Source: Acidobacteriota bacterium
GTDB taxonomy: Bacteria; Acidobacteriota; Thermoanaerobaculia; Gp7-AA8
Assembly: GCA_016184115.1 (NCBI GenBank)
Contig: JACPDH010000052.1
Coordinates: forward strand, 1-64,000
Direction of reading: 5' to 3'
DNA length: 64,000 bases
The position numbers were made by a program, and so were the translations under genes. The stretch's first letter is position 1; each line of letters starts with the position of its first letter. A model generated the notes under the pieces. The model was not told the origin of the DNA, did no database searches, and saw only the letters and a list, made by a program, of their open reading frames with translations. Below, piece by piece: positions 1 through 64,000 of this stretch.

Positions 1-1598
1 AGGTTCGCCTCGCGGGTGCCCCTCTCGACGGCTTGCGCGGACTTGACGATCGAGCCGCTCTCCGTGCTGAGCACCGACGTCGACTCGACGACGGTACTGA
101 CGGCGGTCATGATGTTCTCCATCGCCTGTCCGATGGCGCGACTGCCACTCTCCTGCTCTTCCATCGCACGGCGTAGGTGATTCGTGTAGTCGCGCACGGT
201 GGCGACCTGCTCGCCGATCTTCATCGACGTCTTCGATTGCTCTTGCGTCGCGCTCGCGGTTTGCTGGACCATCTTCGTGACTTCCTCGATGGCCTGCGTC
301 GCCGCCTGGCTTCCGCGGATCTGTTCCTCGGTTGCGCGCGCGATCTCCGCGATCGACTCGCTCGACCGCTGCGTAAGGTCGAGGATCTTCTCGAGGACGC
401 GCTCCGCGCGGGCAGTCAACGAGACACCTTCGCCGACGCGGTCGCCGGTCGATTCCATCTGGGCCATCGCTTCCTCGACGCCCCGCTGCACGTTGAGGAT
501 GAGCGTTCTGATCTCCTCAGTGGAAACCGAGGTGCGCTCGGAAAGATCACGGATCTCGTCGGCGACGACGGCGAAGCCTTTGCCGCGTTCGCCCGCTTGC
601 GCGGCGATGATCGCTGCGTTCAGCGCGAGAAGGTTCGTCTGTCCCGCGATCTCGTCGATGACGCGCACGATCTCGCCGATCTCCTGTGAGCGTTCCACGA
701 GCTGGTTGAGGGAGAGCTTCGAGCCGTGCACGGTCTCGTTGATGTTGCGCATCCCTTCAACGGTGCCTTTGACCGCCTGACGTCCTTCGATTGCGGCCTC
801 ACGAACGCTCTCCGCGAACTCCGTCGATTGTTTCGCGCTGCGGCCGATTTCCACGGTCGTCGCGTTCATCTCGACCATCGAGCTCGCCGTCTGCGTCGCG
901 AAGGACGAGAACGACTCGGTGTTCATCGCGACTTCGTTGATCGAGGCGATCATCTCGTTGACCGCCGAAGCAGCCTGTTCGACGAATTCGGCCAGGCGAT
1001 CGGTGATGCGACTGACCTCTTCAATACTCGCCGACATCTGCAGCACGGATGTCGACGTCTCCTCCGCGTTGAGCGAGAGGTTCTCCATGCTTTTCTGGAC
1101 GGCATTGATCGAGCGATCGATCTCGGTGACCGATCCGGACGTCGACTCGGCCGATCGGAGTTGTTCGGACGAGATCTTCGCGAGGCTCTTTGCCCGCTCG
1201 TTGATCGTCTCGCTCACATTGCTGACATCGGCAGAAAGCTGACCGAAGCGGCTGATCGTGCGCTCGAGGTTCAACACGAGACCGCGCACGGCCGACGCCA
1301 TGTCGGCCTGCCCGATCGAGCGCGCGATGTCGCGCGACGACAAGCTGAGGTCTCCCCCGGTGATCCGGCTGAGTACCTTCGAAGGGGAGCCGCCGGTGAG
1401 AGTCATCGCCTCGCGCGAAAGGATGAACCGAAGCGCGATCGCGACACCGCTCGCGATGAATGAGGCGAGAACGACTTTTGCGAAGTCGCGCGCCGCGAGA
1501 TCCGTGAGGAGCGCCAACGCGATCAGAAAAACGACGTAACCAGCCGAAACAGCCCATACCAGACGATTGAAAAGTATCGATCGAAGGCGGTTTCCCAT
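1..1598 (-). CDS. methyl-accepting chemotaxis protein (3' end outside window)
   Basis: A membrane chemoreceptor that would signal to CheA/CheW. The frame runs from ATG at 1598 off the left edge, giving 532 codons without a stop. Two hydrophobic segments lie near residues 12-34 and 40-60 with almost nothing between them, so there is no periplasmic ligand domain. A short GGDLS-type linker follows, then a long alanine/serine/glutamate-rich coiled coil. The family's hairpin tip is clear around residues 320-350: IGEIVRVIDEIAGQTNLLAL followed by NAAI, then AGERGKGFAVVADEIR. The usual NAAIEAARAGE reads NAAIIAAQAGE. A TAGCAT -10-like hexamer (1608-1613) sits 9 bases before the ATG. Plus-strand ORFs over this region are antisense shadows. 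The family call is firm; the stimulus is unknown, and sensing from the membrane or cytoplasm is inferred from the missing external domain. Confidence 0.93.
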   Translation of the reverse strand, partial: MGNRLRSILFNRLVWAVSAGYVVFLIALALLTDLAARDFAKVVLASFIASGVAIALRFILSREAMTLTGGSPSKVLSRITGGDLSLSSRDIARSIGQADMASAVRGLVLNLERTISRFGQLSADVSNVSETINERAKSLAKISSEQLRSAESTSGSVTEIDRSINAVQKSMENLSLNAEETSTSVLQMSASIEEVSRITDRLAEFVEQAASAVNEMIASINEVAMNTESFSSFATQTASSMVEMNATTVEIGRSAKQSTEFAESVREAAIEGRQAVKGTVEGMRNINETVHGSKLSLNQLVERSQEIGEIVRVIDEIAGQTNLLALNAAIIAAQAGERGKGFAVVADEIRDLSERTSVSTEEIRTLILNVQRGVEEAMAQMESTGDRVGEGVSLTARAERVLEKILDLTQRSSESIAEIARATEEQIRGSQAATQAIEEVTKMVQQTASATQEQSKTSMKIGEQVATVRDYTNHLRRAMEEQESGSRAIGQAMENIMTAVSTVVESTSVLSTESGSIVKSAQAVERGTREAN

Positions 1599-1667
1599 CG
1601 TGGCCGGATGCTACCATAAGGCCTCGATTTCGTCGTCGCTTGCTCCTCGGACGGCGCTCGGCTCCCG

Positions 1668-2543
1668 ATGAACCAACACTTCGTTTCGCGACGTGAAATG
1701 GTGAACGTGCGGCTCGCGAAACTTGCGAGTGACGCGAGTGCGCCGGCAGTTCTGCGAGCACCGCTCGAGAAGGCGATCACGTCACCCGGAAAGCGAGTGC
1801 GTGGTGTGCTCACGATGACCGTCGGTGAGGCGTTCGGGGCGAAGAGCGCGGCCCTCGTCGACGCCGCAGCCGCCTTCGAGCTGATCCATGCGTCTTCGCT
1901 CATCCTCGACGATCTGCCGTGCATGGACGACGCAGAGCTGCGACGCGGCGAGCCAGCGTTGCATCGCGCGTTCGGTGAAGATCTCGCGGTGCTCGCTGCC
2001 GTGGCGCTCCTCAATGAGTCGTACGCACTCATCTCCTCGAGCCATGCCGCACTCAAGCCGAGGCGATGGCCGTTGTCGGCGCTGATCGAGCGCGTCGTCA
2101 ATGCAGTCGGCTGGGACGGGACGATCGGCGGGGAGTCGGTCGACCTTCATTGCGAAGCCGAGACGCTCGACTTCCACACACTCGAGTACATTCACTCGCG
2201 CAAGACCGGGGCGCTCTTCGTCGCATCCGCCGCGATCGGCGCGATGCTCGCCGCCGCAAGCGACGCGATGCTCCGCTCCGTCGAGGCCTATGCAAAGAAC
2301 CTCGGACTCGCGTTCCAGATCACAGACGACATCCTCGACGCGACATCGTCGACCGCGGAGCTCGGTAAAGACGTAGGCAAGGATGAGGGAAAGCTGACGT
2401 TCGTGCGACTCGCTGGTGTCGATGGCGCGCGGCAACTCAACCGCGAGTTGATCGAGACCAGTATCCGTGCGATCCAGCCACTCGGTCGTGCCGCGGCGCC
2501 GCTCGCAGCGCTCGCAACGATGCTGCGCGACCGTACCTCCTGA
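1668..2543 (+). CDS. ispA: short-chain polyprenyl (farnesyl/geranylgeranyl) diphosphate synthase
   Basis: Condenses isopentenyl diphosphate with allylic diphosphates to give C15-C20 precursors of quinones and carotenoid or undecaprenyl lipids in the cytoplasm. The 291 residues are normal for bacterial IspA. Visible motifs in order are the GKRVRG substrate loop near residue 43, the first aspartate-rich motif DDLPCMDD (with the two-residue bacterial insertion) near 81-88, and the second, FQITDDILD, near 218-226, followed by GKDVGKDEGK. The CMDD form is typical of bacterial short-chain enzymes. The gene is divergent from the chemoreceptor with 69 bases between the two start codons. ATG 1668 lacks a strong Shine-Dalgarno sequence; an in-frame ATG at 1698 is an alternative. 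A second, long-chain paralogue lies at 16386-17408. Product chain length cannot be fixed from sequence alone. Confidence 0.93.
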   Translation: MNQHFVSRREMVNVRLAKLASDASAPAVLRAPLEKAITSPGKRVRGVLTMTVGEAFGAKSAALVDAAAAFELIHASSLILDDLPCMDDAELRRGEPALHRAFGEDLAVLAAVALLNESYALISSSHAALKPRRWPLSALIERVVNAVGWDGTIGGESVDLHCEAETLDFHTLEYIHSRKTGALFVASAAIGAMLAAASDAMLRSVEAYAKNLGLAFQITDDILDATSSTAELGKDVGKDEGKLTFVRLAGVDGARQLNRELIETSIRAIQPLGRAAAPLAALATMLRDRTS

Positions 2544-2587
2544 CACGACCTCCTGCGCGAGGTGTTGCGCGCACGATGGCTCCTCCG

Positions 2588-2615
2588 TTGACATTCGCCA
2601 CCAACCCGCTACATT
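2588..2615 (+). promoter_or_regulatory. sigma-70-type promoter for the c-di-AMP riboswitch transcript
   Basis: TTGACA (2588-2593), a 16-base spacer and TACATT (2610-2615). The predicted start near 2622 lies about 16 bases before the riboswitch P1 stem. The consensus -35 and the placement agree; the start site is not measured. Confidence 0.6.
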
Positions 2616-2637
2616 GAAGACGCTGCATCGAGCAGCG

Positions 2638-2789
2638 GCTTGTCAGCCGAATCCCCGTCAGGCAACGGGGAGCGGGGGACCCGATATTCAGGCGACGGCT
2701 TGCCACCGTCCGGGGTGAATCCGGCTCAGGCCGGACGGGCGTCCAGCCCGAATCCGACAGCTAACCCCGCAGGCACCGGAACGACAGGC
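2638..2789 (+). promoter_or_regulatory. cyclic di-AMP riboswitch (ydaO/yuaA class)
   Basis: An RNA aptamer that binds two c-di-AMP molecules. Hallmark blocks of the class occur in order: CCGAAUCC after the 5' strand, GGGGGACCC (2674-2682), GGGGUGAAUCC (about 2712-2722), and the highly conserved 3' block from GCCCGAAUCCG to ACAGCUAACCCCGCAGGC (about 2747-2774). The ends GCUUGUC (2638-2644) and GACAGGC (2783-2789) pair as P1. It begins just after a TTGACA promoter and runs directly into a strong intrinsic terminator, the layout of a transcriptional OFF switch. No ORF starts right after the terminator. The next genes on this strand are tRNA-Phe, rnc and the wall-hydrolase-activator envC. The class is known to control cell-wall and osmolyte genes, so envC is the natural target, but this is inference. 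Confidence 0.88.
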
Positions 2790-2791
2790 GA

Positions 2792-2828
2792 GAAGAGGCG
2801 CCGCCCCGCGCGGCGCTTCTTCTTTTTT
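2792..2828 (+). terminator. intrinsic terminator of the riboswitch expression platform
   Basis: A 13-bp stem, GAAGAGGCGCCGC (2792-2804) with GCGGCGCTTCTTC (2810-2822) including one G-U pair, has a CCCGC loop and is followed by six T (2823-2828). It begins two bases after riboswitch P1, so ligand binding is expected to control readthrough. Confidence 0.9.
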
Positions 2829-2869
2829 GCTGGAAATTGCGAGCGCGTTCCTGCCGTTCTTCCTGCGCG

Positions 2870-2898
2870 TTGACACGACGGGCGCGCTCGATTATCGT
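2870..2898 (+). promoter_or_regulatory. promoter of tRNA-Phe
   Basis: TTGACA (2870-2875), a 17-base spacer and TATCGT (2893-2898), about 29 bases before the tRNA 5' end. It lies downstream of the riboswitch terminator, so the tRNA can be made independently of the riboswitch. Confidence 0.55.
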
Positions 2899-2926
2899 TC
2901 GCGTCTCGCCGCGGTCGCGGCTGTTG

Positions 2927-3002
<76 letters not shown>

Positions 3003-3016
3003 CTCGAATCCACTCC

Positions 3017-3037
3017 GCCCCGCCGATATGGCGGGGC
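3017..3037 (+). terminator. GC-rich hairpin after tRNA-Phe, weak terminator
   Basis: GCCCCGCC (3017-3024) pairs with GGCGGGGC (3030-3037) across a GATAT loop, followed by GATTTGCTT. The U tract is poor, so readthrough into rnc is possible. The ATG at 3028 lies inside this hairpin and is not a credible rnc start. Confidence 0.45.
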
Positions 3038-3072
3038 GATTTGCTTCGGGCGATGCCTCCAATTCCGTGCGC

Positions 3073-3078
3073 TATACT
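3073..3078 (+). promoter_or_regulatory. -10 element of rnc (near-leaderless)
   Basis: TATACT lies 9 bases before the GTG start of rnc, which would put transcription start within about 0-4 bases of the start codon. No clear -35 is seen. Confidence 0.4.
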
Positions 3079-3087
3079 GCCGCCGTC

Positions 3088-3819
3088 GTGCATTTGACGA
3101 ACGAACTGCTCAACGACTTCGAGTCGCGGATCGGCCACCGATTCGGCGACCGCTCGTGCATTATCCGTGCGCTGACGCACAAGTCGTTTTTCCACGAGAC
3201 GCGCGATGCGAGCCCCGGCGACAACGAGACGTTCGAGTTCCTCGGTGACGCCGTGCTTGGCTTCGTCATCGGCGACGCGCTCTTCCGACGTTTCCCCGCG
3301 CTCGACGAAGGCGCCCTCTCGAAGATCAAGGCCTTCATGGTGAGCGCACCCGCGCTTGCGGCCAAGGCACGGCTCTCGGGAATGGGAGAGATGCTCCTGC
3401 TGGGAGTCGGCGAGGAGAAGTCGGGGGGACGTCGCAAAGACTCGCTGCTGGCCAACGTCTTCGAGGCAGTCGTCGCCGCGGTCTATCTCGACGGCGGAAT
3501 CGAGGCTGCGCGCGACCTGATCCTCCGCACCTTTTCCGCTGATCTCGAGCGGATCGACGCACGCGATCTCCTCTTCCAGGACTACAAGACGGCGCTCCAG
3601 GAAATCGCGCAATCGCGCGGACTGCCGCTCCCCGAATACCGTGTCGTCGACGAATACGGCCCTGACCACGAGAAGCGTTTTGTCGTGGAGGTCACTTTCG
3701 ACGCGGAGATCAGCGCCCGAGGCGAGGGCTCGTCGAAAAAGGAAGCGCAGCAACAGGCAGCCAAAGAGGCGCTGCGCCATTGCGAATCTCGGCTCGCCAC
3801 GCCGTCGCGAGGCGAGTGA
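3088..3819 (+). CDS. rnc: ribonuclease III
   Basis: Cleaves double-stranded RNA in rRNA and mRNA maturation. From GTG 3088 the protein is 243 residues, the usual length. The N-terminal nuclease domain has the signature motif NETFEFLGDAVLGFV with the catalytic acidic residues, and the second acidic site at the end of the domain, NVFEAVVAAVYLDGG. The C-terminal double-stranded RNA-binding domain, from about residue 165, starts DYKTALQEIAQ and ends in the typical KKEAQQQAAKEAL. An upstream in-frame ATG at 3028 adds 20 residues with no family similarity and lies inside a hairpin. GTG 3088 begins where family similarity starts and follows a TATACT box. The stop overlaps the GTG proposed for envC by 4 bases, suggesting translational coupling. 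Confidence 0.95.
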   Translation: MHLTNELLNDFESRIGHRFGDRSCIIRALTHKSFFHETRDASPGDNETFEFLGDAVLGFVIGDALFRRFPALDEGALSKIKAFMVSAPALAAKARLSGMGEMLLLGVGEEKSGGRRKDSLLANVFEAVVAAVYLDGGIEAARDLILRTFSADLERIDARDLLFQDYKTALQEIAQSRGLPLPEYRVVDEYGPDHEKRFVVEVTFDAEISARGEGSSKKEAQQQAAKEALRHCESRLATPSRGE

Positions 3820-4988
3820 GGGCGAGCGAGCGCGTGAAGCGAGCGGGAACTGTCCTCGTCATCGCGATCGGAATCGCGTCGCTCGTCGTAAGCGCTCGTT
3901 TCAGTTTCGCGCAGTCCGCTGGCGAATCGTCAGAGCGCGACCTCAAGGAGCTTCGTGACGAGGTGCGCGGGCTTCGCGCGTCGCTCGAACGGGTGCGAAG
4001 TCAGAAGCAATCGACAGAGCGCGAGCTCGAGGCGACGCGCCTCGAGCTCGAGATCCTCGAGCGGGAGCTCCGCCTCGCGCAGGACGCACAGGCACTTCTC
4101 GAGCGACAGTCGGCCGAAGCCGCGATACGAATTGGTTCGCTGAGCGACCAGATCACGCGCCAGAAATCGCTGCTGGGCGAAAGGCTCGCGTCGCTCTATC
4201 GCCTCGGTTCGCTCTCGTATCTTCGCATGCTCGTGATGATGGAAGGGGAGCAGGACCCGGCGGAAGCGATCTCGATGCTCAGCTACCTCGTGAACCGCGA
4301 CGGGAAGGAGATCAGCCGGCTCCAGTCCATGAAGACCGCACTCGCGAGCGAGCGAAGCGCGCTCGATGATCGCGCAAAGAGAATTGCCTCACTCAAGGTC
4401 ACTGGTGACCAGAAGCGCCGCGCAATCGCCGCCCGTCGCGCTGACCAGGAACGCATGCTTGTGGCGCTTAGGAAACAGGAAGGAAGGTCGGAGGTGCGGC
4501 TCGCCGAGTTGGAGGAGCGCGCTCTGCGCCTGGAACGCCTGCTCGGTATTCTCTACGGACGCGGCGGGACGGCGCCCTCTCAGGCAGCGAAGGTGTCGGA
4601 GTTTCGCGGCGCCCTCCAGTGGCCGGCGAAAGGCGACGTTCTCGAGGGGTTCGGGCGCGTCAGAAGCCAGAAATTCGCAACATACACCGTGAACAATGGG
4701 ATCAAGATCGCTGCGAATCCGGGGAGCCAGGTCTCCGCGGTCTTCTACGGCAAAGTGATCTACTCGCAGTGGTTCAAGGGATACGGGAATCTCGTGGTGA
4801 TCGACCACGGCGAACGGGTCTATTCACTTTACGGTAACACTCGTGCCCCCCTCGTCGCCGTAGGGAACAAAGTCACGCCCGGTCAGGTCATTACGTCTGT
4901 TGCGGAAGGTGACGACGGCAGCGGCTACCTCTACTTCGAGGTTCGCGAAGACAACAAGCCGGCCGATCCGAGGCGATGGCTGCGGTAA
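3816..4988 (+). CDS. envC: EnvC-like murein hydrolase activator (degenerate M23/LytM domain)
   Basis: Periplasmic divisome factor of the EnvC family, which activates amidases rather than cutting peptidoglycan itself. An N-terminal signal segment (hydrophobic run ending SFAQS) is followed by a long coiled coil rich in Glu, Arg and Leu (about residues 35-260) and a C-terminal LytM domain of about 120 residues. The metal-ligand positions of active M23 enzymes are lost: the usual HxGxD reads NNGIK, the later HxH-type histidine reads LYFEV, and SLYGN replaces the TxYaH segment. E. coli EnvC is degenerate in the same places and shares the GYGNLVVIDHG and SLYG pattern. GTG 3816 overlaps the rnc stop as GTGA; ATG 3780 and GTG 3834 are alternatives. 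It stands before ctpA and yibQ, the neighbourhood seen in many Proteobacteria, and is the closest wall-related gene to the c-di-AMP riboswitch. Confidence 0.88.
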   Translation: MRASERVKRAGTVLVIAIGIASLVVSARFSFAQSAGESSERDLKELRDEVRGLRASLERVRSQKQSTERELEATRLELEILERELRLAQDAQALLERQSAEAAIRIGSLSDQITRQKSLLGERLASLYRLGSLSYLRMLVMMEGEQDPAEAISMLSYLVNRDGKEISRLQSMKTALASERSALDDRAKRIASLKVTGDQKRRAIAARRADQERMLVALRKQEGRSEVRLAELEERALRLERLLGILYGRGGTAPSQAAKVSEFRGALQWPAKGDVLEGFGRVRSQKFATYTVNNGIKIAANPGSQVSAVFYGKVIYSQWFKGYGNLVVIDHGERVYSLYGNTRAPLVAVGNKVTPGQVITSVAEGDDGSGYLYFEVREDNKPADPRRWLR

Positions 4989-5012
4989 GATGAACCGACA
5001 GCGGAAAGTGAC

Positions 5013-6185
5013 TTGATGACGACGAAGAAAGCCGTGTTCCTGCTCGTGTCTGTGGTGACGATGCTCTCGCTTCTCGCCGCTGGAGTGTTCGGTCAATCGC
5101 TCCAGAAAGAGAACGTTTACAGGCATCTTTCAGTCTTCACCGAAGTGCTCTCGATCGTGAACAACAGCTACGTCGAACAGGTTTCGACCGACGAGCTGCT
5201 GGACGGCGCGTTCGATGGCGTTGCGCAAGCGGTCGACGAATTCAGCTTCTACGTGCCGCCGGCCGACATGGCCGACTTCAAGAAGTGGACGGAGTCAGGT
5301 GCGGGACGAGAGGCCGGCGTCACGCTGACCAAACGATTCGGCTACGCCTACGTCATCGCGGTGCGCGACGGATCGCCTGCAGCGAAGGCGGGACTCGGAC
5401 CTGGAGATTTCATCGAGAAGATCGACGGCGTGCCGACCGAAAAAATGGCGGTATGGCAGGTGCTGTCGCGCCTCCGCGCCCCCGGCACCGAGGGGCGGAA
5501 GCTGACGGTTGTCCACGGCGGAATGACGAAGCGCGAAGATATGACGGTCGTCTTCGGCGACCTCGCGCCGAGTGAGTTTCCGAGCAAGGAAATCGACGGC
5601 ACCCCGTACTTGAAGATCACGGACTGGAACGCCTCGACGGCACAGGCGCTCGAGTCGTTCCTCTCTGACGCAAGGAAGAAGGCGAAGAGCGGCGTGATCG
5701 TCGACGTACGCGGAAACGCGAGCGACGATGTGGACATCGCCGTGAAGTGCGCGGACATGCTTTTGTCGAAGGGCACGATCACGTCGCTGACCGGACGCCG
5801 CATCGAGGCGAAGTCGTGGCCGGCCGACAAGGCGACCGTTTATGACGGAGAAGTGCTCGTGCTGACTGATCCCTCGACCGCAGGTGCTGGCGAAGTCTTT
5901 TCATCAGCGATCAGCGGCAACGGCCGCGGACGCGCAGTCGGCCTGCCCACGTACGGCCGCGCGATCGTCCAGAAGACCGTCGAGCTGCCGAGCGGAGGAG
6001 GAGTGCGAGTGACGATCGGCCACTACACGAGTCCTGATCTCAAACCGATCAAGGACGCGGGGGTGCGACCCGACGTCATGGCCGACCGAGTGATTCCCGA
6101 GCCTGACAAGACAGGAGCGGGTGATCCGATCCTGGAAAAAGCGATCTCGTTGCTCGCGGCAAAGACGACGAAGGCCGCGGCCTGA
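5013..6185 (+). CDS. ctpA: S41/CtpA-family protein with PDZ domain, predicted inactive
   Basis: A carboxy-terminal processing protease homologue of 390 residues with a signal peptide (residues 1-28, hydrophobic then VFGQS). A PDZ domain spans about residues 95-180 (PAAKAGLGPGDFIEKIDG) and an S41 domain about 190-360. Aligning the active-site block with the family (SASE...TFGKG), the nucleophile serine three residues before the conserved Glu is glycine (AGAGEVF). The general-base lysine 25 residues further on is arginine (TYGRAIV). Spacing between the two positions is exactly that of E. coli Tsp, so the alignment is not ambiguous. The protein is probably a binding or scaffold pseudoprotease, as CtpA homologues pair with wall hydrolases. 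It starts 24 bases after envC and overlaps yibQ by one base. Active-site loss is seen; its role is inferred. Confidence 0.88.
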   Translation: MMTTKKAVFLLVSVVTMLSLLAAGVFGQSLQKENVYRHLSVFTEVLSIVNNSYVEQVSTDELLDGAFDGVAQAVDEFSFYVPPADMADFKKWTESGAGREAGVTLTKRFGYAYVIAVRDGSPAAKAGLGPGDFIEKIDGVPTEKMAVWQVLSRLRAPGTEGRKLTVVHGGMTKREDMTVVFGDLAPSEFPSKEIDGTPYLKITDWNASTAQALESFLSDARKKAKSGVIVDVRGNASDDVDIAVKCADMLLSKGTITSLTGRRIEAKSWPADKATVYDGEVLVLTDPSTAGAGEVFSSAISGNGRGRAVGLPTYGRAIVQKTVELPSGGGVRVTIGHYTSPDLKPIKDAGVRPDVMADRVIPEPDKTGAGDPILEKAISLLAAKTTKAAA

Positions 6186-7486
6186 TGGGACGTCCTCCCC
6201 GGAAAAGCCAGGGGAAGGAGCGACGCCGAACGGCGCAACCGGCCGCGCAGAGGCGGCGCGTCACGCCACGCCGGCGCAACCGAACGGGGCTCGTCGCGCT
6301 TCTAGCCGCGATGGTCACGATCGGACTCCTCGCAGCGTACGGTCCGATGTTCCTGGCAACGCGTTTTGGACCGCAGTCGCCGCCGATCGGCCACGCGGGA
6401 GTCCACAACGGCAAGGCTGCAGGGCCGGTGCAGCCCGACAGAAGCCCCGAAACGCCGCCGCTCGAACGCGCGGTCGTCGAGGCTGGCTACGACCGCGACC
6501 GCATCGGAACGCTCGACGGTTCCCTTTACGTCGAGACGTTCGATCCGCCCGAAGTCGTCGCACACAAGATTCGAGTTGCAAACCCCGCGCTGTCGACGAC
6601 GGCAACCGGCGACGAGGTTCGCGTGACCGGTGGCGGAGCGCTCGAGCGGCGCCGCGTCGTCGAGCTCGAGCGCGATTCCGAGGCGGATGGCTTCGTCGAG
6701 GCAGAGCCTTCTGCGCCGTCGTACGTGCCCGAACCCGAAACGACAGCGCCCGCAGGTGCAAAGCGCATCGTCCTCATTCTCGACGACGTCGGATTCGAAA
6801 ACCAACCGATCGACGACGCCTCGGCAATCGACGCGCCGATCACCTTTGCCGTGATTCCCACGGCGCCGAAGGCAACTCAGGCGGCTACGCTGCTCAACGC
6901 GCGGGGATTCGAGATTCTCTGCCATCTGCCGATGGAACCGCTCGACTACCCGCGCCAGTCTCCGGGACCTGAAGCGATCCTCGTCTCACTCTCCGACGAG
7001 GAGATCAGGACGCGCACTCGAGTCGGGCTTCGCGCGGTGCCTAACGCGGTCGGCGTGAACAATCACATGGGATCGCGCGCCACGCGCGACCGGCGAGTCA
7101 TGGAAAACGTCGCAGCGGTTCTTCGCGAGGAAGGGGTCTTCTTCATCGACTCCCGCACCGCGGGCAACTCGCTTGCCGCATCCGTCGTCGGTGCCGGCGC
7201 CGTGCCGGTGGCGTCGAGAGACGTTTTCCTCGACGACGATCCGCGGGAAGCGTCCGTTCGGCGGCAGTTGCGCGAGCTCGTGCGGCTCGCCGACCGGAAA
7301 GAGTACGCCGTGGGAATCGGACATGTTTATCCCGCGACCGTCCGCGTACTTCGGGAGGAGATCCCGAAGCTCAAGGAGCTCGGGTACACCTTTCACTTTG
7401 CGCGAGATGTCGTCCGTCGCACGGCGCAGCTGCCTCCGAAAATCGCCGCGTCCCCCTCGGCTCCGAAGGCCGTCCTCGCTCCCTGA
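6185..7486 (+). CDS. yibQ: divergent polysaccharide deacetylase family protein (YibQ)
   Basis: Membrane-anchored periplasmic protein of the YibQ/DUF610 group, a distant branch of polysaccharide deacetylases found beside envC. The N terminus is very basic, then one membrane segment lies near residues 36-58 (VALLAAMVTIGLLAAYGPMF). A low-complexity linker follows and the deacetylase-like barrel begins near residue 195 with IVLILDDVGFE. The barrel keeps paired aspartates (LDD), the CHLPMEP segment, NNHMGSRAT and IGHVYP, the motifs shared across this group. The ATG shares its A with the TGA of ctpA, so the two are coupled. Substrate is unknown; the third place in envC-ctpA-yibQ points to peptidoglycan remodelling at division. 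Confidence 0.85.
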   Translation: MGRPPRKSQGKERRRTAQPAAQRRRVTPRRRNRTGLVALLAAMVTIGLLAAYGPMFLATRFGPQSPPIGHAGVHNGKAAGPVQPDRSPETPPLERAVVEAGYDRDRIGTLDGSLYVETFDPPEVVAHKIRVANPALSTTATGDEVRVTGGGALERRRVVELERDSEADGFVEAEPSAPSYVPEPETTAPAGAKRIVLILDDVGFENQPIDDASAIDAPITFAVIPTAPKATQAATLLNARGFEILCHLPMEPLDYPRQSPGPEAILVSLSDEEIRTRTRVGLRAVPNAVGVNNHMGSRATRDRRVMENVAAVLREEGVFFIDSRTAGNSLAASVVGAGAVPVASRDVFLDDDPREASVRRQLRELVRLADRKEYAVGIGHVYPATVRVLREEIPKLKELGYTFHFARDVVRRTAQLPPKIAASPSAPKAVLAP

Positions 7487-7599
7487 GCGCGGCGAACGCG
7501 CTTCTCAAACCCGGCGAATCGTCGGTGACAAGCTGGCAACGCGCGCCTCGAGTCGCTTAGCGTCGAAATGGTGCCGCCACGCGTCTTGTTTCAGAGGCC

Positions 7600-9426
7600 G
7601 TGAAGCTCCAAAAACTTGCCTTGGTGGTGACCCTCTCGGTCGCAATGGCGACCGCCCTGCAGGCCTCCGCAACCGACATCATGCCTATCGACTCCGTCCA
7701 CAAGGGGATGAAGGGCTACGGCGTGTCGGTCTTCGAAGGAAATGAGGCGCAGCGATTCGACGTCGAGATCATGGGCGTGCTGCGTAATATCGGCCCAGGC
7801 CACGACCTCATCCTTGCGAAGGTCGATTCGGAGCTTCTCCGGAGGACCGGCGTCATCGCAGGGATGAGCGGCTCTCCGATCTACATCGACGGGAAGATCG
7901 TCGGTGCGCTCGCGTATGCGTGGCAGTTCGCCACGGAGCCGATCGCCGGGATCACACCGATCGAGCAGATGGTCAGGATCTCCGACCGCAAGGGGCGCAA
8001 CGGCATGACTCCGGCTGGAGGAGCCTCGCCGCGAAGCGCTCAGACATTTCTCGAGACTCTCGTCAGCCCCGATCGTGAGGCGCTCTGGCGTGAGCTCTCC
8101 GCGGGAGCACGTCCGAAAGCCGCGGCGACCTCCCTGAGCGGCGCCGGACCGATCGCTACACCGATCTCCTTCGCGAGCTTCGATTCCTCCACGATCGAAC
8201 GCTTCACGCCGCTCATCGCCAGCGACTCGCTCATGCCAGTCGCGGCCGGAACGTCAGGTAGCGCGGTGGAGTCGGCATCGGGATCACCCAGGCAGTTCGA
8301 GGCTGGCGACGCGATCGCTGCGGTCCTGGTCGACGGCGATTTTGCAGTGTCGGCGACCGGCACCGTCACCTATGTACGCGGTAACGAGGTCTACGGCTTT
8401 GGCCATCCGTTTCTCGATATCGGCGAGGTAGCGTTCCCCATGGCGCGCGCGGAGATCGTCGGCGTTCTGCCTAACCTCGCGCGCTCCTTCAAGTTTTCGA
8501 ACGCGGGTGCCGTGATCGGCGCACTCCGGCAGGATCGTTTTTCAGGAATCATGGGCGTCTCTGGCGCCGAGGCCGAGATGGTACCTGTGTCGGTCGAGTT
8601 CGAGGAGTCGGGAACTCGAACGACGCAGCAGTTTCGCATTGCGCGGCATCCGATGATGTTCCCGCTGTTGCTTGCGATGACAACCGACAGCATCGTCGCA
8701 TCGACGCAGAAGGCGACCGGGGAGCGGACCGTGGTACTCGACGCGGAGATCGATCTCTCTGGCGCGAGCAAGGTTCATCTCCGCGAGGGATGGGCAGGAG
8801 CGCAGGCGCGCGAGTCGATTCCTCTCTATCTCGCAATCGTGAGCCAGTACCTTCTCACCAACGAGTTCCGAAGCGCCGACATCGACGCTGTGAAGATCCA
8901 CCTTTCGCACGACGACGAGCTTCGTGTCGCACGCATCACCGACGCGTCGATCAGAATGCCGGCCGATGGCGAGATCAATCCAGGTGACGAGATCGTCGTC
9001 TCTGCAACGCTCAAGCCGTTCCGCGGCACTTCGTTTGTCGAGTCGTTTACGTTGCGCGTTCCCAATGACGCCCCGGCTGGCCGATCGTGGGTCTACCTCG
9101 GCGGTGGATCGGAAATGAATCGGATCGAATTCTCCGCCGTCCCACCCGATCCGCGCAGCCTCGAGGAAGTCGTCGGAGTCATCGGTCGTCTTCATCCGTC
9201 GACGAATCTCTCGGCCACGATCTACTCGCCGCTCGCCGGCTCGGTCACCGGCGGCGCGTACCATCCGTCGCTTCCTCCTTCGATGCGGCAGCTACTCGTG
9301 GATGACTCGAGCCACACCGCGGCGGCGCAGGTCCGGCTCCATCCATCGGCGCGAGCAACGCGTCAGCTCGATCAGATCGTCGACGGTCTCCTCCGTCTCG
9401 AATTCGACGTCAAACCTCGAAGTTAG
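7600..9426 (+). CDS. exported SpoIVB-type S55 peptidase-domain protein
   Basis: A 608-residue protein with a signal peptide (about residues 1-24, ending QASA). An S55 (SpoIVB) domain covers about residues 28-270. It holds GPGHDL with a candidate catalytic His68, the nucleophile motif GMSGSPI (Ser90/Ser92), and downstream VYGFGHPFLDIG as in the family. In Bacillus SpoIVB is a sporulation signalling protease, but the window shows no sporulation genes, so that role should not be carried over. The remaining ~330 residues are beta-rich and unassigned. The GTG start has only a partial Shine-Dalgarno sequence (AGAGG). The gene stands between the envC run and a beta-propeller gene and may act on exported proteins. 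Confidence 0.8.
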   Translation: MKLQKLALVVTLSVAMATALQASATDIMPIDSVHKGMKGYGVSVFEGNEAQRFDVEIMGVLRNIGPGHDLILAKVDSELLRRTGVIAGMSGSPIYIDGKIVGALAYAWQFATEPIAGITPIEQMVRISDRKGRNGMTPAGGASPRSAQTFLETLVSPDREALWRELSAGARPKAAATSLSGAGPIATPISFASFDSSTIERFTPLIASDSLMPVAAGTSGSAVESASGSPRQFEAGDAIAAVLVDGDFAVSATGTVTYVRGNEVYGFGHPFLDIGEVAFPMARAEIVGVLPNLARSFKFSNAGAVIGALRQDRFSGIMGVSGAEAEMVPVSVEFEESGTRTTQQFRIARHPMMFPLLLAMTTDSIVASTQKATGERTVVLDAEIDLSGASKVHLREGWAGAQARESIPLYLAIVSQYLLTNEFRSADIDAVKIHLSHDDELRVARITDASIRMPADGEINPGDEIVVSATLKPFRGTSFVESFTLRVPNDAPAGRSWVYLGGGSEMNRIEFSAVPPDPRSLEEVVGVIGRLHPSTNLSATIYSPLAGSVTGGAYHPSLPPSMRQLLVDDSSHTAAAQVRLHPSARATRQLDQIVDGLLRLEFDVKPRS

Positions 9427-9537
9427 CGTCTCGCTGACAAGCTCCGGACAGCAATCCGGCTATCATTGCGCCCGATTGCGTCGACGACGCGATGGGAAGC
9501 GCAACAGTTGCGAACGACATCGGAATGTGTGGGTGAT

Positions 9538-11706
9538 ATGAAGATCCAAACGCTGCTCGCGGCGCTTTTCGCGCTCTCGACCCTTTCTCTCTCCGCGGTC
9601 ACACCTCAGACCTGGTCGACGACCTCCGCCGACGAGTTTCTCTCCGGCGACTTCGAGAAGGGTTTCGCGGTCACTGCAAAAGGGGAGCTCAAGCCTGGAC
9701 CGACGATCCGCAAGATCGTATCGATCGACGATCCGTTCGTGCTTGCACAAGCAACGGACAGCGACGGAACGATCTATCTCGGCACCGGCAACTCGGGGAA
9801 GGTCTACAGGTTGCGCGGAGGGAAGCTCGAGGAGATCTTCAAGGCAGACGAACCCGAGGTCTACGCAGTAGCGCTCGCCAAGGGGAAACTCTACGCGGCG
9901 AGCTCCCCCTACGGAAAGATCTACGAGATCGATCTCAAGTCACTCGCAGCAAAGGTCTTGTTCAAGCCCGAAGGCGCATACGTGTGGGCGCTCGCGATTC
10001 ATCCCGACGGATCGTTGCTCGCCGCGACCGGGCTCGAAGGGAAGATCGTGAAGATCTCCGGCGACGGAAAACCCACGAATTTCTTCGATGCTCCCGAATC
10101 GCACATACGCAGCCTTGCGGTCGCGGGCAGGAACCGCATCCTGGCAGGCGGTGCAGACCAGGGGCGAATCTACGAGATTGACGCGAGCGGAAAAGGGCGC
10201 GCGCTCTACGATTCGTCATTCACCGAGATTACGGCGATCACCATCGATGCAGCCTCGGGCTACGCCTGGGCCGCGGCGGTGACGTCGACTCTTCCGTCGG
10301 TCGCGCCGCCACGCCCCCAGCAAGGAGCAGCCACACAAACGCAGCAGCCCGAGGAGAAGAAACCCGAGAGCGGCGACGCGAGCGTCTCCGTCGACGTCTC
10401 GTTCTCGTATGACGAGTCCGCCACCCCCTCCGTCGGCGCGAAGACGGGGGCGTCGGAGATATACCGGATCGCTCCCGACGGTTTCGTGGAGCTCGCTGGA
10501 CGTCTTGAGAAAGAGACGGTCTATGGACTCGCTGCATCGGCGAGCGATCGCGTGTTCGCGGCGACCGGGCCTAACGGCAGGGTATACGAAATCGCAAACG
10601 GCGACCTGGCGCTCACCGGAGTCGTGGCGGCAAAGCAGGCCGTATCGATCGCAAAACTGGGATCGACGCTCACGCTGACTACGACGAACGGTGGTGCGGT
10701 CTATGCATTCGAGCCGGGAGCCTCGGCGGAGGCGGAATTTCGTTCGGCAGCACAGGACTGTCTGCGCTTCTCCTCCTTCGGCGCCTATCGCATGACGGGA
10801 ACCGCGCTCGAGGGATGCGATTGCTCGCTCTCGTTCCGCAGCGGAAACAGCTCCACACCCGACAACACCTGGAGCGACTGGACGAAGCCCACGAAGGGAA
10901 CGACCGGCAGCGTCAGCGCACCTCCGGCGCGATACATCCAATGGAAGCTCAACCTGGATCGGCCATCCGCACAGATGCGGATCGATTCCTTCGACATCAG
11001 TTTCGTGAATCGGAATCTCGCTCCCATCCTCGACTCGGTGACCGTGATGGATCCGGGGGCGGTTTTCGTGAGCGCCTCCTATCCTGCGTCGCCCCAGGTG
11101 CTCGAAGCGACGAATCCCGACGAGTACGGCATCTTCAACAGTCTCGATCTGCCGCGAGAGAGGAATGATCCGGGCAAGCGCCTCTTTCGCAAGGGCTACC
11201 GGACGATCAGCTGGCGCGCTCACGACGACAACGGCGACTCGCTCCGAGCCGACCTTCACTTCCGGAGGATTGGCGAGTCTGCCTGGCTCAGGCTTCGCGA
11301 GAACGTCACCGAAGGGCGGATGAACTTCGATGCGTCGCAACTTCCCGACGGACGGTACGAGGTCCGCCTTACACTGTCTGACGAGCCCGGCAATCCGCAG
11401 GGCGCGCTGGCGACGGTGCGCGACGGGATCGAACTGGTCGTCGACAATACACCGCCGGCGATCTCGAGCAGGGCGGAGGGGACGAAGGTGCGCGTGCGCG
11501 TCTCCGATGCGCAATCTCCTGTCGTAAAGGCGGAGTACGCGATCGAAGCGAAGGAATGGGTCCGGATGACGCCGATCGACGGTATCGCCGACTCTCCTGT
11601 CGAGGAGTTCGAGCTCGATGCGGGCGCGATCCGTGGGAAGTTCGTAATCGTGCGCGTCGTCGACGAACACTACAACGTCGCGACGTCTTCGGTCCGCGTC
11701 GAGTAA
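9538..11706 (+). CDS. exported beta-propeller protein of unknown function
   Basis: A 722-residue protein from ATG 9538, with a signal peptide (residues 1-20, ending LSLSA). The first ~420 residues carry repeats of a propeller-blade pattern such as GTIYLGTGNSGKVYRL, GKLYAASSPYGKIYEI, GSLLAATGLEGKIVKI and DRVFAATGPNGRVYEI. A Pro/Gln/Glu-rich insertion lies near residues 262-295. The C-terminal ~300 residues look beta-sandwich-like (SYPASPQVLEATNPDEYG; WRAHDDNGDSL), perhaps fibronectin-type. An in-frame extension to 9466 has no signal-peptide character, so 9538 is preferred. No enzymatic motif is seen. Proteins of this build are surface or periplasmic binding scaffolds; no more specific role can be given. 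Confidence 0.75.
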   Translation: MKIQTLLAALFALSTLSLSAVTPQTWSTTSADEFLSGDFEKGFAVTAKGELKPGPTIRKIVSIDDPFVLAQATDSDGTIYLGTGNSGKVYRLRGGKLEEIFKADEPEVYAVALAKGKLYAASSPYGKIYEIDLKSLAAKVLFKPEGAYVWALAIHPDGSLLAATGLEGKIVKISGDGKPTNFFDAPESHIRSLAVAGRNRILAGGADQGRIYEIDASGKGRALYDSSFTEITAITIDAASGYAWAAAVTSTLPSVAPPRPQQGAATQTQQPEEKKPESGDASVSVDVSFSYDESATPSVGAKTGASEIYRIAPDGFVELAGRLEKETVYGLAASASDRVFAATGPNGRVYEIANGDLALTGVVAAKQAVSIAKLGSTLTLTTTNGGAVYAFEPGASAEAEFRSAAQDCLRFSSFGAYRMTGTALEGCDCSLSFRSGNSSTPDNTWSDWTKPTKGTTGSVSAPPARYIQWKLNLDRPSAQMRIDSFDISFVNRNLAPILDSVTVMDPGAVFVSASYPASPQVLEATNPDEYGIFNSLDLPRERNDPGKRLFRKGYRTISWRAHDDNGDSLRADLHFRRIGESAWLRLRENVTEGRMNFDASQLPDGRYEVRLTLSDEPGNPQGALATVRDGIELVVDNTPPAISSRAEGTKVRVRVSDAQSPVVKAEYAIEAKEWVRMTPIDGIADSPVEEFELDAGAIRGKFVIVRVVDEHYNVATSSVRVE

Positions 11707-11722
11707 ACCACGACCGGCGTCC

Positions 11723-11728
11723 TATAAT
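11723..11728 (+). promoter_or_regulatory. -10 element of the peptide-transporter operon (leaderless)
   Basis: A perfect TATAAT ends 6 bases before ATG 11735, so the predicted transcription start coincides with the start codon. No -35 consensus is visible. Confidence 0.5.
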
Positions 11729-11734
11729 GGCGCC

Positions 11735-13417
11735 ATGCGCTCGTCATCACGAACGAACTCCGCTTTTCTTCGCGCCGCGGCCGCGACGCTGCTCGCGTTG
11801 GCCGTCGTTACGGCGTGTGGCCGTGGAGCGGGTGCTCCCGGCGCCTCGTCGACAGCTGACCCGTCCGCGACGGCCCGCGCTCAATCGGACGAGCGCCTCG
11901 TGCGCCGGCTCGAGAACGACATCAACACACTCAATCCGGTCCTCATGTCGACGGCGTATGAGCGATTCGTCCTTGCGTACCTGTTCGACCCGCTCGTGCA
12001 GGTCGACTCGTCGATGAGACCGGCTCCCGGCGTGGCAGCGCGATGGGAGATCTCTCCCGACGCGACGACGTTCCGCTTCCATCTCGATCCCGCCGCGAGC
12101 TTCGAGGACGGGAGTCCGGTCACGGCAGGGGATGTATTGTTCAGTGTTAGGCGCTACGCGGAAGAGTCATCACAGATCTCCGGATACCTACAGGGGCTCG
12201 ATCTGAAGAAAAGCCGCGTCATTGATCCGCACACGGTCGAAGTCGTCTTCGAATCGGGACGCAATGCGGGACAGATCTACGCATTCAGTTTTCCGATAAT
12301 CGCCGAGCACGTGTATGGAAAGGGCAATTTCAAGAAGGACTTCAACGACAAGGTTGTGGGGAACGGACCATACCGCCTCGTAAGGCGCACGCCCGGGAGC
12401 GAGATCGTCCTCGAACGCCGGGACTCCTACCGGGGGACGAAGCCGCAACTGCGCACGATCGTCTTCAAGATCATCCCTAACGCGACCGTGGCATGGAGCG
12501 CGCTGACGCGGGGCGAAATCGACGAGATGCGGATCTCGACCGAGCAGTTCGCGCTCGGGTCGGCTGACCCGGAGGTCCGCAAAAGCATCGTTTTCCACCA
12601 GTTCTACGAGCTCGGCTACAACTTCATCGCATGGAACAACCGGTTTGAACCGCTTGCGGATGCCGATGTGCGTCGCGCGTTCACGATGGCGATCGATCGC
12701 GGTTCGATCGTGACCCACTTGTATGGCGGCGGCGCGCGCGTCATGAGCGGCCCCTTCACGGTCGAGCAATGGGCCTTCAACCCCGCCGTTCCGCCGATCC
12801 CGTTCGATCCGGAGGGCGCGAAGGCCGCTCTCTCGGCAAAAGGCTGGGTCGACCGCGACGGCGACGGCGTTCGTGAGCGCGGAAAGATGAAGTTACGCGT
12901 CGAGCTGCTGGTCGACGCCGCAGATGCAGCATCCGTCGAACAGGGGCAGATCTTCCAGCAGGCACTCCGCGACATCGGCGTCGATCTCGCTCTGCGCAAG
13001 CTGGAGGGTTCCTCGATGGTCGAGCGCTTGATCAACGGGAACTACGAAGCCGTATTCCTTGGCTACTCGCTCGATCTCGATCCCGATCTTTTCGCGAACT
13101 TTCATTCATCGCAGTTCACTCCCGAGGGACAGAATTGGGTCTTCTACGCGAACGCCGAAGTCGACGAGCTCCTCGCAAAGGGACAGGTGGAGCGCGACCA
13201 TGCGAAGCGTCGCGATATGTACATGCGCGTCCACGAGTTGCTCGCGAGGGATCAGCCTTACACCTGGCTCGTACAGTCTTCGACGAAGTGGGCGGTGAGC
13301 AAGCGCGTTCAGAATGTTCAGGTCGCGCCCGGCATGGGACTGTTCAATTGGACGCCGGGCGCACGCGGCTGGTGGGTTGCGGCGCGGCAGCCGTCCGTTG
13401 ACGGGCAGGGGCGCTGA
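11735..13417 (+). CDS. ABC transporter substrate-binding lipoprotein, family 5 (peptide/nickel type)
   Basis: Extracytoplasmic solute receptor of the DppA/OppA family, 560 residues. A signal sequence with lipobox AVVTAC predicts lipidation at about Cys28. The family-5 fold is recognisable from INTLNPVL, DPLVQVDSSMRPAPGVAARW, the FRFHL...F.DGSPVTAGDV segment near residues 110-135, and the late VDRDGDGVRERG block. It opens a three-gene unit with two permeases (9-base gap to the first). No ATPase genes follow, so the transporter must use DppD/DppF-type subunits encoded elsewhere. Substrate is probably oligopeptides but is not determined by sequence. Confidence 0.9.
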   Translation: MRSSSRTNSAFLRAAAATLLALAVVTACGRGAGAPGASSTADPSATARAQSDERLVRRLENDINTLNPVLMSTAYERFVLAYLFDPLVQVDSSMRPAPGVAARWEISPDATTFRFHLDPAASFEDGSPVTAGDVLFSVRRYAEESSQISGYLQGLDLKKSRVIDPHTVEVVFESGRNAGQIYAFSFPIIAEHVYGKGNFKKDFNDKVVGNGPYRLVRRTPGSEIVLERRDSYRGTKPQLRTIVFKIIPNATVAWSALTRGEIDEMRISTEQFALGSADPEVRKSIVFHQFYELGYNFIAWNNRFEPLADADVRRAFTMAIDRGSIVTHLYGGGARVMSGPFTVEQWAFNPAVPPIPFDPEGAKAALSAKGWVDRDGDGVRERGKMKLRVELLVDAADAASVEQGQIFQQALRDIGVDLALRKLEGSSMVERLINGNYEAVFLGYSLDLDPDLFANFHSSQFTPEGQNWVFYANAEVDELLAKGQVERDHAKRRDMYMRVHELLARDQPYTWLVQSSTKWAVSKRVQNVQVAPGMGLFNWTPGARGWWVAARQPSVDGQGR

Positions 13418-13425
13418 GCGAAGCG

Positions 13426-14403
13426 ATGGCGAGCGTGGCGCTGCGTCGACTCGTTCACGCCGCGATCGCCCTCGTCGGGATCTCGTTCGTGGTGTTCTTC
13501 CTCGTCCACGCGGCTCCAGGCGATCCAGTGCAGCTTCGACTCGGAGGCGTCGACGCTCGCCATGTGACGCCTGAAGTCATCGCCGCCCTCCGCGCCGAGA
13601 TGCGACTCGATGATCCAATCCTCGTCCGATACGGTGCGTGGCTCGTCGCCGCGGCGAGGTTCGACTTCGGTGATTCGTTCGTCGCGCGGGCTCCAGTTAG
13701 GCGACTCCTTGCGCGGCGGCTTCCGGGGACGCTGCTCCTCGTGGCAACCGCCCTCGTGCTGGCGATCATTCTCGCCGTGCCTCTCGGAATGGCGGGAGCG
13801 CGGTACTCAGGCAAGGGCGCCGACATCGCGGGAGCGATCGGAGCTACCGCCATCTACTCGATTCCGACCTTCTGGCTGGCACTGATCCTTCTTCAAATCT
13901 TCGCGGTGAAACTCGGCGTCCTTCCGTTGTTCGGCATGCCGTCGCATGACGCCACCGGCCCGGCCTGGCTGCTCGCGCTCGCGCGCCACATGGTTCTTCC
14001 CGTCGCAACTCTCGCCCTAGGGCCGATCGCGTATCTCAGCAGGTTCGTACGCGCATCGATGCTCGACTCCTCGGGGCGGGAATTCATGAGGACCGCGCGA
14101 GCGAAGGGGCTGAGCGAATGGGGTGCCCTCATCCGACACGGACTCCGCAACGCGATGCCACCCGTTGTGTCACTGCTCTCGGTGGCCGTTCCGGCGCTGC
14201 TTTCCGCCTGCGTTGTCGTGGAACGGATCTTCCGTTGGGAGGGGATTGGTAACCTCTTCGTCGAGTCGGTCGTCGCGAGGGATTATCCGGTCGTGATGGC
14301 CCTTACACTGCTCACAGCGGTACTCTCGCTTGCAGCTGGAGCGCTCGCCGATCTCCTGCTCTTGCTGCTCGATCCGCGCGCGCGGACCGAGGAGAACGCA
14401 TGA
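13426..14403 (+). CDS. dppB: ABC transporter permease, DppB/OppB type
   Basis: Inner-membrane permease of 325 residues with about six transmembrane segments. The N-terminal helix VALRRLVHAAIALVGISFVV and following GDPV are typical of the DppB side. The cytoplasmic coupling (EAA) loop reads RTARAKGLSEWGALIRHGLR followed by NAMPP. The stop overlaps the next permease's ATG by 4 bases (ATGA). Pairs with the product at 14400-15260 to form the import channel for the upstream lipoprotein. Confidence 0.9.
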   Translation: MASVALRRLVHAAIALVGISFVVFFLVHAAPGDPVQLRLGGVDARHVTPEVIAALRAEMRLDDPILVRYGAWLVAAARFDFGDSFVARAPVRRLLARRLPGTLLLVATALVLAIILAVPLGMAGARYSGKGADIAGAIGATAIYSIPTFWLALILLQIFAVKLGVLPLFGMPSHDATGPAWLLALARHMVLPVATLALGPIAYLSRFVRASMLDSSGREFMRTARAKGLSEWGALIRHGLRNAMPPVVSLLSVAVPALLSACVVVERIFRWEGIGNLFVESVVARDYPVVMALTLLTAVLSLAAGALADLLLLLLDPRARTEENA

Positions 14404-15260
14404 CGGCGGCGAGGGGAGGGGGGCGAATCACGGGACGCCTCGGATTCGCGATCGGATTTCTTGGCATCCTCGTCGTCTCCGCCGCTGCGGCACCTCTCGT
14501 CGCAGCAATCGGATCGCCGTTCGTTCCCTACTCACCCGACAGAGTCGATCTTCCGTCACGCTTCCTTCCACCGTCATCGGTCCACCTGTTCGGAACCGAC
14601 GAGTTAGGGCGCGATCTCCTCGCACGGACGATTCACGGCGCGCGCGTGTCGCTCGCGGTCGGCCTCGCCGTCGCCGTGCTCTCGCTCTGCGTAGGCATCC
14701 TCGTCGGAAGCATGGCGGGATTCGCGGGCGGTGTCATCGATTGGGCGGTCTCGCGCGCAACGGAGCTTGCGCTGAGCTTCCCGTTCTTCTTTCTCGCGCT
14801 CGGCGTGGCTGCGCTGTTCGAGCCGTCGCTCGGTGCCGTTGTGGCCACGCTCGTCGCCGTGTCGTGGACGTCGGACGCCAAGGTCGTGCGCGGAGAGGTT
14901 CGCAGGCTTCGTGACGGAGACATTGCGACTGCCGCGCGGGCGGCGGGAGCCTCGCGAGCTCGAATCCTCTTCCGGCACCTCCTCCCGGCCGCGATCGGCC
15001 CTGCCGTGGCATCCGCAGCGTTCGGAGTTGCCTCAGCAATCGCGGCGGAATCTGCGCTGTCGTTCCTCGGGCTTGGCGTACAGCCCCCGCAGGCGTCCTG
15101 GGGAAGCATTCTGGCGTCCGCGGACGATCACATCCGCCGCGCCTGGTGGATCGCCGCGTTCCCCGGTCTTGCGCTCTTCGCAACGATCATCGCCTGCAAC
15201 TTCGTCGGTGAGGCGGCACGCGACGCGCTCAATCCAGAGGCGGACGTACGCGGTCGTTGA
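14400..15260 (+). CDS. dppC: ABC transporter permease, DppC/OppC type
   Basis: Second permease of the peptide importer, 286 residues and about six membrane segments. The DppC hallmarks HLFGTDELGRDLLART (residues 61-76) and the coupling loop ARAAGASRARILFRHLLPAA are present, followed by SALSFLGLGVQPPQASWG. It is translationally coupled to dppB through an ATGA overlap. It ends 14 bases from the convergent coaD stop, with no ATPase gene following. Confidence 0.9.
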   Translation: MTAARGGGRITGRLGFAIGFLGILVVSAAAAPLVAAIGSPFVPYSPDRVDLPSRFLPPSSVHLFGTDELGRDLLARTIHGARVSLAVGLAVAVLSLCVGILVGSMAGFAGGVIDWAVSRATELALSFPFFFLALGVAALFEPSLGAVVATLVAVSWTSDAKVVRGEVRRLRDGDIATAARAAGASRARILFRHLLPAAIGPAVASAAFGVASAIAAESALSFLGLGVQPPQASWGSILASADDHIRRAWWIAAFPGLALFATIIACNFVGEAARDALNPEADVRGR

Positions 15261-15274
15261 GCAGAGCTCGATCG

Positions 15275-15769
15275 TCAACGGACGCGCGAGGCCGGATTGA
15301 GTCGCTCATGAAGGCGCGATAACACCGTCGGCGGAACGAGGTTCGAGACGTCTCCTCCCAGCCGGCAGACTTCCTTCACGAGGCGTGAGCTGACGTAGGT
15401 GTACTCGACCGCGGGGATCATGAAGATCGTCTCCGCATGCTCAGAGAGCTCGCGATTCATCAGTGCCATCTGCAGCTCGTACTCGTAATCGGATACGGCG
15501 CGGATGCCGCGAATGACGACCGACGCGTCGACCTTCGTGAGGAAGTTCACCAGCAGGCCCGAGAACGACTGGATCTCGACGCCTGCAACTCCTGCGGTAA
15601 CGCTGCGCAGCAGGTCGACACGTTCCGGCACGGAGAAGAGGGGAGACTTCCCTTCGTTCTCCAGTACGGCGACCACGAGTCCATCGAAGAGCCGCGAGCT
15701 CCTCCTGATGATGTCGAGATGCCCATTCGTTGGAGGGTCGAACGATCCGGGATACACGGCGCGCTTCAT
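15275..15769 (-). CDS. coaD: phosphopantetheine adenylyltransferase
   Basis: Cytoplasmic enzyme of coenzyme A synthesis: transfers AMP from ATP to 4'-phosphopantetheine, giving dephospho-CoA. The 164 residues match the family. The nucleotidyltransferase motif TNGH is at residues 14-17 after YPGSFDPP, RGIRAVSDYEYE lies near 88-99, and YTYVSSRLVKE near 123-133 is the conserved adenine/phosphate site. A TACCAT hexamer ends 7 bases before the ATG, so the message is probably leaderless. Another CoA gene, coaBC, lies at 45045-46241. Confidence 0.96.
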   Translation of the reverse strand: MKRAVYPGSFDPPTNGHLDIIRRSSRLFDGLVVAVLENEGKSPLFSVPERVDLLRSVTAGVAGVEIQSFSGLLVNFLTKVDASVVIRGIRAVSDYEYELQMALMNRELSEHAETIFMIPAVEYTYVSSRLVKEVCRLGGDVSNLVPPTVLSRLHERLNPASRVR

Positions 15770-15776
15770 CGCGCCA

Positions 15777-15782
15777 ATGGTA
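15777..15782 (-). promoter_or_regulatory. -10 element of coaD (leaderless)
   Basis: TACCAT on the minus strand, 7 bases before ATG 15769. No convincing -35. Confidence 0.4.
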
Positions 15783-15819
15783 ACAGCGCATCGAGGCTCG
15801 CGGCGACTTGGTAAAGATC

Positions 15820-15848
15820 TTGACCACTGATACCGCGCACTCTATCAT
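15820..15848 (+). promoter_or_regulatory. sigma-70-type promoter of the TPR gene
   Basis: TTGACC (15820-15825), a 17-base spacer and TATCAT (15843-15848). The predicted start near 15855 lies downstream of the in-frame ATG at 15808, so translation must begin at 15871 or 15886. Confidence 0.65.
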
Positions 15849-15885
15849 TGCCTCAATCACGGGAAGCGTTATGGGAGGGGCGGGC

Positions 15886-16260
15886 ATGCGCGTGGACGCG
15901 AAACGAACCGAGAGCATCGGCGGCAAGCTGGTCTCTGCTCTGCGTGGCGTTCTGCCCGGAGCATTCGTGCAGCCTTCGCGGCAGGATCTTGTCGCGCTTT
16001 ACAAACTCCGCTATCGAATTGCGCTCGACGAAGGCAAGTTCGATTCGGCGATGATCTTCCTCGACAAACTACTCGAAGTCGAGCCTGCGAACGTCGAAGC
16101 GCGGCTTCTCAAGGGCGAGCTCTATCACCGCCACATACGCGACTATGGCCGTGCGGTCGACACCTACAGCCGTCTTATCCGGATGGCAGGTGAGCGCGAT
16201 CGTGAGTACTCGAATCGCGCTCGAGCGAGCCTGACAGAGCTGATGGAACTTCTCTCCTGA
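15886..16260 (+). CDS. small TPR-repeat protein
   Basis: A 124-residue soluble protein with no signal peptide and two to three TPR-like helical pairs (YKLRYRIALDEGKFDSAMIF; LLKGELYHRHIRDYGRAVDT). TPRs bind proteins; the partner is unknown. ATG 15886 has GGGAGGGG eight bases upstream and lies after the mapped-by-eye promoter at 15820-15848. The longer reading from 15808 would start upstream of the promoter, and its extra residues are not TPR-like. It is divergent from coaD and followed by a convergent prenyl synthase gene. Confidence 0.65.
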   Translation: MRVDAKRTESIGGKLVSALRGVLPGAFVQPSRQDLVALYKLRYRIALDEGKFDSAMIFLDKLLEVEPANVEARLLKGELYHRHIRDYGRAVDTYSRLIRMAGERDREYSNRARASLTELMELLS

Positions 16261-16385
16261 GTCGGCGCGCCACCGCTCCTTCACCCTCCGTTGGAGCGAT
16301 TCTCACTCGTCGCCATGCGGAGCAGGATGACGCGCACCGCGAGCGTTCGATGGCGGTCAGTCGACGTTCAAGCAGGGTGGGAGCC

Positions 16386-17408
16386 TTACTTCTCGCGCTC
16401 GAGCACGAAGTCTGCAGCGAACTCGAGCGCCTCGCGCGCCGGCGAGGGAGTGAATTCCGCAAGGCACTCCTTGCACCCATCGGCAAAGCGGCGCGCGATT
16501 GCGCGCGTCTCTTCGATCGCGTCGTAGTGGGCCACGATCCGCTGGATCTCTTCGGCGGGCGCCTCGTCGAATGTACCGGTACGAAGGACGGACTCGATCT
16601 TGCGCCGCTCCGCGTCGTTGGCGCGAGGAAGAGCGAGGATCACAGGGAGCGTGACCTTACCATCCTTCAAATCCGCGAGCACGGGTTTGCCGAGCATCGC
16701 CTCGTTCGACGTGAAGTCGAGCAGGTCGTCGACGATCTGAAACGCAATGCCGAGCTTGTAGCCGTAATCCCAGAGCTTCTGCTGGCGTGAGGCTTCGAGC
16801 CCGACGAGCATCGCGGGGACGCGCGCACTCGCGCCGAACAATGCGGCAGTCTTCCGGCCGACGAGATCGAAGTACTCGTCTGTTGTCAGGTCCGACCTGC
16901 CGTTGTTCTGCAGACCGAGGATCTCCCCCTCGGTCAGGTCGATCGTCGCGGCGCAAAGCATCTGAACGATCGACAGGTCGCCGACCTCCAGACCCATCCG
17001 GATTGCATGGAGGTAGAGATAGTCACCGATCAGCACCGACAGGTGGTTGCCCCACTTGTAGTTGATCGACGGGCGGCCCCGCCGCACCGCGGAGTCGTCG
17101 ATGATGTCGTCGTGGATCAACGACGCGGTATGGATGAACTCGACAAGTGCGCCAAAGACGACGTCCTGACGCCCCTCATACCCGAGCATCTTCGCGACGA
17201 GGAGAAGGAGCGTCGGGCGCAGCCGCTTTCCCCCCCCTTCGAGGACGTGGTCCGCTACTTCCTGAATCGTCCGGATCGGCGAACGAAACCCGTCCTGCAG
17301 CTCCTGCTCGACCAGCTCGAGCTTGGGCGCGATGAGCTCGAAGGCCTGCGCGATCGGAGAGCCGGCGGCGACAGTTTCGGCGAGTGTGGAGGAGCCGGGG
17401 CTACTCAC
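16386..17408 (-). CDS. ispB: long-chain polyprenyl diphosphate synthase
   Basis: Makes the long prenyl tail of respiratory quinone from allylic diphosphate and IPP. The 340 residues are normal for octaprenyl/heptaprenyl synthases. Motifs are GGGKRLRPTLLLL (near 58-70), the first aspartate-rich motif HDDIIDD (near 96-102), and the second, FQIVDDLLD, near 219-227 with GKPVLADLKDGK after it. The longer chain class is suggested by the absence of the CMDD form and by small residues before the first motif. The start is GTG 17408, with TATCCT ending 7 bases upstream; an ATG start is not available in this frame close by. YajQ lies directly upstream on the same strand. Confidence 0.93.
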   Translation of the reverse strand: MSSPGSSTLAETVAAGSPIAQAFELIAPKLELVEQELQDGFRSPIRTIQEVADHVLEGGGKRLRPTLLLLVAKMLGYEGRQDVVFGALVEFIHTASLIHDDIIDDSAVRRGRPSINYKWGNHLSVLIGDYLYLHAIRMGLEVGDLSIVQMLCAATIDLTEGEILGLQNNGRSDLTTDEYFDLVGRKTAALFGASARVPAMLVGLEASRQQKLWDYGYKLGIAFQIVDDLLDFTSNEAMLGKPVLADLKDGKVTLPVILALPRANDAERRKIESVLRTGTFDEAPAEEIQRIVAHYDAIEETRAIARRFADGCKECLAEFTPSPAREALEFAADFVLEREK

Positions 17409-17415
17409 GTGGCAA

Positions 17416-17421
17416 AGGATA
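17416..17421 (-). promoter_or_regulatory. -10 element of ispB (leaderless, GTG start)
   Basis: TATCCT on the minus strand, 7 bases before GTG 17408. This supports the GTG as the true start. Confidence 0.4.
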
Positions 17422-17461
17422 AACGATTCATGAGAGTTAAGAAAGGCGACCGGCTTGCCGG

Positions 17462-17959
17462 TCAGCGGTAATTCACGAACTGGAGCGGCGCGCCGAAATC
17501 GCCATCGCGAAGCAGCTGGATGACCTTTTGCAAGTCGTCGCGATTCTTGCCGGCGACTCTCACCTGATCGCCCTGGATCGATGCCTGAACCTTGAGCTTC
17601 GTCTCCTTGATCGCCTTGACGATCGCCTTCGCCTTGTCCGAGTCGATCCCCTGGATCAGCTTCACGCGCTGCTTCACCGTTCCCATCGAGGCGGCGTCGA
17701 CCTTCTGGTAGTCGAGAGACTTGAGGTGGACCTTTCGCTTCACGAGGCGTCCTTCGAGTACGTCGCGGACGCTCTTGAGCTTCACCTCGTCGTCACTCGA
17801 GAGAAGGATCTCCGACTCCTTTTCCTTCAGCTCGATCTCCGACTTGCTTCCCTTGAAATCGAAGCGCGTTTCGATCTCCTTCTTCGCCTGAAGGATCGCA
17901 TTCGCGACCTCCTGCATGTCGAGCTTCGAAACCACGTCGAACGAGTTTTCCTGCGCCAT
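17462..17959 (-). CDS. yajQ: YajQ family (UPF0234) nucleotide-binding protein
   Basis: A 165-residue cytoplasmic protein of the YajQ/DUF520 family. Some members bind c-di-GMP or nucleotides and act with transcription factors; the exact role here is unknown. The family start MAQENSFDVVSKLDMQEV and the DFKGSKSEIEL segment are clear, as is the C-terminal DFGAPLQFVNYR. The open frame extends upstream of 17959, but that stretch is low-complexity and out of family, so ATG 17959 is used. Confidence 0.93.
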   Translation of the reverse strand: MAQENSFDVVSKLDMQEVANAILQAKKEIETRFDFKGSKSEIELKEKESEILLSSDDEVKLKSVRDVLEGRLVKRKVHLKSLDYQKVDAASMGTVKQRVKLIQGIDSDKAKAIVKAIKETKLKVQASIQGDQVRVAGKNRDDLQKVIQLLRDGDFGAPLQFVNYR

Positions 17960-18093
17960 ATTGCGTCGGTCTCCTGCCGGCGGGGCACCCGGTCGCCGGG
18001 CCTTTCCGCAGGCCAGCGCATTGTAGTCAGCTCGCGCCGGGAAATCGACAGGCATCTCCCGCAGCCAGCGGAGAGGAATGGCGCCGGCGCGGG

Positions 18094-18708
18094 TCAATTC
18101 CGTACGATGTCGGCGCCGGGAGGTGCAACGAAGCGAAAGCTCTCCGGCCCTGACGCCGACGGAACGAACCGCGTCAGCTCGAACGATGTCCGGTTTCCCT
18201 GCGAATCGACATAGCGAAGCAGCGAGAGCCGTCCGTCCTTGCCTTCTTCCACCACGATCTCCGCGAGCATGCCGTCCGGCTTGCGCGACTTGAGGGTCGT
18301 CTTCCGGCCGCTCTTCGTCACGGTAAAGCTCGACTCGATACGCGCCGGATCGGAAAGCGCGAAGAAGGGGAGCGCCGCCCGCTCGTCCGGCGTGAGCTCG
18401 TGAACAGTGACCTGGCGATCGGCGGGCACCCAAAGCCACGACGTCGTACCGTCGAACACGAACTCCTTCGTCTCGGGAGTCGTGTAGCGCCACCTCATCG
18501 AAGGAAGAGGGCCGAACACCACGCTCCCTTGTTCGATCGTCTCCTTCTTGTACCCCTTTGGAAGGAACTTGTGCACGAACTGTGCGGAGTTGCCTTCGCA
18601 ACTTCGCAGCACCGCAGTCACGCGAGCGGCCGCTTCGCCGGCAGCATGCATCGGGAGCGCGACGCTCAACGCAAGCACGACCGCCACAAGCAGTCCGTCA
18701 CGCCTCAC
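18094..18708 (-). CDS. lolA: outer-membrane lipoprotein carrier LolA-like protein
   Basis: Periplasmic chaperone that carries lipoproteins from LolCDE to the outer membrane. The 204 residues include a signal peptide (1-23, ending MHAAG). Family features are the FVHKF opening strand, the PLPSMRWRY block, the DGTTSWLWVPADRQV strand pair near residues 88-102, and a C-terminal ELTRFVPSASGP strand. It overlaps the upstream small gene by 4 bases (ATGA). Supports a Lol system and therefore an outer membrane. Sequence identity in this family is low, so a related LolA-fold lipid carrier is possible. Confidence 0.8.
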   Translation of the reverse strand: MRRDGLLVAVVLALSVALPMHAAGEAAARVTAVLRSCEGNSAQFVHKFLPKGYKKETIEQGSVVFGPLPSMRWRYTTPETKEFVFDGTTSWLWVPADRQVTVHELTPDERAALPFFALSDPARIESSFTVTKSGRKTTLKSRKPDGMLAEIVVEEGKDGRLSLLRYVDSQGNRTSFELTRFVPSASGPESFRFVAPPGADIVRN

Positions 18709-19067
18709 AGTTTCTCGACCTCGATGGCGATGACGGCAGAACTGACGACGAAGACTCGCTGCAATTTCATTTCATCGAGCGGCGTAATGTAGAACCCCGA
18801 GGCGATGGGGTTGTAGTCGTGCGTCATCCCGCGGAGGACCTCACCGTCTGCGAATTCGACCGACACAACCGACCCGTTTGCCAACGGCGGTTCACCCTCT
18901 GGTGCCTTCTCACGACGAAAGAAGACTGCTTTCAGCTCGTCGAACGGTACGTTGAGCTCGCCTGCGGTGACGTTTCTCCGGTCGAGATCGATCGAGGGAG
19001 CCGATTCTTCGCGCATCGTCCGGCCATCGCGAAAGTGCAGTACGACTGCTGTCTGTGGATTCTCCAT
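18705..19067 (-). CDS. small conserved-looking protein of unknown function
   Basis: A 120-residue cytoplasmic protein without signal peptide or membrane segment. It has two similar beta-type motifs, VVLHFRDGRTMREE near residue 8 and VSVEFADGEVLRGMT near 68, separated by DRRNVTAGELNVPFDELKAV, which suggests a duplicated small beta-barrel. It lies between the KdsD-like isomerase (9 bases upstream) and lolA (4-base overlap), so it is co-transcribed with envelope genes. No function can be assigned. Confidence 0.7.
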   Translation of the reverse strand: MENPQTAVVLHFRDGRTMREESAPSIDLDRRNVTAGELNVPFDELKAVFFRREKAPEGEPPLANGSVVSVEFADGEVLRGMTHDYNPIASGFYITPLDEMKLQRVFVVSSAVIAIEVEKL

Positions 19068-19076
19068 GCGTGTACC

Positions 19077-20078
19077 TCAGAAGAGCTCGAGTCCCCAGAG
19101 ATCGTGCAGATGCAGGATCCCTTCCACCCGGCGCGCGTCGTCAACGATGAAGAGCGACGTGATCTTCCGCTCCTCCATGACCTGGAGCGCCGCGGAGGCG
19201 AGCTCGTCCGACGCGATGATGTACGGGTTTGGTTTGCAGCACTCACCGCCCGTCCGCTGGAGAATCGCTTCGTCGCGTTCGATGAGGCGGCGGAGATCTC
19301 CGTCCGAGATTACCCCTCGAAGGCTTCCGTCGGCATTCGTCACCGCGGCGATACCGAAACCCTTCTTCGACATCTCGTAGATGACGTCGCGCATCGGCCG
19401 GTCAGCGGCAACGAGCGGAATCGCATCTCCGGTATGCATCAAGTCGCGGACGCGAAGGAAGCGCTTTCCGAGTTTGCCTCCCGGATGGAGTATCGCGAAG
19501 TCTTCTTCGCGGAATCCCTTGCTGACAAGGAGCGCCATCGCCAGCGCATCCCCGAGGGCGAGCGTCGCCGTGGTCGACGCCGTTGGCGCAAGTCCGAGCG
19601 GGCACGCCTCTTCGCGGATCGCCGCCGAAAGGTGGATGTCGGCGTTGCGTGCGAGCGTCGACGCGGGCTTTCCCGTGATCGCGATCAACTTCGCTCCAAG
19701 TCGCTTGATCGGCTCGAGAAGCCGCACGATCTCTTCCGCCTCTCCAGAGAACGAGACGGCGAGCACGATGTCGCCCGCCACCACCATTCCGAGATCGCCG
19801 TGAACAGCCTCCGCCGGGTGAAGGAAGAACGACGGAGTGCCGGTCGATGCGAGCGTCGCGGAGATCTTGCGGCAGATGATCCCCGACTTGCCCATACCCA
19901 TCGAGACGACGCGGCCCTTGCTCCGAAGGATCAGCTCGACCGCCTCTACGAATTCGCTTCCGAGATGCTCGAGCAGACCCGCGATCGCGGCGGCTTCGAC
20001 CTCGATGACGCGACGCGCTTCGCGAATGGCGGGGTGATTCGAGAGGTCGATCAGGACCTCGGGGCTCGATTGGCTCAT
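19077..20078 (-). CDS. kdsD: D-arabinose-5-phosphate isomerase (KpsF/GutQ/KdsD)
   Basis: Interconverts ribulose 5-phosphate and arabinose 5-phosphate, the first step of Kdo synthesis for LPS. From ATG 20078 the protein is 333 residues. A SIS domain covers about residues 30-180 (GRVVSMGMGKSG, STGTPSFFLHPAEA, HGDLGMV). Two CBS domains follow from about 200 to 333 (VRDLMHTGDAIPLV; LRGVISDGDLRRL). The frame is open to 20192, but those 38 residues have no family similarity, and a TAGAAT box ends 10 bases before ATG 20078. It is grouped with lptFG upstream and lolA downstream, all envelope genes. Confidence 0.94.
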   Translation of the reverse strand: MSQSSPEVLIDLSNHPAIREARRVIEVEAAAIAGLLEHLGSEFVEAVELILRSKGRVVSMGMGKSGIICRKISATLASTGTPSFFLHPAEAVHGDLGMVVAGDIVLAVSFSGEAEEIVRLLEPIKRLGAKLIAITGKPASTLARNADIHLSAAIREEACPLGLAPTASTTATLALGDALAMALLVSKGFREEDFAILHPGGKLGKRFLRVRDLMHTGDAIPLVAADRPMRDVIYEMSKKGFGIAAVTNADGSLRGVISDGDLRRLIERDEAILQRTGGECCKPNPYIIASDELASAALQVMEERKITSLFIVDDARRVEGILHLHDLWGLELF

Positions 20079-20128
20079 GCAGGTTTCGATTCTAGCGCGT
20101 GCCGCGGCTTTCGCAAGCCGGGTCGCGT

Positions 20129-22465
20129 TCAGGTCTCGGCGTGTACGAAAAGATAGACCGCGGCGATGATGAATAGGACGTTCGCACTCCACGCTGAAAG
20201 GAGCGCGGGGAGGTTTCCGACTTCACCGAATTTCGTGAAGACCCCATACACGGCCCAGTAGACGAACGCGAGGAAAAGTGCGACTCCTACGCCGTAGAGC
20301 GCGCCGCGCTTTCCAATGCGGAACGAGAAGGGGAGCGCGATCAACGCCATCACCAGGCTCACGAACGGCCACGCCGTCTTCTGATAGAGCTGAACGCGCA
20401 ATTCCTCCGAGGAGTAGCCGGAGATCTCGAGATCGTGGAGGTAACGTCGCAGCTCGGCGTAGGTCATCTGGTTCGGCAGTTTGAAATCGGAGGTGAAGTA
20501 CTCCGGCCGCTCCGGATAGTGAAGCCTCACAGGCGAGTCGATCGGCGTGAATGACGCGCCGCCATGGTCGTCGAACGACCGAACCCAGCCATTCACGAAC
20601 ACCCAGCCCGATCCGTCAAACCGAGCCTCCTCGGCGTACACCCGGCGCGTGATGCGCATCTCGACCGGATCAAACTCGAGGACCTGGACCTGCGAGAGGG
20701 CTTTTGCGATCTTATCGTACGAAAGGAAGTTGAAGAGGTAGCGACCCTTGCCAAACACCCATTGGCGCTGCTCCCACGTGACGCTCCTTCGCATCGGCTT
20801 GCCCTTGATCTGGCTTTTCAGTGACGCGACTTTTTCGTTGTTGTACGGGAGCGCGAAATCGAGAAGGAGATAGGCGAAACCCGACGCAATCGTCGCAACC
20901 ACGATTACAGGCAACGCCAACCGGTACAGCGACACTCCGGTCGCCTTCATCGCCGTGACTTCACTCGTGCGCGAAAGCATGCCAAAGCAAATCAGAGTTC
21001 CGGCGAGTATCGAGATCGGGATCGTTTTGTCGAGAACGACCAGGGTGAGGTTCCGGTAGTACTCCACCACGATCTCGACCGGTATCTTGTTCTCCGCGAT
21101 GTCTCCAGCCATCTCGGAGTAGTCGATCACCATCTGCAGCACGACCACCGAGAGCACGATGAAGAACACCGTCTGCACGAATAGCCGCAGGACATATCGA
21201 TCGAGAATGTTCGGGAATCGGACGTCGATGCGCGAGAGGATTCCACCTTCGTCGTCTCCGCGGCTGCGACGAGAGCGAAGATGAATATGAAGACGGTCGA
21301 GAGCAGTCTGAACCCAGGTGCCGAATCGCCCAGGCCCGGAGGAGGCGCCTGCGTCGCGGCTGACCCTTCGAAGGAGATAGAGGCCGAGGGCGATCAGGAC
21401 GAAGTTCGGAATCCACATTCCGAGCCAGGCCGGAACCTGGCCTGTCCGGGCCATTTCTTCGCCATTCGACATCAGAAGGTAATAGACCAGAATCACACCG
21501 ATACTTAAAGTGAAGCCTGAGCTTTTGCCTCCTCGCTTGTTCGTAATTCCCAAGGGAAGAGCTACGAGGCCGAATGCGAGGCATGCGAACGGAATCGAGA
21601 GCTTCTTGTGAAGCTCGACGTGAATCAGCCGTAAATCCTCGGCGGCGTACTTGCGATCGGGGTTTGCCCGATTGCGCTCGGCTTCCTCGATGAGCTCGAC
21701 AGCGGTCATCGACTTTCTGTCGCGCGAGACCGGCCTCTGGGGTCCCGAGAACTGGTCCGGGAGGAGGATCCGCTGCGTCGCGTTGCGGACGCGATCGTAG
21801 CGGGAAGGGTTCTGGATCGCGAAGAAGTGGTTCTCGGCGTCGTGAAGCTCGACCCAGACCTGTTTAGTGCCAGGAGTCGTCGTGAGCCTGCCGGTGCGCG
21901 CGACGATGATCTGCTGGCGATCAGGGCTGGTCGTGTCCGAGATGAACACGCCGCTCCATTCGCCATTCGGAGCGACGTCGTTTACGTAGATCACGCGGTC
22001 TGCATACTCGTCATAGAAGACGCGCGGCCGGATCTCCCGCTCGACGCTCGAAGAGAAAATCTCCGCCTGGAGCGATCGGAACGCCTTGTTGCCCCAGGGA
22101 GTCACGTAGTTCGTCATCCAGACATTCAAGAGGAAGATCGCGAACGACACGTAAAACACGGGCCGATAGATCACTCGAGTCGAAACCCCGACTGACCTCA
22201 TCGCGATGATCTCGGAGTCCGACGAAAGCCGACCCACGGCGATCAGCACGCCGAACAGGAGGGCCATCGGGATCGTCAGGACGACGATGTGCGGGAGTGA
22301 GAGAAGGAGGAGTTGGAGGACTGTGGATGCCGGAAGCGAGCGTCGGATGATCATCTCCGCCATCTTGAACAATGTGTTCATGAGGATGACGAAGGTGTAG
22401 AAGCAGAAGCCGAGGAAGGTCGGTCCGATGATCTCCTTGACGATGTAGCGGCTGAGAATGCGCAT
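20129..22465 (-). CDS. lptFG: LptF-LptG fusion, LPS export permease
   Basis: The permease of the LPS exporter, normally two proteins (LptF and LptG of ~360 residues each) working with the ATPase LptB. Here one 778-residue chain holds both. The first YjgP/YjgQ unit spans about residues 1-370, starting ILSRYIVKEIIGPTF, with a periplasmic beta-jellyroll near 130-260 and closing helices. A basic linker at about 370-420 (LHIHLRSRRSRGDDEGG) is followed by a second unit from about 430, starting ILDRYVLRLFVQTVFF, with its own jellyroll (RYLFNFLSYDKI, RRVYAEEARFDG) and last helices to 778. No stop or start is needed between halves. The promoter lies at 22552-22580. The architecture is plain from sequence; that it works as one chain is inference. 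Confidence 0.92.
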   Translation of the reverse strand: MRILSRYIVKEIIGPTFLGFCFYTFVILMNTLFKMAEMIIRRSLPASTVLQLLLLSLPHIVVLTIPMALLFGVLIAVGRLSSDSEIIAMRSVGVSTRVIYRPVFYVSFAIFLLNVWMTNYVTPWGNKAFRSLQAEIFSSSVEREIRPRVFYDEYADRVIYVNDVAPNGEWSGVFISDTTSPDRQQIIVARTGRLTTTPGTKQVWVELHDAENHFFAIQNPSRYDRVRNATQRILLPDQFSGPQRPVSRDRKSMTAVELIEEAERNRANPDRKYAAEDLRLIHVELHKKLSIPFACLAFGLVALPLGITNKRGGKSSGFTLSIGVILVYYLLMSNGEEMARTGQVPAWLGMWIPNFVLIALGLYLLRRVSRDAGASSGPGRFGTWVQTALDRLHIHLRSRRSRGDDEGGILSRIDVRFPNILDRYVLRLFVQTVFFIVLSVVVLQMVIDYSEMAGDIAENKIPVEIVVEYYRNLTLVVLDKTIPISILAGTLICFGMLSRTSEVTAMKATGVSLYRLALPVIVVATIASGFAYLLLDFALPYNNEKVASLKSQIKGKPMRRSVTWEQRQWVFGKGRYLFNFLSYDKIAKALSQVQVLEFDPVEMRITRRVYAEEARFDGSGWVFVNGWVRSFDDHGGASFTPIDSPVRLHYPERPEYFTSDFKLPNQMTYAELRRYLHDLEISGYSSEELRVQLYQKTAWPFVSLVMALIALPFSFRIGKRGALYGVGVALFLAFVYWAVYGVFTKFGEVGNLPALLSAWSANVLFIIAAVYLFVHAET

Positions 22466-22551
22466 CGCGGCTCGGGCGCCAAGTGTAAGCGATTCAAGGA
22501 GGCAGGGTCGAGCCGAGCGTAGCGGGTTCGGAGCTTTCCACAGAGTCCTAT

Positions 22552-22580
22552 AAGATAGATTATGTGAACTATACTATCAA
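22552..22580 (-). promoter_or_regulatory. sigma-70-type promoter of lptFG in an AT-rich patch
   Basis: On the minus strand TTGATA (22575-22580), a 17-base spacer and TATCTT (22552-22557). The ~45-base AT-rich island stands out from the GC-rich surroundings. The predicted leader is about 80 bases, unlike the leaderless genes elsewhere in the window. Confidence 0.55.
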
Positions 22581-22599
22581 ACGAAAGGCAACTGCGCCC

Positions 22600-23499
22600 T
22601 TACGTGTCGATCTCCTTCTCGAGGCGCTCGACCAGCTGCTTCAGCGCATCGACAACCTCTCGCTTCTCCACCTGCGACTTCTTGAACGTCATGTTGAGGC
22701 TAAACGGGAGCGCCTTGTCTTTGATCTGAAATACGAAGTTCCTCGGTCGCCCGGGTCCCTTCGCCGTCTCGGCGCCACGCGTCTCCTTCCGGAGATCGTC
22801 GCGCCCGAGCTCACCTGAAGCGACGCGGAGCACGAGCTGCTCCATCTCCTCTTCGCTTCCGGCCCGCGCGATCTGGACCAGCACCGACTTGCTGCTGATC
22901 CCCTTCTCACGGCAGAGATCGCGAATCGCATCGGGGATCTCGGCGAGCAACAGGCTCTCGGTGACCGTCGTCCGCGACTTCGAGAGTACCTGAGCGATCT
23001 TCTCGTGCGTGTAGCCAAGGCGCTCCTGGAGTGCGACGATACCCTCGGCTTCCTCGAACGCCGTCAGGTCCTTCCGCTGCATATTTTCGATAAGCGCGAT
23101 CTCCATGACCTCGCGCTCGTCGATGTCGAGCTCGATCGCCGGGATCTCCTCGAGGCCGGCCAGCTCGGCGGCGCGGTATCGGCGCTCCCCTGAGACGATC
23201 TGATAGAGGTTCGGTCCGACCGACCGGACCAGGATTGGCTCCAGAACGCCTTTCTCGCGGATCGATGCCGAAAGCTCTTCGAGATCGCCGAGGTTCTGAC
23301 GCGGCTGATCGGGATTGGCCTCGATCATCGACATCGGAATCATCGACCCGATGCCAGTCGACGAGCGGCGCGCCAGCTCCTCGACATAATGTGCGTCGTG
23401 CCTCATCCTCGCGCGTTCGGGAAGTCCCCTCTTCATCCTCGTCCTTTTCTTCGTCTCGATTTCATCAGCAACGCCGTCGAGCGCGGGCAGCTCAGACAC
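22600..23499 (-). CDS. parB: chromosome partitioning protein ParB
   Basis: CTP-dependent DNA clamp that loads at parS near the origin and works with ParA. It has 299 residues: a basic N-terminal region, the ParB/Srx-type domain (residues ~50-140: IEANPDQPRQ, GERRYRAAELAG, ALIENMQRKDL), a helix-turn-helix region (TAFEEAEGI...TVTESLLLA) and a C-terminal dimer domain (QVEKREVVDALKQLVERL). The start is GTG 23499, overlapping the parA stop by 8 bases. No parS-like TGTTTCACGTGAAACA site was found by eye in the window. Confidence 0.95.
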   Translation of the reverse strand: MSELPALDGVADEIETKKRTRMKRGLPERARMRHDAHYVEELARRSSTGIGSMIPMSMIEANPDQPRQNLGDLEELSASIREKGVLEPILVRSVGPNLYQIVSGERRYRAAELAGLEEIPAIELDIDEREVMEIALIENMQRKDLTAFEEAEGIVALQERLGYTHEKIAQVLSKSRTTVTESLLLAEIPDAIRDLCREKGISSKSVLVQIARAGSEEEMEQLVLRVASGELGRDDLRKETRGAETAKGPGRPRNFVFQIKDKALPFSLNMTFKKSQVEKREVVDALKQLVERLEKEIDT

Positions 23500-24247
23500 G
23501 CGCGAGGATCTCCTCTGACAGCGAGTAGTACTCCATCGCCCCCGTCGACCTCGGTGCGAACGTGAAGATCGACTCCTTGTACGCGGGGCTCTCCTCGAGG
23601 CGGATCGACTTGCTGATCGTCGTCGTGAAGAGCATCTCGCCGAACACCTGCTGGATCTGGTCCTGAATGTCGCGCGCGAGCGTCGTACGTCGGTCGTGCA
23701 TCGTAATCACGACACCCAGCAGCTGCAGGTTCGGATTCGGGCGGGCCTTGATCTTCTCGATGGTCTCGAGGAGATCGTCGGTACCCTCCAGTGCGAAATA
23801 CGAAGACTGAATCGGAACCAGGACATGCGTCGACGCCACGAGCGCGTTCACGGTGATCATCCCGAGCGTCGGCGGAGTATCGATGAATACGTAGTCGTAT
23901 CCCGGAGCGACGTCCTTGAGTGCATCTTTGAGGCGGTACGGCCCATCGAGATCGCCGATGAGTTTCGACTCCAGCTTCGCGAGCGAAATCTTCGATGGAG
24001 CGATCGACAGATTCTCGAGGGGAGACTGGAGAATCACGTCGGCGACCGCGCACTCTTCTGCTACGAGCACGTCGTACATCGACCGCGTCACAGAGCGCGG
24101 ATCGATGTAGCTCATTGTCGAGTTGGCCTGCGGATCGAGGTCGACCAGCAGCGTCTTGAAGCCCTTGGTGGCTACAGCGGCGGCGAGATTGATGGCGGTG
24201 GTGGTCTTCCCCACCCCGCCCTTCTGGTTCGTGATCGCGATGATCAT
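23492..24247 (-). CDS. parA: chromosome partitioning ATPase ParA (Soj)
   Basis: MinD/ParA-type ATPase that binds DNA non-specifically and segregates ParB-bound origins. The 251 residues are typical of chromosomal Soj. The deviant Walker A motif KGGVGKTTTAINLA is at residues 9-22, followed by LLVDLDPQANST, and the Walker B-like segment YVFIDTPPTLG lies near 124-134. It lacks the N-terminal helix-turn-helix of plasmid type Ia ParA, which supports a chromosomal system. It is followed by parB with an 8-base overlap. Confidence 0.96.
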   Translation of the reverse strand: MIIAITNQKGGVGKTTTAINLAAAVATKGFKTLLVDLDPQANSTMSYIDPRSVTRSMYDVLVAEECAVADVILQSPLENLSIAPSKISLAKLESKLIGDLDGPYRLKDALKDVAPGYDYVFIDTPPTLGMITVNALVASTHVLVPIQSSYFALEGTDDLLETIEKIKARPNPNLQLLGVVITMHDRRTTLARDIQDQIQQVFGEMLFTTTISKSIRLEESPAYKESIFTFAPRSTGAMEYYSLSEEILARV

Positions 24248-24320
24248 TTCGGTTGCGCGGATTCTAGAGAAGGGATGCCGGACTGTCCAGTTACTGCGAG
24301 CCGGAACATGCGGTGAGGGT

Positions 24321-24803
24321 CTACATCTTGTACTTGCCGAGCTCTTCGGGGTTCAACTGCTCGAACCACTTCCGCACCTTTTCTTCTTCGGTGTCGTCGG
24401 GTGAGATCGTCTGAGCCTGGTCGAGGACGCTTTGATCGACGAATATCGGCGCGTCCGCGCGAAGCGCGAGCGCGATCGCGTCGCTTGGGCGTGCGTCGAT
24501 CTCCATCTCACGGTTCTCGACGTCGAGGAAGATGCGCGCGAAGAACGTGCTGTCCCGAAGATCGTTGACCACGACGCGCGACACGCGGAGACCGAGTGTC
24601 GTGAGGACGCTGTGAAACAGGTCATGTGTCAGCGGTCGCGGCGTCTCGAAGCTCTCGAGCTTCAGCGCGATGGCATTAGCCTCGAAGACCCCGACCCAGA
24701 TCGGGAGCATCGTCTTTTCGTCCTCATCCTTGAGAACGACGATTGGCGAGCTCGAGATCGGGTCGAGCATCAGACCCTTGACGCTCATGCGAACGAGCTT
24801 CAC
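24321..24803 (-). CDS. bifunctional nuclease family protein (DUF151)
   Basis: A 160-residue protein of the BFN/DUF151 family. Characterised members have DNase/RNase activity, though many bacterial ones are unstudied. Family segments are VLKDEDEKTMLPIWVG, the DARPSDAIALALRADAPIF block near residues 102-120 and FVDQSVLDQA. A UVR-like tail (EEEKVRKWFEQLNPEELGKYKM region) ends the protein. The ATG overlaps the miaB stop by 4 bases, making it the last gene of the long rpoN-PTS-miaB run. Confidence 0.85.
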   Translation of the reverse strand: MKLVRMSVKGLMLDPISSSPIVVLKDEDEKTMLPIWVGVFEANAIALKLESFETPRPLTHDLFHSVLTTLGLRVSRVVVNDLRDSTFFARIFLDVENREMEIDARPSDAIALALRADAPIFVDQSVLDQAQTISPDDTEEEKVRKWFEQLNPEELGKYKM

Positions 24804-26110
24804 GAGACCGCCTTCCCGAACAACGAATGGTGTTTGGCACCGATGACGTGCACATCAACGAGCGTTCCGACTGCAGGCACATCCTGGCAATGGAAGTTGA
24901 CCGTCCAGTTGTCTTCGCTCTTGCCGCTGGCTACCGACGGATCGTGCCGGCTCGGGCCCTCGTAGAGCACCGGCACGACACACCCCTCGTACGCGAGAAG
25001 CGTCTCGCGCTCAATCCGTGCCTGAAGCTCGAAGAGGCGATTCAACCTTGCAGTCGAAAGCTCATCATCGACGGGCGCTCCGAGCCGAAGCGACGCAGTG
25101 CCAGGTCGTTCCGAGTATTTAAAAGCGTAGATCGAGCCGAACCGAACCTCTTCCAGCAGCGAGAGCGTCTGTTCGAAGTCTTCGTCCGACTCGCCTGGAA
25201 AACCAACGATGACGTCGGTGGAGAAGCGAATCGTGGGAATCTCCTCACGCATCATCGCGACGATCGACAGGAACTTCTCCCGGTTGTAAAGGCGCTTCAT
25301 GCGGCGGAGGACCGAGCTCGATCCCGACTGTACAGGGAGGTGAATGTACCGACAAATGTTCGCGTTTGCGCGCATCGCCGCGACCATCCGCGGCGTTACT
25401 TCGGAAGGATGCGACGTCATGAAGCGTAGGCGCGCGACACCTGCTACACGCGCCACGCCGGAGAGAAGGTCGCTGAAATCGGCGCTGCTCTCGGGACAGA
25501 CATACGCATTGACCGTCTGGCCGAGTAATTCGATCTCGACGCGTCCGGTCGAGATCGCGTGCGCGACTTCGGCAAGTATGTCACGCATCGGCCGCGAGAC
25601 TTCGCGGCCACGAGTCGTCGGCACGATGCAAAACGTGCAGTTCTTGTTGCAACCTTCGATGATTGTGACCTGCGCTCGTACCGCGGAAGGGCGATCGATC
25701 GCGATCCAGTCGTAGCGGCGGTCGTCAGGAAACTCGACAGCGACGCGCGCGCGTCCCTCCAACACATCGTCGAGATAGCCGACATTGCCGGGCCCCATCA
25801 CGAAATCGACGTATGGTGCGCGGGCGAGAATCGCCTCCCCTTCCTGCTGGGCGACACAACCGCAGACGCCGATTCTGGCGCCGCGCTCTTTCGCCGCGCG
25901 CAAGCGTCCGAGCTCGGAGAACATTTTCTGCTCCGACTTCTCGCGAACGCTGCAAGTGTTAAGGAGGATCAAGTCTGCGTCGTGCTCGGACGACGCCCGG
26001 CGAAATCCACGCAGCGTAAGCTGCCCGGAGAGCCGCTGGGTGTCGAGATCGTTCATCTGACAGCCCCAGGTCTCGATGTAGTAGGTTTTGGGATCGGGAC
26101 TCGAGCTCAT
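24800..26110 (-). CDS. miaB: tRNA-2-methylthio-N6-isopentenyladenosine37 synthase MiaB
   Basis: Radical SAM enzyme that adds the methylthio group to i6A37 of tRNAs, using two 4Fe-4S clusters. The 436 residues show the N-terminal UPF0004 domain with three cysteines (ETWGCQMN, NTCSVRE, GVCGCVAQQEG), the radical SAM motif GCNKNCTFCIVP near residues 154-165, IHLPVQSGS and DVIVGFPGE, and a C-terminal TRAM domain (about 370-430). It is coupled by 4-base overlaps at both ends. The i6A37-containing tRNA class includes tRNA-Phe. Confidence 0.96.
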   Translation of the reverse strand: MSSSPDPKTYYIETWGCQMNDLDTQRLSGQLTLRGFRRASSEHDADLILLNTCSVREKSEQKMFSELGRLRAAKERGARIGVCGCVAQQEGEAILARAPYVDFVMGPGNVGYLDDVLEGRARVAVEFPDDRRYDWIAIDRPSAVRAQVTIIEGCNKNCTFCIVPTTRGREVSRPMRDILAEVAHAISTGRVEIELLGQTVNAYVCPESSADFSDLLSGVARVAGVARLRFMTSHPSEVTPRMVAAMRANANICRYIHLPVQSGSSSVLRRMKRLYNREKFLSIVAMMREEIPTIRFSTDVIVGFPGESDEDFEQTLSLLEEVRFGSIYAFKYSERPGTASLRLGAPVDDELSTARLNRLFELQARIERETLLAYEGCVVPVLYEGPSRHDPSVASGKSEDNWTVNFHCQDVPAVGTLVDVHVIGAKHHSLFGKAVS

Positions 26111-26679
26111 GGTGTCGTCGGGCCCTTGGACTCCGTCTTGGCCCTCGCCGCCTCAAGCTCCTCGCGCGCCTTTTCGAGCTTTGTCTTCGTCTCCTCGAAA
26201 CGTTTCTCGATCACGTCCTCGCGGAAATCAGGATCGTCCTCGTCGTAGTAAGTCTCCTCGATGCGTCGCAACTCGGCCTCGAGTCCGGCGACCCGCTTTT
26301 CTGCCGTCTCGATCGCCTTCGCTGCAATCACCGGCCCTTGCTTCTTTGCGTCCTCCGTCGCTCTCTCGGCGCGCATGCGCGCCTCGACGTCTTCGGCTGT
26401 GCGGATCGGGGTCAACGGCTTCGAGGTCGTCTCGATCAGCTTGCCCGTTGACGACTTGACGTCCTTGTCGGTGATCGCTCGCCGGGATTTCGATCCGGCA
26501 TCACGCTTGGCGGCCGCCTCTCGCGCGGCCTTCACGAGCGGAGACTCGTTGCTCGGCTGGGCGGCTGTAGTCGTGTCGTTCTGCTTGGACGCGGTCGTTT
26601 CCGACGTCGACTGAGCCGACGCAAGCCCAGTGACGAGGAGTGCGAGAGCAAGTACGACTGCGTTCCGGTTCACAATCAT
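26107..26679 (-). CDS. exported coiled-coil protein of unknown function
   Basis: A 190-residue protein with a clear signal peptide (residues 1-22, hydrophobic then LASAQS). A Ser/Thr/Gln-rich low-complexity stretch spans ~23-55. A charged helical region from ~110 to 185 is rich in Glu, Lys, Arg and Ala with heptad spacing (AEKRVAGLEAELRRIEE; KTKLEKAREELEAARAK). It sits between a cupin gene and miaB with 4-base overlaps at both ends, so it is surely translated with them. No family is recognised; a periplasmic coiled coil is all that can be said. Confidence 0.75.
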   Translation of the reverse strand: MIVNRNAVVLALALLVTGLASAQSTSETTASKQNDTTTAAQPSNESPLVKAAREAAAKRDAGSKSRRAITDKDVKSSTGKLIETTSKPLTPIRTAEDVEARMRAERATEDAKKQGPVIAAKAIETAEKRVAGLEAELRRIEETYYDEDDPDFREDVIEKRFEETKTKLEKAREELEAARAKTESKGPTTP

Positions 26680-27068
26680 GCCTCCGTCGTGCCAGCCCGG
26701 CCGTAGCGATCTTCGAGCCGGACCACGTCGTGAATCTCGGGCGTCGAAACTTCGACGATATCCGTATCCTCGATCGCCTCGATCCTGTGGATCGTCATCG
26801 GCGTGACGTGAAACGCTTCGCCGACGCCGAGCGTGATCGAGCTACGCTCCTCGCCCCGCTCGAGCTCGAGCATCACTTTGCCAGCGATAACGTACAGAGT
26901 TTCGTCTTTCATTTCGTGATACTGCAGGCTGAGGCTCTCGCCTCGGTTCACGTGCAGGACCTTGCCTACGTATCGTTCCGTGTGGCTCCAGATGATTTCG
27001 TAGCCCCACGGTTTCGGAACCGTCTTCACGCTGTTCTTGGCGAACGTCGTCGCCGCTTCTCCGCTCAT
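26676..27068 (-). CDS. cupin protein, mannose-6-phosphate isomerase type II-like
   Basis: A 130-residue single cupin barrel resembling the C-terminal domain of mannose-1-phosphate guanylyltransferase/isomerase. It opens PKPWGYEIIW, has the first metal motif LSLQYHEMKDETLYVIAG (His and Glu ligands) near residues 46-63, and the second, HVTPMTIHRIEA, near 86-97. It would bind a phospho-sugar or nucleotide sugar. It overlaps ptsI and the coiled-coil gene by 4 bases each. The enzyme class is suggested by family similarity only; a sugar-sensing role beside the PTS is possible. Confidence 0.8.
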   Translation of the reverse strand: MSGEAATTFAKNSVKTVPKPWGYEIIWSHTERYVGKVLHVNRGESLSLQYHEMKDETLYVIAGKVMLELERGEERSSITLGVGEAFHVTPMTIHRIEAIEDTDIVEVSTPEIHDVVRLEDRYGRAGTTEA

Positions 27069-28867
27069 CGCGCCCTCGTGATCAGACCCTCAGGGAACTT
27101 GAGGGCCACGCTTTCGATGATGTACTCCTCAATCTCCTGCGCCGTGCTCTTCTCCAACGCCGCTTCCACGATCTTCCGACACTCCTTGAATCGAAGAGAG
27201 CGAATGACGCTCTTCACGACCGGGATGTTCGACGGATTCATCGAGAATCGTTCGAGCCCAAGGCCCACGAGAACGACCGCGTATAGAGGGTCGGCCGCCA
27301 TTTCCCCGCACATTGAAACCGGAATTCCCGCCTTTTTCCCCGACTCGATGACGAACTTCAGCAGCCTGAGCAGCGCAGGATGGAGCGGCTCGTAGAGATA
27401 ACTGACATTCTCGTTGCCGCGGTCGATCGCAAGCGAATATTGAATGAGGTCGTTCGTTCCGATCGCGAAGAAATCTGCCTCCTGTGCCAGCACGTCGGCA
27501 ATCATCGCTGCCGCAGGCACTTCGATCATGATCCCGACCTCGATATCGGGATCGTAGGCAAGTCCTTCGCGGTCGAGCTCTCCCTTGAGCTCACCAATCA
27601 GCGCCTTCGCCTGGCGGAGCTCCTGAACGCCGGAGACGAGAGGGAACATGATCTTGATGTCGCCGTGAGCGGAAGCGCGGAGAATTGCGCGCAACTGCGT
27701 ACGGAAGAGGTCGCGGTGCTTCATGCAAAGGCGCAGCCCGCGTAGACCGAGGACAGGGTTGTCTTCATTCGTTCCGATTACGTCCCGTGCAAGCTTCTTT
27801 CCGCCGAGATCGAACGTACGAATCACCGTCGAATGAGGCGCCATTTCGCGGGCGAGCCTGCAATAGGCGTCGAAGTGATCCTGCTCGTTGGGAAGCCCTG
27901 GGCTTTTCGAGATGAACAGAAACTCGGAACGGTAGAGCCCAATGCCTTCCGCGCCATACTTGAGCGCGTCGCCCATCTCCTCGACGAGCTCGATGTTTGC
28001 GAGGAGCGACAGCTCCACGCCATCTCTCGTGGTCGCGGCGAGGTCACGGTTCTCGAGCAGTTTCTTCTCGTGCTCTTCGTGTCGCGTCTCCCGGCTCCGG
28101 TATTCCTCCACGAGCGCGGTCGTCGGATTCACGACGACGGTCCCCTCGTACCCGTCGACGATGACGAGCTCGTCGTTATCGATGAGCTCGGTAAGGCGTG
28201 GCACGCCGATGACGGCGGGCATGAAGAGCGACTTCGCGATGATCGACGTGTGCGACGTCCTTCCTCCGGTCGCCGTCGCGAACCCCACGATCGGCCTCCG
28301 GTTGAAGTGAATCGTGTCGGACGGGGTCAGGTCTTCGGCCAGGATGACGACGTCGTGCGTAATCTCGGATAAATCGTGGTGCGCGATGCCGAGCAGATTC
28401 TTCAGAACGCTTTCGGCCACGTCCGAGATGTCGGCACCGCGGTCGCGCAGGTACTCGTCGTCAAAGCTCGCGAAGCGCGCCTCGAGCTCGTCCTTGACCG
28501 TCTGGAGAGCCCATTCAGCATTGATCTTCTCGTCCTCGATCTTCTTGACGATCTGGTCGCTGAACGTCGGGTCGCCGAGAATCATGGCATGCGCGTCGAA
28601 GATCGACGCGTACTCGTCGCCAATCGTGCGGCTGACCTTGGCCTTGAGCTCACCGAGGGCGACGCGAGTTCGCTCCACGGCTTCGCCGAGCCTTCGCACT
28701 TCTTTCGGGACCTCGGAGTCGGCGACCGGCACGCGATACACGCTGCCAACGTCGCGCTCGAGGATCAGTGCACGACCGATCGCAATGCCCGGCGAGACGC
28801 CCGTGCCCTTGTAGGTTCGCACGTCGACGCGGACGTGCTTCGTTTCTGGGCTTCTCGGTATCGGCAT
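27065..28867 (-). CDS. ptsI: phosphoenolpyruvate-protein phosphotransferase (enzyme I of the PTS)
   Basis: Autophosphorylates from PEP and passes the phosphate to HPr. The protein has 600 residues, with about 18 before the usual start region (TYKGTGVSPGIAIGRA). The phospho-histidine motif GGRTSHTSIIAKS lies near residues 200-212, and the PEP/Mg site includes GLYRSEFLF, FPLVSGVQE, IEVPAAA and GTNDLIQYSLAIDRGN near 463-478, all intact. HPr is encoded 10 bases upstream and EIIA-Man just before it. No EIIB or EIIC sugar permease appears in the window. Confidence 0.95.
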   Translation of the reverse strand: MPIPRSPETKHVRVDVRTYKGTGVSPGIAIGRALILERDVGSVYRVPVADSEVPKEVRRLGEAVERTRVALGELKAKVSRTIGDEYASIFDAHAMILGDPTFSDQIVKKIEDEKINAEWALQTVKDELEARFASFDDEYLRDRGADISDVAESVLKNLLGIAHHDLSEITHDVVILAEDLTPSDTIHFNRRPIVGFATATGGRTSHTSIIAKSLFMPAVIGVPRLTELIDNDELVIVDGYEGTVVVNPTTALVEEYRSRETRHEEHEKKLLENRDLAATTRDGVELSLLANIELVEEMGDALKYGAEGIGLYRSEFLFISKSPGLPNEQDHFDAYCRLAREMAPHSTVIRTFDLGGKKLARDVIGTNEDNPVLGLRGLRLCMKHRDLFRTQLRAILRASAHGDIKIMFPLVSGVQELRQAKALIGELKGELDREGLAYDPDIEVGIMIEVPAAAMIADVLAQEADFFAIGTNDLIQYSLAIDRGNENVSYLYEPLHPALLRLLKFVIESGKKAGIPVSMCGEMAADPLYAVVLVGLGLERFSMNPSNIPVVKSVIRSLRFKECRKIVEAALEKSTAQEIEEYIIESVALKFPEGLITRAR

Positions 28868-28877
28868 CGTCGCGCGT

Positions 28878-29150
28878 TCATTCTACTTCATCGAATCTGG
28901 CCAGAATCAGCTTCTCGATCGAGTCGAGAGCCTCCAGCTCGTCGTTCCCCGAAGCGGTGATCGTAACCGTCGTCCCTTTTGCTGCCGCGAGAAGAAGGAT
29001 GCCGAGGATGCTCTTCGCGTCGACCTCTTCCGAGCCCTTTTTCAGCTTGATGTCGGCATTGAATCGCGCCGCGCAGTGAACCAGTTTCGCCGCTGCGCGC
29101 GCGTGGAGACCCAGCTTGTTGATGATCGGAATGTCTTTGCTCGCCGGCAC
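28878..29150 (-). CDS. ptsH: phosphocarrier protein HPr
   Basis: Carries phosphate from enzyme I to EIIA. The 90 residues include LGLHARAA with the catalytic histidine at position 16 and the regulatory serine in DAKSILGILLLA near 47, the site targeted by HprK, which is encoded in the same run. It is 11 bases downstream of the EIIA stop and 10 bases before ptsI. Having both His and Ser sites fits a regulatory PTS. Confidence 0.95.
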   Translation of the reverse strand: MPASKDIPIINKLGLHARAAAKLVHCAARFNADIKLKKGSEEVDAKSILGILLLAAAKGTTVTITASGNDELEALDSIEKLILARFDEVE

Positions 29151-29161
29151 GCGTCGCTCCT

Positions 29162-29575
29162 TCAGCTGCTCTGCTCGCCCGAAAGGAAATCAGAGGCGAC
29201 CCGGATCGCCCGCGACCCTTTATCACGAATCACGTGAGCCAGCTCGTCGAGATCGGACGCGCCATCATGCAGCGACGTGAATTTCAGAACCATTGGCAGG
29301 TTGACTCCGGTCAGCACCTCGACTTTTCCCTTCTCGAGAAATGACAGGCAGATGTTGCTCGGCGTTCCGCCAAACATGTCGGTAAAGATGATCATGCTGG
29401 TGTCCGTCGGGAACGCCGACAAGGCGACGCGGATCTTCTCGCGCGCCTCGTCGACGGTGTCATTCCACTCGAGCGACAATGCGTCGAGCCCGTCGATGTC
29501 GCCTTCAATGACTCGCGCGGCATTCAGCAGTTCCTGCGCGAGTTGTCCGTGGGTCACGATAAGCGCCCCGATCAA
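29162..29575 (-). CDS. PTS EIIA component, mannose family
   Basis: A 137-residue EIIA-Man-fold protein. The phospho-accepting His9 lies in ALIVTHGQLAQ and IIFTDMFGGTPSN near residues 62-74 is the family signature. It starts with TTG 29575, exactly where family similarity begins. The TTGA overlap links it to the stop of a 53-codon ORF that follows rapZ. With no IIB/IIC genes nearby it probably serves regulation, as orphan EIIA proteins do. Note that E. coli has EIIA-Ntr (ptsN), a different fold, at this place in the cluster. Confidence 0.92.
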   Translation of the reverse strand: MIGALIVTHGQLAQELLNAARVIEGDIDGLDALSLEWNDTVDEAREKIRVALSAFPTDTSMIIFTDMFGGTPSNICLSFLEKGKVEVLTGVNLPMVLKFTSLHDGASDLDELAHVIRDKGSRAIRVASDFLSGEQSS

Positions 29576-29733
29576 TCCATAGCCTCCACGCCAGCTGCCG
29601 CCGTCATCTTCAGGGGCGGATCGCTGGACTCCGTTGGTTTTCGAAACGCGCGCACCTGGGCCGGCGCAGCGCGCAGTGCAGTCGAACAGTCGATGAGGGG
29701 CATCTGATTTCTCGCGCCCTTCGAGGCGCTCAT
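29572..29733 (-). CDS. candidate 53-residue coupled small ORF
   Basis: ATG 29733 overlaps the rapZ stop as ATGA, and the TGA ending at 29572 overlaps the TTG of the EIIA gene. The reading frame therefore fills the gap exactly, in the style of all other junctions in this operon. The product (starts MSASKGARNQMPLIDCSTAL) has no signal peptide, no membrane segment and no recognised family. It may be a real small protein or only a coupling ORF that keeps ribosomes moving to the TTG start. Coding is not proven. Confidence 0.4.
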   Translation of the reverse strand: MSASKGARNQMPLIDCSTALRAAPAQVRAFRKPTESSDPPLKMTAAAGVEAMD

Positions 29734-30602
29734 CTGGCCATGTCCCGATGCGTAATCTCGACGAGATATCCCGACTCGGCCAGGCTGGTCCCCAGCCGCT
29801 CGCCTACGGCCACGGAACGGTGCTTCCCTCCGGTACATCCGACCCCGATGGTGAGGTAGCTCTTCATCTCCCGTTCGTATCGCGGCACGACATACTCGAG
29901 GAACGAGGCGAGCCGCTCGAGGAACTCGCCATACTCCCCATGTGACTCGAGGAATGCGACCACCTCTGCATCCTTGCCAGTCTTTGGTCGCAGCCCTTCG
30001 ACAAAATGGGGATTCGGAAGAAACCTCACGTCGAACATGAGATCGACGTTTGGCGGGACCGCGTACTTGAAGCCGAACGTCACGACGTTCACGAGCATCG
30101 GCATCACGTAACCGGGGAGCTGGAACCGGCGCGTGATCTCCGCCTTGAGCTCGTGCACCGAGAACTGGGATGTGTCGAGCACCATGTTGGCGATCGCCTT
30201 GACGTCGATCAGCTCGCGTCTCTCGGCGCCGATTGCGTCGAGGATCGGCAGGTCGACCACGTACGGATGCGGACGCCGCGTCTCCGAGAAACGTCGGACG
30301 AGCACCTCGTCGCGTGCATCGAGGAAGATCAAAATCGCGTTCGGGGCACGCGCGCGCAGCACACGCGTGAAGTACGCGGGAAACGTCCGCGCGAAATCGT
30401 GGGCGCGCACGTCCATGACGATCGCGATTTTGTCTTTGCGCTCGCGGCCGACAACTTCGTCGAGGAACGGCTCGATGAGCGAGACAGGCAGGTTGTCAGC
30501 GGCGTAGAACCCGAGATCCTCGAGCGTGCTTTGCACATAGCTCTTCCCGGCACCGCTGAGACCGGTCACGATGACGAGTTTCTCGGGAGTCACGTCGTTC
30601 AT
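29730..30602 (-). CDS. rapZ: RNase adapter protein RapZ (YvcJ family)
   Basis: A 290-residue P-loop protein with Walker A GLSGAGKS (residues 14-21), the AADNLPVSLI segment near 34-43, DVRAHDF and the C-terminal family signature GVGCTGGKHRSVAV near 261-274. In E. coli RapZ senses glucosamine-6-phosphate and guides RNase E to a small RNA; in Firmicutes YvcJ has a different, less known role. It overlaps hprK by 4 bases, and the hprK-rapZ-PTS order parallels both lineages. Confidence 0.94.
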   Translation of the reverse strand: MNDVTPEKLVIVTGLSGAGKSYVQSTLEDLGFYAADNLPVSLIEPFLDEVVGRERKDKIAIVMDVRAHDFARTFPAYFTRVLRARAPNAILIFLDARDEVLVRRFSETRRPHPYVVDLPILDAIGAERRELIDVKAIANMVLDTSQFSVHELKAEITRRFQLPGYVMPMLVNVVTFGFKYAVPPNVDLMFDVRFLPNPHFVEGLRPKTGKDAEVVAFLESHGEYGEFLERLASFLEYVVPRYEREMKSYLTIGVGCTGGKHRSVAVGERLGTSLAESGYLVEITHRDMAR

Positions 30603-31681
30603 CGCTTCCGTCGCACCCCTCTGGTTCGCTCATGCTGAGAGCGATTGATGATGTGCTTGTCGCGGATCGAGGCGCTCTCCGACGGAAGCGGCGCGACGCC
30701 GTCGCCTTCCACCCCGCGCCGCATGATCTCTTCGTTTACCCGCTCGACCAGTTCCTCCGCGGTGTTGTACCCCTGCAGTTTCATGAGGTAGTTGCGTGCC
30801 GCGATCTCGACGAGCAGAGCGAGGTTGCGCCCCGAGGCAACGGGTAGCCTAACGAGCGGCTTACGCACACCAAGAAGGTCGTACGATTCGCCGGTAACTC
30901 CCAGCCGGTCGTACTCGGTTCCCTCGACCCAGCGTTCGAGCTTCACGACGATGTCGATCGGCTTCACGTCGCGTGTCGACGAAACACCGAAGAGGTCCTT
31001 CACGTTGATGATCCCGATTCCGCGCAGTTCCATGTGGTGCGAGATCAAGTCGTTCGAATAGCCGATGACGACCTCGTTCGGGTGGCGCTTGATCAGGACC
31101 GTGTCGTCGGAGACGAGTCGATGCCCGCGCCAGACGAGGTCGAGCGCACACTCGCTCTTGCCGACGCCACTTTCTCCGAGCAGCAGCAAACCGATGCCGT
31201 AAACATCGAGCAGACCTCCGTGGATCGTAATCCTCGGAGCCATCGTCTCCTCGAGGAAATACGTGATCCTCGTGATCGTGGTCGACGACATCGAATCGGT
31301 CCGGAAGAGTGGAATCGAGTGGTTCTCGCACTCTTTCACGAACTCGGAGATCGGATCCTTTCCCTTCGTCGTGACGAAACAAGAGACATCGAGGCCGGCG
31401 ACGTCGCGGACGCGTTTCTCGCGCAGTCGCGGTGGGAGGCTGTTGAGATATCCGATCTCGGATGCACCAATGATCTGAACGCGTCCAGGCTTGATGTACT
31501 CGTAGTAGCCGGCGAACGCGAGTCCCGGCTTCTGAACCCGCGGCTTGAGGATCAAGCGGTCGAGGCCGTCTGCACCCGTTACGAGCTGAAGCGAGAGATC
31601 GGCGAGCGCATCCGAGGTGAGGCTTCGCACCTCGGTCTCGACGAAACTCTCGTCCTCCCATGATTCCCGTCTGTCGCTCAT
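30599..31681 (-). CDS. hprK: HPr kinase/phosphorylase
   Basis: Phosphorylates or dephosphorylates HPr at its serine. The protein is 360 residues, a little longer than the usual 310-330, with a basic C-terminal tail. The kinase domain has IHGGLLDVYGIGLLLLGESG, then GVGKSECALDL (Walker A), RGHRLVSDDTV, and the signature ELRGIGIINVKDLFG near residues 222-236. The partner serine is present in the HPr encoded three genes downstream. It follows hpf and a strong hairpin at 31701-31725. Confidence 0.94.
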   Translation of the reverse strand: MSDRRESWEDESFVETEVRSLTSDALADLSLQLVTGADGLDRLILKPRVQKPGLAFAGYYEYIKPGRVQIIGASEIGYLNSLPPRLREKRVRDVAGLDVSCFVTTKGKDPISEFVKECENHSIPLFRTDSMSSTTITRITYFLEETMAPRITIHGGLLDVYGIGLLLLGESGVGKSECALDLVWRGHRLVSDDTVLIKRHPNEVVIGYSNDLISHHMELRGIGIINVKDLFGVSSTRDVKPIDIVVKLERWVEGTEYDRLGVTGESYDLLGVRKPLVRLPVASGRNLALLVEIAARNYLMKLQGYNTAEELVERVNEEIMRRGVEGDGVAPLPSESASIRDKHIINRSQHERTRGVRRKR

Positions 31682-31700
31682 GTCACTTCGCCTGACGCGC

Positions 31701-31725
31701 GGGGCCGGCTCGTAAAGCCGGCCCC
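31701..31725 (-). other. perfect GC hairpin between hpf and hprK
   Basis: A 10-bp perfect stem, GGGGCCGGCT with AGCCGGCCCC, and a 5-base loop. No U tract follows on either strand, so it is more likely an mRNA processing, stability or attenuation element than a terminator. It separates the rpoN-hpf part from the hprK-PTS part of the run. Confidence 0.5.
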
Positions 31726-31756
31726 GGCTCTCTGGTTCGTCGTTGACGGTGCGGCT

Positions 31757-32311
31757 CTAGAACTCCGGCGCGATGAGGCCGAAGTTCTTGTCTTTCCTGC
31801 GATAGATCACCGATACCTTCGTGGTGTCGATGTCGCGGAATACGATGAAGTCGTTCTTCGAATCGTCGAGAAGCAGCGCGGCCTGCTCGATCGAAAGCGG
31901 CCTTACAGGGAGCTTCGCCGTCTTTACGATTCGCGGGCGATGATCCGCCTGCCGGAGCTTCCCCGGCTCGAGCACCTGGACCTGCCACTCCGTCGCAGTG
32001 GATACACCCGCCTTCTTCCCCTTGCGACGGTCGCTGATCTTCATTCGGTTCTTCTGCGCCTGGAGCTTGAGGTGGTCGATCGCCATCTGGATCGCCTCCT
32101 CCATCGTCTCTCCTTCCTGTTTGGACGCGACATCGTGCTCCTTGCCGTGGATCTGCACTTCGCAGATGTTGCGGTACTTCTCGACCTTCAGGACGCAGCG
32201 GATCTCGATGATGTCGTGGAAGTACTTCCGGATCTTCTCGAGCTTCTGCTCGATGATCTTCCGGACCTTGTCGGTCACTTCGTACTTGCGTCCTGAAATC
32301 TCGATGTTCAT
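31757..32311 (-). CDS. hpf: ribosome hibernation promoting factor, long form
   Basis: Dimerises 70S ribosomes in stationary phase. The 184 residues make this a long HPF. The N-terminal S30AE domain (MNIEISGRKYEVTDKVRKII, MEEAIQMAIDHLKLQ) joins through a linker to a C-terminal dimer domain (DDSKNDFIVFRDIDTTKVSV...FGLIAPEF). ATG 32311 has GGAGG 6 bases upstream, while the upstream in-frame extension to 32377 has no similarity. It follows rpoN, as in E. coli, though E. coli has the short form. Confidence 0.94.
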   Translation of the reverse strand: MNIEISGRKYEVTDKVRKIIEQKLEKIRKYFHDIIEIRCVLKVEKYRNICEVQIHGKEHDVASKQEGETMEEAIQMAIDHLKLQAQKNRMKISDRRKGKKAGVSTATEWQVQVLEPGKLRQADHRPRIVKTAKLPVRPLSIEQAALLLDDSKNDFIVFRDIDTTKVSVIYRRKDKNFGLIAPEF

Positions 32312-32383
32312 CGTTTCCTCCCCGGCACTCCGTTGAACGTCCGTTGCACGGTCTCGGCCGCCACTTCCGCCCGCCAATGCGGG

Positions 32384-33883
32384 TCAGAAAATCTTCTTCC
32401 GGTCCGTCGATGAGGGGATTCGCAGCTCGTCGCGATACTTCGCGACAGTCCGTCTCGCGATCTCGACACCCTGTTGCCCAAGAAGCTTCACGATCTTCGA
32501 ATCCGACAGCGGCTTTCTTGCGTCCTCGCCGTCGATCATCGTCTTGATCCTCGCCTTCACGGCGACGCTCGAGACATCGTCGCCGTGCCTCGAATCGAGG
32601 CCGCTGTGAAAGAAGAACTTCATCGGGAAAAGGCCTCGCGGCGTGTGGATGTACTTGTTCGACACGACGCGAGACACCGTCGACTCGTGCATCTGAATGT
32701 CGTCGGCAACATCGCGGAGAACGAGCGGGCGTAAGTGATCGACGCCGTGATCGAGGAAATCGCGCTGGTGCTTCACGATCGACTCGGCGACTTTGTAGAT
32801 CGTACGCTGACGCTGGTCGAGCGATTTGATCAGCCAGAACGCGGACTTCATCTTGTCGCGAATGTAGTTCGCGGTCTCCCCTTTCGAGTCTTCGCGTCCG
32901 AGCAACTGCCGGTAGCGCTGGCTCAGCCGAAGCCGCGGCATCCCGTCGTCGTTCACCTCGATCACGTACTCGTCGCTGACTTTGCGGACGTGCACGTCTG
33001 GCTCGACGTAGACGACCCTCTCGTTGTCGTACAGCCGGCCGGGACGCGGATCGAGACCGCGAATCACTTCGACCATCGTCTCGAGGAGCTTCATGTCGAC
33101 GCCGAGCGCCTTCGCGAGCTGCGGGAAGCTCCTCGACGCGAAGAGATCCCAATGCCGCTCGACGATCTCTTCGACCTTCGCGACGAGTAGCGGATCGAGC
33201 TCCAGCCGGTCGACCTGGAGCAGCAGGCACTCCTTCAGATTCCGCGCGCAGATCCCGATCGGATCGAACGACTGGACGAGTTGCAGCGTCTGTTCGATGA
33301 CCGCTTCAGAGACGCCAGGGAACGCCGCCGCGATCTCGTCGTCCGTCACCTGGAGATAGCCGTCGCCGTCGACGTTGCCAATGAGAAACGCCGCGACCTC
33401 TTTCATCTCCGGGGACGCATCCGACATCTGCAACTGCCAGGTCAGATGGTCCGAAAGATCGGGAGGGCGCGTGAGCAGGTTCTCGAGTGGAAAGGCGTCG
33501 TACTCCTCACCACTGCGAGGGTTGTAGCCGTACTCGATGTAGTCCTGGAAGTAGGCGTCGTAATCGATCTCGTCGAAGGAGTCACGCTCCTTCTCGACAG
33601 GCGACGCATCATCATCAACGGCGGTCGACTCTGGCGGCTTTGCGGCGTCACGTTCGGTTTGGGCCTCCGCGGCGCTCTGCGCCTCGGCCTCCGCTTCGAT
33701 CTCTTCCGGCTTCCCCTCTTCGTCCGTGCTCTCTTCGAGCAGGGGGTTCTCGGTGAGCTCCTGCGCGACGACTTCCTGAAGCTCCAGCTTCGTCATTTGC
33801 AGCAGCTTGATCGCTTGCTGCAGCGCTTGTGTCATCACAAGCTTCTGGGACAACTTCAGCTGGATCTTTTGCTCGAGGCCCAT
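32384..33883 (-). CDS. rpoN: RNA polymerase sigma-54 factor RpoN
   Basis: Directs polymerase to -24/-12 promoters and needs AAA+ activators. The 499 residues show region I (glutamine-rich LSQKLVMTQALQQAIKLLQM), an acidic region II (~50-120), and region III. The promoter-binding HTH ends in the RpoN box ARRTVAKYRDEL near residues 474-485. A matching promoter lies at 58966-58982, and an activator gene at 63232-64000, both in the window. The neighbourhood lptA-lptB-rpoN-hpf is the same as in E. coli. Confidence 0.96.
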   Translation of the reverse strand: MGLEQKIQLKLSQKLVMTQALQQAIKLLQMTKLELQEVVAQELTENPLLEESTDEEGKPEEIEAEAEAQSAAEAQTERDAAKPPESTAVDDDASPVEKERDSFDEIDYDAYFQDYIEYGYNPRSGEEYDAFPLENLLTRPPDLSDHLTWQLQMSDASPEMKEVAAFLIGNVDGDGYLQVTDDEIAAAFPGVSEAVIEQTLQLVQSFDPIGICARNLKECLLLQVDRLELDPLLVAKVEEIVERHWDLFASRSFPQLAKALGVDMKLLETMVEVIRGLDPRPGRLYDNERVVYVEPDVHVRKVSDEYVIEVNDDGMPRLRLSQRYRQLLGREDSKGETANYIRDKMKSAFWLIKSLDQRQRTIYKVAESIVKHQRDFLDHGVDHLRPLVLRDVADDIQMHESTVSRVVSNKYIHTPRGLFPMKFFFHSGLDSRHGDDVSSVAVKARIKTMIDGEDARKPLSDSKIVKLLGQQGVEIARRTVAKYRDELRIPSSTDRKKIF

Positions 33884-33939
33884 GTCAATTCTGGTTTCGG
33901 CTGGCGGGGTTCGACCGATGCAATGGCGGGAGGAGCGGC

Positions 33940-34722
33940 TCAGTGCAGGTTGAAGCCCTCGCCGAGGTAGATCCGTCGTACCTCGGCGTCTGTCGACAGC
34001 TCCTGAGGCGGTCCCTGACGGAAGATCTCACCCTCTTTAATGATATAGGCGCGATCGGTGATCTTCAACGTTTCGCGGACATTGTGATCGGTGATGAGAA
34101 TGCCGATTCCTCGCGCCTTCAGGCGCGAAATGATCCCTTGAATCTCGAGCACCGCGATCGGGTCAATGCCCGCAAATGGTTCATCCAGAAGGATGAACGA
34201 AGGGTTGATCGCCAGGCTGCGCGCGATTTCCACGCGCCTGCGCTCTCCTCCCGAAAGAGCGTACCCGCGGCTCCGGGCGATGTGTGCCACGCCGAACTCC
34301 TCGAGGAGCTTCCGAGTTCGGCGGTCGCGTTCGGAAAGCGGCAGGCTCATCATCTCGAACACCGCGAGGAGGTTCTCCTCCACGGTGAGCTTCCTGAAAA
34401 TCGACGGTTCCTGCGGAAGGTAGCTGATACCGCGCTGAGCGCGCATGTACATCGGCAGACTCGTGATCTCTTCCCCACCGAGCAGGACGCTTCCCTCGTC
34501 CGGTTGGGTGAGCCCCACGACCATGTAGAACGTCGTTGTCTTGCCAGCGCCGTTGGGTCCGAGCAGGCCGACGATCTCCCCTTGCCGGATATCGATGGAG
34601 ACTCCGCGGACCACCTTCCGCCCACGGTAGATCTTGACCAATCCGCTCGTCGAGAGCGTGGAGATGCCGGTGATGTTCTGCTCCTCGCTCACCGACGACA
34701 TCCTCCCATCGAGGTCATTCAT
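33940..34722 (-). CDS. lptB: LPS export ABC transporter ATPase LptB
   Basis: Powers LPS extraction by LptFG. It has 260 residues, with ~18 extra at the N terminus. Walker A is [13 protein letters not shown], the Q-loop region [10 protein letters not shown], the signature [15 protein letters not shown] and Walker [14 protein letters not shown], followed by the H-loop ITDHN, all as in LptB. It starts just after the LptC/LptA fusion gene (one intervening base after the stop) and precedes rpoN by 56 bases. Confidence 0.96.
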
Positions 34723-34723
34723 C

Positions 34724-36688
34724 TCACTCGGGATTGTATTCTGCCTCGCCGCCGATCACTTCCACTTTCTGGCTTGCGGTGTCAAAGCGAATTTCACTTC
34801 CCTTGACTTCCCCGGTTGGGTCAGTGAGGACCGCGGGAGATCCCAGAATCCTGAGAGTCCGCTGCGCAACGCGATACGTCGCCTGATTACCTTTGGCACT
34901 CCGTCCGGTGGCGGTTTCGGTCACGATTACGTTTCCGGCGGACTCGATGCGCTCGAGCTTCTGCGCCGCATCGAAGTACATGGTGGTCTTGTCGGACGCG
35001 ACGACGCGGCCCGGCTCCTCGATCCGCACGTTCCCGTTGAATTCAACCTGACGCGCGGCCTTGTTCGCCGTAAGCAGGTCGGATCTCGCGTTCACGAGGC
35101 GCGGTGCGCCGGACTCGTCGACTCCTTGCCTCAGGATCGCACGCACCTCGCCCCGAGCATTCATCTCCTCACCGTTCTCGACGATCTGGAGCTCGTTCGA
35201 GAAGAGAGTATTCAGATCCTGCCACGCCTTCACTCCCCCCGTAAACGTCGCCTGGCGATTCTGGCGTGTCAGATGAACCGCGGCGGCGTTCACATAGACC
35301 GGCTGGCCCTTCCCGGAAAAGAGGACGCTGTCGGTCGGTGAGTCCTTCTTGGAGTCGTAGCGTACGACGACTGCGCCCGTCCCCTTCAGGATGCCCGCCT
35401 GCGGCATGATCTCGATGGAGCTTGCCTTGAGCAGCGTCCCTTCCGAGGTCAGTGTCGGGGTCACCGTGCCTACCGTCGACATCACGACGCGGTCGCCTGT
35501 GATGTCATAGGTTGCCGCGTCCGCGCGCCCTTCACTCTTCGGCTCCCGAAACCTGACCGCCTTGTCGAGCACGGCGTTCGAAGGCTTACTCGTGCGCGGG
35601 TCGAAAAAGACGTCGATCTTCTCTGCCTCGACCGCACGCGGAACCTTCCCCGCCTCGCTCATGATCGCCTTACCTTCCGCGCGAAGCGCCGAGATCGTAC
35701 GAGTCTCGGTGACCTCGACGCGAACCTGTGAGGCGGTGAGCTCGCGGCGCGGATTGCCATCGACGATCGCATGCACGGGCATGCTTTCACCGAAAAAGTT
35801 GAGCCCGCGGATCACTCCGCCCGACGGAATGTCGCCAACGAAGCGGTCCGCGGTGATTCGCGTTTCGCCCCGACCGATGAGCTCGTCGTCGACTTGCGCG
35901 GAAAACTCGCTCCCTCCCGCGAGGCGAATCACGATGTTCCCTTCCCCGTTGAGCGCGCTTAGCGCCCGGTCACCAGGACGGGTCGTTGCGGAGATGAAGT
36001 CCGCCGAGGCCGACTCACTCTGTCTCGTCATCCGCACATTCCCGCTGAAAATGAGCTGTCCGATCTTCTGTCGCGATGTCGCTTCGTCAGCCTCGATCGA
36101 CGCGCGCGCCGCGGGGTCGCTGGTTTTCAGATCCGCCTTTACCCCGTCTGTCAGGTGCAGCGCCTCCTCGGAGGTCTCCAGCCGTATTCCACCTGCGCGT
36201 CCCTCCCAGGCACCGACCTTGAAGTCGACCGGGACCTTGTTCGCGGCGCTCGAGCCGTTGAATCTGAGCGTGGCCGTCCGGAGCTCGACACCTTCGCTCG
36301 ATGTGACTTTCACGCCTCCGACCGCTTCGGCTTCCTTCGTCTCCGGATTGAACTGCGCCTGCTTCGCGGAGATCGTGTAGTGCACGCCCCCTTCCGCGAA
36401 CAGAGTGAGGTCGATTCCTTCGAGTGTGTACCAGCCCGACTTGAATCCCGTGGTGCGCGTCGCGCGAATCCTCGAGATCATCTTCCCCCCGAGGCTGTGC
36501 GTATCTTCGAAGGTCTTCATGACGAGACTGGGAGTGTCGTCCGCCTCGCGCGGCGCGACATCGACCTCGTCCGCGATGCTGCCGGACCGATCGATCTTCC
36601 CTCGGCTGTAGCTCGCCACGATGAGCGCAATGAAGGCGAAGAATGCGATGGGGAGCAGGATGCGGAGCCACTTGACGACCGGGTTCAT
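34724..36688 (-). CDS. lptCA: LptC-LptA (OstA) fusion, periplasmic LPS bridge protein
   Basis: A 654-residue inner-membrane-anchored periplasmic protein. One N-terminal membrane helix (about residues 7-26, [21 protein letters not shown]) and an LptC-like domain (~40-190) lead into repeated OstA-type beta-strands: [49 protein letters not shown] and [20 protein letters not shown]. In E. coli, LptC (191 residues) and LptA (185) are separate and form a continuous beta-groove; here one chain covers both and is longer than their sum. It lies directly before lptB and rpoN. Domain identity is good from pattern and place; the exact border is uncertain. Confidence 0.85.
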
Positions 36689-36850
36689 TCGCCCGCTGCA
36701 AACAGTGCGAGGCGGCGATTCGTTCCTCGATTGCGTGGTCGCCGCCGGGATCGCAAATCGACGAATCGAAGCAGACTTCCAGACGGTGGAACTCCGGTGC
36801 GTGCATGCGTCGGCGACTCGCCGACCGCCACGCCGCGTGCGTTGCTCCGC

Positions 36851-38536
36851 TCAGATGTCGAACTTGCCCACGTGCGCCATATCGACGATCTCGAGTCGCG
36901 GCGCTTTCCAGTACGTATCCATCTCCGGATGTGCGAGAACGTCGACGCGGGCGCCGCGGGAGAGCAAAACCTTCAGCAACGACGCCGAGCGCCAGAGAAC
37001 CGCGCGCGCCACTGTTTTCCCCTGTCGAAGCATCACCTCGTAGCAATCGCTGGCGAATTCGCGCGTCGAGAGGATCTCGACATCGCGTACGAGCGCCGTG
37101 ATCCGAGGATTCGCCGCGCCGAACGGCTCGAATCGCTCCAGCGCGTCGATCAGCGCCGCGTCAAGCTCGGAGAGATCGAGCTCGCCATCGACGAGCGCCT
37201 CACGCATGAACGTCTCCGGCGGGAGCGAGCCGAGATCGGACACGAGACGTCGCTCGAGCTCCGGCACGAGCTCCGGTCTCATCGAGAACCCACATGCGTG
37301 CGAGTGCCCACCAAAGTGCTCGAAGAGCTCTTCGTGTTTCTGCATCGCGGCGTGCAAGTCAATAGGCGCGATACTCCGTCCCGATCCAACCGCTCTTCCG
37401 TCTCCAATGGCGATGACGAGAGTCGGTCGATTGTGTTTTTGCGCGATCCGCCCGGCGCAGAGCCCCACGACGCCGCGATGCCATCCCTCCGATGCAAGGA
37501 CAATTGCCGCGGGAATTGGTCCCTTCGTTTCGATCATTGCGTCGGCCGCGGTTAGGAGCTCCTTCTCCGTCTCCTGCCGCTCGCTGTTAAGCCTGCTCAG
37601 CTCCTTCGCGAGCAACCTTGCCTCGTCGTCCGTACGCGCGGAAAAGAGCTCGATCGCGGTATCCGCCGACGCGAGACGCCCCGCCGCGTTGATTCTCGGG
37701 CCGATCCTGAATCCGATATCGCTCGCCTTCGGCGCGCTTCCCGGTCGGATTCCGCATTCGGCGAACAATGCGCGAAGTCCCCGATTCGTGGTGGACTCCA
37801 GCCCCTCGAGGCCGAGCTTCGCGATCACGCGATTCTCGCCCGAGAGTGGTGCAACGTCGGCGATCGTACCGATTGCTGCGATCTTCAGCAGCGACTCGAT
37901 CGGCATCGAATTTCCCGCACGCCGGAGCAACTCGCAGCCAAGCTTGAACGCAACCCCTGCCCCTGCGAGATCGGGATACGGATAGGCGCAACCATCGATC
38001 TTCGGATTCAGCAGCGCAACCGCGTCAGGCAGGATCCCGGGAGGAAGATGGTGATCGGTCACGATCACATCGATCCCGCGCTCGAGGGCACGTTGAACCG
38101 GTTCCACCGAGGAGATCCCGCAATCGACCGTGATCACGAGTCCGATCGCCTTGTCGCGAAGGACCGACTCGATCACTTCAGTCTTCAGTCCGTAGCCGTG
38201 GATTAGCCGATGCGGAATGACGTACCCAACTTTGCCTCGGAGCCGATGGATCACTGCGCGGAGCAGGACGATCGAGGTCACGCCGTCGACGTCGTAGTCA
38301 CCGTAGATGAGTATCGGCTCACCGGCCTCGATTGCGCGCTCGATCCGCATGCACGCGCCGTCCATGCCGTGGATCAACCTCGCGTCATGGAGATCGCTCA
38401 ACTCGGGGGAGAAGTAGACGCGTGCGTCTCCAGCGCCGACGATGCCGCGCCGGTGTGCAGCACTTCGAAGCAGCTTCGAGCGGAGTTCGAGCCCGCCCGT
38501 CTCACCACGATGCAGCGTCCAGCGATCGAAAAGCAT
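36851..38536 (-). CDS. recJ: single-stranded-DNA-specific exonuclease RecJ
   Basis: 5'-3' exonuclease of recombination and mismatch repair. The 561 residues show the DHH phosphoesterase motifs: YGDYDVDGVTS near residues 78-88, VTVDCGIS, VTDHHLPP near 158-165, and LAGAGVAFKL. The DHHA1 part (SEGWHRGVVGLCAGRI; GGHSHACGFS) and a C-terminal OB-like region follow. A TATCAT box ends 8 bases before the ATG. The gene is on its own between accA and lptCA. Confidence 0.96.
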   Translation of the reverse strand: MLFDRWTLHRGETGGLELRSKLLRSAAHRRGIVGAGDARVYFSPELSDLHDARLIHGMDGACMRIERAIEAGEPILIYGDYDVDGVTSIVLLRAVIHRLRGKVGYVIPHRLIHGYGLKTEVIESVLRDKAIGLVITVDCGISSVEPVQRALERGIDVIVTDHHLPPGILPDAVALLNPKIDGCAYPYPDLAGAGVAFKLGCELLRRAGNSMPIESLLKIAAIGTIADVAPLSGENRVIAKLGLEGLESTTNRGLRALFAECGIRPGSAPKASDIGFRIGPRINAAGRLASADTAIELFSARTDDEARLLAKELSRLNSERQETEKELLTAADAMIETKGPIPAAIVLASEGWHRGVVGLCAGRIAQKHNRPTLVIAIGDGRAVGSGRSIAPIDLHAAMQKHEELFEHFGGHSHACGFSMRPELVPELERRLVSDLGSLPPETFMREALVDGELDLSELDAALIDALERFEPFGAANPRITALVRDVEILSTREFASDCYEVMLRQGKTVARAVLWRSASLLKVLLSRGARVDVLAHPEMDTYWKAPRLEIVDMAHVGKFDI

Positions 38537-38544
38537 GGGACGCG

Positions 38545-38550
38545 ATGATA
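38545..38550 (-). promoter_or_regulatory. -10 element of recJ (leaderless)
   Basis: TATCAT on the minus strand, ending 8 bases before ATG 38536, so predicted transcription starts at or next to the start codon. Confidence 0.45.
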
Positions 38551-38604
38551 CGCGTGAGGCGCGAATCGGAGCACAAATCTACGCCTTGTAGAGAGATTGT
38601 CGAT

Positions 38605-39537
38605 TCAGATCTCGAAGCTCCCCATCCGCCGGAACTTTTCGTATCTCCCCGCTGTCAGCTTCGATGGGTCGATTGCCATGAGCTCGGAAAGTGCCGTTTC
38701 GAGGTAAGGCCGGAGCAGTTCGGCAGCTTCGACATGGCTCGTGTGGGCGCCACCCACTGGTTCGGGGACAATCTCATCGATCACGCCGAGCCGCTGGAGA
38801 TCTCTCGCCGTGATGCGCATGACTTCGGCGGCACGGCTCGCCGCCGATGGATCCTTCCAGAGAATCGCGGCGCAACCCTCTGGAGAGATCACCGAGTAGA
38901 CCGAGTGCTCGAGCATGAAGACGCGGTCACCGACGCCAAGCGCAAGCGCACCTCCGCTCCCACCCTCGCCGGTGACAGTGACGATGATTGGAACGCGCAG
39001 TCCTGCCATCTCGCGTAGATTGACCGCAATCGCCTCCGCCTGGCCGCGCTCTTCGGCGCCGACGCCTGGGTAGGCTCCAGGCGTGTCGATGAAGGTGAAG
39101 ACAGGGCGGCCGAACCGCTCCGCCATTTGCATCAACCTTAGCGCCTTGCGATAGCCTTCCGGCCGCGACATCCCGAAATTGCGCGCAATCTTCTCTTTCG
39201 TGTCGCGCCCCTTTTGGTGGCCGATGACGGCGCAGGGGACCCCGTTGAACCGTGCAAACCCGCCGACGATCGACGCGTCGTCCGCGAACTTCCGGTCGCC
39301 ATGCAGCTCCACGAACTCTTCGAAGAGGAGCGATAGAACGTCGAGGGTGTAGGGGCGCAGCGCGTGCCGGGCTACGAGGGTGGTCTGCCACGCGGACAGG
39401 TTCGAGTACGCTTCACGCGTGAGCCGGTCGAGCTCGGCTTCGAGCGCGTGGGTCTCTTCCCCCGCGTCCGACAACTCCTGAATCTGCCGCCGCATCTGCA
39501 CGAGAGGCTCTTCGAGTGACGCCAGGTCGATACTCAT
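38605..39537 (-). CDS. accA: acetyl-CoA carboxylase carboxyltransferase subunit alpha
   Basis: Transfers carboxyl from biotin to acetyl-CoA with AccD, the first step of fatty acid synthesis. The 310 residues from ATG 39537 are the usual length. Family blocks are HGDRKFADDASIVGGFARF, FIDTPGAYPGVGAEERGQAE near residues 160-179, GEGGSGGALALGVGDRV and the VYSVISPEGCAAILWKD stretch. The frame is open to 39663, but those residues lie upstream of the promoter. The promoter at 39545-39573 puts the start at the ATG. Confidence 0.96.
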   Translation of the reverse strand: MSIDLASLEEPLVQMRRQIQELSDAGEETHALEAELDRLTREAYSNLSAWQTTLVARHALRPYTLDVLSLLFEEFVELHGDRKFADDASIVGGFARFNGVPCAVIGHQKGRDTKEKIARNFGMSRPEGYRKALRLMQMAERFGRPVFTFIDTPGAYPGVGAEERGQAEAIAVNLREMAGLRVPIIVTVTGEGGSGGALALGVGDRVFMLEHSVYSVISPEGCAAILWKDPSAASRAAEVMRITARDLQRLGVIDEIVPEPVGGAHTSHVEAAELLRPYLETALSELMAIDPSKLTAGRYEKFRRMGSFEI

Positions 39538-39544
39538 CGCGCGA

Positions 39545-39573
39545 ACGCTAGCAGAAGGGTGCAAACCGGTCAA
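39545..39573 (-). promoter_or_regulatory. complete leaderless promoter of accA
   Basis: On the minus strand TTGACC (39568-39573), a 17-base spacer and TAGCGT (39545-39550), ending 7 bases before ATG 39537. This is the best-formed example in the window of a full promoter whose predicted start is at the initiation codon. Confidence 0.6.
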
Positions 39574-39644
39574 ACGAGGTGCTGGACCGGATCTGCTATC
39601 CTCTTCACTCCGCGTTCGCCTCCAAGAAGGGTGAATCGCCCGAG

Positions 39645-40211
39645 ATGGCGGCCCGCGGCACAACTGAGGCCCACAATCGCATGGATCCCGAGCTCACACC
39701 CGAAATGAGGCACATCCCGTCGCTTCATGACATCGTCGAGCGAGTCGACGTTCGCCTGCGCACGATCGCCGCAATCGTCGCCGCGTCAATTGAAGGCGGG
39801 CGAGTCAGCGCACCGGGCGACGCAGCCGCCGCCGAAGAGCTGCTGACGAGCGTCGTCCGATGGCTCGACCGGCTGGCGGAGCACAATCGCCATTTCCGCC
39901 GCAACGTGAATAGTCCCGAAGCTCCCATCGCAGCGCGTCTGCAGATCGCGTTCGACAACGCAGTCGGAGCGCTCCGCGGCCTCGATGAGAAGCTGTTCCG
40001 GAAGCGCGCGAACCTGCACTCATTCGACAAATCACACGGCGAAGGGGTCTTCGGCTGCGTGCTGGCGATCGGCGACCTTGTATTCCGGGCCGCCGAGGTC
40101 GCATCGAAGTTCGATCGCGCCATCTTCTCGAAGATCTTCGAGCGCGTCCTTGCGAACGCCACGATGCCCGAGCTTCGACTCGTCTCGCCGTCGGAACCGC
40201 GCCGCGAATAA
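39645..40211 (+). CDS. hypothetical protein, helical
   Basis: A 188-residue soluble protein without signal peptide or membrane segment. It is divergent from accA and convergent with the thioredoxin-TPR gene (5 bases apart). Predicted mostly helical: VDVRLRTIAAIVAASIEGG, LLTSVVRWLDRLAEHNRHFR, and a C-terminal helix FDRAIFSKIFERVLANA. ATG 39645 follows AAGAAGG at a long distance; ATG 39681 (MDPELTPEMRH) is an alternative. A plus-strand TATCCT lies near 39595. Codon use is like its neighbours, which supports coding. No family or function is recognised. Confidence 0.6.
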   Translation: MAARGTTEAHNRMDPELTPEMRHIPSLHDIVERVDVRLRTIAAIVAASIEGGRVSAPGDAAAAEELLTSVVRWLDRLAEHNRHFRRNVNSPEAPIAARLQIAFDNAVGALRGLDEKLFRKRANLHSFDKSHGEGVFGCVLAIGDLVFRAAEVASKFDRAIFSKIFERVLANATMPELRLVSPSEPRRE

Positions 40212-40216
40212 CGAGC

Positions 40217-41575
40217 TTACTGCGTAGCGGCCTTCTTCACGTCGAGGCTGGCGAGCTTGTCCTTCAACGCCGCGATCGTGCGGTCACTGCGTTGTCCCTC
40301 GGGGAATGCCTCGGCCTCTGCGATCGCAGCCTCGATCGTCGAGCGCGCAGCCTCCATGTCACCTGCTCCAGTCTGCGCGTCCGATTTCGTACGAAAGATC
40401 GTCAGACGTCGCGGACCGTACGCTCGGGAGAGTGCAAGATCGGCAAAACGGACCGCATCCTCGAACTTTCCCATCGCCTTGTAGGTTGCCGCGAGTCGCG
40501 CGGGTGGGTTGTAGTCGTCAGGAAAATCCTTCGCCGACTGCTCGAGCATCGGAACCGCGCGCTCGGGCTCGCCGAGCTCGATGTACGCGGAGAGGCGGTG
40601 CGAGTCAAATACCGCTCGCGCTTCCGGCGTGGTCGCCTTCGACGCCTCGCGCTCGAGAAACGCGGCCCATTCCTTCGCGATCGCTTTCGCGCCCGCAGTA
40701 TCGCCTGCGTCGCTCCGCGCTCCCATCATCGTAATGAAGAGGCCGGACCGGTCGTCCGCCGCGACGACGACACGTGAGTTGTCCATCGCCTCGCGCGCGA
40801 TCCCCTCGAACTTCGCCACATCGGCGGCACGTTGGACGACGTCGTTTCCGAGGCTGAGCGCGCAGTCGAGCCCCAACGCAGCGATGTTCATCGCCGAGCT
40901 GCTGTTCTTGAACTTCGGATACTCGCGTGAGGCGCGAGCCACGCACGTTCCGTACTGCCCACTACTCTGCAAGGCGAAAAGAAGCGACTCCGTCGTTCTT
41001 CCGTAACGCGACCAGCCTTTCGGCGCTTTCGCGAGGGCATCCTGGTAGGCGACCGACGCCTCGGCGTTCTTGCCGGCGGCGTAGAGCTTGTCGGCTTTGG
41101 CCAGTGCCTTGTCGACCCGTTGCTCGCCTTTCTTTGCTACGGCGTTCGCGCCATCGTCGAGGATCTCCATCAGTTGCGGCACCGTGGCCGAGCCGAGCCA
41201 GCGCAGGGCTACGGAGTCGTCCGCCGGGTCGACGATGAAAAACGACGGCACACCCTCAATCACGAACTTTTTCTTGATGGCCGCGTTCTGCGCCTTGTCG
41301 ATGTCGATCCCGACCCAGATGAACTTCGATCCGTAAGGGACGAGCTTCGGGTCGGGGAACACATACGCCTGCATCGACCTGCAGCTGTGGCACCACGTCG
41401 CCCAAGCCTCGACAAAGAGCGGGACGTTCTTCGCCTTCGCTTCCTTGAGAGCCTTCGCGTAATCGTCATGCATGAAATTGATCGACGATTTCCCAGGTGT
41501 CGACGCCGACAGCGTAGCAGGGAGGGTGAAGGTAAGTGCGAGGAGGGCGACGAGCGTCAGGCGAGCAGATCTCAT
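40217..41575 (-). CDS. exported thioredoxin-fold protein with TPR repeats
   Basis: A 452-residue periplasmic protein. The signal peptide is residues 1-24 (LPATLSA). A thioredoxin-like domain spans ~30-150 with active-site motif WCHSC (Cys62, Cys65) and the cis-proline loop EGVPSFFIV. A helical TPR region covers ~155-440 (YAAGKNAEASVAYQDALAKA; RLAATYKAMGKFEDAVRFAD). It is related to DUF255/thioredoxin_7-type proteins and likely reduces or isomerises exported protein disulfides, with TPRs binding clients. A TAGGAT box ends 6 bases before the ATG. Confidence 0.85.
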   Translation of the reverse strand: MRSARLTLVALLALTFTLPATLSASTPGKSSINFMHDDYAKALKEAKAKNVPLFVEAWATWCHSCRSMQAYVFPDPKLVPYGSKFIWVGIDIDKAQNAAIKKKFVIEGVPSFFIVDPADDSVALRWLGSATVPQLMEILDDGANAVAKKGEQRVDKALAKADKLYAAGKNAEASVAYQDALAKAPKGWSRYGRTTESLLFALQSSGQYGTCVARASREYPKFKNSSSAMNIAALGLDCALSLGNDVVQRAADVAKFEGIAREAMDNSRVVVAADDRSGLFITMMGARSDAGDTAGAKAIAKEWAAFLEREASKATTPEARAVFDSHRLSAYIELGEPERAVPMLEQSAKDFPDDYNPPARLAATYKAMGKFEDAVRFADLALSRAYGPRRLTIFRTKSDAQTGAGDMEAARSTIEAAIAEAEAFPEGQRSDRTIAALKDKLASLDVKKAATQ

Positions 41576-41581
41576 GTGTCG

Positions 41582-41587
41582 ATCCTA
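41582..41587 (-). promoter_or_regulatory. -10 element of the thioredoxin-TPR gene (leaderless)
   Basis: TAGGAT on the minus strand, 6 bases before ATG 41575. Confidence 0.4.
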
Positions 41588-41739
41588 TCGACGCCGTGTC
41601 GCGCGGGCAAGGCGCCGCGCGTGAACGAGCGGTGGCAATGTGAGGCGAAACAAATAAAGCGTCTGCGCCTTCACCCTCGAAATTCGGCGTCCTTCTCGCG
41701 GTGTTCGCCTCTGCGTCACGGGGAGCTACCCCTCAACAT

Positions 41740-44175
41740 TCAGAGGATGTTGATCGGATCGACGTCGACGATCACATCGACTCCCGGAGGCAACGCAGCC
41801 TCGAGCGCCGTGTCGACTGCACGACGCAGTTTCGCCCTCTCGGCGCTTCGGACGAGCACCTGGTAGCGAAACACACCCTTGATTCTCGCGAGCGGCGCCG
41901 GTGCGGGTCCCTGGACGCGCGCGTCGCCGATCGTCCGCACACGCTCTTCGAGCCGCTTCCCGATCGTCACTGCCGCCTTCTCAACCCGCGGGAGCTCCTC
42001 GCCTCGAACGAGGATCGCGATCATTCCCGCAACTGGCGGATAACGGAACTTCTTTCTGAATTCGATCTCCGAAGCGAAAAAGCCGTCGTAATCGTGCCGG
42101 ACGACATGCTGAATCGCGTAATGCCCGGGAAATGCCGATTGCACGAGTACTCTCCCAGGCGTCGTTCCCCGCCCTGATCGCCCCGCAACCTGAGTGAGCA
42201 GGTAGAAGGTCTTTTCCGCCGAACGGAAGTCGGGATATCCAAGAATCGAGTCGGCATTGATGACTGCGGTCAACGTCACGCCCGGGAAGTGGTGTCCTTT
42301 GCTCAACATTTGCGTACCGATCAGGCATCGGGTCTCGGCACGACGAAAACGATCGAGGATTCGAACGAGCTCTCCCTTCTTGCGGATCGAGTCGCGATCG
42401 AGCACCTCGACCGGTGTGCCGGGAAAGTAGTGGCGGAATCGTTCTTCGACCTTTTCCGTGCCAAAACCGATCGGCTGCATCACTTCGCCGGCGCAAATGG
42501 GACACCGATCGGGGATTGGCCGGCGGAGTCCGCAGTAATGGCAAGTCAGAAGTCCTTCGCGGCGATGCACAGTCGTCGTGACGCTGCAGTCGCGGCAACG
42601 GAAGTCGTTCTCACACTGACGGCAGAGCAGGAAGGGAGCGTATCCGCGCCGGTTCATCAGGATGATCGCCTGCTCTCCGGTCTCGAACACGCGGCCGAGC
42701 TCCTCCCTGAGGCGGCCGCTGAACATCACAAGACCGCGATCTTCCTTCTCTCCTCGCTCTCCGCGGAGATCGACAACCTCGACTTCAGGGAGCGGCCGAG
42801 CTTCCACGCGCCGCTCGAGCTTGAGGATCCGGTACTTCCCCTTTTCAGCGTTCTCGCGCGTCTCGAGCGACGGCGTCGCCGATCCGAGGACGATTGGAAT
42901 GTCGCGTATCCGCGCGCGCACGACGGCGAGGTCGCGCGCGTTATAGCGGGGCGTCTCCTCCTGCTTGTACGCGCCGTCGCCTTCCTCGTCGACGATGATC
43001 ACACCGAGGTTTGGGAATGGTGTGAACAGCGCGGAGCGAGGTCCGACCGCGACGTCGACCTCGCCTCTGCGCGCCCGCCACCACTGATCGTAGCGCTCGC
43101 TCGGCGAAAGGCCGCTGTGGAGGATCGCAATCCGCTCGCCGAAACGCTCCTTGAGGCGAGCCGCCATCGACGGGGTCAGCGAGATCTCGGGGACGAGTAC
43201 GATCGCCTGAGATCCCCGCCTCACCGCCTCACGCATGATCTCGATGTAGACCTCGGTTTTTCCACTGCCGGTGACTCCCTGAAGCAGAAACGCGGAAAAA
43301 CGGCCTAACGTCGACTTCACGCTCTCGATCGCGCTTCGCTGCTCGTCGGAGTAATCGAGCTCGCCGACCGGCTCGGGCTCGAGCCCGGCGAAGAATCCAT
43401 CGAGAGTGTGTCGACGTGCGCGCGTCTCGATGGCGACAATTCCCTTCCTCTGCAGCGTACCGATCGACGACGCGCTCATGCCCGACTCGACGAGCGCCGT
43501 GAACGGCGCGCAACCGTTGCGACGCCGCAGCGCATCGACGATCTCGAGCTGTTTCCCCGCGATCCCGGCCGCCGGTTCCAGCAATACGACCCACCGGTCA
43601 AGCCTAACACCCACGGCGTCGCGGAGCTCCTCGTCGATTCGAATCGCCTCTGCCGCCTTCAAGCGTGTGAGCGCGGCCCGCGCGTTGCGCATCGCGCGAC
43701 CGAGCCTCGAGACGTCGCGATTCCCTCCTCGGATCGCCTCGACGACCGATAGATCACCCTTCGCGAGGCGCGACTCCGCGACGAGCCTCCGCAGATCGGG
43801 GTCCGACGCGAGCAACATCACCTGCCGCTTTCCGCGGGCCCCCATGTTCGCCGGCAGCGCGGAACGGAGCATTTCTCCAACGGGAGCGAGGTAGTACTCC
43901 GCTGCCCACTCGCAAAGTTCGACGATCTCCGGCAGCAGCGCGGGATGCTCGTCGTCGAGCACTTCGCGTACTTCGCGAATCTTCGCAACGTCGGCCGGAG
44001 GGGCGCCTGCGAGCCGGAGTACGAATCCCGTCGTCAGCCTCACCCCGAACGGAACTTCAACGCGCACTCCAGGAACGACGTCGCCAACCAATTCGTCCGG
44101 GACGCGATACGTGAACGTACCGCGGACCGGCGTCGGTATCGCGATCTCGGCGAAAAGAGGTGTTGGGGAGACCAT
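41740..44175 (-). CDS. priA: primosomal protein N' (replication restart helicase PriA)
   Basis: Reloads the replisome at stalled forks; a 3'-5' superfamily 2 helicase. The 811 residues begin with the 3'-DNA-binding domain (IPTPVRGTFTYRVPDEL) and have Walker A GVTGSGKTEVYIE near residue 305. The zinc-binding cysteine cluster CRQCENDFRCRDC...CHYCG...CPIC lies near 510-560. The family's DEEH box (motif II) reads VDEEGDGAYKQEE: the histidine is glycine. Everything else, including RYNARDLA and GTQMLSKGHHFPGV, is intact, so the gene is probably functional. It is alone, 126 bases from the UDG gene. Confidence 0.95.
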   Translation of the reverse strand: MVSPTPLFAEIAIPTPVRGTFTYRVPDELVGDVVPGVRVEVPFGVRLTTGFVLRLAGAPPADVAKIREVREVLDDEHPALLPEIVELCEWAAEYYLAPVGEMLRSALPANMGARGKRQVMLLASDPDLRRLVAESRLAKGDLSVVEAIRGGNRDVSRLGRAMRNARAALTRLKAAEAIRIDEELRDAVGVRLDRWVVLLEPAAGIAGKQLEIVDALRRRNGCAPFTALVESGMSASSIGTLQRKGIVAIETRARRHTLDGFFAGLEPEPVGELDYSDEQRSAIESVKSTLGRFSAFLLQGVTGSGKTEVYIEIMREAVRRGSQAIVLVPEISLTPSMAARLKERFGERIAILHSGLSPSERYDQWWRARRGEVDVAVGPRSALFTPFPNLGVIIVDEEGDGAYKQEETPRYNARDLAVVRARIRDIPIVLGSATPSLETRENAEKGKYRILKLERRVEARPLPEVEVVDLRGERGEKEDRGLVMFSGRLREELGRVFETGEQAIILMNRRGYAPFLLCRQCENDFRCRDCSVTTTVHRREGLLTCHYCGLRRPIPDRCPICAGEVMQPIGFGTEKVEERFRHYFPGTPVEVLDRDSIRKKGELVRILDRFRRAETRCLIGTQMLSKGHHFPGVTLTAVINADSILGYPDFRSAEKTFYLLTQVAGRSGRGTTPGRVLVQSAFPGHYAIQHVVRHDYDGFFASEIEFRKKFRYPPVAGMIAILVRGEELPRVEKAAVTIGKRLEERVRTIGDARVQGPAPAPLARIKGVFRYQVLVRSAERAKLRRAVDTALEAALPPGVDVIVDVDPINIL

Positions 44176-44301
44176 GGGGCGCGGCGGCTATCGTCTCACG
44201 GATTTCTCGCAGCCTGGGCCTGCTGCATTGGCGAAGGAGAACACCGGGATAGGCCAAATCTATCGCAAGCCGCGGAATGCCGTCGCTATGGCGACTCGCA
44301 G

Positions 44302-45048
44302 TTAGATCCCGATACCGAGCTCTGTCATCACCTTCTTCATATCCGACCAGACGTCCTTCTTCGCCGCGGGATTCCGGAGCAGATAGGCGGGATGGTAGGT
44401 TGGCATGACGCGGATGTCGCGCCACTCCATCCACTGGCCGCGAACCGATGAGATCGCGATCGGCCGTTCGAAAAGGGTCTGGAGGCCGAAGCGTCCGAGC
44501 GTGACGATTACCTCGGGACAGATGATGTCGATCTGCCGCATCAGGTATGGCCGACACGCGTCCATCTCGTCGGGCTCCGGGTTGCGGTTTTCCGGAGGAC
44601 GGCACTTCACCGCATTCGCGATGTAGACCTCACCGCGACTGAGCTTCATTGCCTTGATGATATCGGTGAGGAGCTCACCTGCGCGGCCTACGAAAGGCTC
44701 GCCTTTGATGTCTTCGTCGCGGCCGGGCCCTTCTCCGATGAACATCAGTCGCGCCTGTGCGCTGCCGACTCCGAAGACGACCTGCGTACGCCCCATCGAG
44801 AGGCGGCAAAGGTCACAGGCCGCGATTGACCTCGCGAACTCGGCGAGCTCAACAGACGCATCGGCAGACTCATCGGCGACGCAAGACGGAGCCGGCCCTG
44901 AAGCAGACATTTCCGAATGCTCGTCTTCGACGAACGTGGGTTCCTCTCCCGATTGGCTCGCGCGCGCGCGCGCGGCGTCGACGTCGAGATGCGTGTAGCC
45001 GAGCTCCCGAAGGAGCTCGAGCTCGGCGCGGAGCGCGTCTCGGCTCAC
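44302..45048 (-). CDS. uracil-DNA glycosylase, family 4 (4Fe-4S)
   Basis: Removes uracil from DNA. The 248 residues comprise a ~70-residue variable N-terminal part and the catalytic domain. The four cluster cysteines are CDLC near residues 77-80, then [10 protein letters not shown] and DACRPYL. The active-site motif GEGPGRDED and the late [12 protein letters not shown] are typical of family 4. The N-terminal extension ([20 protein letters not shown]) resembles that of polymerase-linked phage/SPO1-type members. It overlaps coaBC by 4 bases. Confidence 0.93.
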
Positions 45049-46241
45049 TTCGACGTCACTCCCCGTTTCGCGACGACGACATCGAGGATCCGCTGTGCCA
45101 CCATCCCCTTCGAAGACTTCGCGATCGATTCGATCGAGCCGTCGCGTGCGATGACGACGACCTCGTTCTGTGCCGAATCGAATCCTATCGACGCGTCGGA
45201 CACGTCGTTGGCGACGATCAAGTCTGCGTTTTTCCTTTCGAGCTTCTCGCGCGCGTGAGCCACGACGTCGTTGGTTTCCGCGGCGAACGCGACGAGGAAA
45301 GGCCTGTTCGCGAGCGCGCCGAGCTCCGCAAGAATGTCGGGAGTTTTTCGCAACGTGAGCCGAAGTTCCTCGACTCCCGCCTGCTTCTTGATCTTTTGCG
45401 CTGCGGTGGAATCAGGTGCGAAATCCGCGACCGCCGCTGCCTTCACGACGACGTCGCTCGCGGCGGCGCGCTCCATCACGACTTGATACATCTCGGAAGC
45501 GCTCGTAATCCTGATCAGTTCCACGCCCGCGGGCGGCTCGAGAGACGTCGGCCCCGATATGAGCGTCACGCGCGCGCCTCGTCGCTTCGCCGCCGAAGCG
45601 ATCGCGTAACCCATCTTTCCAGACGACCGATTCGAGATGTAACGGACCGGATCGATCGCCTCACGCGTGGGGCCCGCAGTGACGAGCACGGACACTCCCT
45701 CGAGGTCGCGCGGAACGAGGAGCGCCTTGACGCGCTCGGCGAGGACGACGGGATCTGGCATCCGTCCGGCTCCCTCGTCTCCGCAGGCGAGAAGGCCCGC
45801 GTCGGGCTCGATGACATGAACTCCCCGCGCCTGGAGCGTCGCGATGTTCTGCTGAACCGTCGAGTGTCCTAGCATGTAGGTATTCATCGCGGGAGCCACG
45901 GCAACGGGTCCGCGGTGCGCGAGCGCGAATGTCGTCAGCGCGTCGTCGGCAATGCCCACGGCGAGTTTCGCGACCACGTTGGCAGTCGCCGGCGCGATGA
46001 GCAGAAGGTCGGCCCACCGCGCGAGCTCGATGTGGTCGACGCCTCCGGTCGATGGATCGCCCCACTGGTCTGTGATTACACCGTGGTTCGAAACGGCCGC
46101 GAGCGAGAGAGGGGAAACGAAACGCGCGGCGTTCGGAGTCAGAATGACCCGAACCGCCGCGCCGGCATCCTGGAGGCGCCGGACGAGATCAGGGGCCTTG
46201 TAGGCCGCTATCCCTCCCGAGACTCCGAGGACGATATTCAC
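45045..46241 (-). CDS. coaBC: bifunctional phosphopantothenoylcysteine decarboxylase/synthetase
   Basis: Makes 4'-phosphopantetheine for CoA from phosphopantothenate, cysteine and CTP. The 398 residues show the FMN-dependent CoaC domain (GVSGGIAAYKAPDL, the PAMNTYM motif near 119-125, and LACGDEGAGRM), then the CoaB domain from ~185 (VTAGPTREAIDPVRYISNRSSG; AAAVADFAP; KIKK). ATG 46241 overlaps rpoZ by 4 bases. With coaD at 15275-15769 the window encodes three CoA steps. Confidence 0.96.
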   Translation of the reverse strand: MNIVLGVSGGIAAYKAPDLVRRLQDAGAAVRVILTPNAARFVSPLSLAAVSNHGVITDQWGDPSTGGVDHIELARWADLLLIAPATANVVAKLAVGIADDALTTFALAHRGPVAVAPAMNTYMLGHSTVQQNIATLQARGVHVIEPDAGLLACGDEGAGRMPDPVVLAERVKALLVPRDLEGVSVLVTAGPTREAIDPVRYISNRSSGKMGYAIASAAKRRGARVTLISGPTSLEPPAGVELIRITSASEMYQVVMERAAASDVVVKAAAVADFAPDSTAAQKIKKQAGVEELRLTLRKTPDILAELGALANRPFLVAFAAETNDVVAHAREKLERKNADLIVANDVSDASIGFDSAQNEVVVIARDGSIESIAKSSKGMVAQRILDVVVAKRGVTSK

Positions 46242-46465
46242 GGCTCTTCCGGAGCGTCGAAGCCGAGGATGTCAGTCTCAGGCTCCGGAGGCGTCAGCTG
46301 CCACTTCACATCGCCGTGCTGGATCTCGCCCATCGCGATCCGCGTCGGCTTGCGTCCCTTGCCGCGATACTTCGGCGAAGGGTTCTGGATGAGCTGCTCG
46401 GCCCGCTTCGAGACGAGAATCACGTAACGGAACCTGCTGTCGATACCCTCAGGCAGTCTATCCAC
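46238..46465 (-). CDS. rpoZ: DNA-directed RNA polymerase subunit omega
   Basis: A 75-residue assembly factor for the beta' subunit. The omega pattern is visible: DSRFRYVILVSKRAEQLIQ then KPTRIAMGEIQHGDVKW. The start is GTG 46465 with GGGAGGA upstream, immediately after the gmk stop. The gmk-rpoZ-coaBC order is widespread in bacteria, which backs the call for so short a gene. Confidence 0.93.
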   Translation of the reverse strand: MDRLPEGIDSRFRYVILVSKRAEQLIQNPSPKYRGKGRKPTRIAMGEIQHGDVKWQLTPPEPETDILGFDAPEEP

Positions 46466-47134
46466 TCAGTCCTCCCGGAAGCGGTGCGCGAGCTCCTTGA
46501 TGGTCTGCCTCGCTCCGCTCGATTGTAGTTTCCGCGCGATGATCGCCGCCTTGAGACAGTCGGTCGCGATCTCGACGTCATCGTTGATGATCACGTAGTC
46601 GTAGAACTGGATTCCATGCTCGACTTCGCGACGCGCTTCCGCGAGTCGCATCTGAATCTGCTCCTCGCTGTTCATGGCGCGACTGCGGATTCGTGCTTCG
46701 AGCTCCTCGAATGACGGCGTGAATACGAACACGCTCACGGAACGCGGTCGCAACGATTCATTCGAAGCGATCTGTCGAGCCCCCTGCACGTCGATGTCGA
46801 GAATGACGTCCTGCCCTTCGGCAAGGCGCGCTTCGACCTCGCGAACCGAGGTCCCGTACATGTGCCCATGAACGTTGGCCCACTCGATAAATTCCCCGTG
46901 GTTAGCCATTTGCAGGAACTCGTCGCTCGAAACGAAGTGGTACGCGACCCCTTCATCCTCCCCCGTTCTCGGGTCGCGCGTCGTGTGCGAAACGGAGAAG
47001 TGGAGCGGGTTTCCCATCCCGACGAAGTACTCCCTCACATGGCTCACGAGCGTGGTCTTGCCGGCGCCGGAGGGTCCGGAAACTACGATGAGCGTCCCCG
47101 AAGGCGAAATGTTGATCGACGACCTACTCGACAT
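46466..47134 (-). CDS. gmk: guanylate kinase
   Basis: Phosphorylates GMP to GDP. The 222 residues have Walker A VVSGPSGAGKTTLV near residues 17-30, FSVSHTTRDPRTGEDEGVAYHFV, and ILDIDVQGARQI near 111-122. The start overlaps the yicC stop by 11 bases and the first ~13 residues are non-conserved, so a start slightly downstream (for example a later codon before GTLIVV) cannot be excluded. Followed directly by rpoZ. Confidence 0.96.
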   Translation of the reverse strand: MSSRSSINISPSGTLIVVSGPSGAGKTTLVSHVREYFVGMGNPLHFSVSHTTRDPRTGEDEGVAYHFVSSDEFLQMANHGEFIEWANVHGHMYGTSVREVEARLAEGQDVILDIDVQGARQIASNESLRPRSVSVFVFTPSFEELEARIRSRAMNSEEQIQMRLAEARREVEHGIQFYDYVIINDDVEIATDCLKAAIIARKLQSSGARQTIKELAHRFRED

Positions 47135-48011
47135 TCTGTACCTGCTCCCGGATCCGCTCGATCTCGGCCTTCAGCTCGACGACGGCATTGCGGAGCTCGG
47201 ACGATTTCGACTTGGATCCGAGCGTGTTGATCTCGCGAAGGATCTCCTGACAGAGGAAGTCGAGACGTTTCCCGCTCGGCTCTTTCCCCGCGAGTGCCGC
47301 ATCGAACTGATCGAAATGCGAAAGCATGCGCGAAAGCTCCTCGGCGACATCGCCCTTCTCGACCATCATGACCGTCTCGACCGCGAGCCGGTCCGCAGGA
47401 ATCTCCAGTCCCGCCTGCGCCGCAATTTCCTGCACGCGCGTGCGATAGAGATCGAGGAGCTCTGCGACGAGCCCGTCACGCCGGCCGAGAAGCGCTTCGC
47501 GCCGTTCGCGCATCGCGCGGATTCGCGTTGCCATGTCGTCCCGCAGCGACTCCCCTTCCTTCGCTCGCATTGCGCGCAACGAATCGAGCGCCGCGCGAAC
47601 GACCGCCGCGAACTGCTCCTTCTCCACGTCTTCGAGCTCCGCATCGTTCGCCTCGACCTGGATGAAGTCGGGAACCCGAAGCAGATCTCCCGCCGTCATC
47701 CGGTGAAGGCCAAACTCGCTGACGACTTCATTGAGCTTCGGGACGAGCGCCCGCGCGATCTGCTGGTCTACTCGCACCGTCCACTCAGGATCCTTCACCC
47801 TCTGCGCGCGTACCGAGATGTCGATCTTCCCGCGCGACATCGCTTCCGACGCGATCGCGCGAACGTGTGATTCGAGCTCCCAAAGAAACTCAGGCAGCCG
47901 TACCGACACTTCGAGATAGCGGTGATTGACACTCTTCGCCGTGACCGTGACGTGAAACCGACCGCCGACAGTCGCCGAGGCCCGGCCGAAGCCGGTCATG
48001 CTGTTGACCAT
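47124..48011 (-). CDS. yicC: YicC family endoribonuclease
   Basis: A 295-residue YicC/YloC protein; E. coli YicC is an endoribonuclease acting on some small RNAs. The family start MVNSMTGFGRAS and VTAKSVNHRYLEVSVRLP are unmistakable, and the DUF1732 C terminus has GKRLDFLCQEILREINTLGS followed by KSKSSELRNAVVE. Its place before gmk is conserved across many phyla. The 5' leader holds a TATAAA (48037-48042, minus strand) about 26 bases before the ATG. Confidence 0.95.
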   Translation of the reverse strand: MVNSMTGFGRASATVGGRFHVTVTAKSVNHRYLEVSVRLPEFLWELESHVRAIASEAMSRGKIDISVRAQRVKDPEWTVRVDQQIARALVPKLNEVVSEFGLHRMTAGDLLRVPDFIQVEANDAELEDVEKEQFAAVVRAALDSLRAMRAKEGESLRDDMATRIRAMRERREALLGRRDGLVAELLDLYRTRVQEIAAQAGLEIPADRLAVETVMMVEKGDVAEELSRMLSHFDQFDAALAGKEPSGKRLDFLCQEILREINTLGSKSKSSELRNAVVELKAEIERIREQVQNVE

Positions 48012-48251
48012 TCGTTAATCCCCTGAAGCCGTGAGCTTTATACCAGAAGTTGGGCCGTTTACCTCCACAGGGCTGGCGACGCCAGTCTCCGTCACGTCGA
48101 CTGGTTCGTTGCGATGGCGCGTCATTGCTTGACGATGCTTCTTGGTCGTCCCGGCAGTGCCAGGCCACGCGGGACTCCCGAAGCATCGCTCAACGCGTCG
48201 TGATGCGAAGCACTAGGGCCTCTCGAGGGTCCTGCTATAGTCGCGAGCCGC

Positions 48252-50828
48252 ATGAATCGCCTGTTCCTCAACGCCGCCCTCTTCGTCGTGCTAGGCACCT
48301 CCGCCTTAGCCAATCCATATCTGGTGGAGGATCTTAATGACACGACTGCGCCTAGAGACTCCGACCCATGGTTTCTCGGAAATGCCGGAGCCTTAAGTTT
48401 CTTCGCGGGAACCTCGCCCGGAACGGGCCAGGAACTCTGGGTCACCGACGGATCGAGCAGGGGAACACAGTTGGTTGTCGATCTCGCGCCCGGCAGCGCC
48501 AGCGCTCAGATCGGCGCCTCAGCGGGAACTGCGGGCGGTTCGATCCTATTCAACGCATCACCCGGAGGCTCGGCGGGACTTTGGGTTTCGGACGGAACCG
48601 CCGTCGGCACACGACGCCTGCTCGCCACGAAGGAGTCGGTCAGTGGCGTCGGCTCGCTCCACGGCAAAGCCTGGTTCATCGCCACCACTGCGGAAACCGG
48701 CCGCGAACTGTTCCACACCGACGGAACGCCGCAGAGAACGGTCGCCTTCGACCTGACTCCAGGATCCGACGGCTCGGCAGTGTCGTGGGTGCGATTCTTG
48801 GACGAGTCGATCCTCTTCTTCGCAACCTCACCGCTCGGCAGCGGGCTGCATCGGTCCGATGGCACCGCAGTCGGCACGACGTTCGTCGAAGCGGGACCCT
48901 ACCCGACCTCGGCTATCGCGATCGGCCGTCGGATGATCTTCCTTCGCCGAACGTCCGGCGCGGTGTCATCCGAGCTCTGGCTCAGCGACGGGAGTTCGGC
49001 GGGAACGATACCGATCGCGTCGATTCCCGATTCTTCATCGTCGCCCGCGAGGATCCGTGGCGTCCTCGGAGGAAAGGCGTTTCTTTCGGCAATCGGTGCC
49101 CAATCGATCCAGGAGCTCTGGGTGACGGACGGCTCGGTAAGTGGAACTCACGTCGTCGCAGCGATCGATGGCCCCCCGGCGTTCGGCGCCTCGACGAGCT
49201 CCGCGTTTTACTTCTTCACACGCGCGGCAGCGCCACCCGGAGGGCGCTCGTTGTGGATGACCGATGGAACCACAGCAGGGACCAGGCTGCTTCGCACGAT
49301 CGATGGCTTGAGCTCGCTCGAACTCGTCGCCTGGGGAGACACGATCTTCTTCGCGCAGAACGATCCCGCCACCGGCAGCGAGCTCTGGCGCACCGACGGC
49401 ACCCAGGAGGGAACCCGCATGGTGGCCGACATCGCGCCGGGTTCGAGCTCATCGCTGAGCTTCTGGTCGGTCCTGGCAAGAGCCGACGGGTTATTGATCC
49501 GCGCCACCGATCGCAAATCCGGGAACGAGCCATGGTTCACCGACGGAACAGCGGTCGGGACGCGCCTGGTTCGCAACGTCGCCAAAGACCTGAACCGATC
49601 CAGCCGCCCCCGGAACATAGCCGTTCGAGGCGAGACGCTTTTCTTCTTTGCGGACGACGCGGAAGGCCTCGCGCTCTGTACTTTCTCCGAGCGGGACGGC
49701 AGCCGGCGAGTCGTAAGCGTCAACCGCCCGTATGGAACCCAAGACGGCGTTGTGTCGGGGGACCTCTACTATTTCTCACAGGGCGTCCTTCCCCGAGTCG
49801 AACTGTGGCGAAGCGACGGCACGGCCGAGGGCACGTTCAAGCTACGAGGACTCACCGAGTCGAGGTACTTCGATCAACTCGTTCCGTTCCGCGGAGGGCT
49901 CCTCTTTTCGGCCGACGACCCTGAACATGGCCTCGAGCCGTGGTTCACTGACGGGACGGTGGCGGGAACACGCATGATCGCCGATCTCGCGCCGGGCTCC
50001 AGCGGCTCGATGGGGTACGCAGAGATGTTCGCCGCGTCGGACAGATATGCGTATCTCTTCGCCGCAAACGCAATCTGGCGGACGGACCTGACGCAGGACG
50101 GCACGATCAAGCTGATCGGCGGCAAGGCCGAGGGCGAGAGGTTCGACTACGGTGGGCCGTTCGGCGAACTGGCTGGAACGGTCTACTTCATCAACAGGCT
50201 CCATGACTCCGCCTTTTCGCTGTGGGCCACGGACGGAACACCAGCAGGAACCCAACGAGTGGTCGTGATCGAGGGACATGACCCTCCGTATCACCTCCGC
50301 AGCTCCGGCACGCGTCTCTTTTTCCTCACTCAGACTTCAGGAGTCTGGTCAAGCGACGGGACGAAGGACGGAACGCTCATGGTGAGCCCAACGCGGGCTG
50401 GCTGGTGCGCCTTCAAGGATGCCGAGTCGTTCGCAACCTTGAATGGGATCTTCTACTGGGTGTCTCAATTCGAGAGCCAGGTCGGGCTCTGGAGGAGCGA
50501 CGGGACGGCGGCCGGTACATATCAGCTGTCGGGCGGCCCTTGGGGATCTGGCGCGTGTGGCGACGCCGCGCCACTAGTCGCCGCCGACGATCAGCTCTAC
50601 TTTGCCGGATGGGATGCAGCGAACGGCTTCGAGCTCTGGCGCAGCGATGGAACGACCGAGGGCACCGGGCGGCTCGCCGACATCACCCCGGGCGAAACGG
50701 GTTCGGACCCGAGAGAATTGCGACTGTTAGGCTCGCGGATCTATTTCCGAGCCTATGCGCCAGAGACGGGAATCGAGCTCTTCAGCTACGGCCTGAGTTC
50801 CCCGCGCAGGAGAGGGGCTCACAGGTAG
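48252..50828 (+). CDS. large exported ELWxxDGTxxGT repeat protein
   Basis: An 858-residue secreted protein with a signal peptide (residues 1-20, ending SALA). About 16 copies of the repeat core ELW-x-[ST]-DGT-x-x-GT occur through the whole length (for example ELWVTDGSSRGT, ELWRTDGTQEGT, GLWRSDGTAAGT, ELWRSDGTTEGT), alternating with LADIAPGSS-type strands; several blades end in iron-binding-poor, aromatic-rich strands. The build is a beta-propeller or hyalin-like surface protein. No catalytic motif, anchor or sorting tail is seen; the C terminus ends SPRRRGAHR. A TATAGT (48236-48241) lies 10 bases before the ATG. Codon use is slightly less GC-biased than neighbours. Function unknown. Confidence 0.85.
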   Translation: MNRLFLNAALFVVLGTSALANPYLVEDLNDTTAPRDSDPWFLGNAGALSFFAGTSPGTGQELWVTDGSSRGTQLVVDLAPGSASAQIGASAGTAGGSILFNASPGGSAGLWVSDGTAVGTRRLLATKESVSGVGSLHGKAWFIATTAETGRELFHTDGTPQRTVAFDLTPGSDGSAVSWVRFLDESILFFATSPLGSGLHRSDGTAVGTTFVEAGPYPTSAIAIGRRMIFLRRTSGAVSSELWLSDGSSAGTIPIASIPDSSSSPARIRGVLGGKAFLSAIGAQSIQELWVTDGSVSGTHVVAAIDGPPAFGASTSSAFYFFTRAAAPPGGRSLWMTDGTTAGTRLLRTIDGLSSLELVAWGDTIFFAQNDPATGSELWRTDGTQEGTRMVADIAPGSSSSLSFWSVLARADGLLIRATDRKSGNEPWFTDGTAVGTRLVRNVAKDLNRSSRPRNIAVRGETLFFFADDAEGLALCTFSERDGSRRVVSVNRPYGTQDGVVSGDLYYFSQGVLPRVELWRSDGTAEGTFKLRGLTESRYFDQLVPFRGGLLFSADDPEHGLEPWFTDGTVAGTRMIADLAPGSSGSMGYAEMFAASDRYAYLFAANAIWRTDLTQDGTIKLIGGKAEGERFDYGGPFGELAGTVYFINRLHDSAFSLWATDGTPAGTQRVVVIEGHDPPYHLRSSGTRLFFLTQTSGVWSSDGTKDGTLMVSPTRAGWCAFKDAESFATLNGIFYWVSQFESQVGLWRSDGTAAGTYQLSGGPWGSGACGDAAPLVAADDQLYFAGWDAANGFELWRSDGTTEGTGRLADITPGETGSDPRELRLLGSRIYFRAYAPETGIELFSYGLSSPRRRGAHR

Positions 50829-50931
50829 CAGGCTCCGCCGCGGGCTCAGTCAAGCCTCTCGCCTTGAGTGCAACGATCCAGCCGGATTCACGGTTCGGAG
50901 ACTTCGCTGCCATACGCGCAGTCGGCGAGAC

Positions 50932-51332
50932 GTGGATGGCCGGGCCCCGCGCTCCAACCGAACGCTTGACGCGCTACGCGAGCGCGCAAGCCCACCGCTC
51001 CGCATCATCGACGGAGTCAGAACGATCCGACATTGTCGACCTCGGCGCTTCTACTCCATCACCAGTGACCTGTTTGACTCGTCCTCATGCATCGTCGTGC
51101 GAACGGCAAGTCCTGAAGCGCCGTGCGTTGACGCACTTCGCGCCGCGCCCCTTACCACCATGGAGCCAGCGAGCTCCTTGCCCACGGCACGGCGCTCGCG
51201 TTCGGCCGCTGGCGTAACGGCTGCGATCTCGCCGCCGGTGCCTTCGCCGAATATTGCCAGGCGGAACTCAAAAACGGCGAACAGCGCGAGGCGCTCGACA
51301 TCATCCTTGGACGCATTCGTCGGACGCCGTGA
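50932..51332 (+). pseudogene. decayed coding remnant in the 626-base gap after the repeat protein
   Basis: The 50829-51454 gap has no intact gene. Two plus-strand frames read like one broken protein. From ~50932 to 51158: DALRERASPPLRIIDGVRT, then RFYSITSDLFDSSSCIVVRT and CVDALRAAPLTT. In another frame, from 51159 to a stop at 51330-51332: HGASELLAHGTALAFGRWRN, AFAEYCQAELKNGEQREALD and IILGRIRRTP. There is no credible start or Shine-Dalgarno sequence. The frame jump and the orderly amphipathic helices suggest a dead gene. No family is recognised; chance ORFs in GC-rich DNA remain possible. Confidence 0.3.
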
Positions 51333-51382
51333 ATCTCCCACGGCAATCCCCGTTGGAGTTCTACCCGCCGGTGTCGTCTGAC

Positions 51383-51418
51383 ACAAAACCGCACCGCGTC
51401 CGAGGGCGCGGTGCGGTT
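51383..51418 (-). terminator. intrinsic terminator of the respiratory operon
   Basis: A 12-bp perfect stem, AACCGCACCGCG (minus-strand 51418-51407) with CGCGGTGCGGTT, and an 8-base loop are followed on the minus strand by TTTTGTGT. It lies 36 bases after the octahaem cytochrome stop. Confidence 0.8.
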
Positions 51419-51454
51419 CCTATTTCCTTCGGAAAATCGGGGCTCGAGTCGGTG

Positions 51455-52822
51455 CTACCACTCTTCCTTCTGCTTCTCGAGCACCTTCGTAACGTAGGTT
51501 TCCGGATTCGTCAGCTTCGCAACTTCCGCGTCGGAGTAGCCGAGATCCTTGAAATTCAGCGCACCGCCAACGGTGTGGCACTGAAAGCAGGTCAGAGCGT
51601 TCTCCTTCGTCACAAGATGGCTGCTGCCGAAGTAGAGCGTTTGCCATCCGGGGGTAGGCTCATAGTCCTTGATTCCGAGCGTGCTCGCCGCGGAGGCCAC
51701 TCCGGCGAGCACGTCGCCGGTCGCCATTGGCGGGGCAAAGTCCATCGAGAGCAGCTGACCGCTCTTCTTGTCGAAGAACGCCTTACCCTGGTAGACCTTG
51801 AACGGGTAGATCTTGCTCGTCCCGTCGTTTCGGCTTCCATCGGGGCCGATGAAGTGAGGCGTGTTCCGTACCCGCAGGTTGTACCACGCATAAACGGGCT
51901 TTGTGGAATTCGCCTCGGCCTGAATCGTGCCGGGTTCATAAAACTTGTCGGCACCCTGCTCCCACCTGGTGAAGTCCTTCGCCATCGTCCCGCCGGTGCG
52001 GGGAATGTGGCAAGTCTGGCAGGCAAGTTTCGCTGTGTGCCTGTTGTAGTCCTGGTCTGCGTGAGGCTCCGCGCCATGGCAATCGCTGCACGCGACGCGC
52101 AGTCCGTCATTCGCCCACGTGTTAGGGTCGAAGCCGGTAGGCAGCTTGTGGTTCTGCGCCTTGTGACAATCGACGCACGTCATCCCCATCGCCGCGTGAA
52201 CGTCGTTCTCCCTCGTGAATTCGAATCCCCGCTTTACGTAGATGCCGCCACCTGCTCGCTCATGGCAGACCATGCAGTTCTTCGCAGCCGGCCTCCCCAC
52301 CGCCAGCGCCGCCGCGGTGGAGCGGTCCTGCCCCATCACGACCTGACCCTTCCCGTCCTTGAAGGGCACTCGCTTCGTGAAGTCGTATGCTGACGAGTGA
52401 CAGACGAGGCAGTCGATCGCATTCTCGGCCTCGGGACCCGTGCTTCCGACATCGCTCAGGTGGTTCCCGGGATGGCAGGTATTGCACCCCGTGAACTTGC
52501 TCTTCCCCGTCTCCGGGTTCACGGGAATCTCCTTCAGGTTGTTCACGACGTCGTTCCCGTTGCACATCGTGTAGATGCGGTTGAACATCCCGTACTCTTT
52601 CTCCGCATCCAGGCCATCGACATTCGTCACGGGCGACGCGTGCTTCCAGTGGACCGTCGAAAGGAGCTCCTTCGCCTTGCCGGGATGACACTCCTCGCAC
52701 GTGGACGGTCCGTTGTACCCGCTCGCCTCGATCGACGCCCTGCCGGGATGCTCCTCGGCCAGTCCCGGAGCTGTTGCAAGGGATGCGAGCGCGAGCGCCA
52801 TCAGCAAACCACGGATCTTCAT
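51455..52822 (-). CDS. exported octahaem c-type cytochrome, tetrathionate-reductase/HAO-like family
   Basis: A 455-residue periplasmic protein with a signal peptide (residues 1-22, ending GLAE) and eight CXXCH haem sites: CEECH, CNTCH, CLVCH, CMVCH, CVDCH, CSDCH, CQTCH and CFQCH. The order and surrounding residues (HWKHASP after haem 1; DCLVCH; NCMVCHERAGGG; NDVHAAMGMTCVDCHKAQNH) follow the octahaem tetrathionate reductase pattern. A lysine for the active-site haem is not evident in the CXXCH motifs and could come from elsewhere in the chain, as in that family. It is the last gene of the molybdopterin/NrfD operon and may be the terminal reductase, or an electron conduit toward the barrel encoded upstream. 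Substrate (tetrathionate, thiosulfate, nitrite, hydroxylamine or metal) cannot be told. Confidence 0.88.
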   Translation of the reverse strand: MKIRGLLMALALASLATAPGLAEEHPGRASIEASGYNGPSTCEECHPGKAKELLSTVHWKHASPVTNVDGLDAEKEYGMFNRIYTMCNGNDVVNNLKEIPVNPETGKSKFTGCNTCHPGNHLSDVGSTGPEAENAIDCLVCHSSAYDFTKRVPFKDGKGQVVMGQDRSTAAALAVGRPAAKNCMVCHERAGGGIYVKRGFEFTRENDVHAAMGMTCVDCHKAQNHKLPTGFDPNTWANDGLRVACSDCHGAEPHADQDYNRHTAKLACQTCHIPRTGGTMAKDFTRWEQGADKFYEPGTIQAEANSTKPVYAWYNLRVRNTPHFIGPDGSRNDGTSKIYPFKVYQGKAFFDKKSGQLLSMDFAPPMATGDVLAGVASAASTLGIKDYEPTPGWQTLYFGSSHLVTKENALTCFQCHTVGGALNFKDLGYSDAEVAKLTNPETYVTKVLEKQKEEW

Positions 52823-52908
52823 CGTTCGTTCTCGCTTTCGGTTGTTTGGCTTCTCGTGATCGCCGCGCGCCGCCCCGAACCTTGTGGCCGGAAACGGCGC
52901 GCGTGAGA

Positions 52909-53235
52909 TCAGCAGCCGGCAGTCTTGCGGAAATAGTTGCTGACGTTCTTGCCGTCAACTGACTTGTACTTGCAGCGGATCTCGTCCCCTTCGACGATGC
53001 GATGGTCCTTGAACTTGTCGAGTGTGAGCTCGTCGTTGATCACGATCTCGACGAGTTTCTCCGTCTTCGTGTCCTTGAGGATCGCCGTCGCCGTCGTTGC
53101 AGCAGGACCGGCGATCTTGATCTTCGTGATGACTCCCACCAGCTTCATTTCGGCCGACTGCGCGAGTACGGTCATCGAGAACGCGCAGACGGCGAACAAC
53201 GTGGCAACCGCCAGCACGAGAGTTCGCTTCTTCAT
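52909..53235 (-). CDS. small exported protein of the respiratory operon
   Basis: A 108-residue protein with a signal peptide (residues 1-26, ending VLAQS), then ~80 residues predicted as a small beta-barrel (LVGVITKIKIAGPAATTATA; LVEIVINDELTLD; GDEIRCKYKSVDGKNVSN). It ends in a lone C-terminal Cys (TAGC). AAGGAG lies upstream of ATG 53235. The pattern could be OB-fold-like. It has no haem or metal motif. Position between barrel and octahaem cytochrome suggests an accessory or assembly role; no family is recognised. Confidence 0.8.
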   Translation of the reverse strand: MKKRTLVLAVATLFAVCAFSMTVLAQSAEMKLVGVITKIKIAGPAATTATAILKDTKTEKLVEIVINDELTLDKFKDHRIVEGDEIRCKYKSVDGKNVSNYFRKTAGC

Positions 53236-53351
53236 TTCGATTCTCCTTCCAAGGGGTGCCGGACCGAGTGTGGTCCGGCGGTTTGCGCCCGAGGCGTATT
53301 CGCTCCCGAGCTGGGCGGGGACTTCCGCCCCCGCCCTAACAGGCGCGTCGG

Positions 53352-55016
53352 TTAGAAATGAACTTCGAAGGTCGCGTAGAAATCCTGCGCCTTCTTCAGA
53401 GGGGCCGTCAGTTGTGGCGTCATGTTGTTGAGGGAATCGATCTTGATCGGCGCGCCGAGCCAGCTGTTGCTTCCCGTGTAGTCGAACGAGTAGTACTGAT
53501 AGCCGAACTTGAAGAACGCCTTGCTGAGATACGAAGAGATCGGCTTCAGCGCGAGCTCTTTGATGAGATAGGTTTCGTACACGTCGCCACGAACGCCGAG
53601 CTTGGCGGTCCACATGTCGTCCGCTGCCGGCGTAAAGGTGATCCAGTTCTCGGAACCGTGGTTGTATTCGAAGCCGATCTTGGTGTTCGACGACGGAAGG
53701 TCATACCTGCCGCCTGCGTAAATCGCCCAACCGTTGGTATCTTCAGGCATGCCGCTGAAGAGCAGCCCATAGCCGCTGTCGAGGCCGGCGAACTGCAGCG
53801 TATTGCCGTTAGGGTGAGTCTGGCTGAAGCCGGCTGACACGAACCAGTTCAGATTGCCCGGGCCGACGTTCTTCGCCATACCCATGAAGTCGAGGCTCTC
53901 CCAGTCGATATCGCCGATATTCGTGGCCGGGGCGAGAGGGAACGGTCCGGAGAGCATGATCGGCGCGTCGAAGATGTCCATCCCGCGGTTGTACTGGAAT
54001 TGCGCACGGAACCGGTCGGTCTCGTAGGCCACGAGGTCGAGGCCGATCATGTCGGTGTTGTCCAGGCCGTTACCGATGTCATCGCGCTGGATCTCGGTTT
54101 GATATCCCCTTCCATAACAGAGCTTCGCGGAAGCTCCGGGAAGGGACTCGATCTCGGGAGCCCACCCGAGCGACACGCCGTCGAACGCGTAGTCGACGAG
54201 GAGCGCAGGAACTCCTGAAACGCCAGGTGCGGGCAGGTCCTGCCTCAGATGGCCAGGCGCACCTCCGGTCGACGGCCGACGGCCGATCGAGAACCAGATC
54301 GGTTGACCTCCGATGTTGTTCCAGGTCGCATACGCACGGTCGACGGCGAGCTTGCTGTCGCCGGGAACGTGGCCGATCGTACCGTCGAAGATGCCGGCGC
54401 GATCGAAGGAATAGGCCGTGTTTCCCGACTGAAGAGCGCGGTCATCCTGGCCCCCCGCGACTTTGTACATCAGGAGTCGCGCCGTGACCGAAACGTCCTC
54501 GGTGGCCTTCGCCTTCAGGTTGAGGCCGAATCGGTTTGTATAGAGCGAATCGTTACTGACGTCGTACGCATTCTGCATTGCCGACTGGAGGGTGAGAGGA
54601 CCGTAGGTTCCTCCCATGATGGCCGCACCAAAGAGCGACTGCTGGTCCATCGGGGGAATCGCGCCCGACATCATCGCGGAAACGAGCTGGCTGGCGTTGC
54701 CGAACACGGTCATGCCGTCCGCGTAAGGCGCTACGTCACCCTGGAGACTGTCGAACCGGAATCGGTAATCGCCACCGATTGTGAGCCAGCGGCCTAGAGA
54801 CTTCCTCTCCGTCGTGGCAATCTGCTGCTCGAGCTCCTCGATCTTCTTCGTCTGCTCCTCGTTCTGCTTGACCTGCGACTTCAGCGCCTCGAGCTCGCGC
54901 GACATTTGTTCGATCTTCTGCTTCAGATCGTCCTGCTCGTCCGCCTTCGCGCGTAGCGGAAGGACGAACGCGATCATTGCGAAGGCGACGAGAACCACTC
55001 TTGCCAGTTTGCTCAT
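53352..55016 (-). CDS. outer-membrane beta-barrel (DUF3373-like porin) with coiled-coil N terminus
   Basis: A 554-residue exported protein from ATG 55016 (GGAGAG upstream). The signal peptide spans residues 1-25 (LPLRAKA). A periplasmic coiled coil (~27-75, DLKQKIEQMSRELEALKSQV) is followed by repeated alternating strands ending in aromatic residues, starting WLTIGGDYRFRFDSLQGDV and closing FYATFEVHF with the C-terminal Phe of barrel proteins. No haem motifs. It resembles DUF3373-family barrels seen beside multihaem cytochromes, where such barrels may bring electrons or substrate across the outer membrane. The open frame extends to 55139 without signal-peptide character. Confidence 0.8.
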   Translation of the reverse strand: MSKLARVVLVAFAMIAFVLPLRAKADEQDDLKQKIEQMSRELEALKSQVKQNEEQTKKIEELEQQIATTERKSLGRWLTIGGDYRFRFDSLQGDVAPYADGMTVFGNASQLVSAMMSGAIPPMDQQSLFGAAIMGGTYGPLTLQSAMQNAYDVSNDSLYTNRFGLNLKAKATEDVSVTARLLMYKVAGGQDDRALQSGNTAYSFDRAGIFDGTIGHVPGDSKLAVDRAYATWNNIGGQPIWFSIGRRPSTGGAPGHLRQDLPAPGVSGVPALLVDYAFDGVSLGWAPEIESLPGASAKLCYGRGYQTEIQRDDIGNGLDNTDMIGLDLVAYETDRFRAQFQYNRGMDIFDAPIMLSGPFPLAPATNIGDIDWESLDFMGMAKNVGPGNLNWFVSAGFSQTHPNGNTLQFAGLDSGYGLLFSGMPEDTNGWAIYAGGRYDLPSSNTKIGFEYNHGSENWITFTPAADDMWTAKLGVRGDVYETYLIKELALKPISSYLSKAFFKFGYQYYSFDYTGSNSWLGAPIKIDSLNNMTPQLTAPLKKAQDFYATFEVHF

Positions 55017-55061
55017 ACTCTCTCCTAGTTGTTCTTTCCTATCAGGGATCGTTTTCGGTAG

Positions 55062-55080
55062 GAGGCCGGCAATCGGCCTC
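55062..55080 (-). other. short intercistronic hairpin in the respiratory operon
   Basis: GAGGCCG and CGGCCTC with a 5-base loop, in the 153-base gap between the NrfD-type gene and the barrel gene. No U tract follows. It may set relative expression of the membrane complex and the barrel. The rest of this gap shows no gene. Confidence 0.35.
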
Positions 55081-55169
55081 ACACGTGTCAAAGACTCAAC
55101 AGCTGCCACGTCCCATCGGAACGACAGAAGCGGTGGCAAGTTGGACGAACGCGTTAGGCTCTCGCGTGT

Positions 55170-56123
55170 TCATATCGACGCCTGGCCCGCGAGCACGAGG
55201 ATCCACCGGAGCGCGAGGCCGCCAACGAGCAGAAGCACCGGCGCGACAATCGCGGGGCGCCACCCCTTCTGCGTCTCAGCCAGTTCGATCGCGAGCGGCA
55301 CGATGAGCCCCGAGATGACGACGAGCACCCAGAAGGGGCCGGTGTAACTTCCTCCGAAAAAGAGGTCCACCGCGGCCTGTCCCTTCTGTCCGCCATTCGC
55401 GGCGAGCTCGACGAAGAACATCGCGAGAAGCACGATCTCGAGGCCGATCGCGCCAGTGTCCCAGCGCCGCAGCATCGCGTGCTCCTCGTGTCCGAGCCGG
55501 AAGAGCATCATGAACGCGGCGCCCGTCGACACGCCCGAGACGAGAAACAGCGGCCCCAGGATGACCGTGCTCCAGAGAGCGCGTGCGCCTAACGTACCGA
55601 GAAGAATCCCGGTGTACCCGCCAAGAGCAATGCCGAGGATGACGTTGGCTCTTTCGAGTTGCGGAGCCCTCGACGTGGCGATGTCGCGGAGACGCGAGAC
55701 GATCGCGGCCAGGCGGCCGCGAAAACGTCCGGTGCGAGGCAGCGCTGCCATCTCTCCATCACTGAGTCGCGCGAGACCGAGGAGAATCGTCGCCGGATAG
55801 ATGAGCAGGAGAATCCATGAGCCCCACGACATCGGCGATGTCGGTCTCATCGCGGTGTAGAAGCGAAAGACGTGGAGCTTGTACTCGAGGTCGAGAAAGA
55901 GCGCGCCCATGCCGAGCGACAGCAGAATCGGCGCGGCGAACGGCAGGAGCCGCATCGCGCGCGACTGCGACTCCCGCGGAAGTCCTCGGCCGGCGAGCGC
56001 CGTCAGGATCATCAGCCCGGCGGTCAGCCCTCCGAGAAACAGGTAGACCGGGATCTCCCAACCCCACACGTGAAGCTGCGGATCGATCGGAGCGCTGTTT
56101 CGGAACAGCTCGATTTCGGTCAT
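55170..56123 (-). CDS. NrfD/PsrC-type integral membrane quinone subunit
   Basis: A 317-residue inner-membrane protein with about eight hydrophobic helices, of the NrfD/PsrC family that exchanges electrons between quinones and the ferredoxin-like subunit. It opens with DPQLHVWGWEIPVYLFLGGL (family start), then GLMILTALAG, LLSLGMGALFLDLEYKLHVF and FRFYTAMRPTSPMSWGSWIL. Helix VSTGAAFMMLFRLGH lies near residue 200. AAGGAG lies before ATG 56123. It follows the four-cluster ferredoxin gene in the operon, the standard PsrABC layout. Confidence 0.92.
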   Translation of the reverse strand: MTEIELFRNSAPIDPQLHVWGWEIPVYLFLGGLTAGLMILTALAGRGLPRESQSRAMRLLPFAAPILLSLGMGALFLDLEYKLHVFRFYTAMRPTSPMSWGSWILLLIYPATILLGLARLSDGEMAALPRTGRFRGRLAAIVSRLRDIATSRAPQLERANVILGIALGGYTGILLGTLGARALWSTVILGPLFLVSGVSTGAAFMMLFRLGHEEHAMLRRWDTGAIGLEIVLLAMFFVELAANGGQKGQAAVDLFFGGSYTGPFWVLVVISGLIVPLAIELAETQKGWRPAIVAPVLLLVGGLALRWILVLAGQASI

Positions 56124-56142
56124 GCATATCTCCTTGGAGGCC

Positions 56143-56697
56143 TCAGACCAGGAAGTAGAGGTTCGGCTCCGTCCCCTCCTCCGGGCTCAGGAGCTTCGAC
56201 GTGCGCGAATGGAGCAGCCGCGCAACGTCGCTCGACGGGTCATTGAGATCGCCGAATGCGAGTGCCTTCGTCGGGCAGCCTTCGACGCAGGCTGTACTCG
56301 CTCCCTTCGTGACGCGGTGCATGCAAAAGGAGCACTTGTCGACGTAGCCGTCGGGGTGAACGTAACGCGCGCCGTACGGACATGCCGCGACGCACGCCTT
56401 GCACCCCGTGCAGAGGGCGCGATCGATCTGGACCGTCCCACCCTTCGCGAAGTGGCTGGCGCCCGTCGGACAGTTCGTTACGCAGGGCGCGTTGGTGCAG
56501 TGCATGCAACGTTCCGAGCGGATCTCCATCGAGAGGTGCGGGAATTCCCCCTTCGTCTCGGTCACGATCCAGTCGCGGTAGCCGTTGACGGGCACGCCGT
56601 TCTCCGCCTTACATGCCAGCACGCAGGTTTGGCAGCCGACGCATCGGCGGGTGTCCATGACCATCGCGTAGCGCGTGCGGTAGTTCTTGAAGAGCAT
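56143..56697 (-). CDS. four-cluster 4Fe-4S ferredoxin-type subunit (PsrB/NrfC/DmsB family)
   Basis: A 184-residue electron-transfer subunit linking the catalytic subunit to NrfD. Four cluster motifs are visible: CVGCQTCVLACK (residues ~19-30), CMHCTNAPCVTNCP (~64-77), CTGCKACVAACPYGA (~96-110) and CSFCMHRV...CVEGCP (~121-140). It has no signal peptide and is probably exported with the Tat-tagged catalytic subunit. ATG 56697 follows the stop of the molybdopterin gene by one base. Confidence 0.94.
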   Translation of the reverse strand: MLFKNYRTRYAMVMDTRRCVGCQTCVLACKAENGVPVNGYRDWIVTETKGEFPHLSMEIRSERCMHCTNAPCVTNCPTGASHFAKGGTVQIDRALCTGCKACVAACPYGARYVHPDGYVDKCSFCMHRVTKGASTACVEGCPTKALAFGDLNDPSSDVARLLHSRTSKLLSPEEGTEPNLYFLV

Positions 56698-56698
56698 C

Positions 56699-58935
56699 TC
56701 AGGCCTCCGCGCGCGAGATTCGGACGAAGTTGACGTTCATCCCCGTTCCGCCCATGACCGGGTCGACCTTGAATCGGGTCGTCAGCGCGCTGTCCGACGC
56801 CCCCCTGTTCCGCGAGAAGCTCAAGCCTTTCGCGGTGTGCCCGAAACCGTGAACGAGATAGACCGCATCGCCGCGAATTCGCTCGGTGACCTTCGCCTTC
56901 ACGGGGCCGCTCTTTGCGCCGTCCTGGTTCACGAGCATCACGTAGTCGCCCGACTTCAAAGGCTTCTCTTCGAATCCCGCGAGCGATCGCGCCGCCCGAG
57001 CATTGATCCACACCTCGTTCTCGCTCATGAGACCGCCTAATACGCGGTTATTCGTCGTGCGACCGAACGTGTGCATCGGCGCGCGCCCCGATAGCAGACG
57101 GAACATCCCGGGCGGAACTTCATCCGGAGGAGTGAATTCGGGGAGAGGGTCGAATCCGGCGTCGGCGAGCGCCTGGCTGTAGAGCTCGATCTTCTCGCTC
57201 GGCGTCCCGAATAGGAGCTCGAGCCCCTCTTCTTCGCACACCGGGACGATTTTTCCCTTCACGACGCCGTCGCGCAGCGCTGCCTCTGGGTCGTGGCCCG
57301 AGCCTTCCAGGCGCCAGCGGATGTTCTCCAGCGGATCCTTCCACGGGAAGACCTCGGGGAGGCCGAGCCTGTTTGCGAGCTCCTTTGCGATCCACCAACC
57401 CGGCTTCGATTCGTACATCGGCTCCACGGCCGGCTGGCGAACCGCGATGAACGGCGCTTTGTAGCTTGCCGCCCACAAGTCGTCATACCGCTCGAGATAG
57501 GTCGATTCCGGCAGGACGATGTCGGCCCACCCGACGATCTCTGCTGGAAGCACGTCAATCGCGACGAGCAGGTCGAGCTGCTGGATTGCATCTGCGGTGC
57601 ATCTGCGGTCTGCTTCGGGTTAGGCAACGACTGCATCAGGTTCGTGCCGTAGACCATCCAGCCCTTGACGCCGTAAGGCGCTGCGCTCACGGTCGCGTCG
57701 CAGATTCCCGACGCGAGCAGCTCGTTCGCCATTGGATAGTGCTCTGGCGTCGGTCGGTCGGCGGACTCGGCCATCGAGCGCCCCGTGTCGGCCGGCGGAT
57801 ACTTGCGGAGGCCCATCGACGACGGAACGAGGTATCCGCCGCGGCGCCCCCAGCTGCCGAGCAACGCGGCGAGGATCGCGATGCAGCGCACCCTCTGGGT
57901 GTCGTCACCGTACCAGGTGACGTGCCGGCCAGGATGGATGAGTGAGGCGGGACGGAACGCGGCGATGAATCGCGCAGTCTCGCGGATGAGTCCGGGATCG
58001 AGCCCCGTGATCGGGTGAGCCCACTCGGGAGTCTTGTCGGCGACGTGCTGCTCGAGCTCGGCGAGGCCGATCGCGTTCGCCGCCAGATAATCGGAGTCGT
58101 AGCGCTTCTCGCTGACGATGACGTTCATCCAGGCGAGAAGGAGCGCGATGTCGGTTCCCGGCTTGATCGGCAGCCAGTACCGCGCCTTGCTCGCCGCGAT
58201 CGAGTACCGAGGATCGACGACGACGAGTTGCGCTCCAGCGCCGATCGCGTCCGCGAGCTCCTGAACCTGCGTGTTGTGCATGTTCTCGCCGAGGTGCGAA
58301 CCGAGGAGCGTGAGGCAACGAGCGTTCCGGATGTCGATTGCTTCCGGCGAGCCGACACCCTGTCCGAACGTGAGCTCGAACGCCGTCTCGCGCGGGCCTC
58401 GGCACTGCGCGTACGACGGCGCGACGACGTTAGGCGTACCCCATGCCTTCACCAGCTGCGTGAACCAGGAACCGCCGTAGCCGTGAGTGAAGAGCGCGAG
58501 TGCCTCCGCGCCATACCTCGCGCGCAGCCGCTCCATTCGCGAGGCAGTCTCGTCGAGTGCCGCATCCCATGAGACTTCCTCGAACTTGTCCTCTCCCCGT
58601 TTCGACACGCGAAGCATCGGTTTCTTGAGCCGATCGGGGTCGTAGAGCGCGCCCATCCCACCTGTCCCGCGTGGACAAAGGCGACCGTTCGAGAGCGGGT
58701 GCTTCGGGTTCCCGACGATCTTCGTGACGCGACCGTCGCGCACGTGCGCCAGGACGCCGCACTTCCAGAAGCAGAGCTCACAGAAGGTGGCGACGACCTT
58801 TTGTCCGTCAGTCTGCGGATCGGGGAGCTCATGCGCCTGGAGGCTCCACCAATCGGTGGTCAGTCCCGAACCGAGCGCCGCAACGCCGGCGCTCGCGGAT
58901 CCGACCTTGATGAACTGGCGACGCGACAGTGGCAT
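56699..58935 (-). pseudogene. Tat-exported molybdopterin oxidoreductase (PsrA/PhsA-like), split by an 11-bp duplication
   Basis: Catalytic subunit of a periplasmic CISM respiratory complex. The 5' part (58935 to ~57600) has a twin-arginine signal (SRRQFIK, residues 4-10), the 4Fe-4S motif CELCFWKC plus a fourth Cys (CPRG, residue 87), and a candidate Mo ligand Cys178 in YAQCRGPRET. After NPKQTADA (~57610) the frame breaks, and the original frame would end near 57259 in low-complexity sequence. In the shifted frame the protein continues as IQQLDLLVAIDVLPAEIVGW, then ADIVLPESTYLERYDD, through to the 56699 stop with the C-terminal domain intact. Without one 11-bp copy the frame is 742 codons, uninterrupted. 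It may be a true pseudogene, a phase-variable allele or an assembly error. The GTG at ~57553 could allow separate translation of the tail, but this seems unlikely to give an active enzyme. Confidence 0.85.
57588..57609. repeat. perfect 11-bp tandem duplication in the molybdopterin gene
   Basis: GCATCTGCGGT occurs twice in direct succession (57588-57598 and 57599-57609; plus-strand reading). It adds 11 bases, shifting the frame. Loss of one copy rejoins the two conserved halves exactly. Confidence 0.97.
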
Positions 58936-58965
58936 CTGCTCCTCCTGGAACTTCTGTTACGGACG

Positions 58966-58982
58966 AAGCAGGAGGCATGCCA
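58966..58982 (-). promoter_or_regulatory. sigma-54 (-24/-12) promoter of the respiratory operon
   Basis: The minus strand reads TGGCATGCCTCCTGCTT, giving GG and GC exactly 10 bases apart, against consensus TGGCAC-N5-TTGC. The predicted start near 58957 leaves a ~22-base leader with AGGAGGAG just before ATG 58935. rpoN is at 32384-33883 and a sigma-54 activator gene at 63232-64000. Confidence 0.7.
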
Positions 58983-59050
58983 GCGCGGTTCGCGAGGCAA
59001 GGCACTGATTTGTAATAGGTTAGCGCTCGCAGACGCCATCACGCGACTTC

Positions 59051-59075
59051 GCGTTGCAACATCACGTTGCAACGC
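59051..59075. promoter_or_regulatory. GTTGCAAC inverted repeat, candidate enhancer-binding-protein site
   Basis: GCGTTGCAAC (59051-59060) and GTTGCAACGC (59066-59075) form a perfect 10-bp inverted repeat with a 5-base centre ATCAC, each arm itself containing the palindrome GTTGCAAC. It lies about 95-120 bp upstream of the sigma-54 start, the usual distance for activator sites. Confidence 0.55.
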
Positions 59076-59080
59076 AATGC

Positions 59081-59104
59081 CGCAACACGAAACGTTTCGT
59101 TGCG
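59081..59104. promoter_or_regulatory. second palindromic site, CGCAAC-N12-GTTGCG
   Basis: A perfect 14-bp palindrome ACGAAACGTTTCGT (59087-59100) is flanked by CGCAAC (59081-59086) and GTTGCG (59099-59104), sharing the GTTGC/GCAAC half-site with the neighbouring repeat. It could be a second activator site or the operator of another regulator. Confidence 0.45.
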
Positions 59105-59110
59105 CACCAA

Positions 59111-59139
59111 TGAAACGGGCGACCCTAAGGGTCGCCCGT
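59111..59139 (-). terminator. terminator after bacterioferritin
   Basis: ACGGGCGACC and GGTCGCCCGT form a 10-bp stem around a 5-base loop. On the minus strand it is followed by TTCATT, a weak U tract. It lies 24 bases after the bfr stop and insulates the operator region of the respiratory operon. Confidence 0.6.
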
Positions 59140-59162
59140 TCGGGGTCAGCTACTGTCTGCGG

Positions 59163-59642
59163 CTACGACTCTTCGCGAATCTGCGCGGCGAGGTAGTTCT
59201 TCTCGCCAACCTGCGAGATCAGCGAAATCTGCGCCTCGATCCAGTCGACATGCTCTTCCTCGGATTCGAGAATCTCTTCGAGCAGGAGGCGGCTCCCGTT
59301 GTCACCTGCCTCGCGGCAGGTCTCGATCCCCTTGTTCAGGCGCTCGACGGCATCCAACTCGAGTGCAAGATCGGCCTTCATCTGCTCGGCCACGGTCTCG
59401 CCGATGTTGATTTTGTTGAGCTTCTGGACGTTAGGGATGCCCTCGAGGAAGAGAATCCTTTCGATCAACTCTTCCGCATGTTTCATCTCGCCGATCGAGT
59501 GCTTGCGAACGATCTTCGCGAGGCGCTCGTAGCCCCAGTTCTCGTTCATCTCACCATGGACGAAGTACTGGTTGATCGCGGTCAGCTCCGCGGTCAGGAC
59601 GTCATTCAGGATCTCGATGATCTTCTTGTTCTCGCTCTTCAT
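59163..59642 (-). CDS. bfr: bacterioferritin
   Basis: Stores iron in a 24-mer with haem at subunit interfaces. The 159 residues show the di-iron ferroxidase ligands in order: Glu19 in DVLTAELTAINQYF, Glu52 and His55 in GEMKHAEELI, then Glu in EQMKADLALELDAV and EEILESEEEHVDWIEAQ. Met53 in GEM is the family haem ligand. GAAAGAGGG lies upstream of the ATG. It follows the bacterioferritin-associated ferredoxin gene by 54 bases, forming an iron-storage pair. Confidence 0.96.
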   Translation of the reverse strand: MKSENKKIIEILNDVLTAELTAINQYFVHGEMNENWGYERLAKIVRKHSIGEMKHAEELIERILFLEGIPNVQKLNKINIGETVAEQMKADLALELDAVERLNKGIETCREAGDNGSRLLLEEILESEEEHVDWIEAQISLISQVGEKNYLAAQIREES

Positions 59643-59696
59643 ACGGCCCTCTTTCGGTGGAGAATGACAGGTCGGATGCGACTGCGGCAGGTCAGA

Positions 59697-59939
59697 TCAA
59701 TAACTACGGTCTGTAACCGGAGAAGTCAAGGACGCAGGAAGGCCGACCTTCACCCGAGCGAGAAGCTCAGGCTCTTTGGCGAGTAACGCGTCGATTTCGG
59801 TGTGCAGAGCGTTGACGCACATTCCGCAGTCGGTGCCTGCGCCAGTGAGGGCTCCGAGCGCTTCGACCGTGATGTTTCCCGCTCGAACAAGCCGATGGAT
59901 CGTACGGTCGCTGACGCCCTTGCATGAACAGATGATCAT
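59697..59939 (-). CDS. bfd: bacterioferritin-associated (2Fe-2S) ferredoxin
   Basis: Supplies electrons to release iron from bacterioferritin. From ATG 59939 it is 80 residues with the BFD-type cluster Cys4-x-Cys6 (IICSCKGVSD) and Cys38-x2-Cys41 (GTDCGMCVNAL). The frame is open 11 residues upstream, but those overlap the operator-like repeat. It is co-directional with bfr. Confidence 0.9.
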   Translation of the reverse strand: MIICSCKGVSDRTIHRLVRAGNITVEALGALTGAGTDCGMCVNALHTEIDALLAKEPELLARVKVGLPASLTSPVTDRSY

Positions 59940-59955
59940 GATCTCGCTCGCGGCT

Positions 59956-59972
59956 TTGAGAACTAATCTCAA
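59956..59972. promoter_or_regulatory. TTGAGA-N5-TCTCAA inverted repeat upstream of bfd
   Basis: A perfect 6-bp inverted repeat 17 bases before the bfd start; the core also fits TGA-N9-TCA, the form of rhizobial iron-responsive (RirA) boxes. An iron-sensing regulator is plausible for this gene pair, but the regulator is not in the window. Confidence 0.4.
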
Positions 59973-60170
59973 CCATGGCCATATTCCAGCTCCCCTCCAC
60001 CGAAGTCAAGTGACCTCCGTCACGCCTCCTCCGGCTCTCGACGTCACGCCTCATCACGACCGACTGACGGTCCGCTTGCGTTACCTCGTCCACACACGCT
60101 CAAGGGGTAGAATCACCTCCGATCATTGAGCTTGACGGCTCGCACTTCTCCAAATCGAACTGAGGATTCC

Positions 60171-61193
60171 ATGAACGCCCGATGGATCGCTGCCCTCGTA
60201 CTCGTCACGTGTAACCTCTCGCTTCACGCCGCTGACGCCACGTCGCTCGAGACTCAGGTCAAGGAGCTGACGTCAAAAGTCGAGGAGCTCGAATGGAGCC
60301 TCGACCAGGTTCGAAAGTCGTCGGACGACGCGCTCTTCTGGCTCCGCCTCTCAGACGTCGCTGAAATCGACAAAGTGATCCTGGCTGGCCCGGGCAATCC
60401 GCGTGGTAAGGAGCGCTACGGGATCGACAACTCTCGCCATCCTCTCCGCATCTACCAGTACGTCTTCATTCCGAAGAAGCTCGATAGGTCGAAGAAGCAT
60501 CCGGCGATCGTTCTCTCCCACGGCGGCGTTCATGGCGACTTCGGCACGTACCACGTGCACATGGTTCGCGAGATGCTGGAGCGCGGCTACATCGTGCTCG
60601 CTCCCGAGTACCGCGGCTCGACCGGATACGGTAAGGCGATGTACGAGGCAATCGACTACGGCGGCCTCGAGAACGATGACGTCGTCGCCTGTCGCGACTG
60701 GGCCGTCTCCGAGCTTCCCGTCGACCCGAAGCGCATCGCGCTCGTCGGCTGGAGTCACGGCGGCATGATCTCGCTGATGGCGGGCTTCGATCACCCCGAC
60801 AAGTTCGCCTGCATCTACGCCGGCGTTCCCGTCTCCGACTTACTTACGAGACTCGGTTACCACGAGCGCAGCTACACCGAGCTCTTCGCCGCTGACTACC
60901 ATATCGGCAAGACTCCCACCGAGGATGTCGCGGAGTATCGACGGCGAAGCCCCGTCTGGAATGTGCACAAGCTGAAGCTTCCGCTCATGGTCACGTCGTC
61001 GACCAATGATCGCGACGTCAATGTCGTCGAAGTGGAGCAGCTCATCATCCACCTCAAGGCTGCGGGGAAGAGCTTCGAGCACAAGATCTACGAAGACGCT
61101 CCGGGGGGCCACAGCTTCGAGCGCATCGATACGACGTTCGCGCGCCACGTGCGGGACGATCTCTACGCGTTCCTTGCGAAACACCTCAATTAG
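60171..61193 (+). CDS. exported alpha/beta hydrolase, prolyl-oligopeptidase (S9)-like
   Basis: A 340-residue protein with a signal peptide (residues 1-22, ending SLHAADA), then a short coiled coil (LETQVKELTSKVEELEWSLD) and the hydrolase domain. The nucleophile elbow GWSHGG lies near residue 198, the acid in SSTNDRDVNV near 284, and His in GGHSF near 320. APEYRGSTGYGK is the S9 oxyanion segment. GAGGATT lies before ATG 60171; an in-frame TTG at 60126 is less likely. Convergent with the multihaem cytochrome, 14 bases between stops. Peptidase or esterase cannot be separated. Confidence 0.88.
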   Translation: MNARWIAALVLVTCNLSLHAADATSLETQVKELTSKVEELEWSLDQVRKSSDDALFWLRLSDVAEIDKVILAGPGNPRGKERYGIDNSRHPLRIYQYVFIPKKLDRSKKHPAIVLSHGGVHGDFGTYHVHMVREMLERGYIVLAPEYRGSTGYGKAMYEAIDYGGLENDDVVACRDWAVSELPVDPKRIALVGWSHGGMISLMAGFDHPDKFACIYAGVPVSDLLTRLGYHERSYTELFAADYHIGKTPTEDVAEYRRRSPVWNVHKLKLPLMVTSSTNDRDVNVVEVEQLIIHLKAAGKSFEHKIYEDAPGGHSFERIDTTFARHVRDDLYAFLAKHLN

Positions 61194-61207
61194 TGCCCGC
61201 AGGGGCG

Positions 61208-63187
61208 TCATGGAGGAGCGTCGGTCGCTCGCCGAAGCAGCTCGGGTCGAGCTGCAGCCGTCGCTCCATGACCTCTGTAGCGCTCCGCCTCGATCGGCTT
61301 CTTCGCCTTCTCGAGGGCGCGCACGATCGCGATGTAGGAGTCGGTCCGCCGCGGATCGCTCGAGAGCGCGCGCCGATAGGCGGCAATCGCCTCGGCGACC
61401 TGACCCTGACTGAATCGCGCCTCCCCCAAATGATGCCACGCAGCGGCAAACGTCGGTCGCAGCGCGAGCGCACGCTCGAAATAGGCAGCAGCCTCGCTCG
61501 GTCTTCCCATCGTCGCGGTCAGAAGGCCACGATTGAACAACGCCTCCTCCCGCGACGGATCGATCGCAATGGCGTCGTCGAGGAGGGAGAGACCCTCGTC
61601 CTTCTTGCCCAACGCCCAACGCGCGACTCCGAGCCACTCGATCGCCTGAGCGTTGCGGCGGTCGCTGCTGACGATCGACGAAGCGGTCGCCTCGAGCTCC
61701 GCGAATTTCCGCTGTCGCAACTGCGCCATCGCGAGGTCCATGTAAGGCTCGACGGAATCGGGCTTCCAGCTGGGGATCACTTGCCTGAGCTTCGCCAGTG
61801 CCTCGCGACTCGCCCCTCCCGTTGCGCGGAGAACCGCAATGGCGCGGTACGCGTCTCCCAAGGTGCCCTCTGGCGCGACTCCTCGATCGAGGAAGTGCAC
61901 GTCACCGACCGACGGATCGCGCTCATCGAGGGGCGCGCGCAGCTCGTCGCCACCCGGCACGCGTCGGATGAGATGATCGGTCATGACCGCGTGGACAACG
62001 TCCTGCGTCCTCCGCTTCGGCATGTGACACGCGACGCAATCCGCCTCAGCTTCGTCGTGCATTCCGCTGCACGACGCGAGCGCATGACATTCGCGGCATA
62101 CCTTCGCGTAATGCGCAGCGCGCTCCGCCGCAGGGACCTTTCGATGAGGGTCGTGACAGCTGAGGCACGAGAGCCGTCCCTTGCTCCGGAGAAAGCACCG
62201 ACTCTGCTCCAGCCTGTAGGGATGATGGTTGATCTCGAAGCGCTCCCCGCGCGGACGCCCGACCTCGTCGACATCGAGGCCGACCAGATACTCCGCGAGC
62301 TGCGTGCCTGGGCGAAAGGCGTAGACGTCATTCCCTAACCTGCGAATGCCGGGAAGCGCGACCGCCGGTTGCATGTGGCAGCCGTAGCAAATGTCGCGAG
62401 TGCGACTTGGCGCAATCCCCGCGGGATTCACGATCGCAAGCTTCGCCTGGTCATCGTTGCCGTCGAGGGCGCCGCGCACGTGGTTCGCGCCCGGTCCGTG
62501 GCAACGCTGGCAGCCGATGCCGTGCGGTAGCGTTTCAGGGAACGACTGCGCTCGCCAGTATCCGCGCGTGTCCCGTTCGATCTCCGGATACGCGTTGTGG
62601 CAAAACATGCATTCGTGCCTAACGCGACGAGTCACGCCGTCGTGATCGGCACGGTCATACCCCGGCGCCATTCCCCACTGCTTCGTTTCCGCATACCAGG
62701 CAATCGGAAGCTGATAGATCTCACCGTTGGGCGCCGCGTAGAGATACGTCCTCGCATGGTTCCCCGATCCCAGGATCCAGGTGACCTCCTGCTCGAGTAG
62801 ATTGATCGGCCGCCCGTCCTTTGCGAGCTGCCAGCGCCGGAACAGGAGCTTGCCGTCGCGCTTTCGCATCTCGAAGTGCTGCCCCGACTTCTCGTGAACG
62901 TATGGCGTTCCGTCAAACGACTCCACCTCCGCCGCGTCAGCAGGAGAGGCAAACGAGCGTGCCATGCCCACTTCCCGGTAACTCTCCGCCAGGTCTGAAT
63001 GGCATTCCGCACACGCTCCATCGGCAACATAGCCCGGAGCGGAACCCGTTGTCTCACGAAGACCGAGCGATTCGAGCGGATCGGTCGCGGGCTGCGCGGC
63101 CGCTGGCGTGCCAAACACGATCGCAAGCGTGGCGCAGAGCGCGATCGCGCAAATCACGAATCGCCGACCGTCTTTCACGTGTCTCAT
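61208..63187 (-). CDS. exported heptahaem cytochrome c with C-terminal TPR domain
   Basis: A 659-residue periplasmic protein from ATG 63187. The signal peptide spans residues 1-32 (GTPAAAQPA). Seven CXXCH sites (CAECH, CMFCH, CQRCH, CYGCH, CLSCH, CRECH, CVACH) fall within about residues 55-390, plus a degenerate CSGMH between the last two. Segments such as KGRLSCLSCHDPHRKVP and ITGLGANHVRG-like GPGANHVRG are cytochrome c554-type. From ~430 to 640 there are at least four TPR units (AQAIEWLGVARWALGKKDEG; EALFNRGLLTATMGRPSEAA; AAAWHHLGEARFSQGQVAEA). It lies 44 bases after the sigma-54 activator gene on the same strand. A TACACT box precedes the ATG by 11 bases. Haem-TPR fusions are frequent in Acidobacteriota; function is unknown. 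Confidence 0.85.
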   Translation of the reverse strand: MRHVKDGRRFVICAIALCATLAIVFGTPAAAQPATDPLESLGLRETTGSAPGYVADGACAECHSDLAESYREVGMARSFASPADAAEVESFDGTPYVHEKSGQHFEMRKRDGKLLFRRWQLAKDGRPINLLEQEVTWILGSGNHARTYLYAAPNGEIYQLPIAWYAETKQWGMAPGYDRADHDGVTRRVRHECMFCHNAYPEIERDTRGYWRAQSFPETLPHGIGCQRCHGPGANHVRGALDGNDDQAKLAIVNPAGIAPSRTRDICYGCHMQPAVALPGIRRLGNDVYAFRPGTQLAEYLVGLDVDEVGRPRGERFEINHHPYRLEQSRCFLRSKGRLSCLSCHDPHRKVPAAERAAHYAKVCRECHALASCSGMHDEAEADCVACHMPKRRTQDVVHAVMTDHLIRRVPGGDELRAPLDERDPSVGDVHFLDRGVAPEGTLGDAYRAIAVLRATGGASREALAKLRQVIPSWKPDSVEPYMDLAMAQLRQRKFAELEATASSIVSSDRRNAQAIEWLGVARWALGKKDEGLSLLDDAIAIDPSREEALFNRGLLTATMGRPSEAAAYFERALALRPTFAAAWHHLGEARFSQGQVAEAIAAYRRALSSDPRRTDSYIAIVRALEKAKKPIEAERYRGHGATAAARPELLRRATDAPP

Positions 63188-63231
63188 TGGAGACAACGAG
63201 TGTAGACGATCGGGAGGAGAAAACTGCTCGG

Positions 63232-64000
63232 TCAGTCGATGTGCAGTTCCCGCATACGCCGCCAGAGGGTAGTTCGGCTCATGCCGAGCTCTTTCGCGGC
63301 TTCCATGCGATTCCACCGAACTCGCTCGAGCGTCTGACGGATTCTGCGCTCCTCGGCGAGCTCTCCAGCTTCGGACGATCGTGTCTGCTCGCGCTCGAGC
63401 TCCTCGCCTCCCGACTGCGCGGCGCGCGGGTGAACGATCTCGTCCGGGAGATCCTCGATCTGAAGCGTCTGTCCCTTCCCGACCGAGACCGCATACTCGA
63501 GTGCATTCTCGAGCTCGCGAACGTTCCCGGGCCACGGATAATCGAGCATCGCGCGGAGGGCGTCAGGAGAGAATTGCAGGTCACGGCCGTGCCTCCCCGC
63601 GACGCGATGGAGCAGGTAGCGCGCGAGCGGCTCGATGTCTTCTCGCCTGTCTCGAAGCGGCGGAATCTCGATCGGAACGACGCGGAGTCGATAGAACAGA
63701 TCCTCACGGAAACGTCCTTCGGCGACCGCGCGACGAAGATCGACGTTCGTCGCAGCGACGATCCGTGCGTCGGTCTCGATTGAGCGTGATTCCCCCACGC
63801 GCTCGAAGCGTCGCTCCTGCAGGACGCGGAGGAGCTTCACCTGCAGCGGGAGCGGCAGATCGCCGATCTCGTCGAGAAACAGCGTGCCCTTCGCCGCGGC
63901 CTCGAAGCGTCCCACGCGGTCACGGATCGCACTCGTGAATGCTCCGCGTACGTGCCCAAAGAGCTCGCTTTCGAGCAGCTCGCTCGGAAGTGCGCCGCAA
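63232..64000 (-). CDS. sigma-54-dependent transcriptional activator (5' end outside window)
   Basis: The C-terminal ~256 residues of an NtrC-family enhancer-binding protein, open to the right edge. Seen are the sigma-54 contact loop as GAFTSA (usual GAFTGA) after ELFGHVR, Walker [13 protein letters not shown], the arginine-rich sensor region ([21 protein letters not shown]), the [18 protein letters not shown] block, and a C-terminal Fis-type helix-turn-helix ([19 protein letters not shown]). The sensor domain lies beyond the edge, so the signal is unknown. It lies upstream of the heptahaem-TPR gene and 4 kb from the sigma-54 operon it may control. Confidence 0.93.

Follow-up and report, generated by a model that had tools for sequence, protein, structure and literature searches.

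A real, single and very recent 11-bp tandem duplication has probably shifted the reading frame of the catalytic subunit of a PsrABC-type molybdoenzyme complex in the lineage sequenced as Acidobacteriota bacterium assembly GCA_016184115.1. The gene lies on the minus strand of the window, meaning here the whole stretch of 64,000 nucleotides that was analysed, and extends from 58935 to 56699. On the forward strand GCATCTGCGGT is present twice, back to back and with no mismatches, at 57588-57609 (22 bp), which confirms the exact double copy reported in an earlier note on this DNA. The unit reads ACCGCAGATGC on the coding strand, and together with 1 bp of shared flank the period-11 array covers 23 bp (57587-57609). 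A double copy of this kind, as a 22-mer, was absent from all shuffles of the window even when three mismatches were allowed.

The duplication is located at nucleotide 1327 of the gene. In the two-copy state the gene region (56699-58935) measures 2237 nt, a length not divisible by three, and frame 0 meets a stop after 558 amino acids. With a single copy it measures 2226 nt and consists of 741 codons and a stop, uninterrupted, so the normal protein that had been predicted on removal of one copy is indeed obtained. A codon-usage Viterbi scan that was blind to the repeat called a strong frame switch precisely at 57588. The frame as it stands (57259-58935, minus strand) holds 558 codons, of which approximately 446 are native and approximately 112 are out of frame before the stop, and the C-terminal coding part continues in the shifted frame at 56699-57586 with the end of the molybdopterin domain and the Molydop_binding domain. 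Two local causes of the duplication were considered and set aside. Microhomology was rejected, as the borders read from the sequence have just 1 bp in common, so that no longer direct repeat underlies the duplication. The local hairpin, which might stall replication, is unexceptional (z = -1.3), with 14 of 200 shuffles folding equally well.

The two halves of the interrupted gene match consecutive parts of one protein, in agreement with the earlier reading that a single CISM catalytic subunit has been broken. By Pfam, the upstream half carries a Tat-type signal, an Fe4S4 domain and the beginning of a molybdopterin domain, and the downstream half carries the remainder of the same molybdopterin domain and a dinucleotide-binding domain (PF10518, PF04879, PF00384 and PF01568 over both halves, PF10518 scoring 22.1 bits, slightly below its cut-off of 22.7). 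The best solved relative of both parts is 2VPW chain A, with the runner-up far behind; the N-terminal part aligns to residues 2-448 (E 1e-115) and the C-terminal part to residues 457-745 (E 7e-97). We take 2VPW to be the Thermus protein described as "thiosulfate reductase" chain A, or PsrA. Similarly, the halves align one after the other to the PhsA model (2-452 and 450 onward), and against the thiosulfate reductase equivalog of NCBIfam, which has a cut-off of 694 bits, they score 290 and 153 bits when taken separately. As judged from these alignments, the gene is a PsrA/PhsA-type molybdopterin oxidoreductase and the catalytic subunit of a PsrABC-like complex.

Further genes of the operon follow on the minus strand. 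A PsrB/NrfC-like 4Fe-4S subunit (56143-56697) starts 1 nt past the stop of the catalytic gene and is followed by an NrfD-type membrane subunit (55170-56123), a DUF3373 protein (53352-55139 as the listed ORF with a TTG start, the true start probably lying further in), a small secreted protein (MKKRTLVLAV..., 52909-53236, a by-eye reading inside a longer ORF) and an octahaem tetrathionate-reductase-like multihaem cytochrome c (51455-52822). The catalytic, Fe-S and NrfD subunits thus stand in the same order as in the PsrABC polysulfide/thiosulfate reductase of Thermus (2VPW), with both gene halves aligning to PsrA. In contrast to the Thermus complex, the catalytic gene here is interrupted and the operon extends into DUF3373 and the octahaem-type cytochrome. 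Among the loci compared, this extension of a PsrABC-like operon (51455-55139) occurs only in the window and in the sole other genome of the same genus among those searched (G001), where the arrangement is scattered across several contigs. In the operon genes that can be compared with G001, neither stops nor frame breaks were found, and the 4Fe-4S, NrfD, DUF3373 and cytochrome genes are intact; the earlier description of the remaining operon as intact is therefore borne out.

Homologues of the catalytic gene were drawn from 100 related genomes and the organism's own genome, and in addition from a genome collection. In 95 of 95 readable homologous loci (49-88% identical) there is neither an insertion or gap nor a stop at the duplication site. 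These loci amount to 85 distinct 40-residue windows, and as some genomes were counted in both searches, 85 is the safer number. The same-genus genome G001, which is 88% identical over the portion of the gene that it holds across the site, is likewise without an insertion and reads ACC GCG GCG GCG ATC where the window, in its one-copy reading, has ACC GCA GAT GCA ATC. Since all 95 loci are ungapped at the site, the comparison indicates that the one-copy state is ancestral and that the second copy is derived and private to this genome. Neither a further copy or allele of this region nor a close paralogue was found in the organism's own genome; the best paralogue there has 30% identity (E 5e-33), and the distant CISM paralogues that were found have open frames, except for one TGA codon that is probably selenocysteine. 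A separate frame break was seen in one homologue from a deltaproteobacterial MAG (L047:9100-9260), near a six-A run and away from the duplication site.

Evidence on the age of the event comes from the comparison with G001. The dN/dS ratio is 0.094 upstream of the site (269 codons) and 0.105 downstream (297 codons), values that are averaged over the entire divergence from G001 (dS about 0.8) and so establish no more than selection on the gene through almost the whole of that time. The operon partners give 0.097 for the Fe-S subunit, 0.19 for NrfD, 0.14 for DUF3373 and 0.12 for the cytochrome. There is no rise in dN/dS past the site as would mark relaxed selection, and no other stop or gap was found in the catalytic gene over the part held by G001. 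Because the gene is without decay and the remaining operon is open, the frame break appears to be either very recent or an artefact; with the duplication private to this genome, the suggestion of a recent event made in the earlier note stands. A fixed pseudogene, in which the enzyme has been permanently lost from the species, would fit the loss of the C-terminal domain through the frame break, but the single lesion, the flat dN/dS ratio and the intact operon partners make this highly improbable.

It could also be supposed that an active product is still made, either through a -1 ribosomal frameshift or as a split protein through an internal restart. A -1 shift would restore the frame, and both frames are open for 361 nt. 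However, this zone holds neither an X XXY YYZ heptamer nor a run of five A or T or of six G or C; GTG at 57553, the first codon at which translation could restart, is not preceded by a Shine-Dalgarno-like sequence, and all homologues examined are without a gap or stop at the site. Programmed -1 frameshifting and internal restart were rejected on these grounds, and we regard recoding of either kind as extremely improbable.

An error of assembly or consensus, with the cells themselves holding one copy and an intact gene, was already raised in the earlier note and deserves closer consideration. Only one draft assembly, in 126 contigs, shows the duplication, an erroneous break would look as undecayed as a very recent one, and the GeneTack survey (PMC3711429) expects homology-validated singleton frameshifts to be mostly sequencing errors. 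Nevertheless, an exact 11-bp expansion within an N-free contig is an atypical error, and according to work on Mycobacterium tuberculosis repeats (PMC12817950) errors of assembly are expected to collapse tandem copies and not to add them. The quality of the assembly was gauged over a sample of 1.06 Mb, made up of the window and 60 other stretches with about 2.6 kb masked. A codon scan of this sample returned 14 strong frame switches, which, sorted by eye, were mostly overlapping neighbours or antisense ORFs and left about three likely true frameshifts. These are the present duplication, a switch in an AAA_16 ATPase at a seven-G run (L182:10293; no match in G001) and one in a large protein that has long open relatives (L125:11832); only the first lies at a tandem duplication. 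As there are only about three likely true frameshifts in 1.06 Mb, a background of about 3 per Mb, the assembly is fairly clean, which counts against an error. An assembly error is thus unlikely, though it is the rival that carries most weight, and a true mutation is ranked clearly above it.

Tandem arrays in the same 1.06 Mb place the duplication in context. Exact period-11 double copies are uncommon but not unique, at about 4 per Mb (4 observed against 0.4 expected under a 5th-order Markov model). Exact arrays with a unit of at least 7 bp that is not divisible by three number 312, and good coding sequence lies on both sides of 67 of them. A change of frame accompanies just three of these 67, and two of the three, both 7-bp arrays resembling frame breaks, were rejected as gene boundaries where adjacent genes end. 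No array in the sample other than the 11-bp one of the window breaks a gene, a result that argues against an assembly prone to such errors and also against a mutational hot-spot; hence tandem arrays are no general means of switching genes in the sampled part of the genome.

Two further observations concern other parts of the genome and the window. Tandem tracts of period 7 and at least 49 nt occur 16 times in the organism's own 1.06 Mb (L131:15158-15300, L138:17739-17822, L173:3718-3805, L181:18840-18961 and 12 more) with diverse units such as GTGCTGA, TTGTTAG, ATTCCGC, AGTCCTC and others. Apart from an all-N contig, tracts with periods of 5, 6 or 8-13 are absent from that sample, and such long tracts are absent from 1.22 Mb of relatives' loci, a rough comparison because those loci lie mostly around one operon. 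Near the start of the window, a GC-rich hairpin with a run of T lies downstream of a c-di-AMP riboswitch (RF00379, 2635-2790), and after it come tRNA-Phe (2927-3002) and an ORF that by eye resembles RNase III (3028-3819); no obvious ORF stands directly after the riboswitch in this interval (2635-3819).

The earlier note had also proposed that the duplication may be reversible, the two-copy state being one phase of a switch that is maintained by slippage and turns the enzyme on or off within the population. The exact, uninterrupted tandem copies at the frame break in an otherwise intact gene and operon are what such a switch would present, and there is a parallel in pneumococcal capsule genes, which, as cited in PMC4243769, switch by reversible sequence duplication inside the gene. 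In cap3A, cap8E and tts (Waite et al. 2001, 2003, as cited in PMC4243769 and PMC11272040), a short, exact tandem duplication within the reading frame likewise shifts the frame and inactivates the gene, and could be undone by the loss of a copy. In the pneumococcal cases, however, both phases and their reversion are reported, whereas here there is a single allele in one assembly and the gene encodes a metabolic enzyme. The array itself has just two copies and 1 bp of flank in common, nothing sets the local hairpin apart, the repeat is not conserved (an array or gap at the site in 0 of 95 homologues) and the distant CISM paralogues are open but for the TGA codon noted above. With one copy universal in relatives, no second allele in the assembly and no similar break elsewhere in 1.06 Mb, the proposal of reversible phase variation is not upheld. 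We consider it very unlikely, though possible in principle; a form of bet-hedging in which this Thermoanaerobaculia bacterium maintains on and off states of its respiratory molybdoenzyme side by side, as the 11-bp copy is gained and lost, is if anything slightly less likely.

In the GeneTack survey (PMC3711429), the phase-variation class requires at least five clustered genes and a function previously linked to phase variation, and a tandem repeat at the break was also sought; the requirement for clusters of five or more genes speaks against placing the present gene there. It differs in no essential way from the singleton frameshift genes of that survey, being known from a single genome with its break validated by homology and Pfam. 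The frame-shifting indels and frameshift scars of M. tuberculosis (PMC8339072) are similar in that a gene is disrupted by an indel and can be restored by a later one, but that work drew on thousands of genomes, whereas the present case has a single genome and no relative in which the frame was restored or left with a scar. The best description is an ordinary frameshift of the singleton kind, in an enzyme that is otherwise conserved, and it is most likely real.

The preferred explanation, a true mutation, would act as follows. A single 11-bp tandem duplication would have arisen in the sequenced lineage and shifted the frame of the catalytic gene, so that translation would yield approximately 446 native codons and approximately 112 wrong ones before the stop at 57259-57261. 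A product ending there would lack the C-terminal cofactor-binding part, and the enzyme would be inactive as a result; we infer both that the sequenced cells truly carry the mutation and that function is lost through it. About 560 nt separate the premature stop from the Fe-S gene downstream, whose expression may be reduced through a polar effect. Reversion by slippage can occur, as for any tandem duplication, with no sign here of its use as a switch.

With a single broken gene in a single draft genome, the present significance of the finding is small. In practice, automatic annotation would score the complex as incomplete or split the gene in two, although selection on the enzyme in this lineage evidently lasted until very recent times. 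If both alleles did occur in one population, an uncultured environmental lineage would be switching a respiratory enzyme by slippage, and a mixed on/off state, if true, would place bet-hedging in anaerobic respiration and not in a surface structure.
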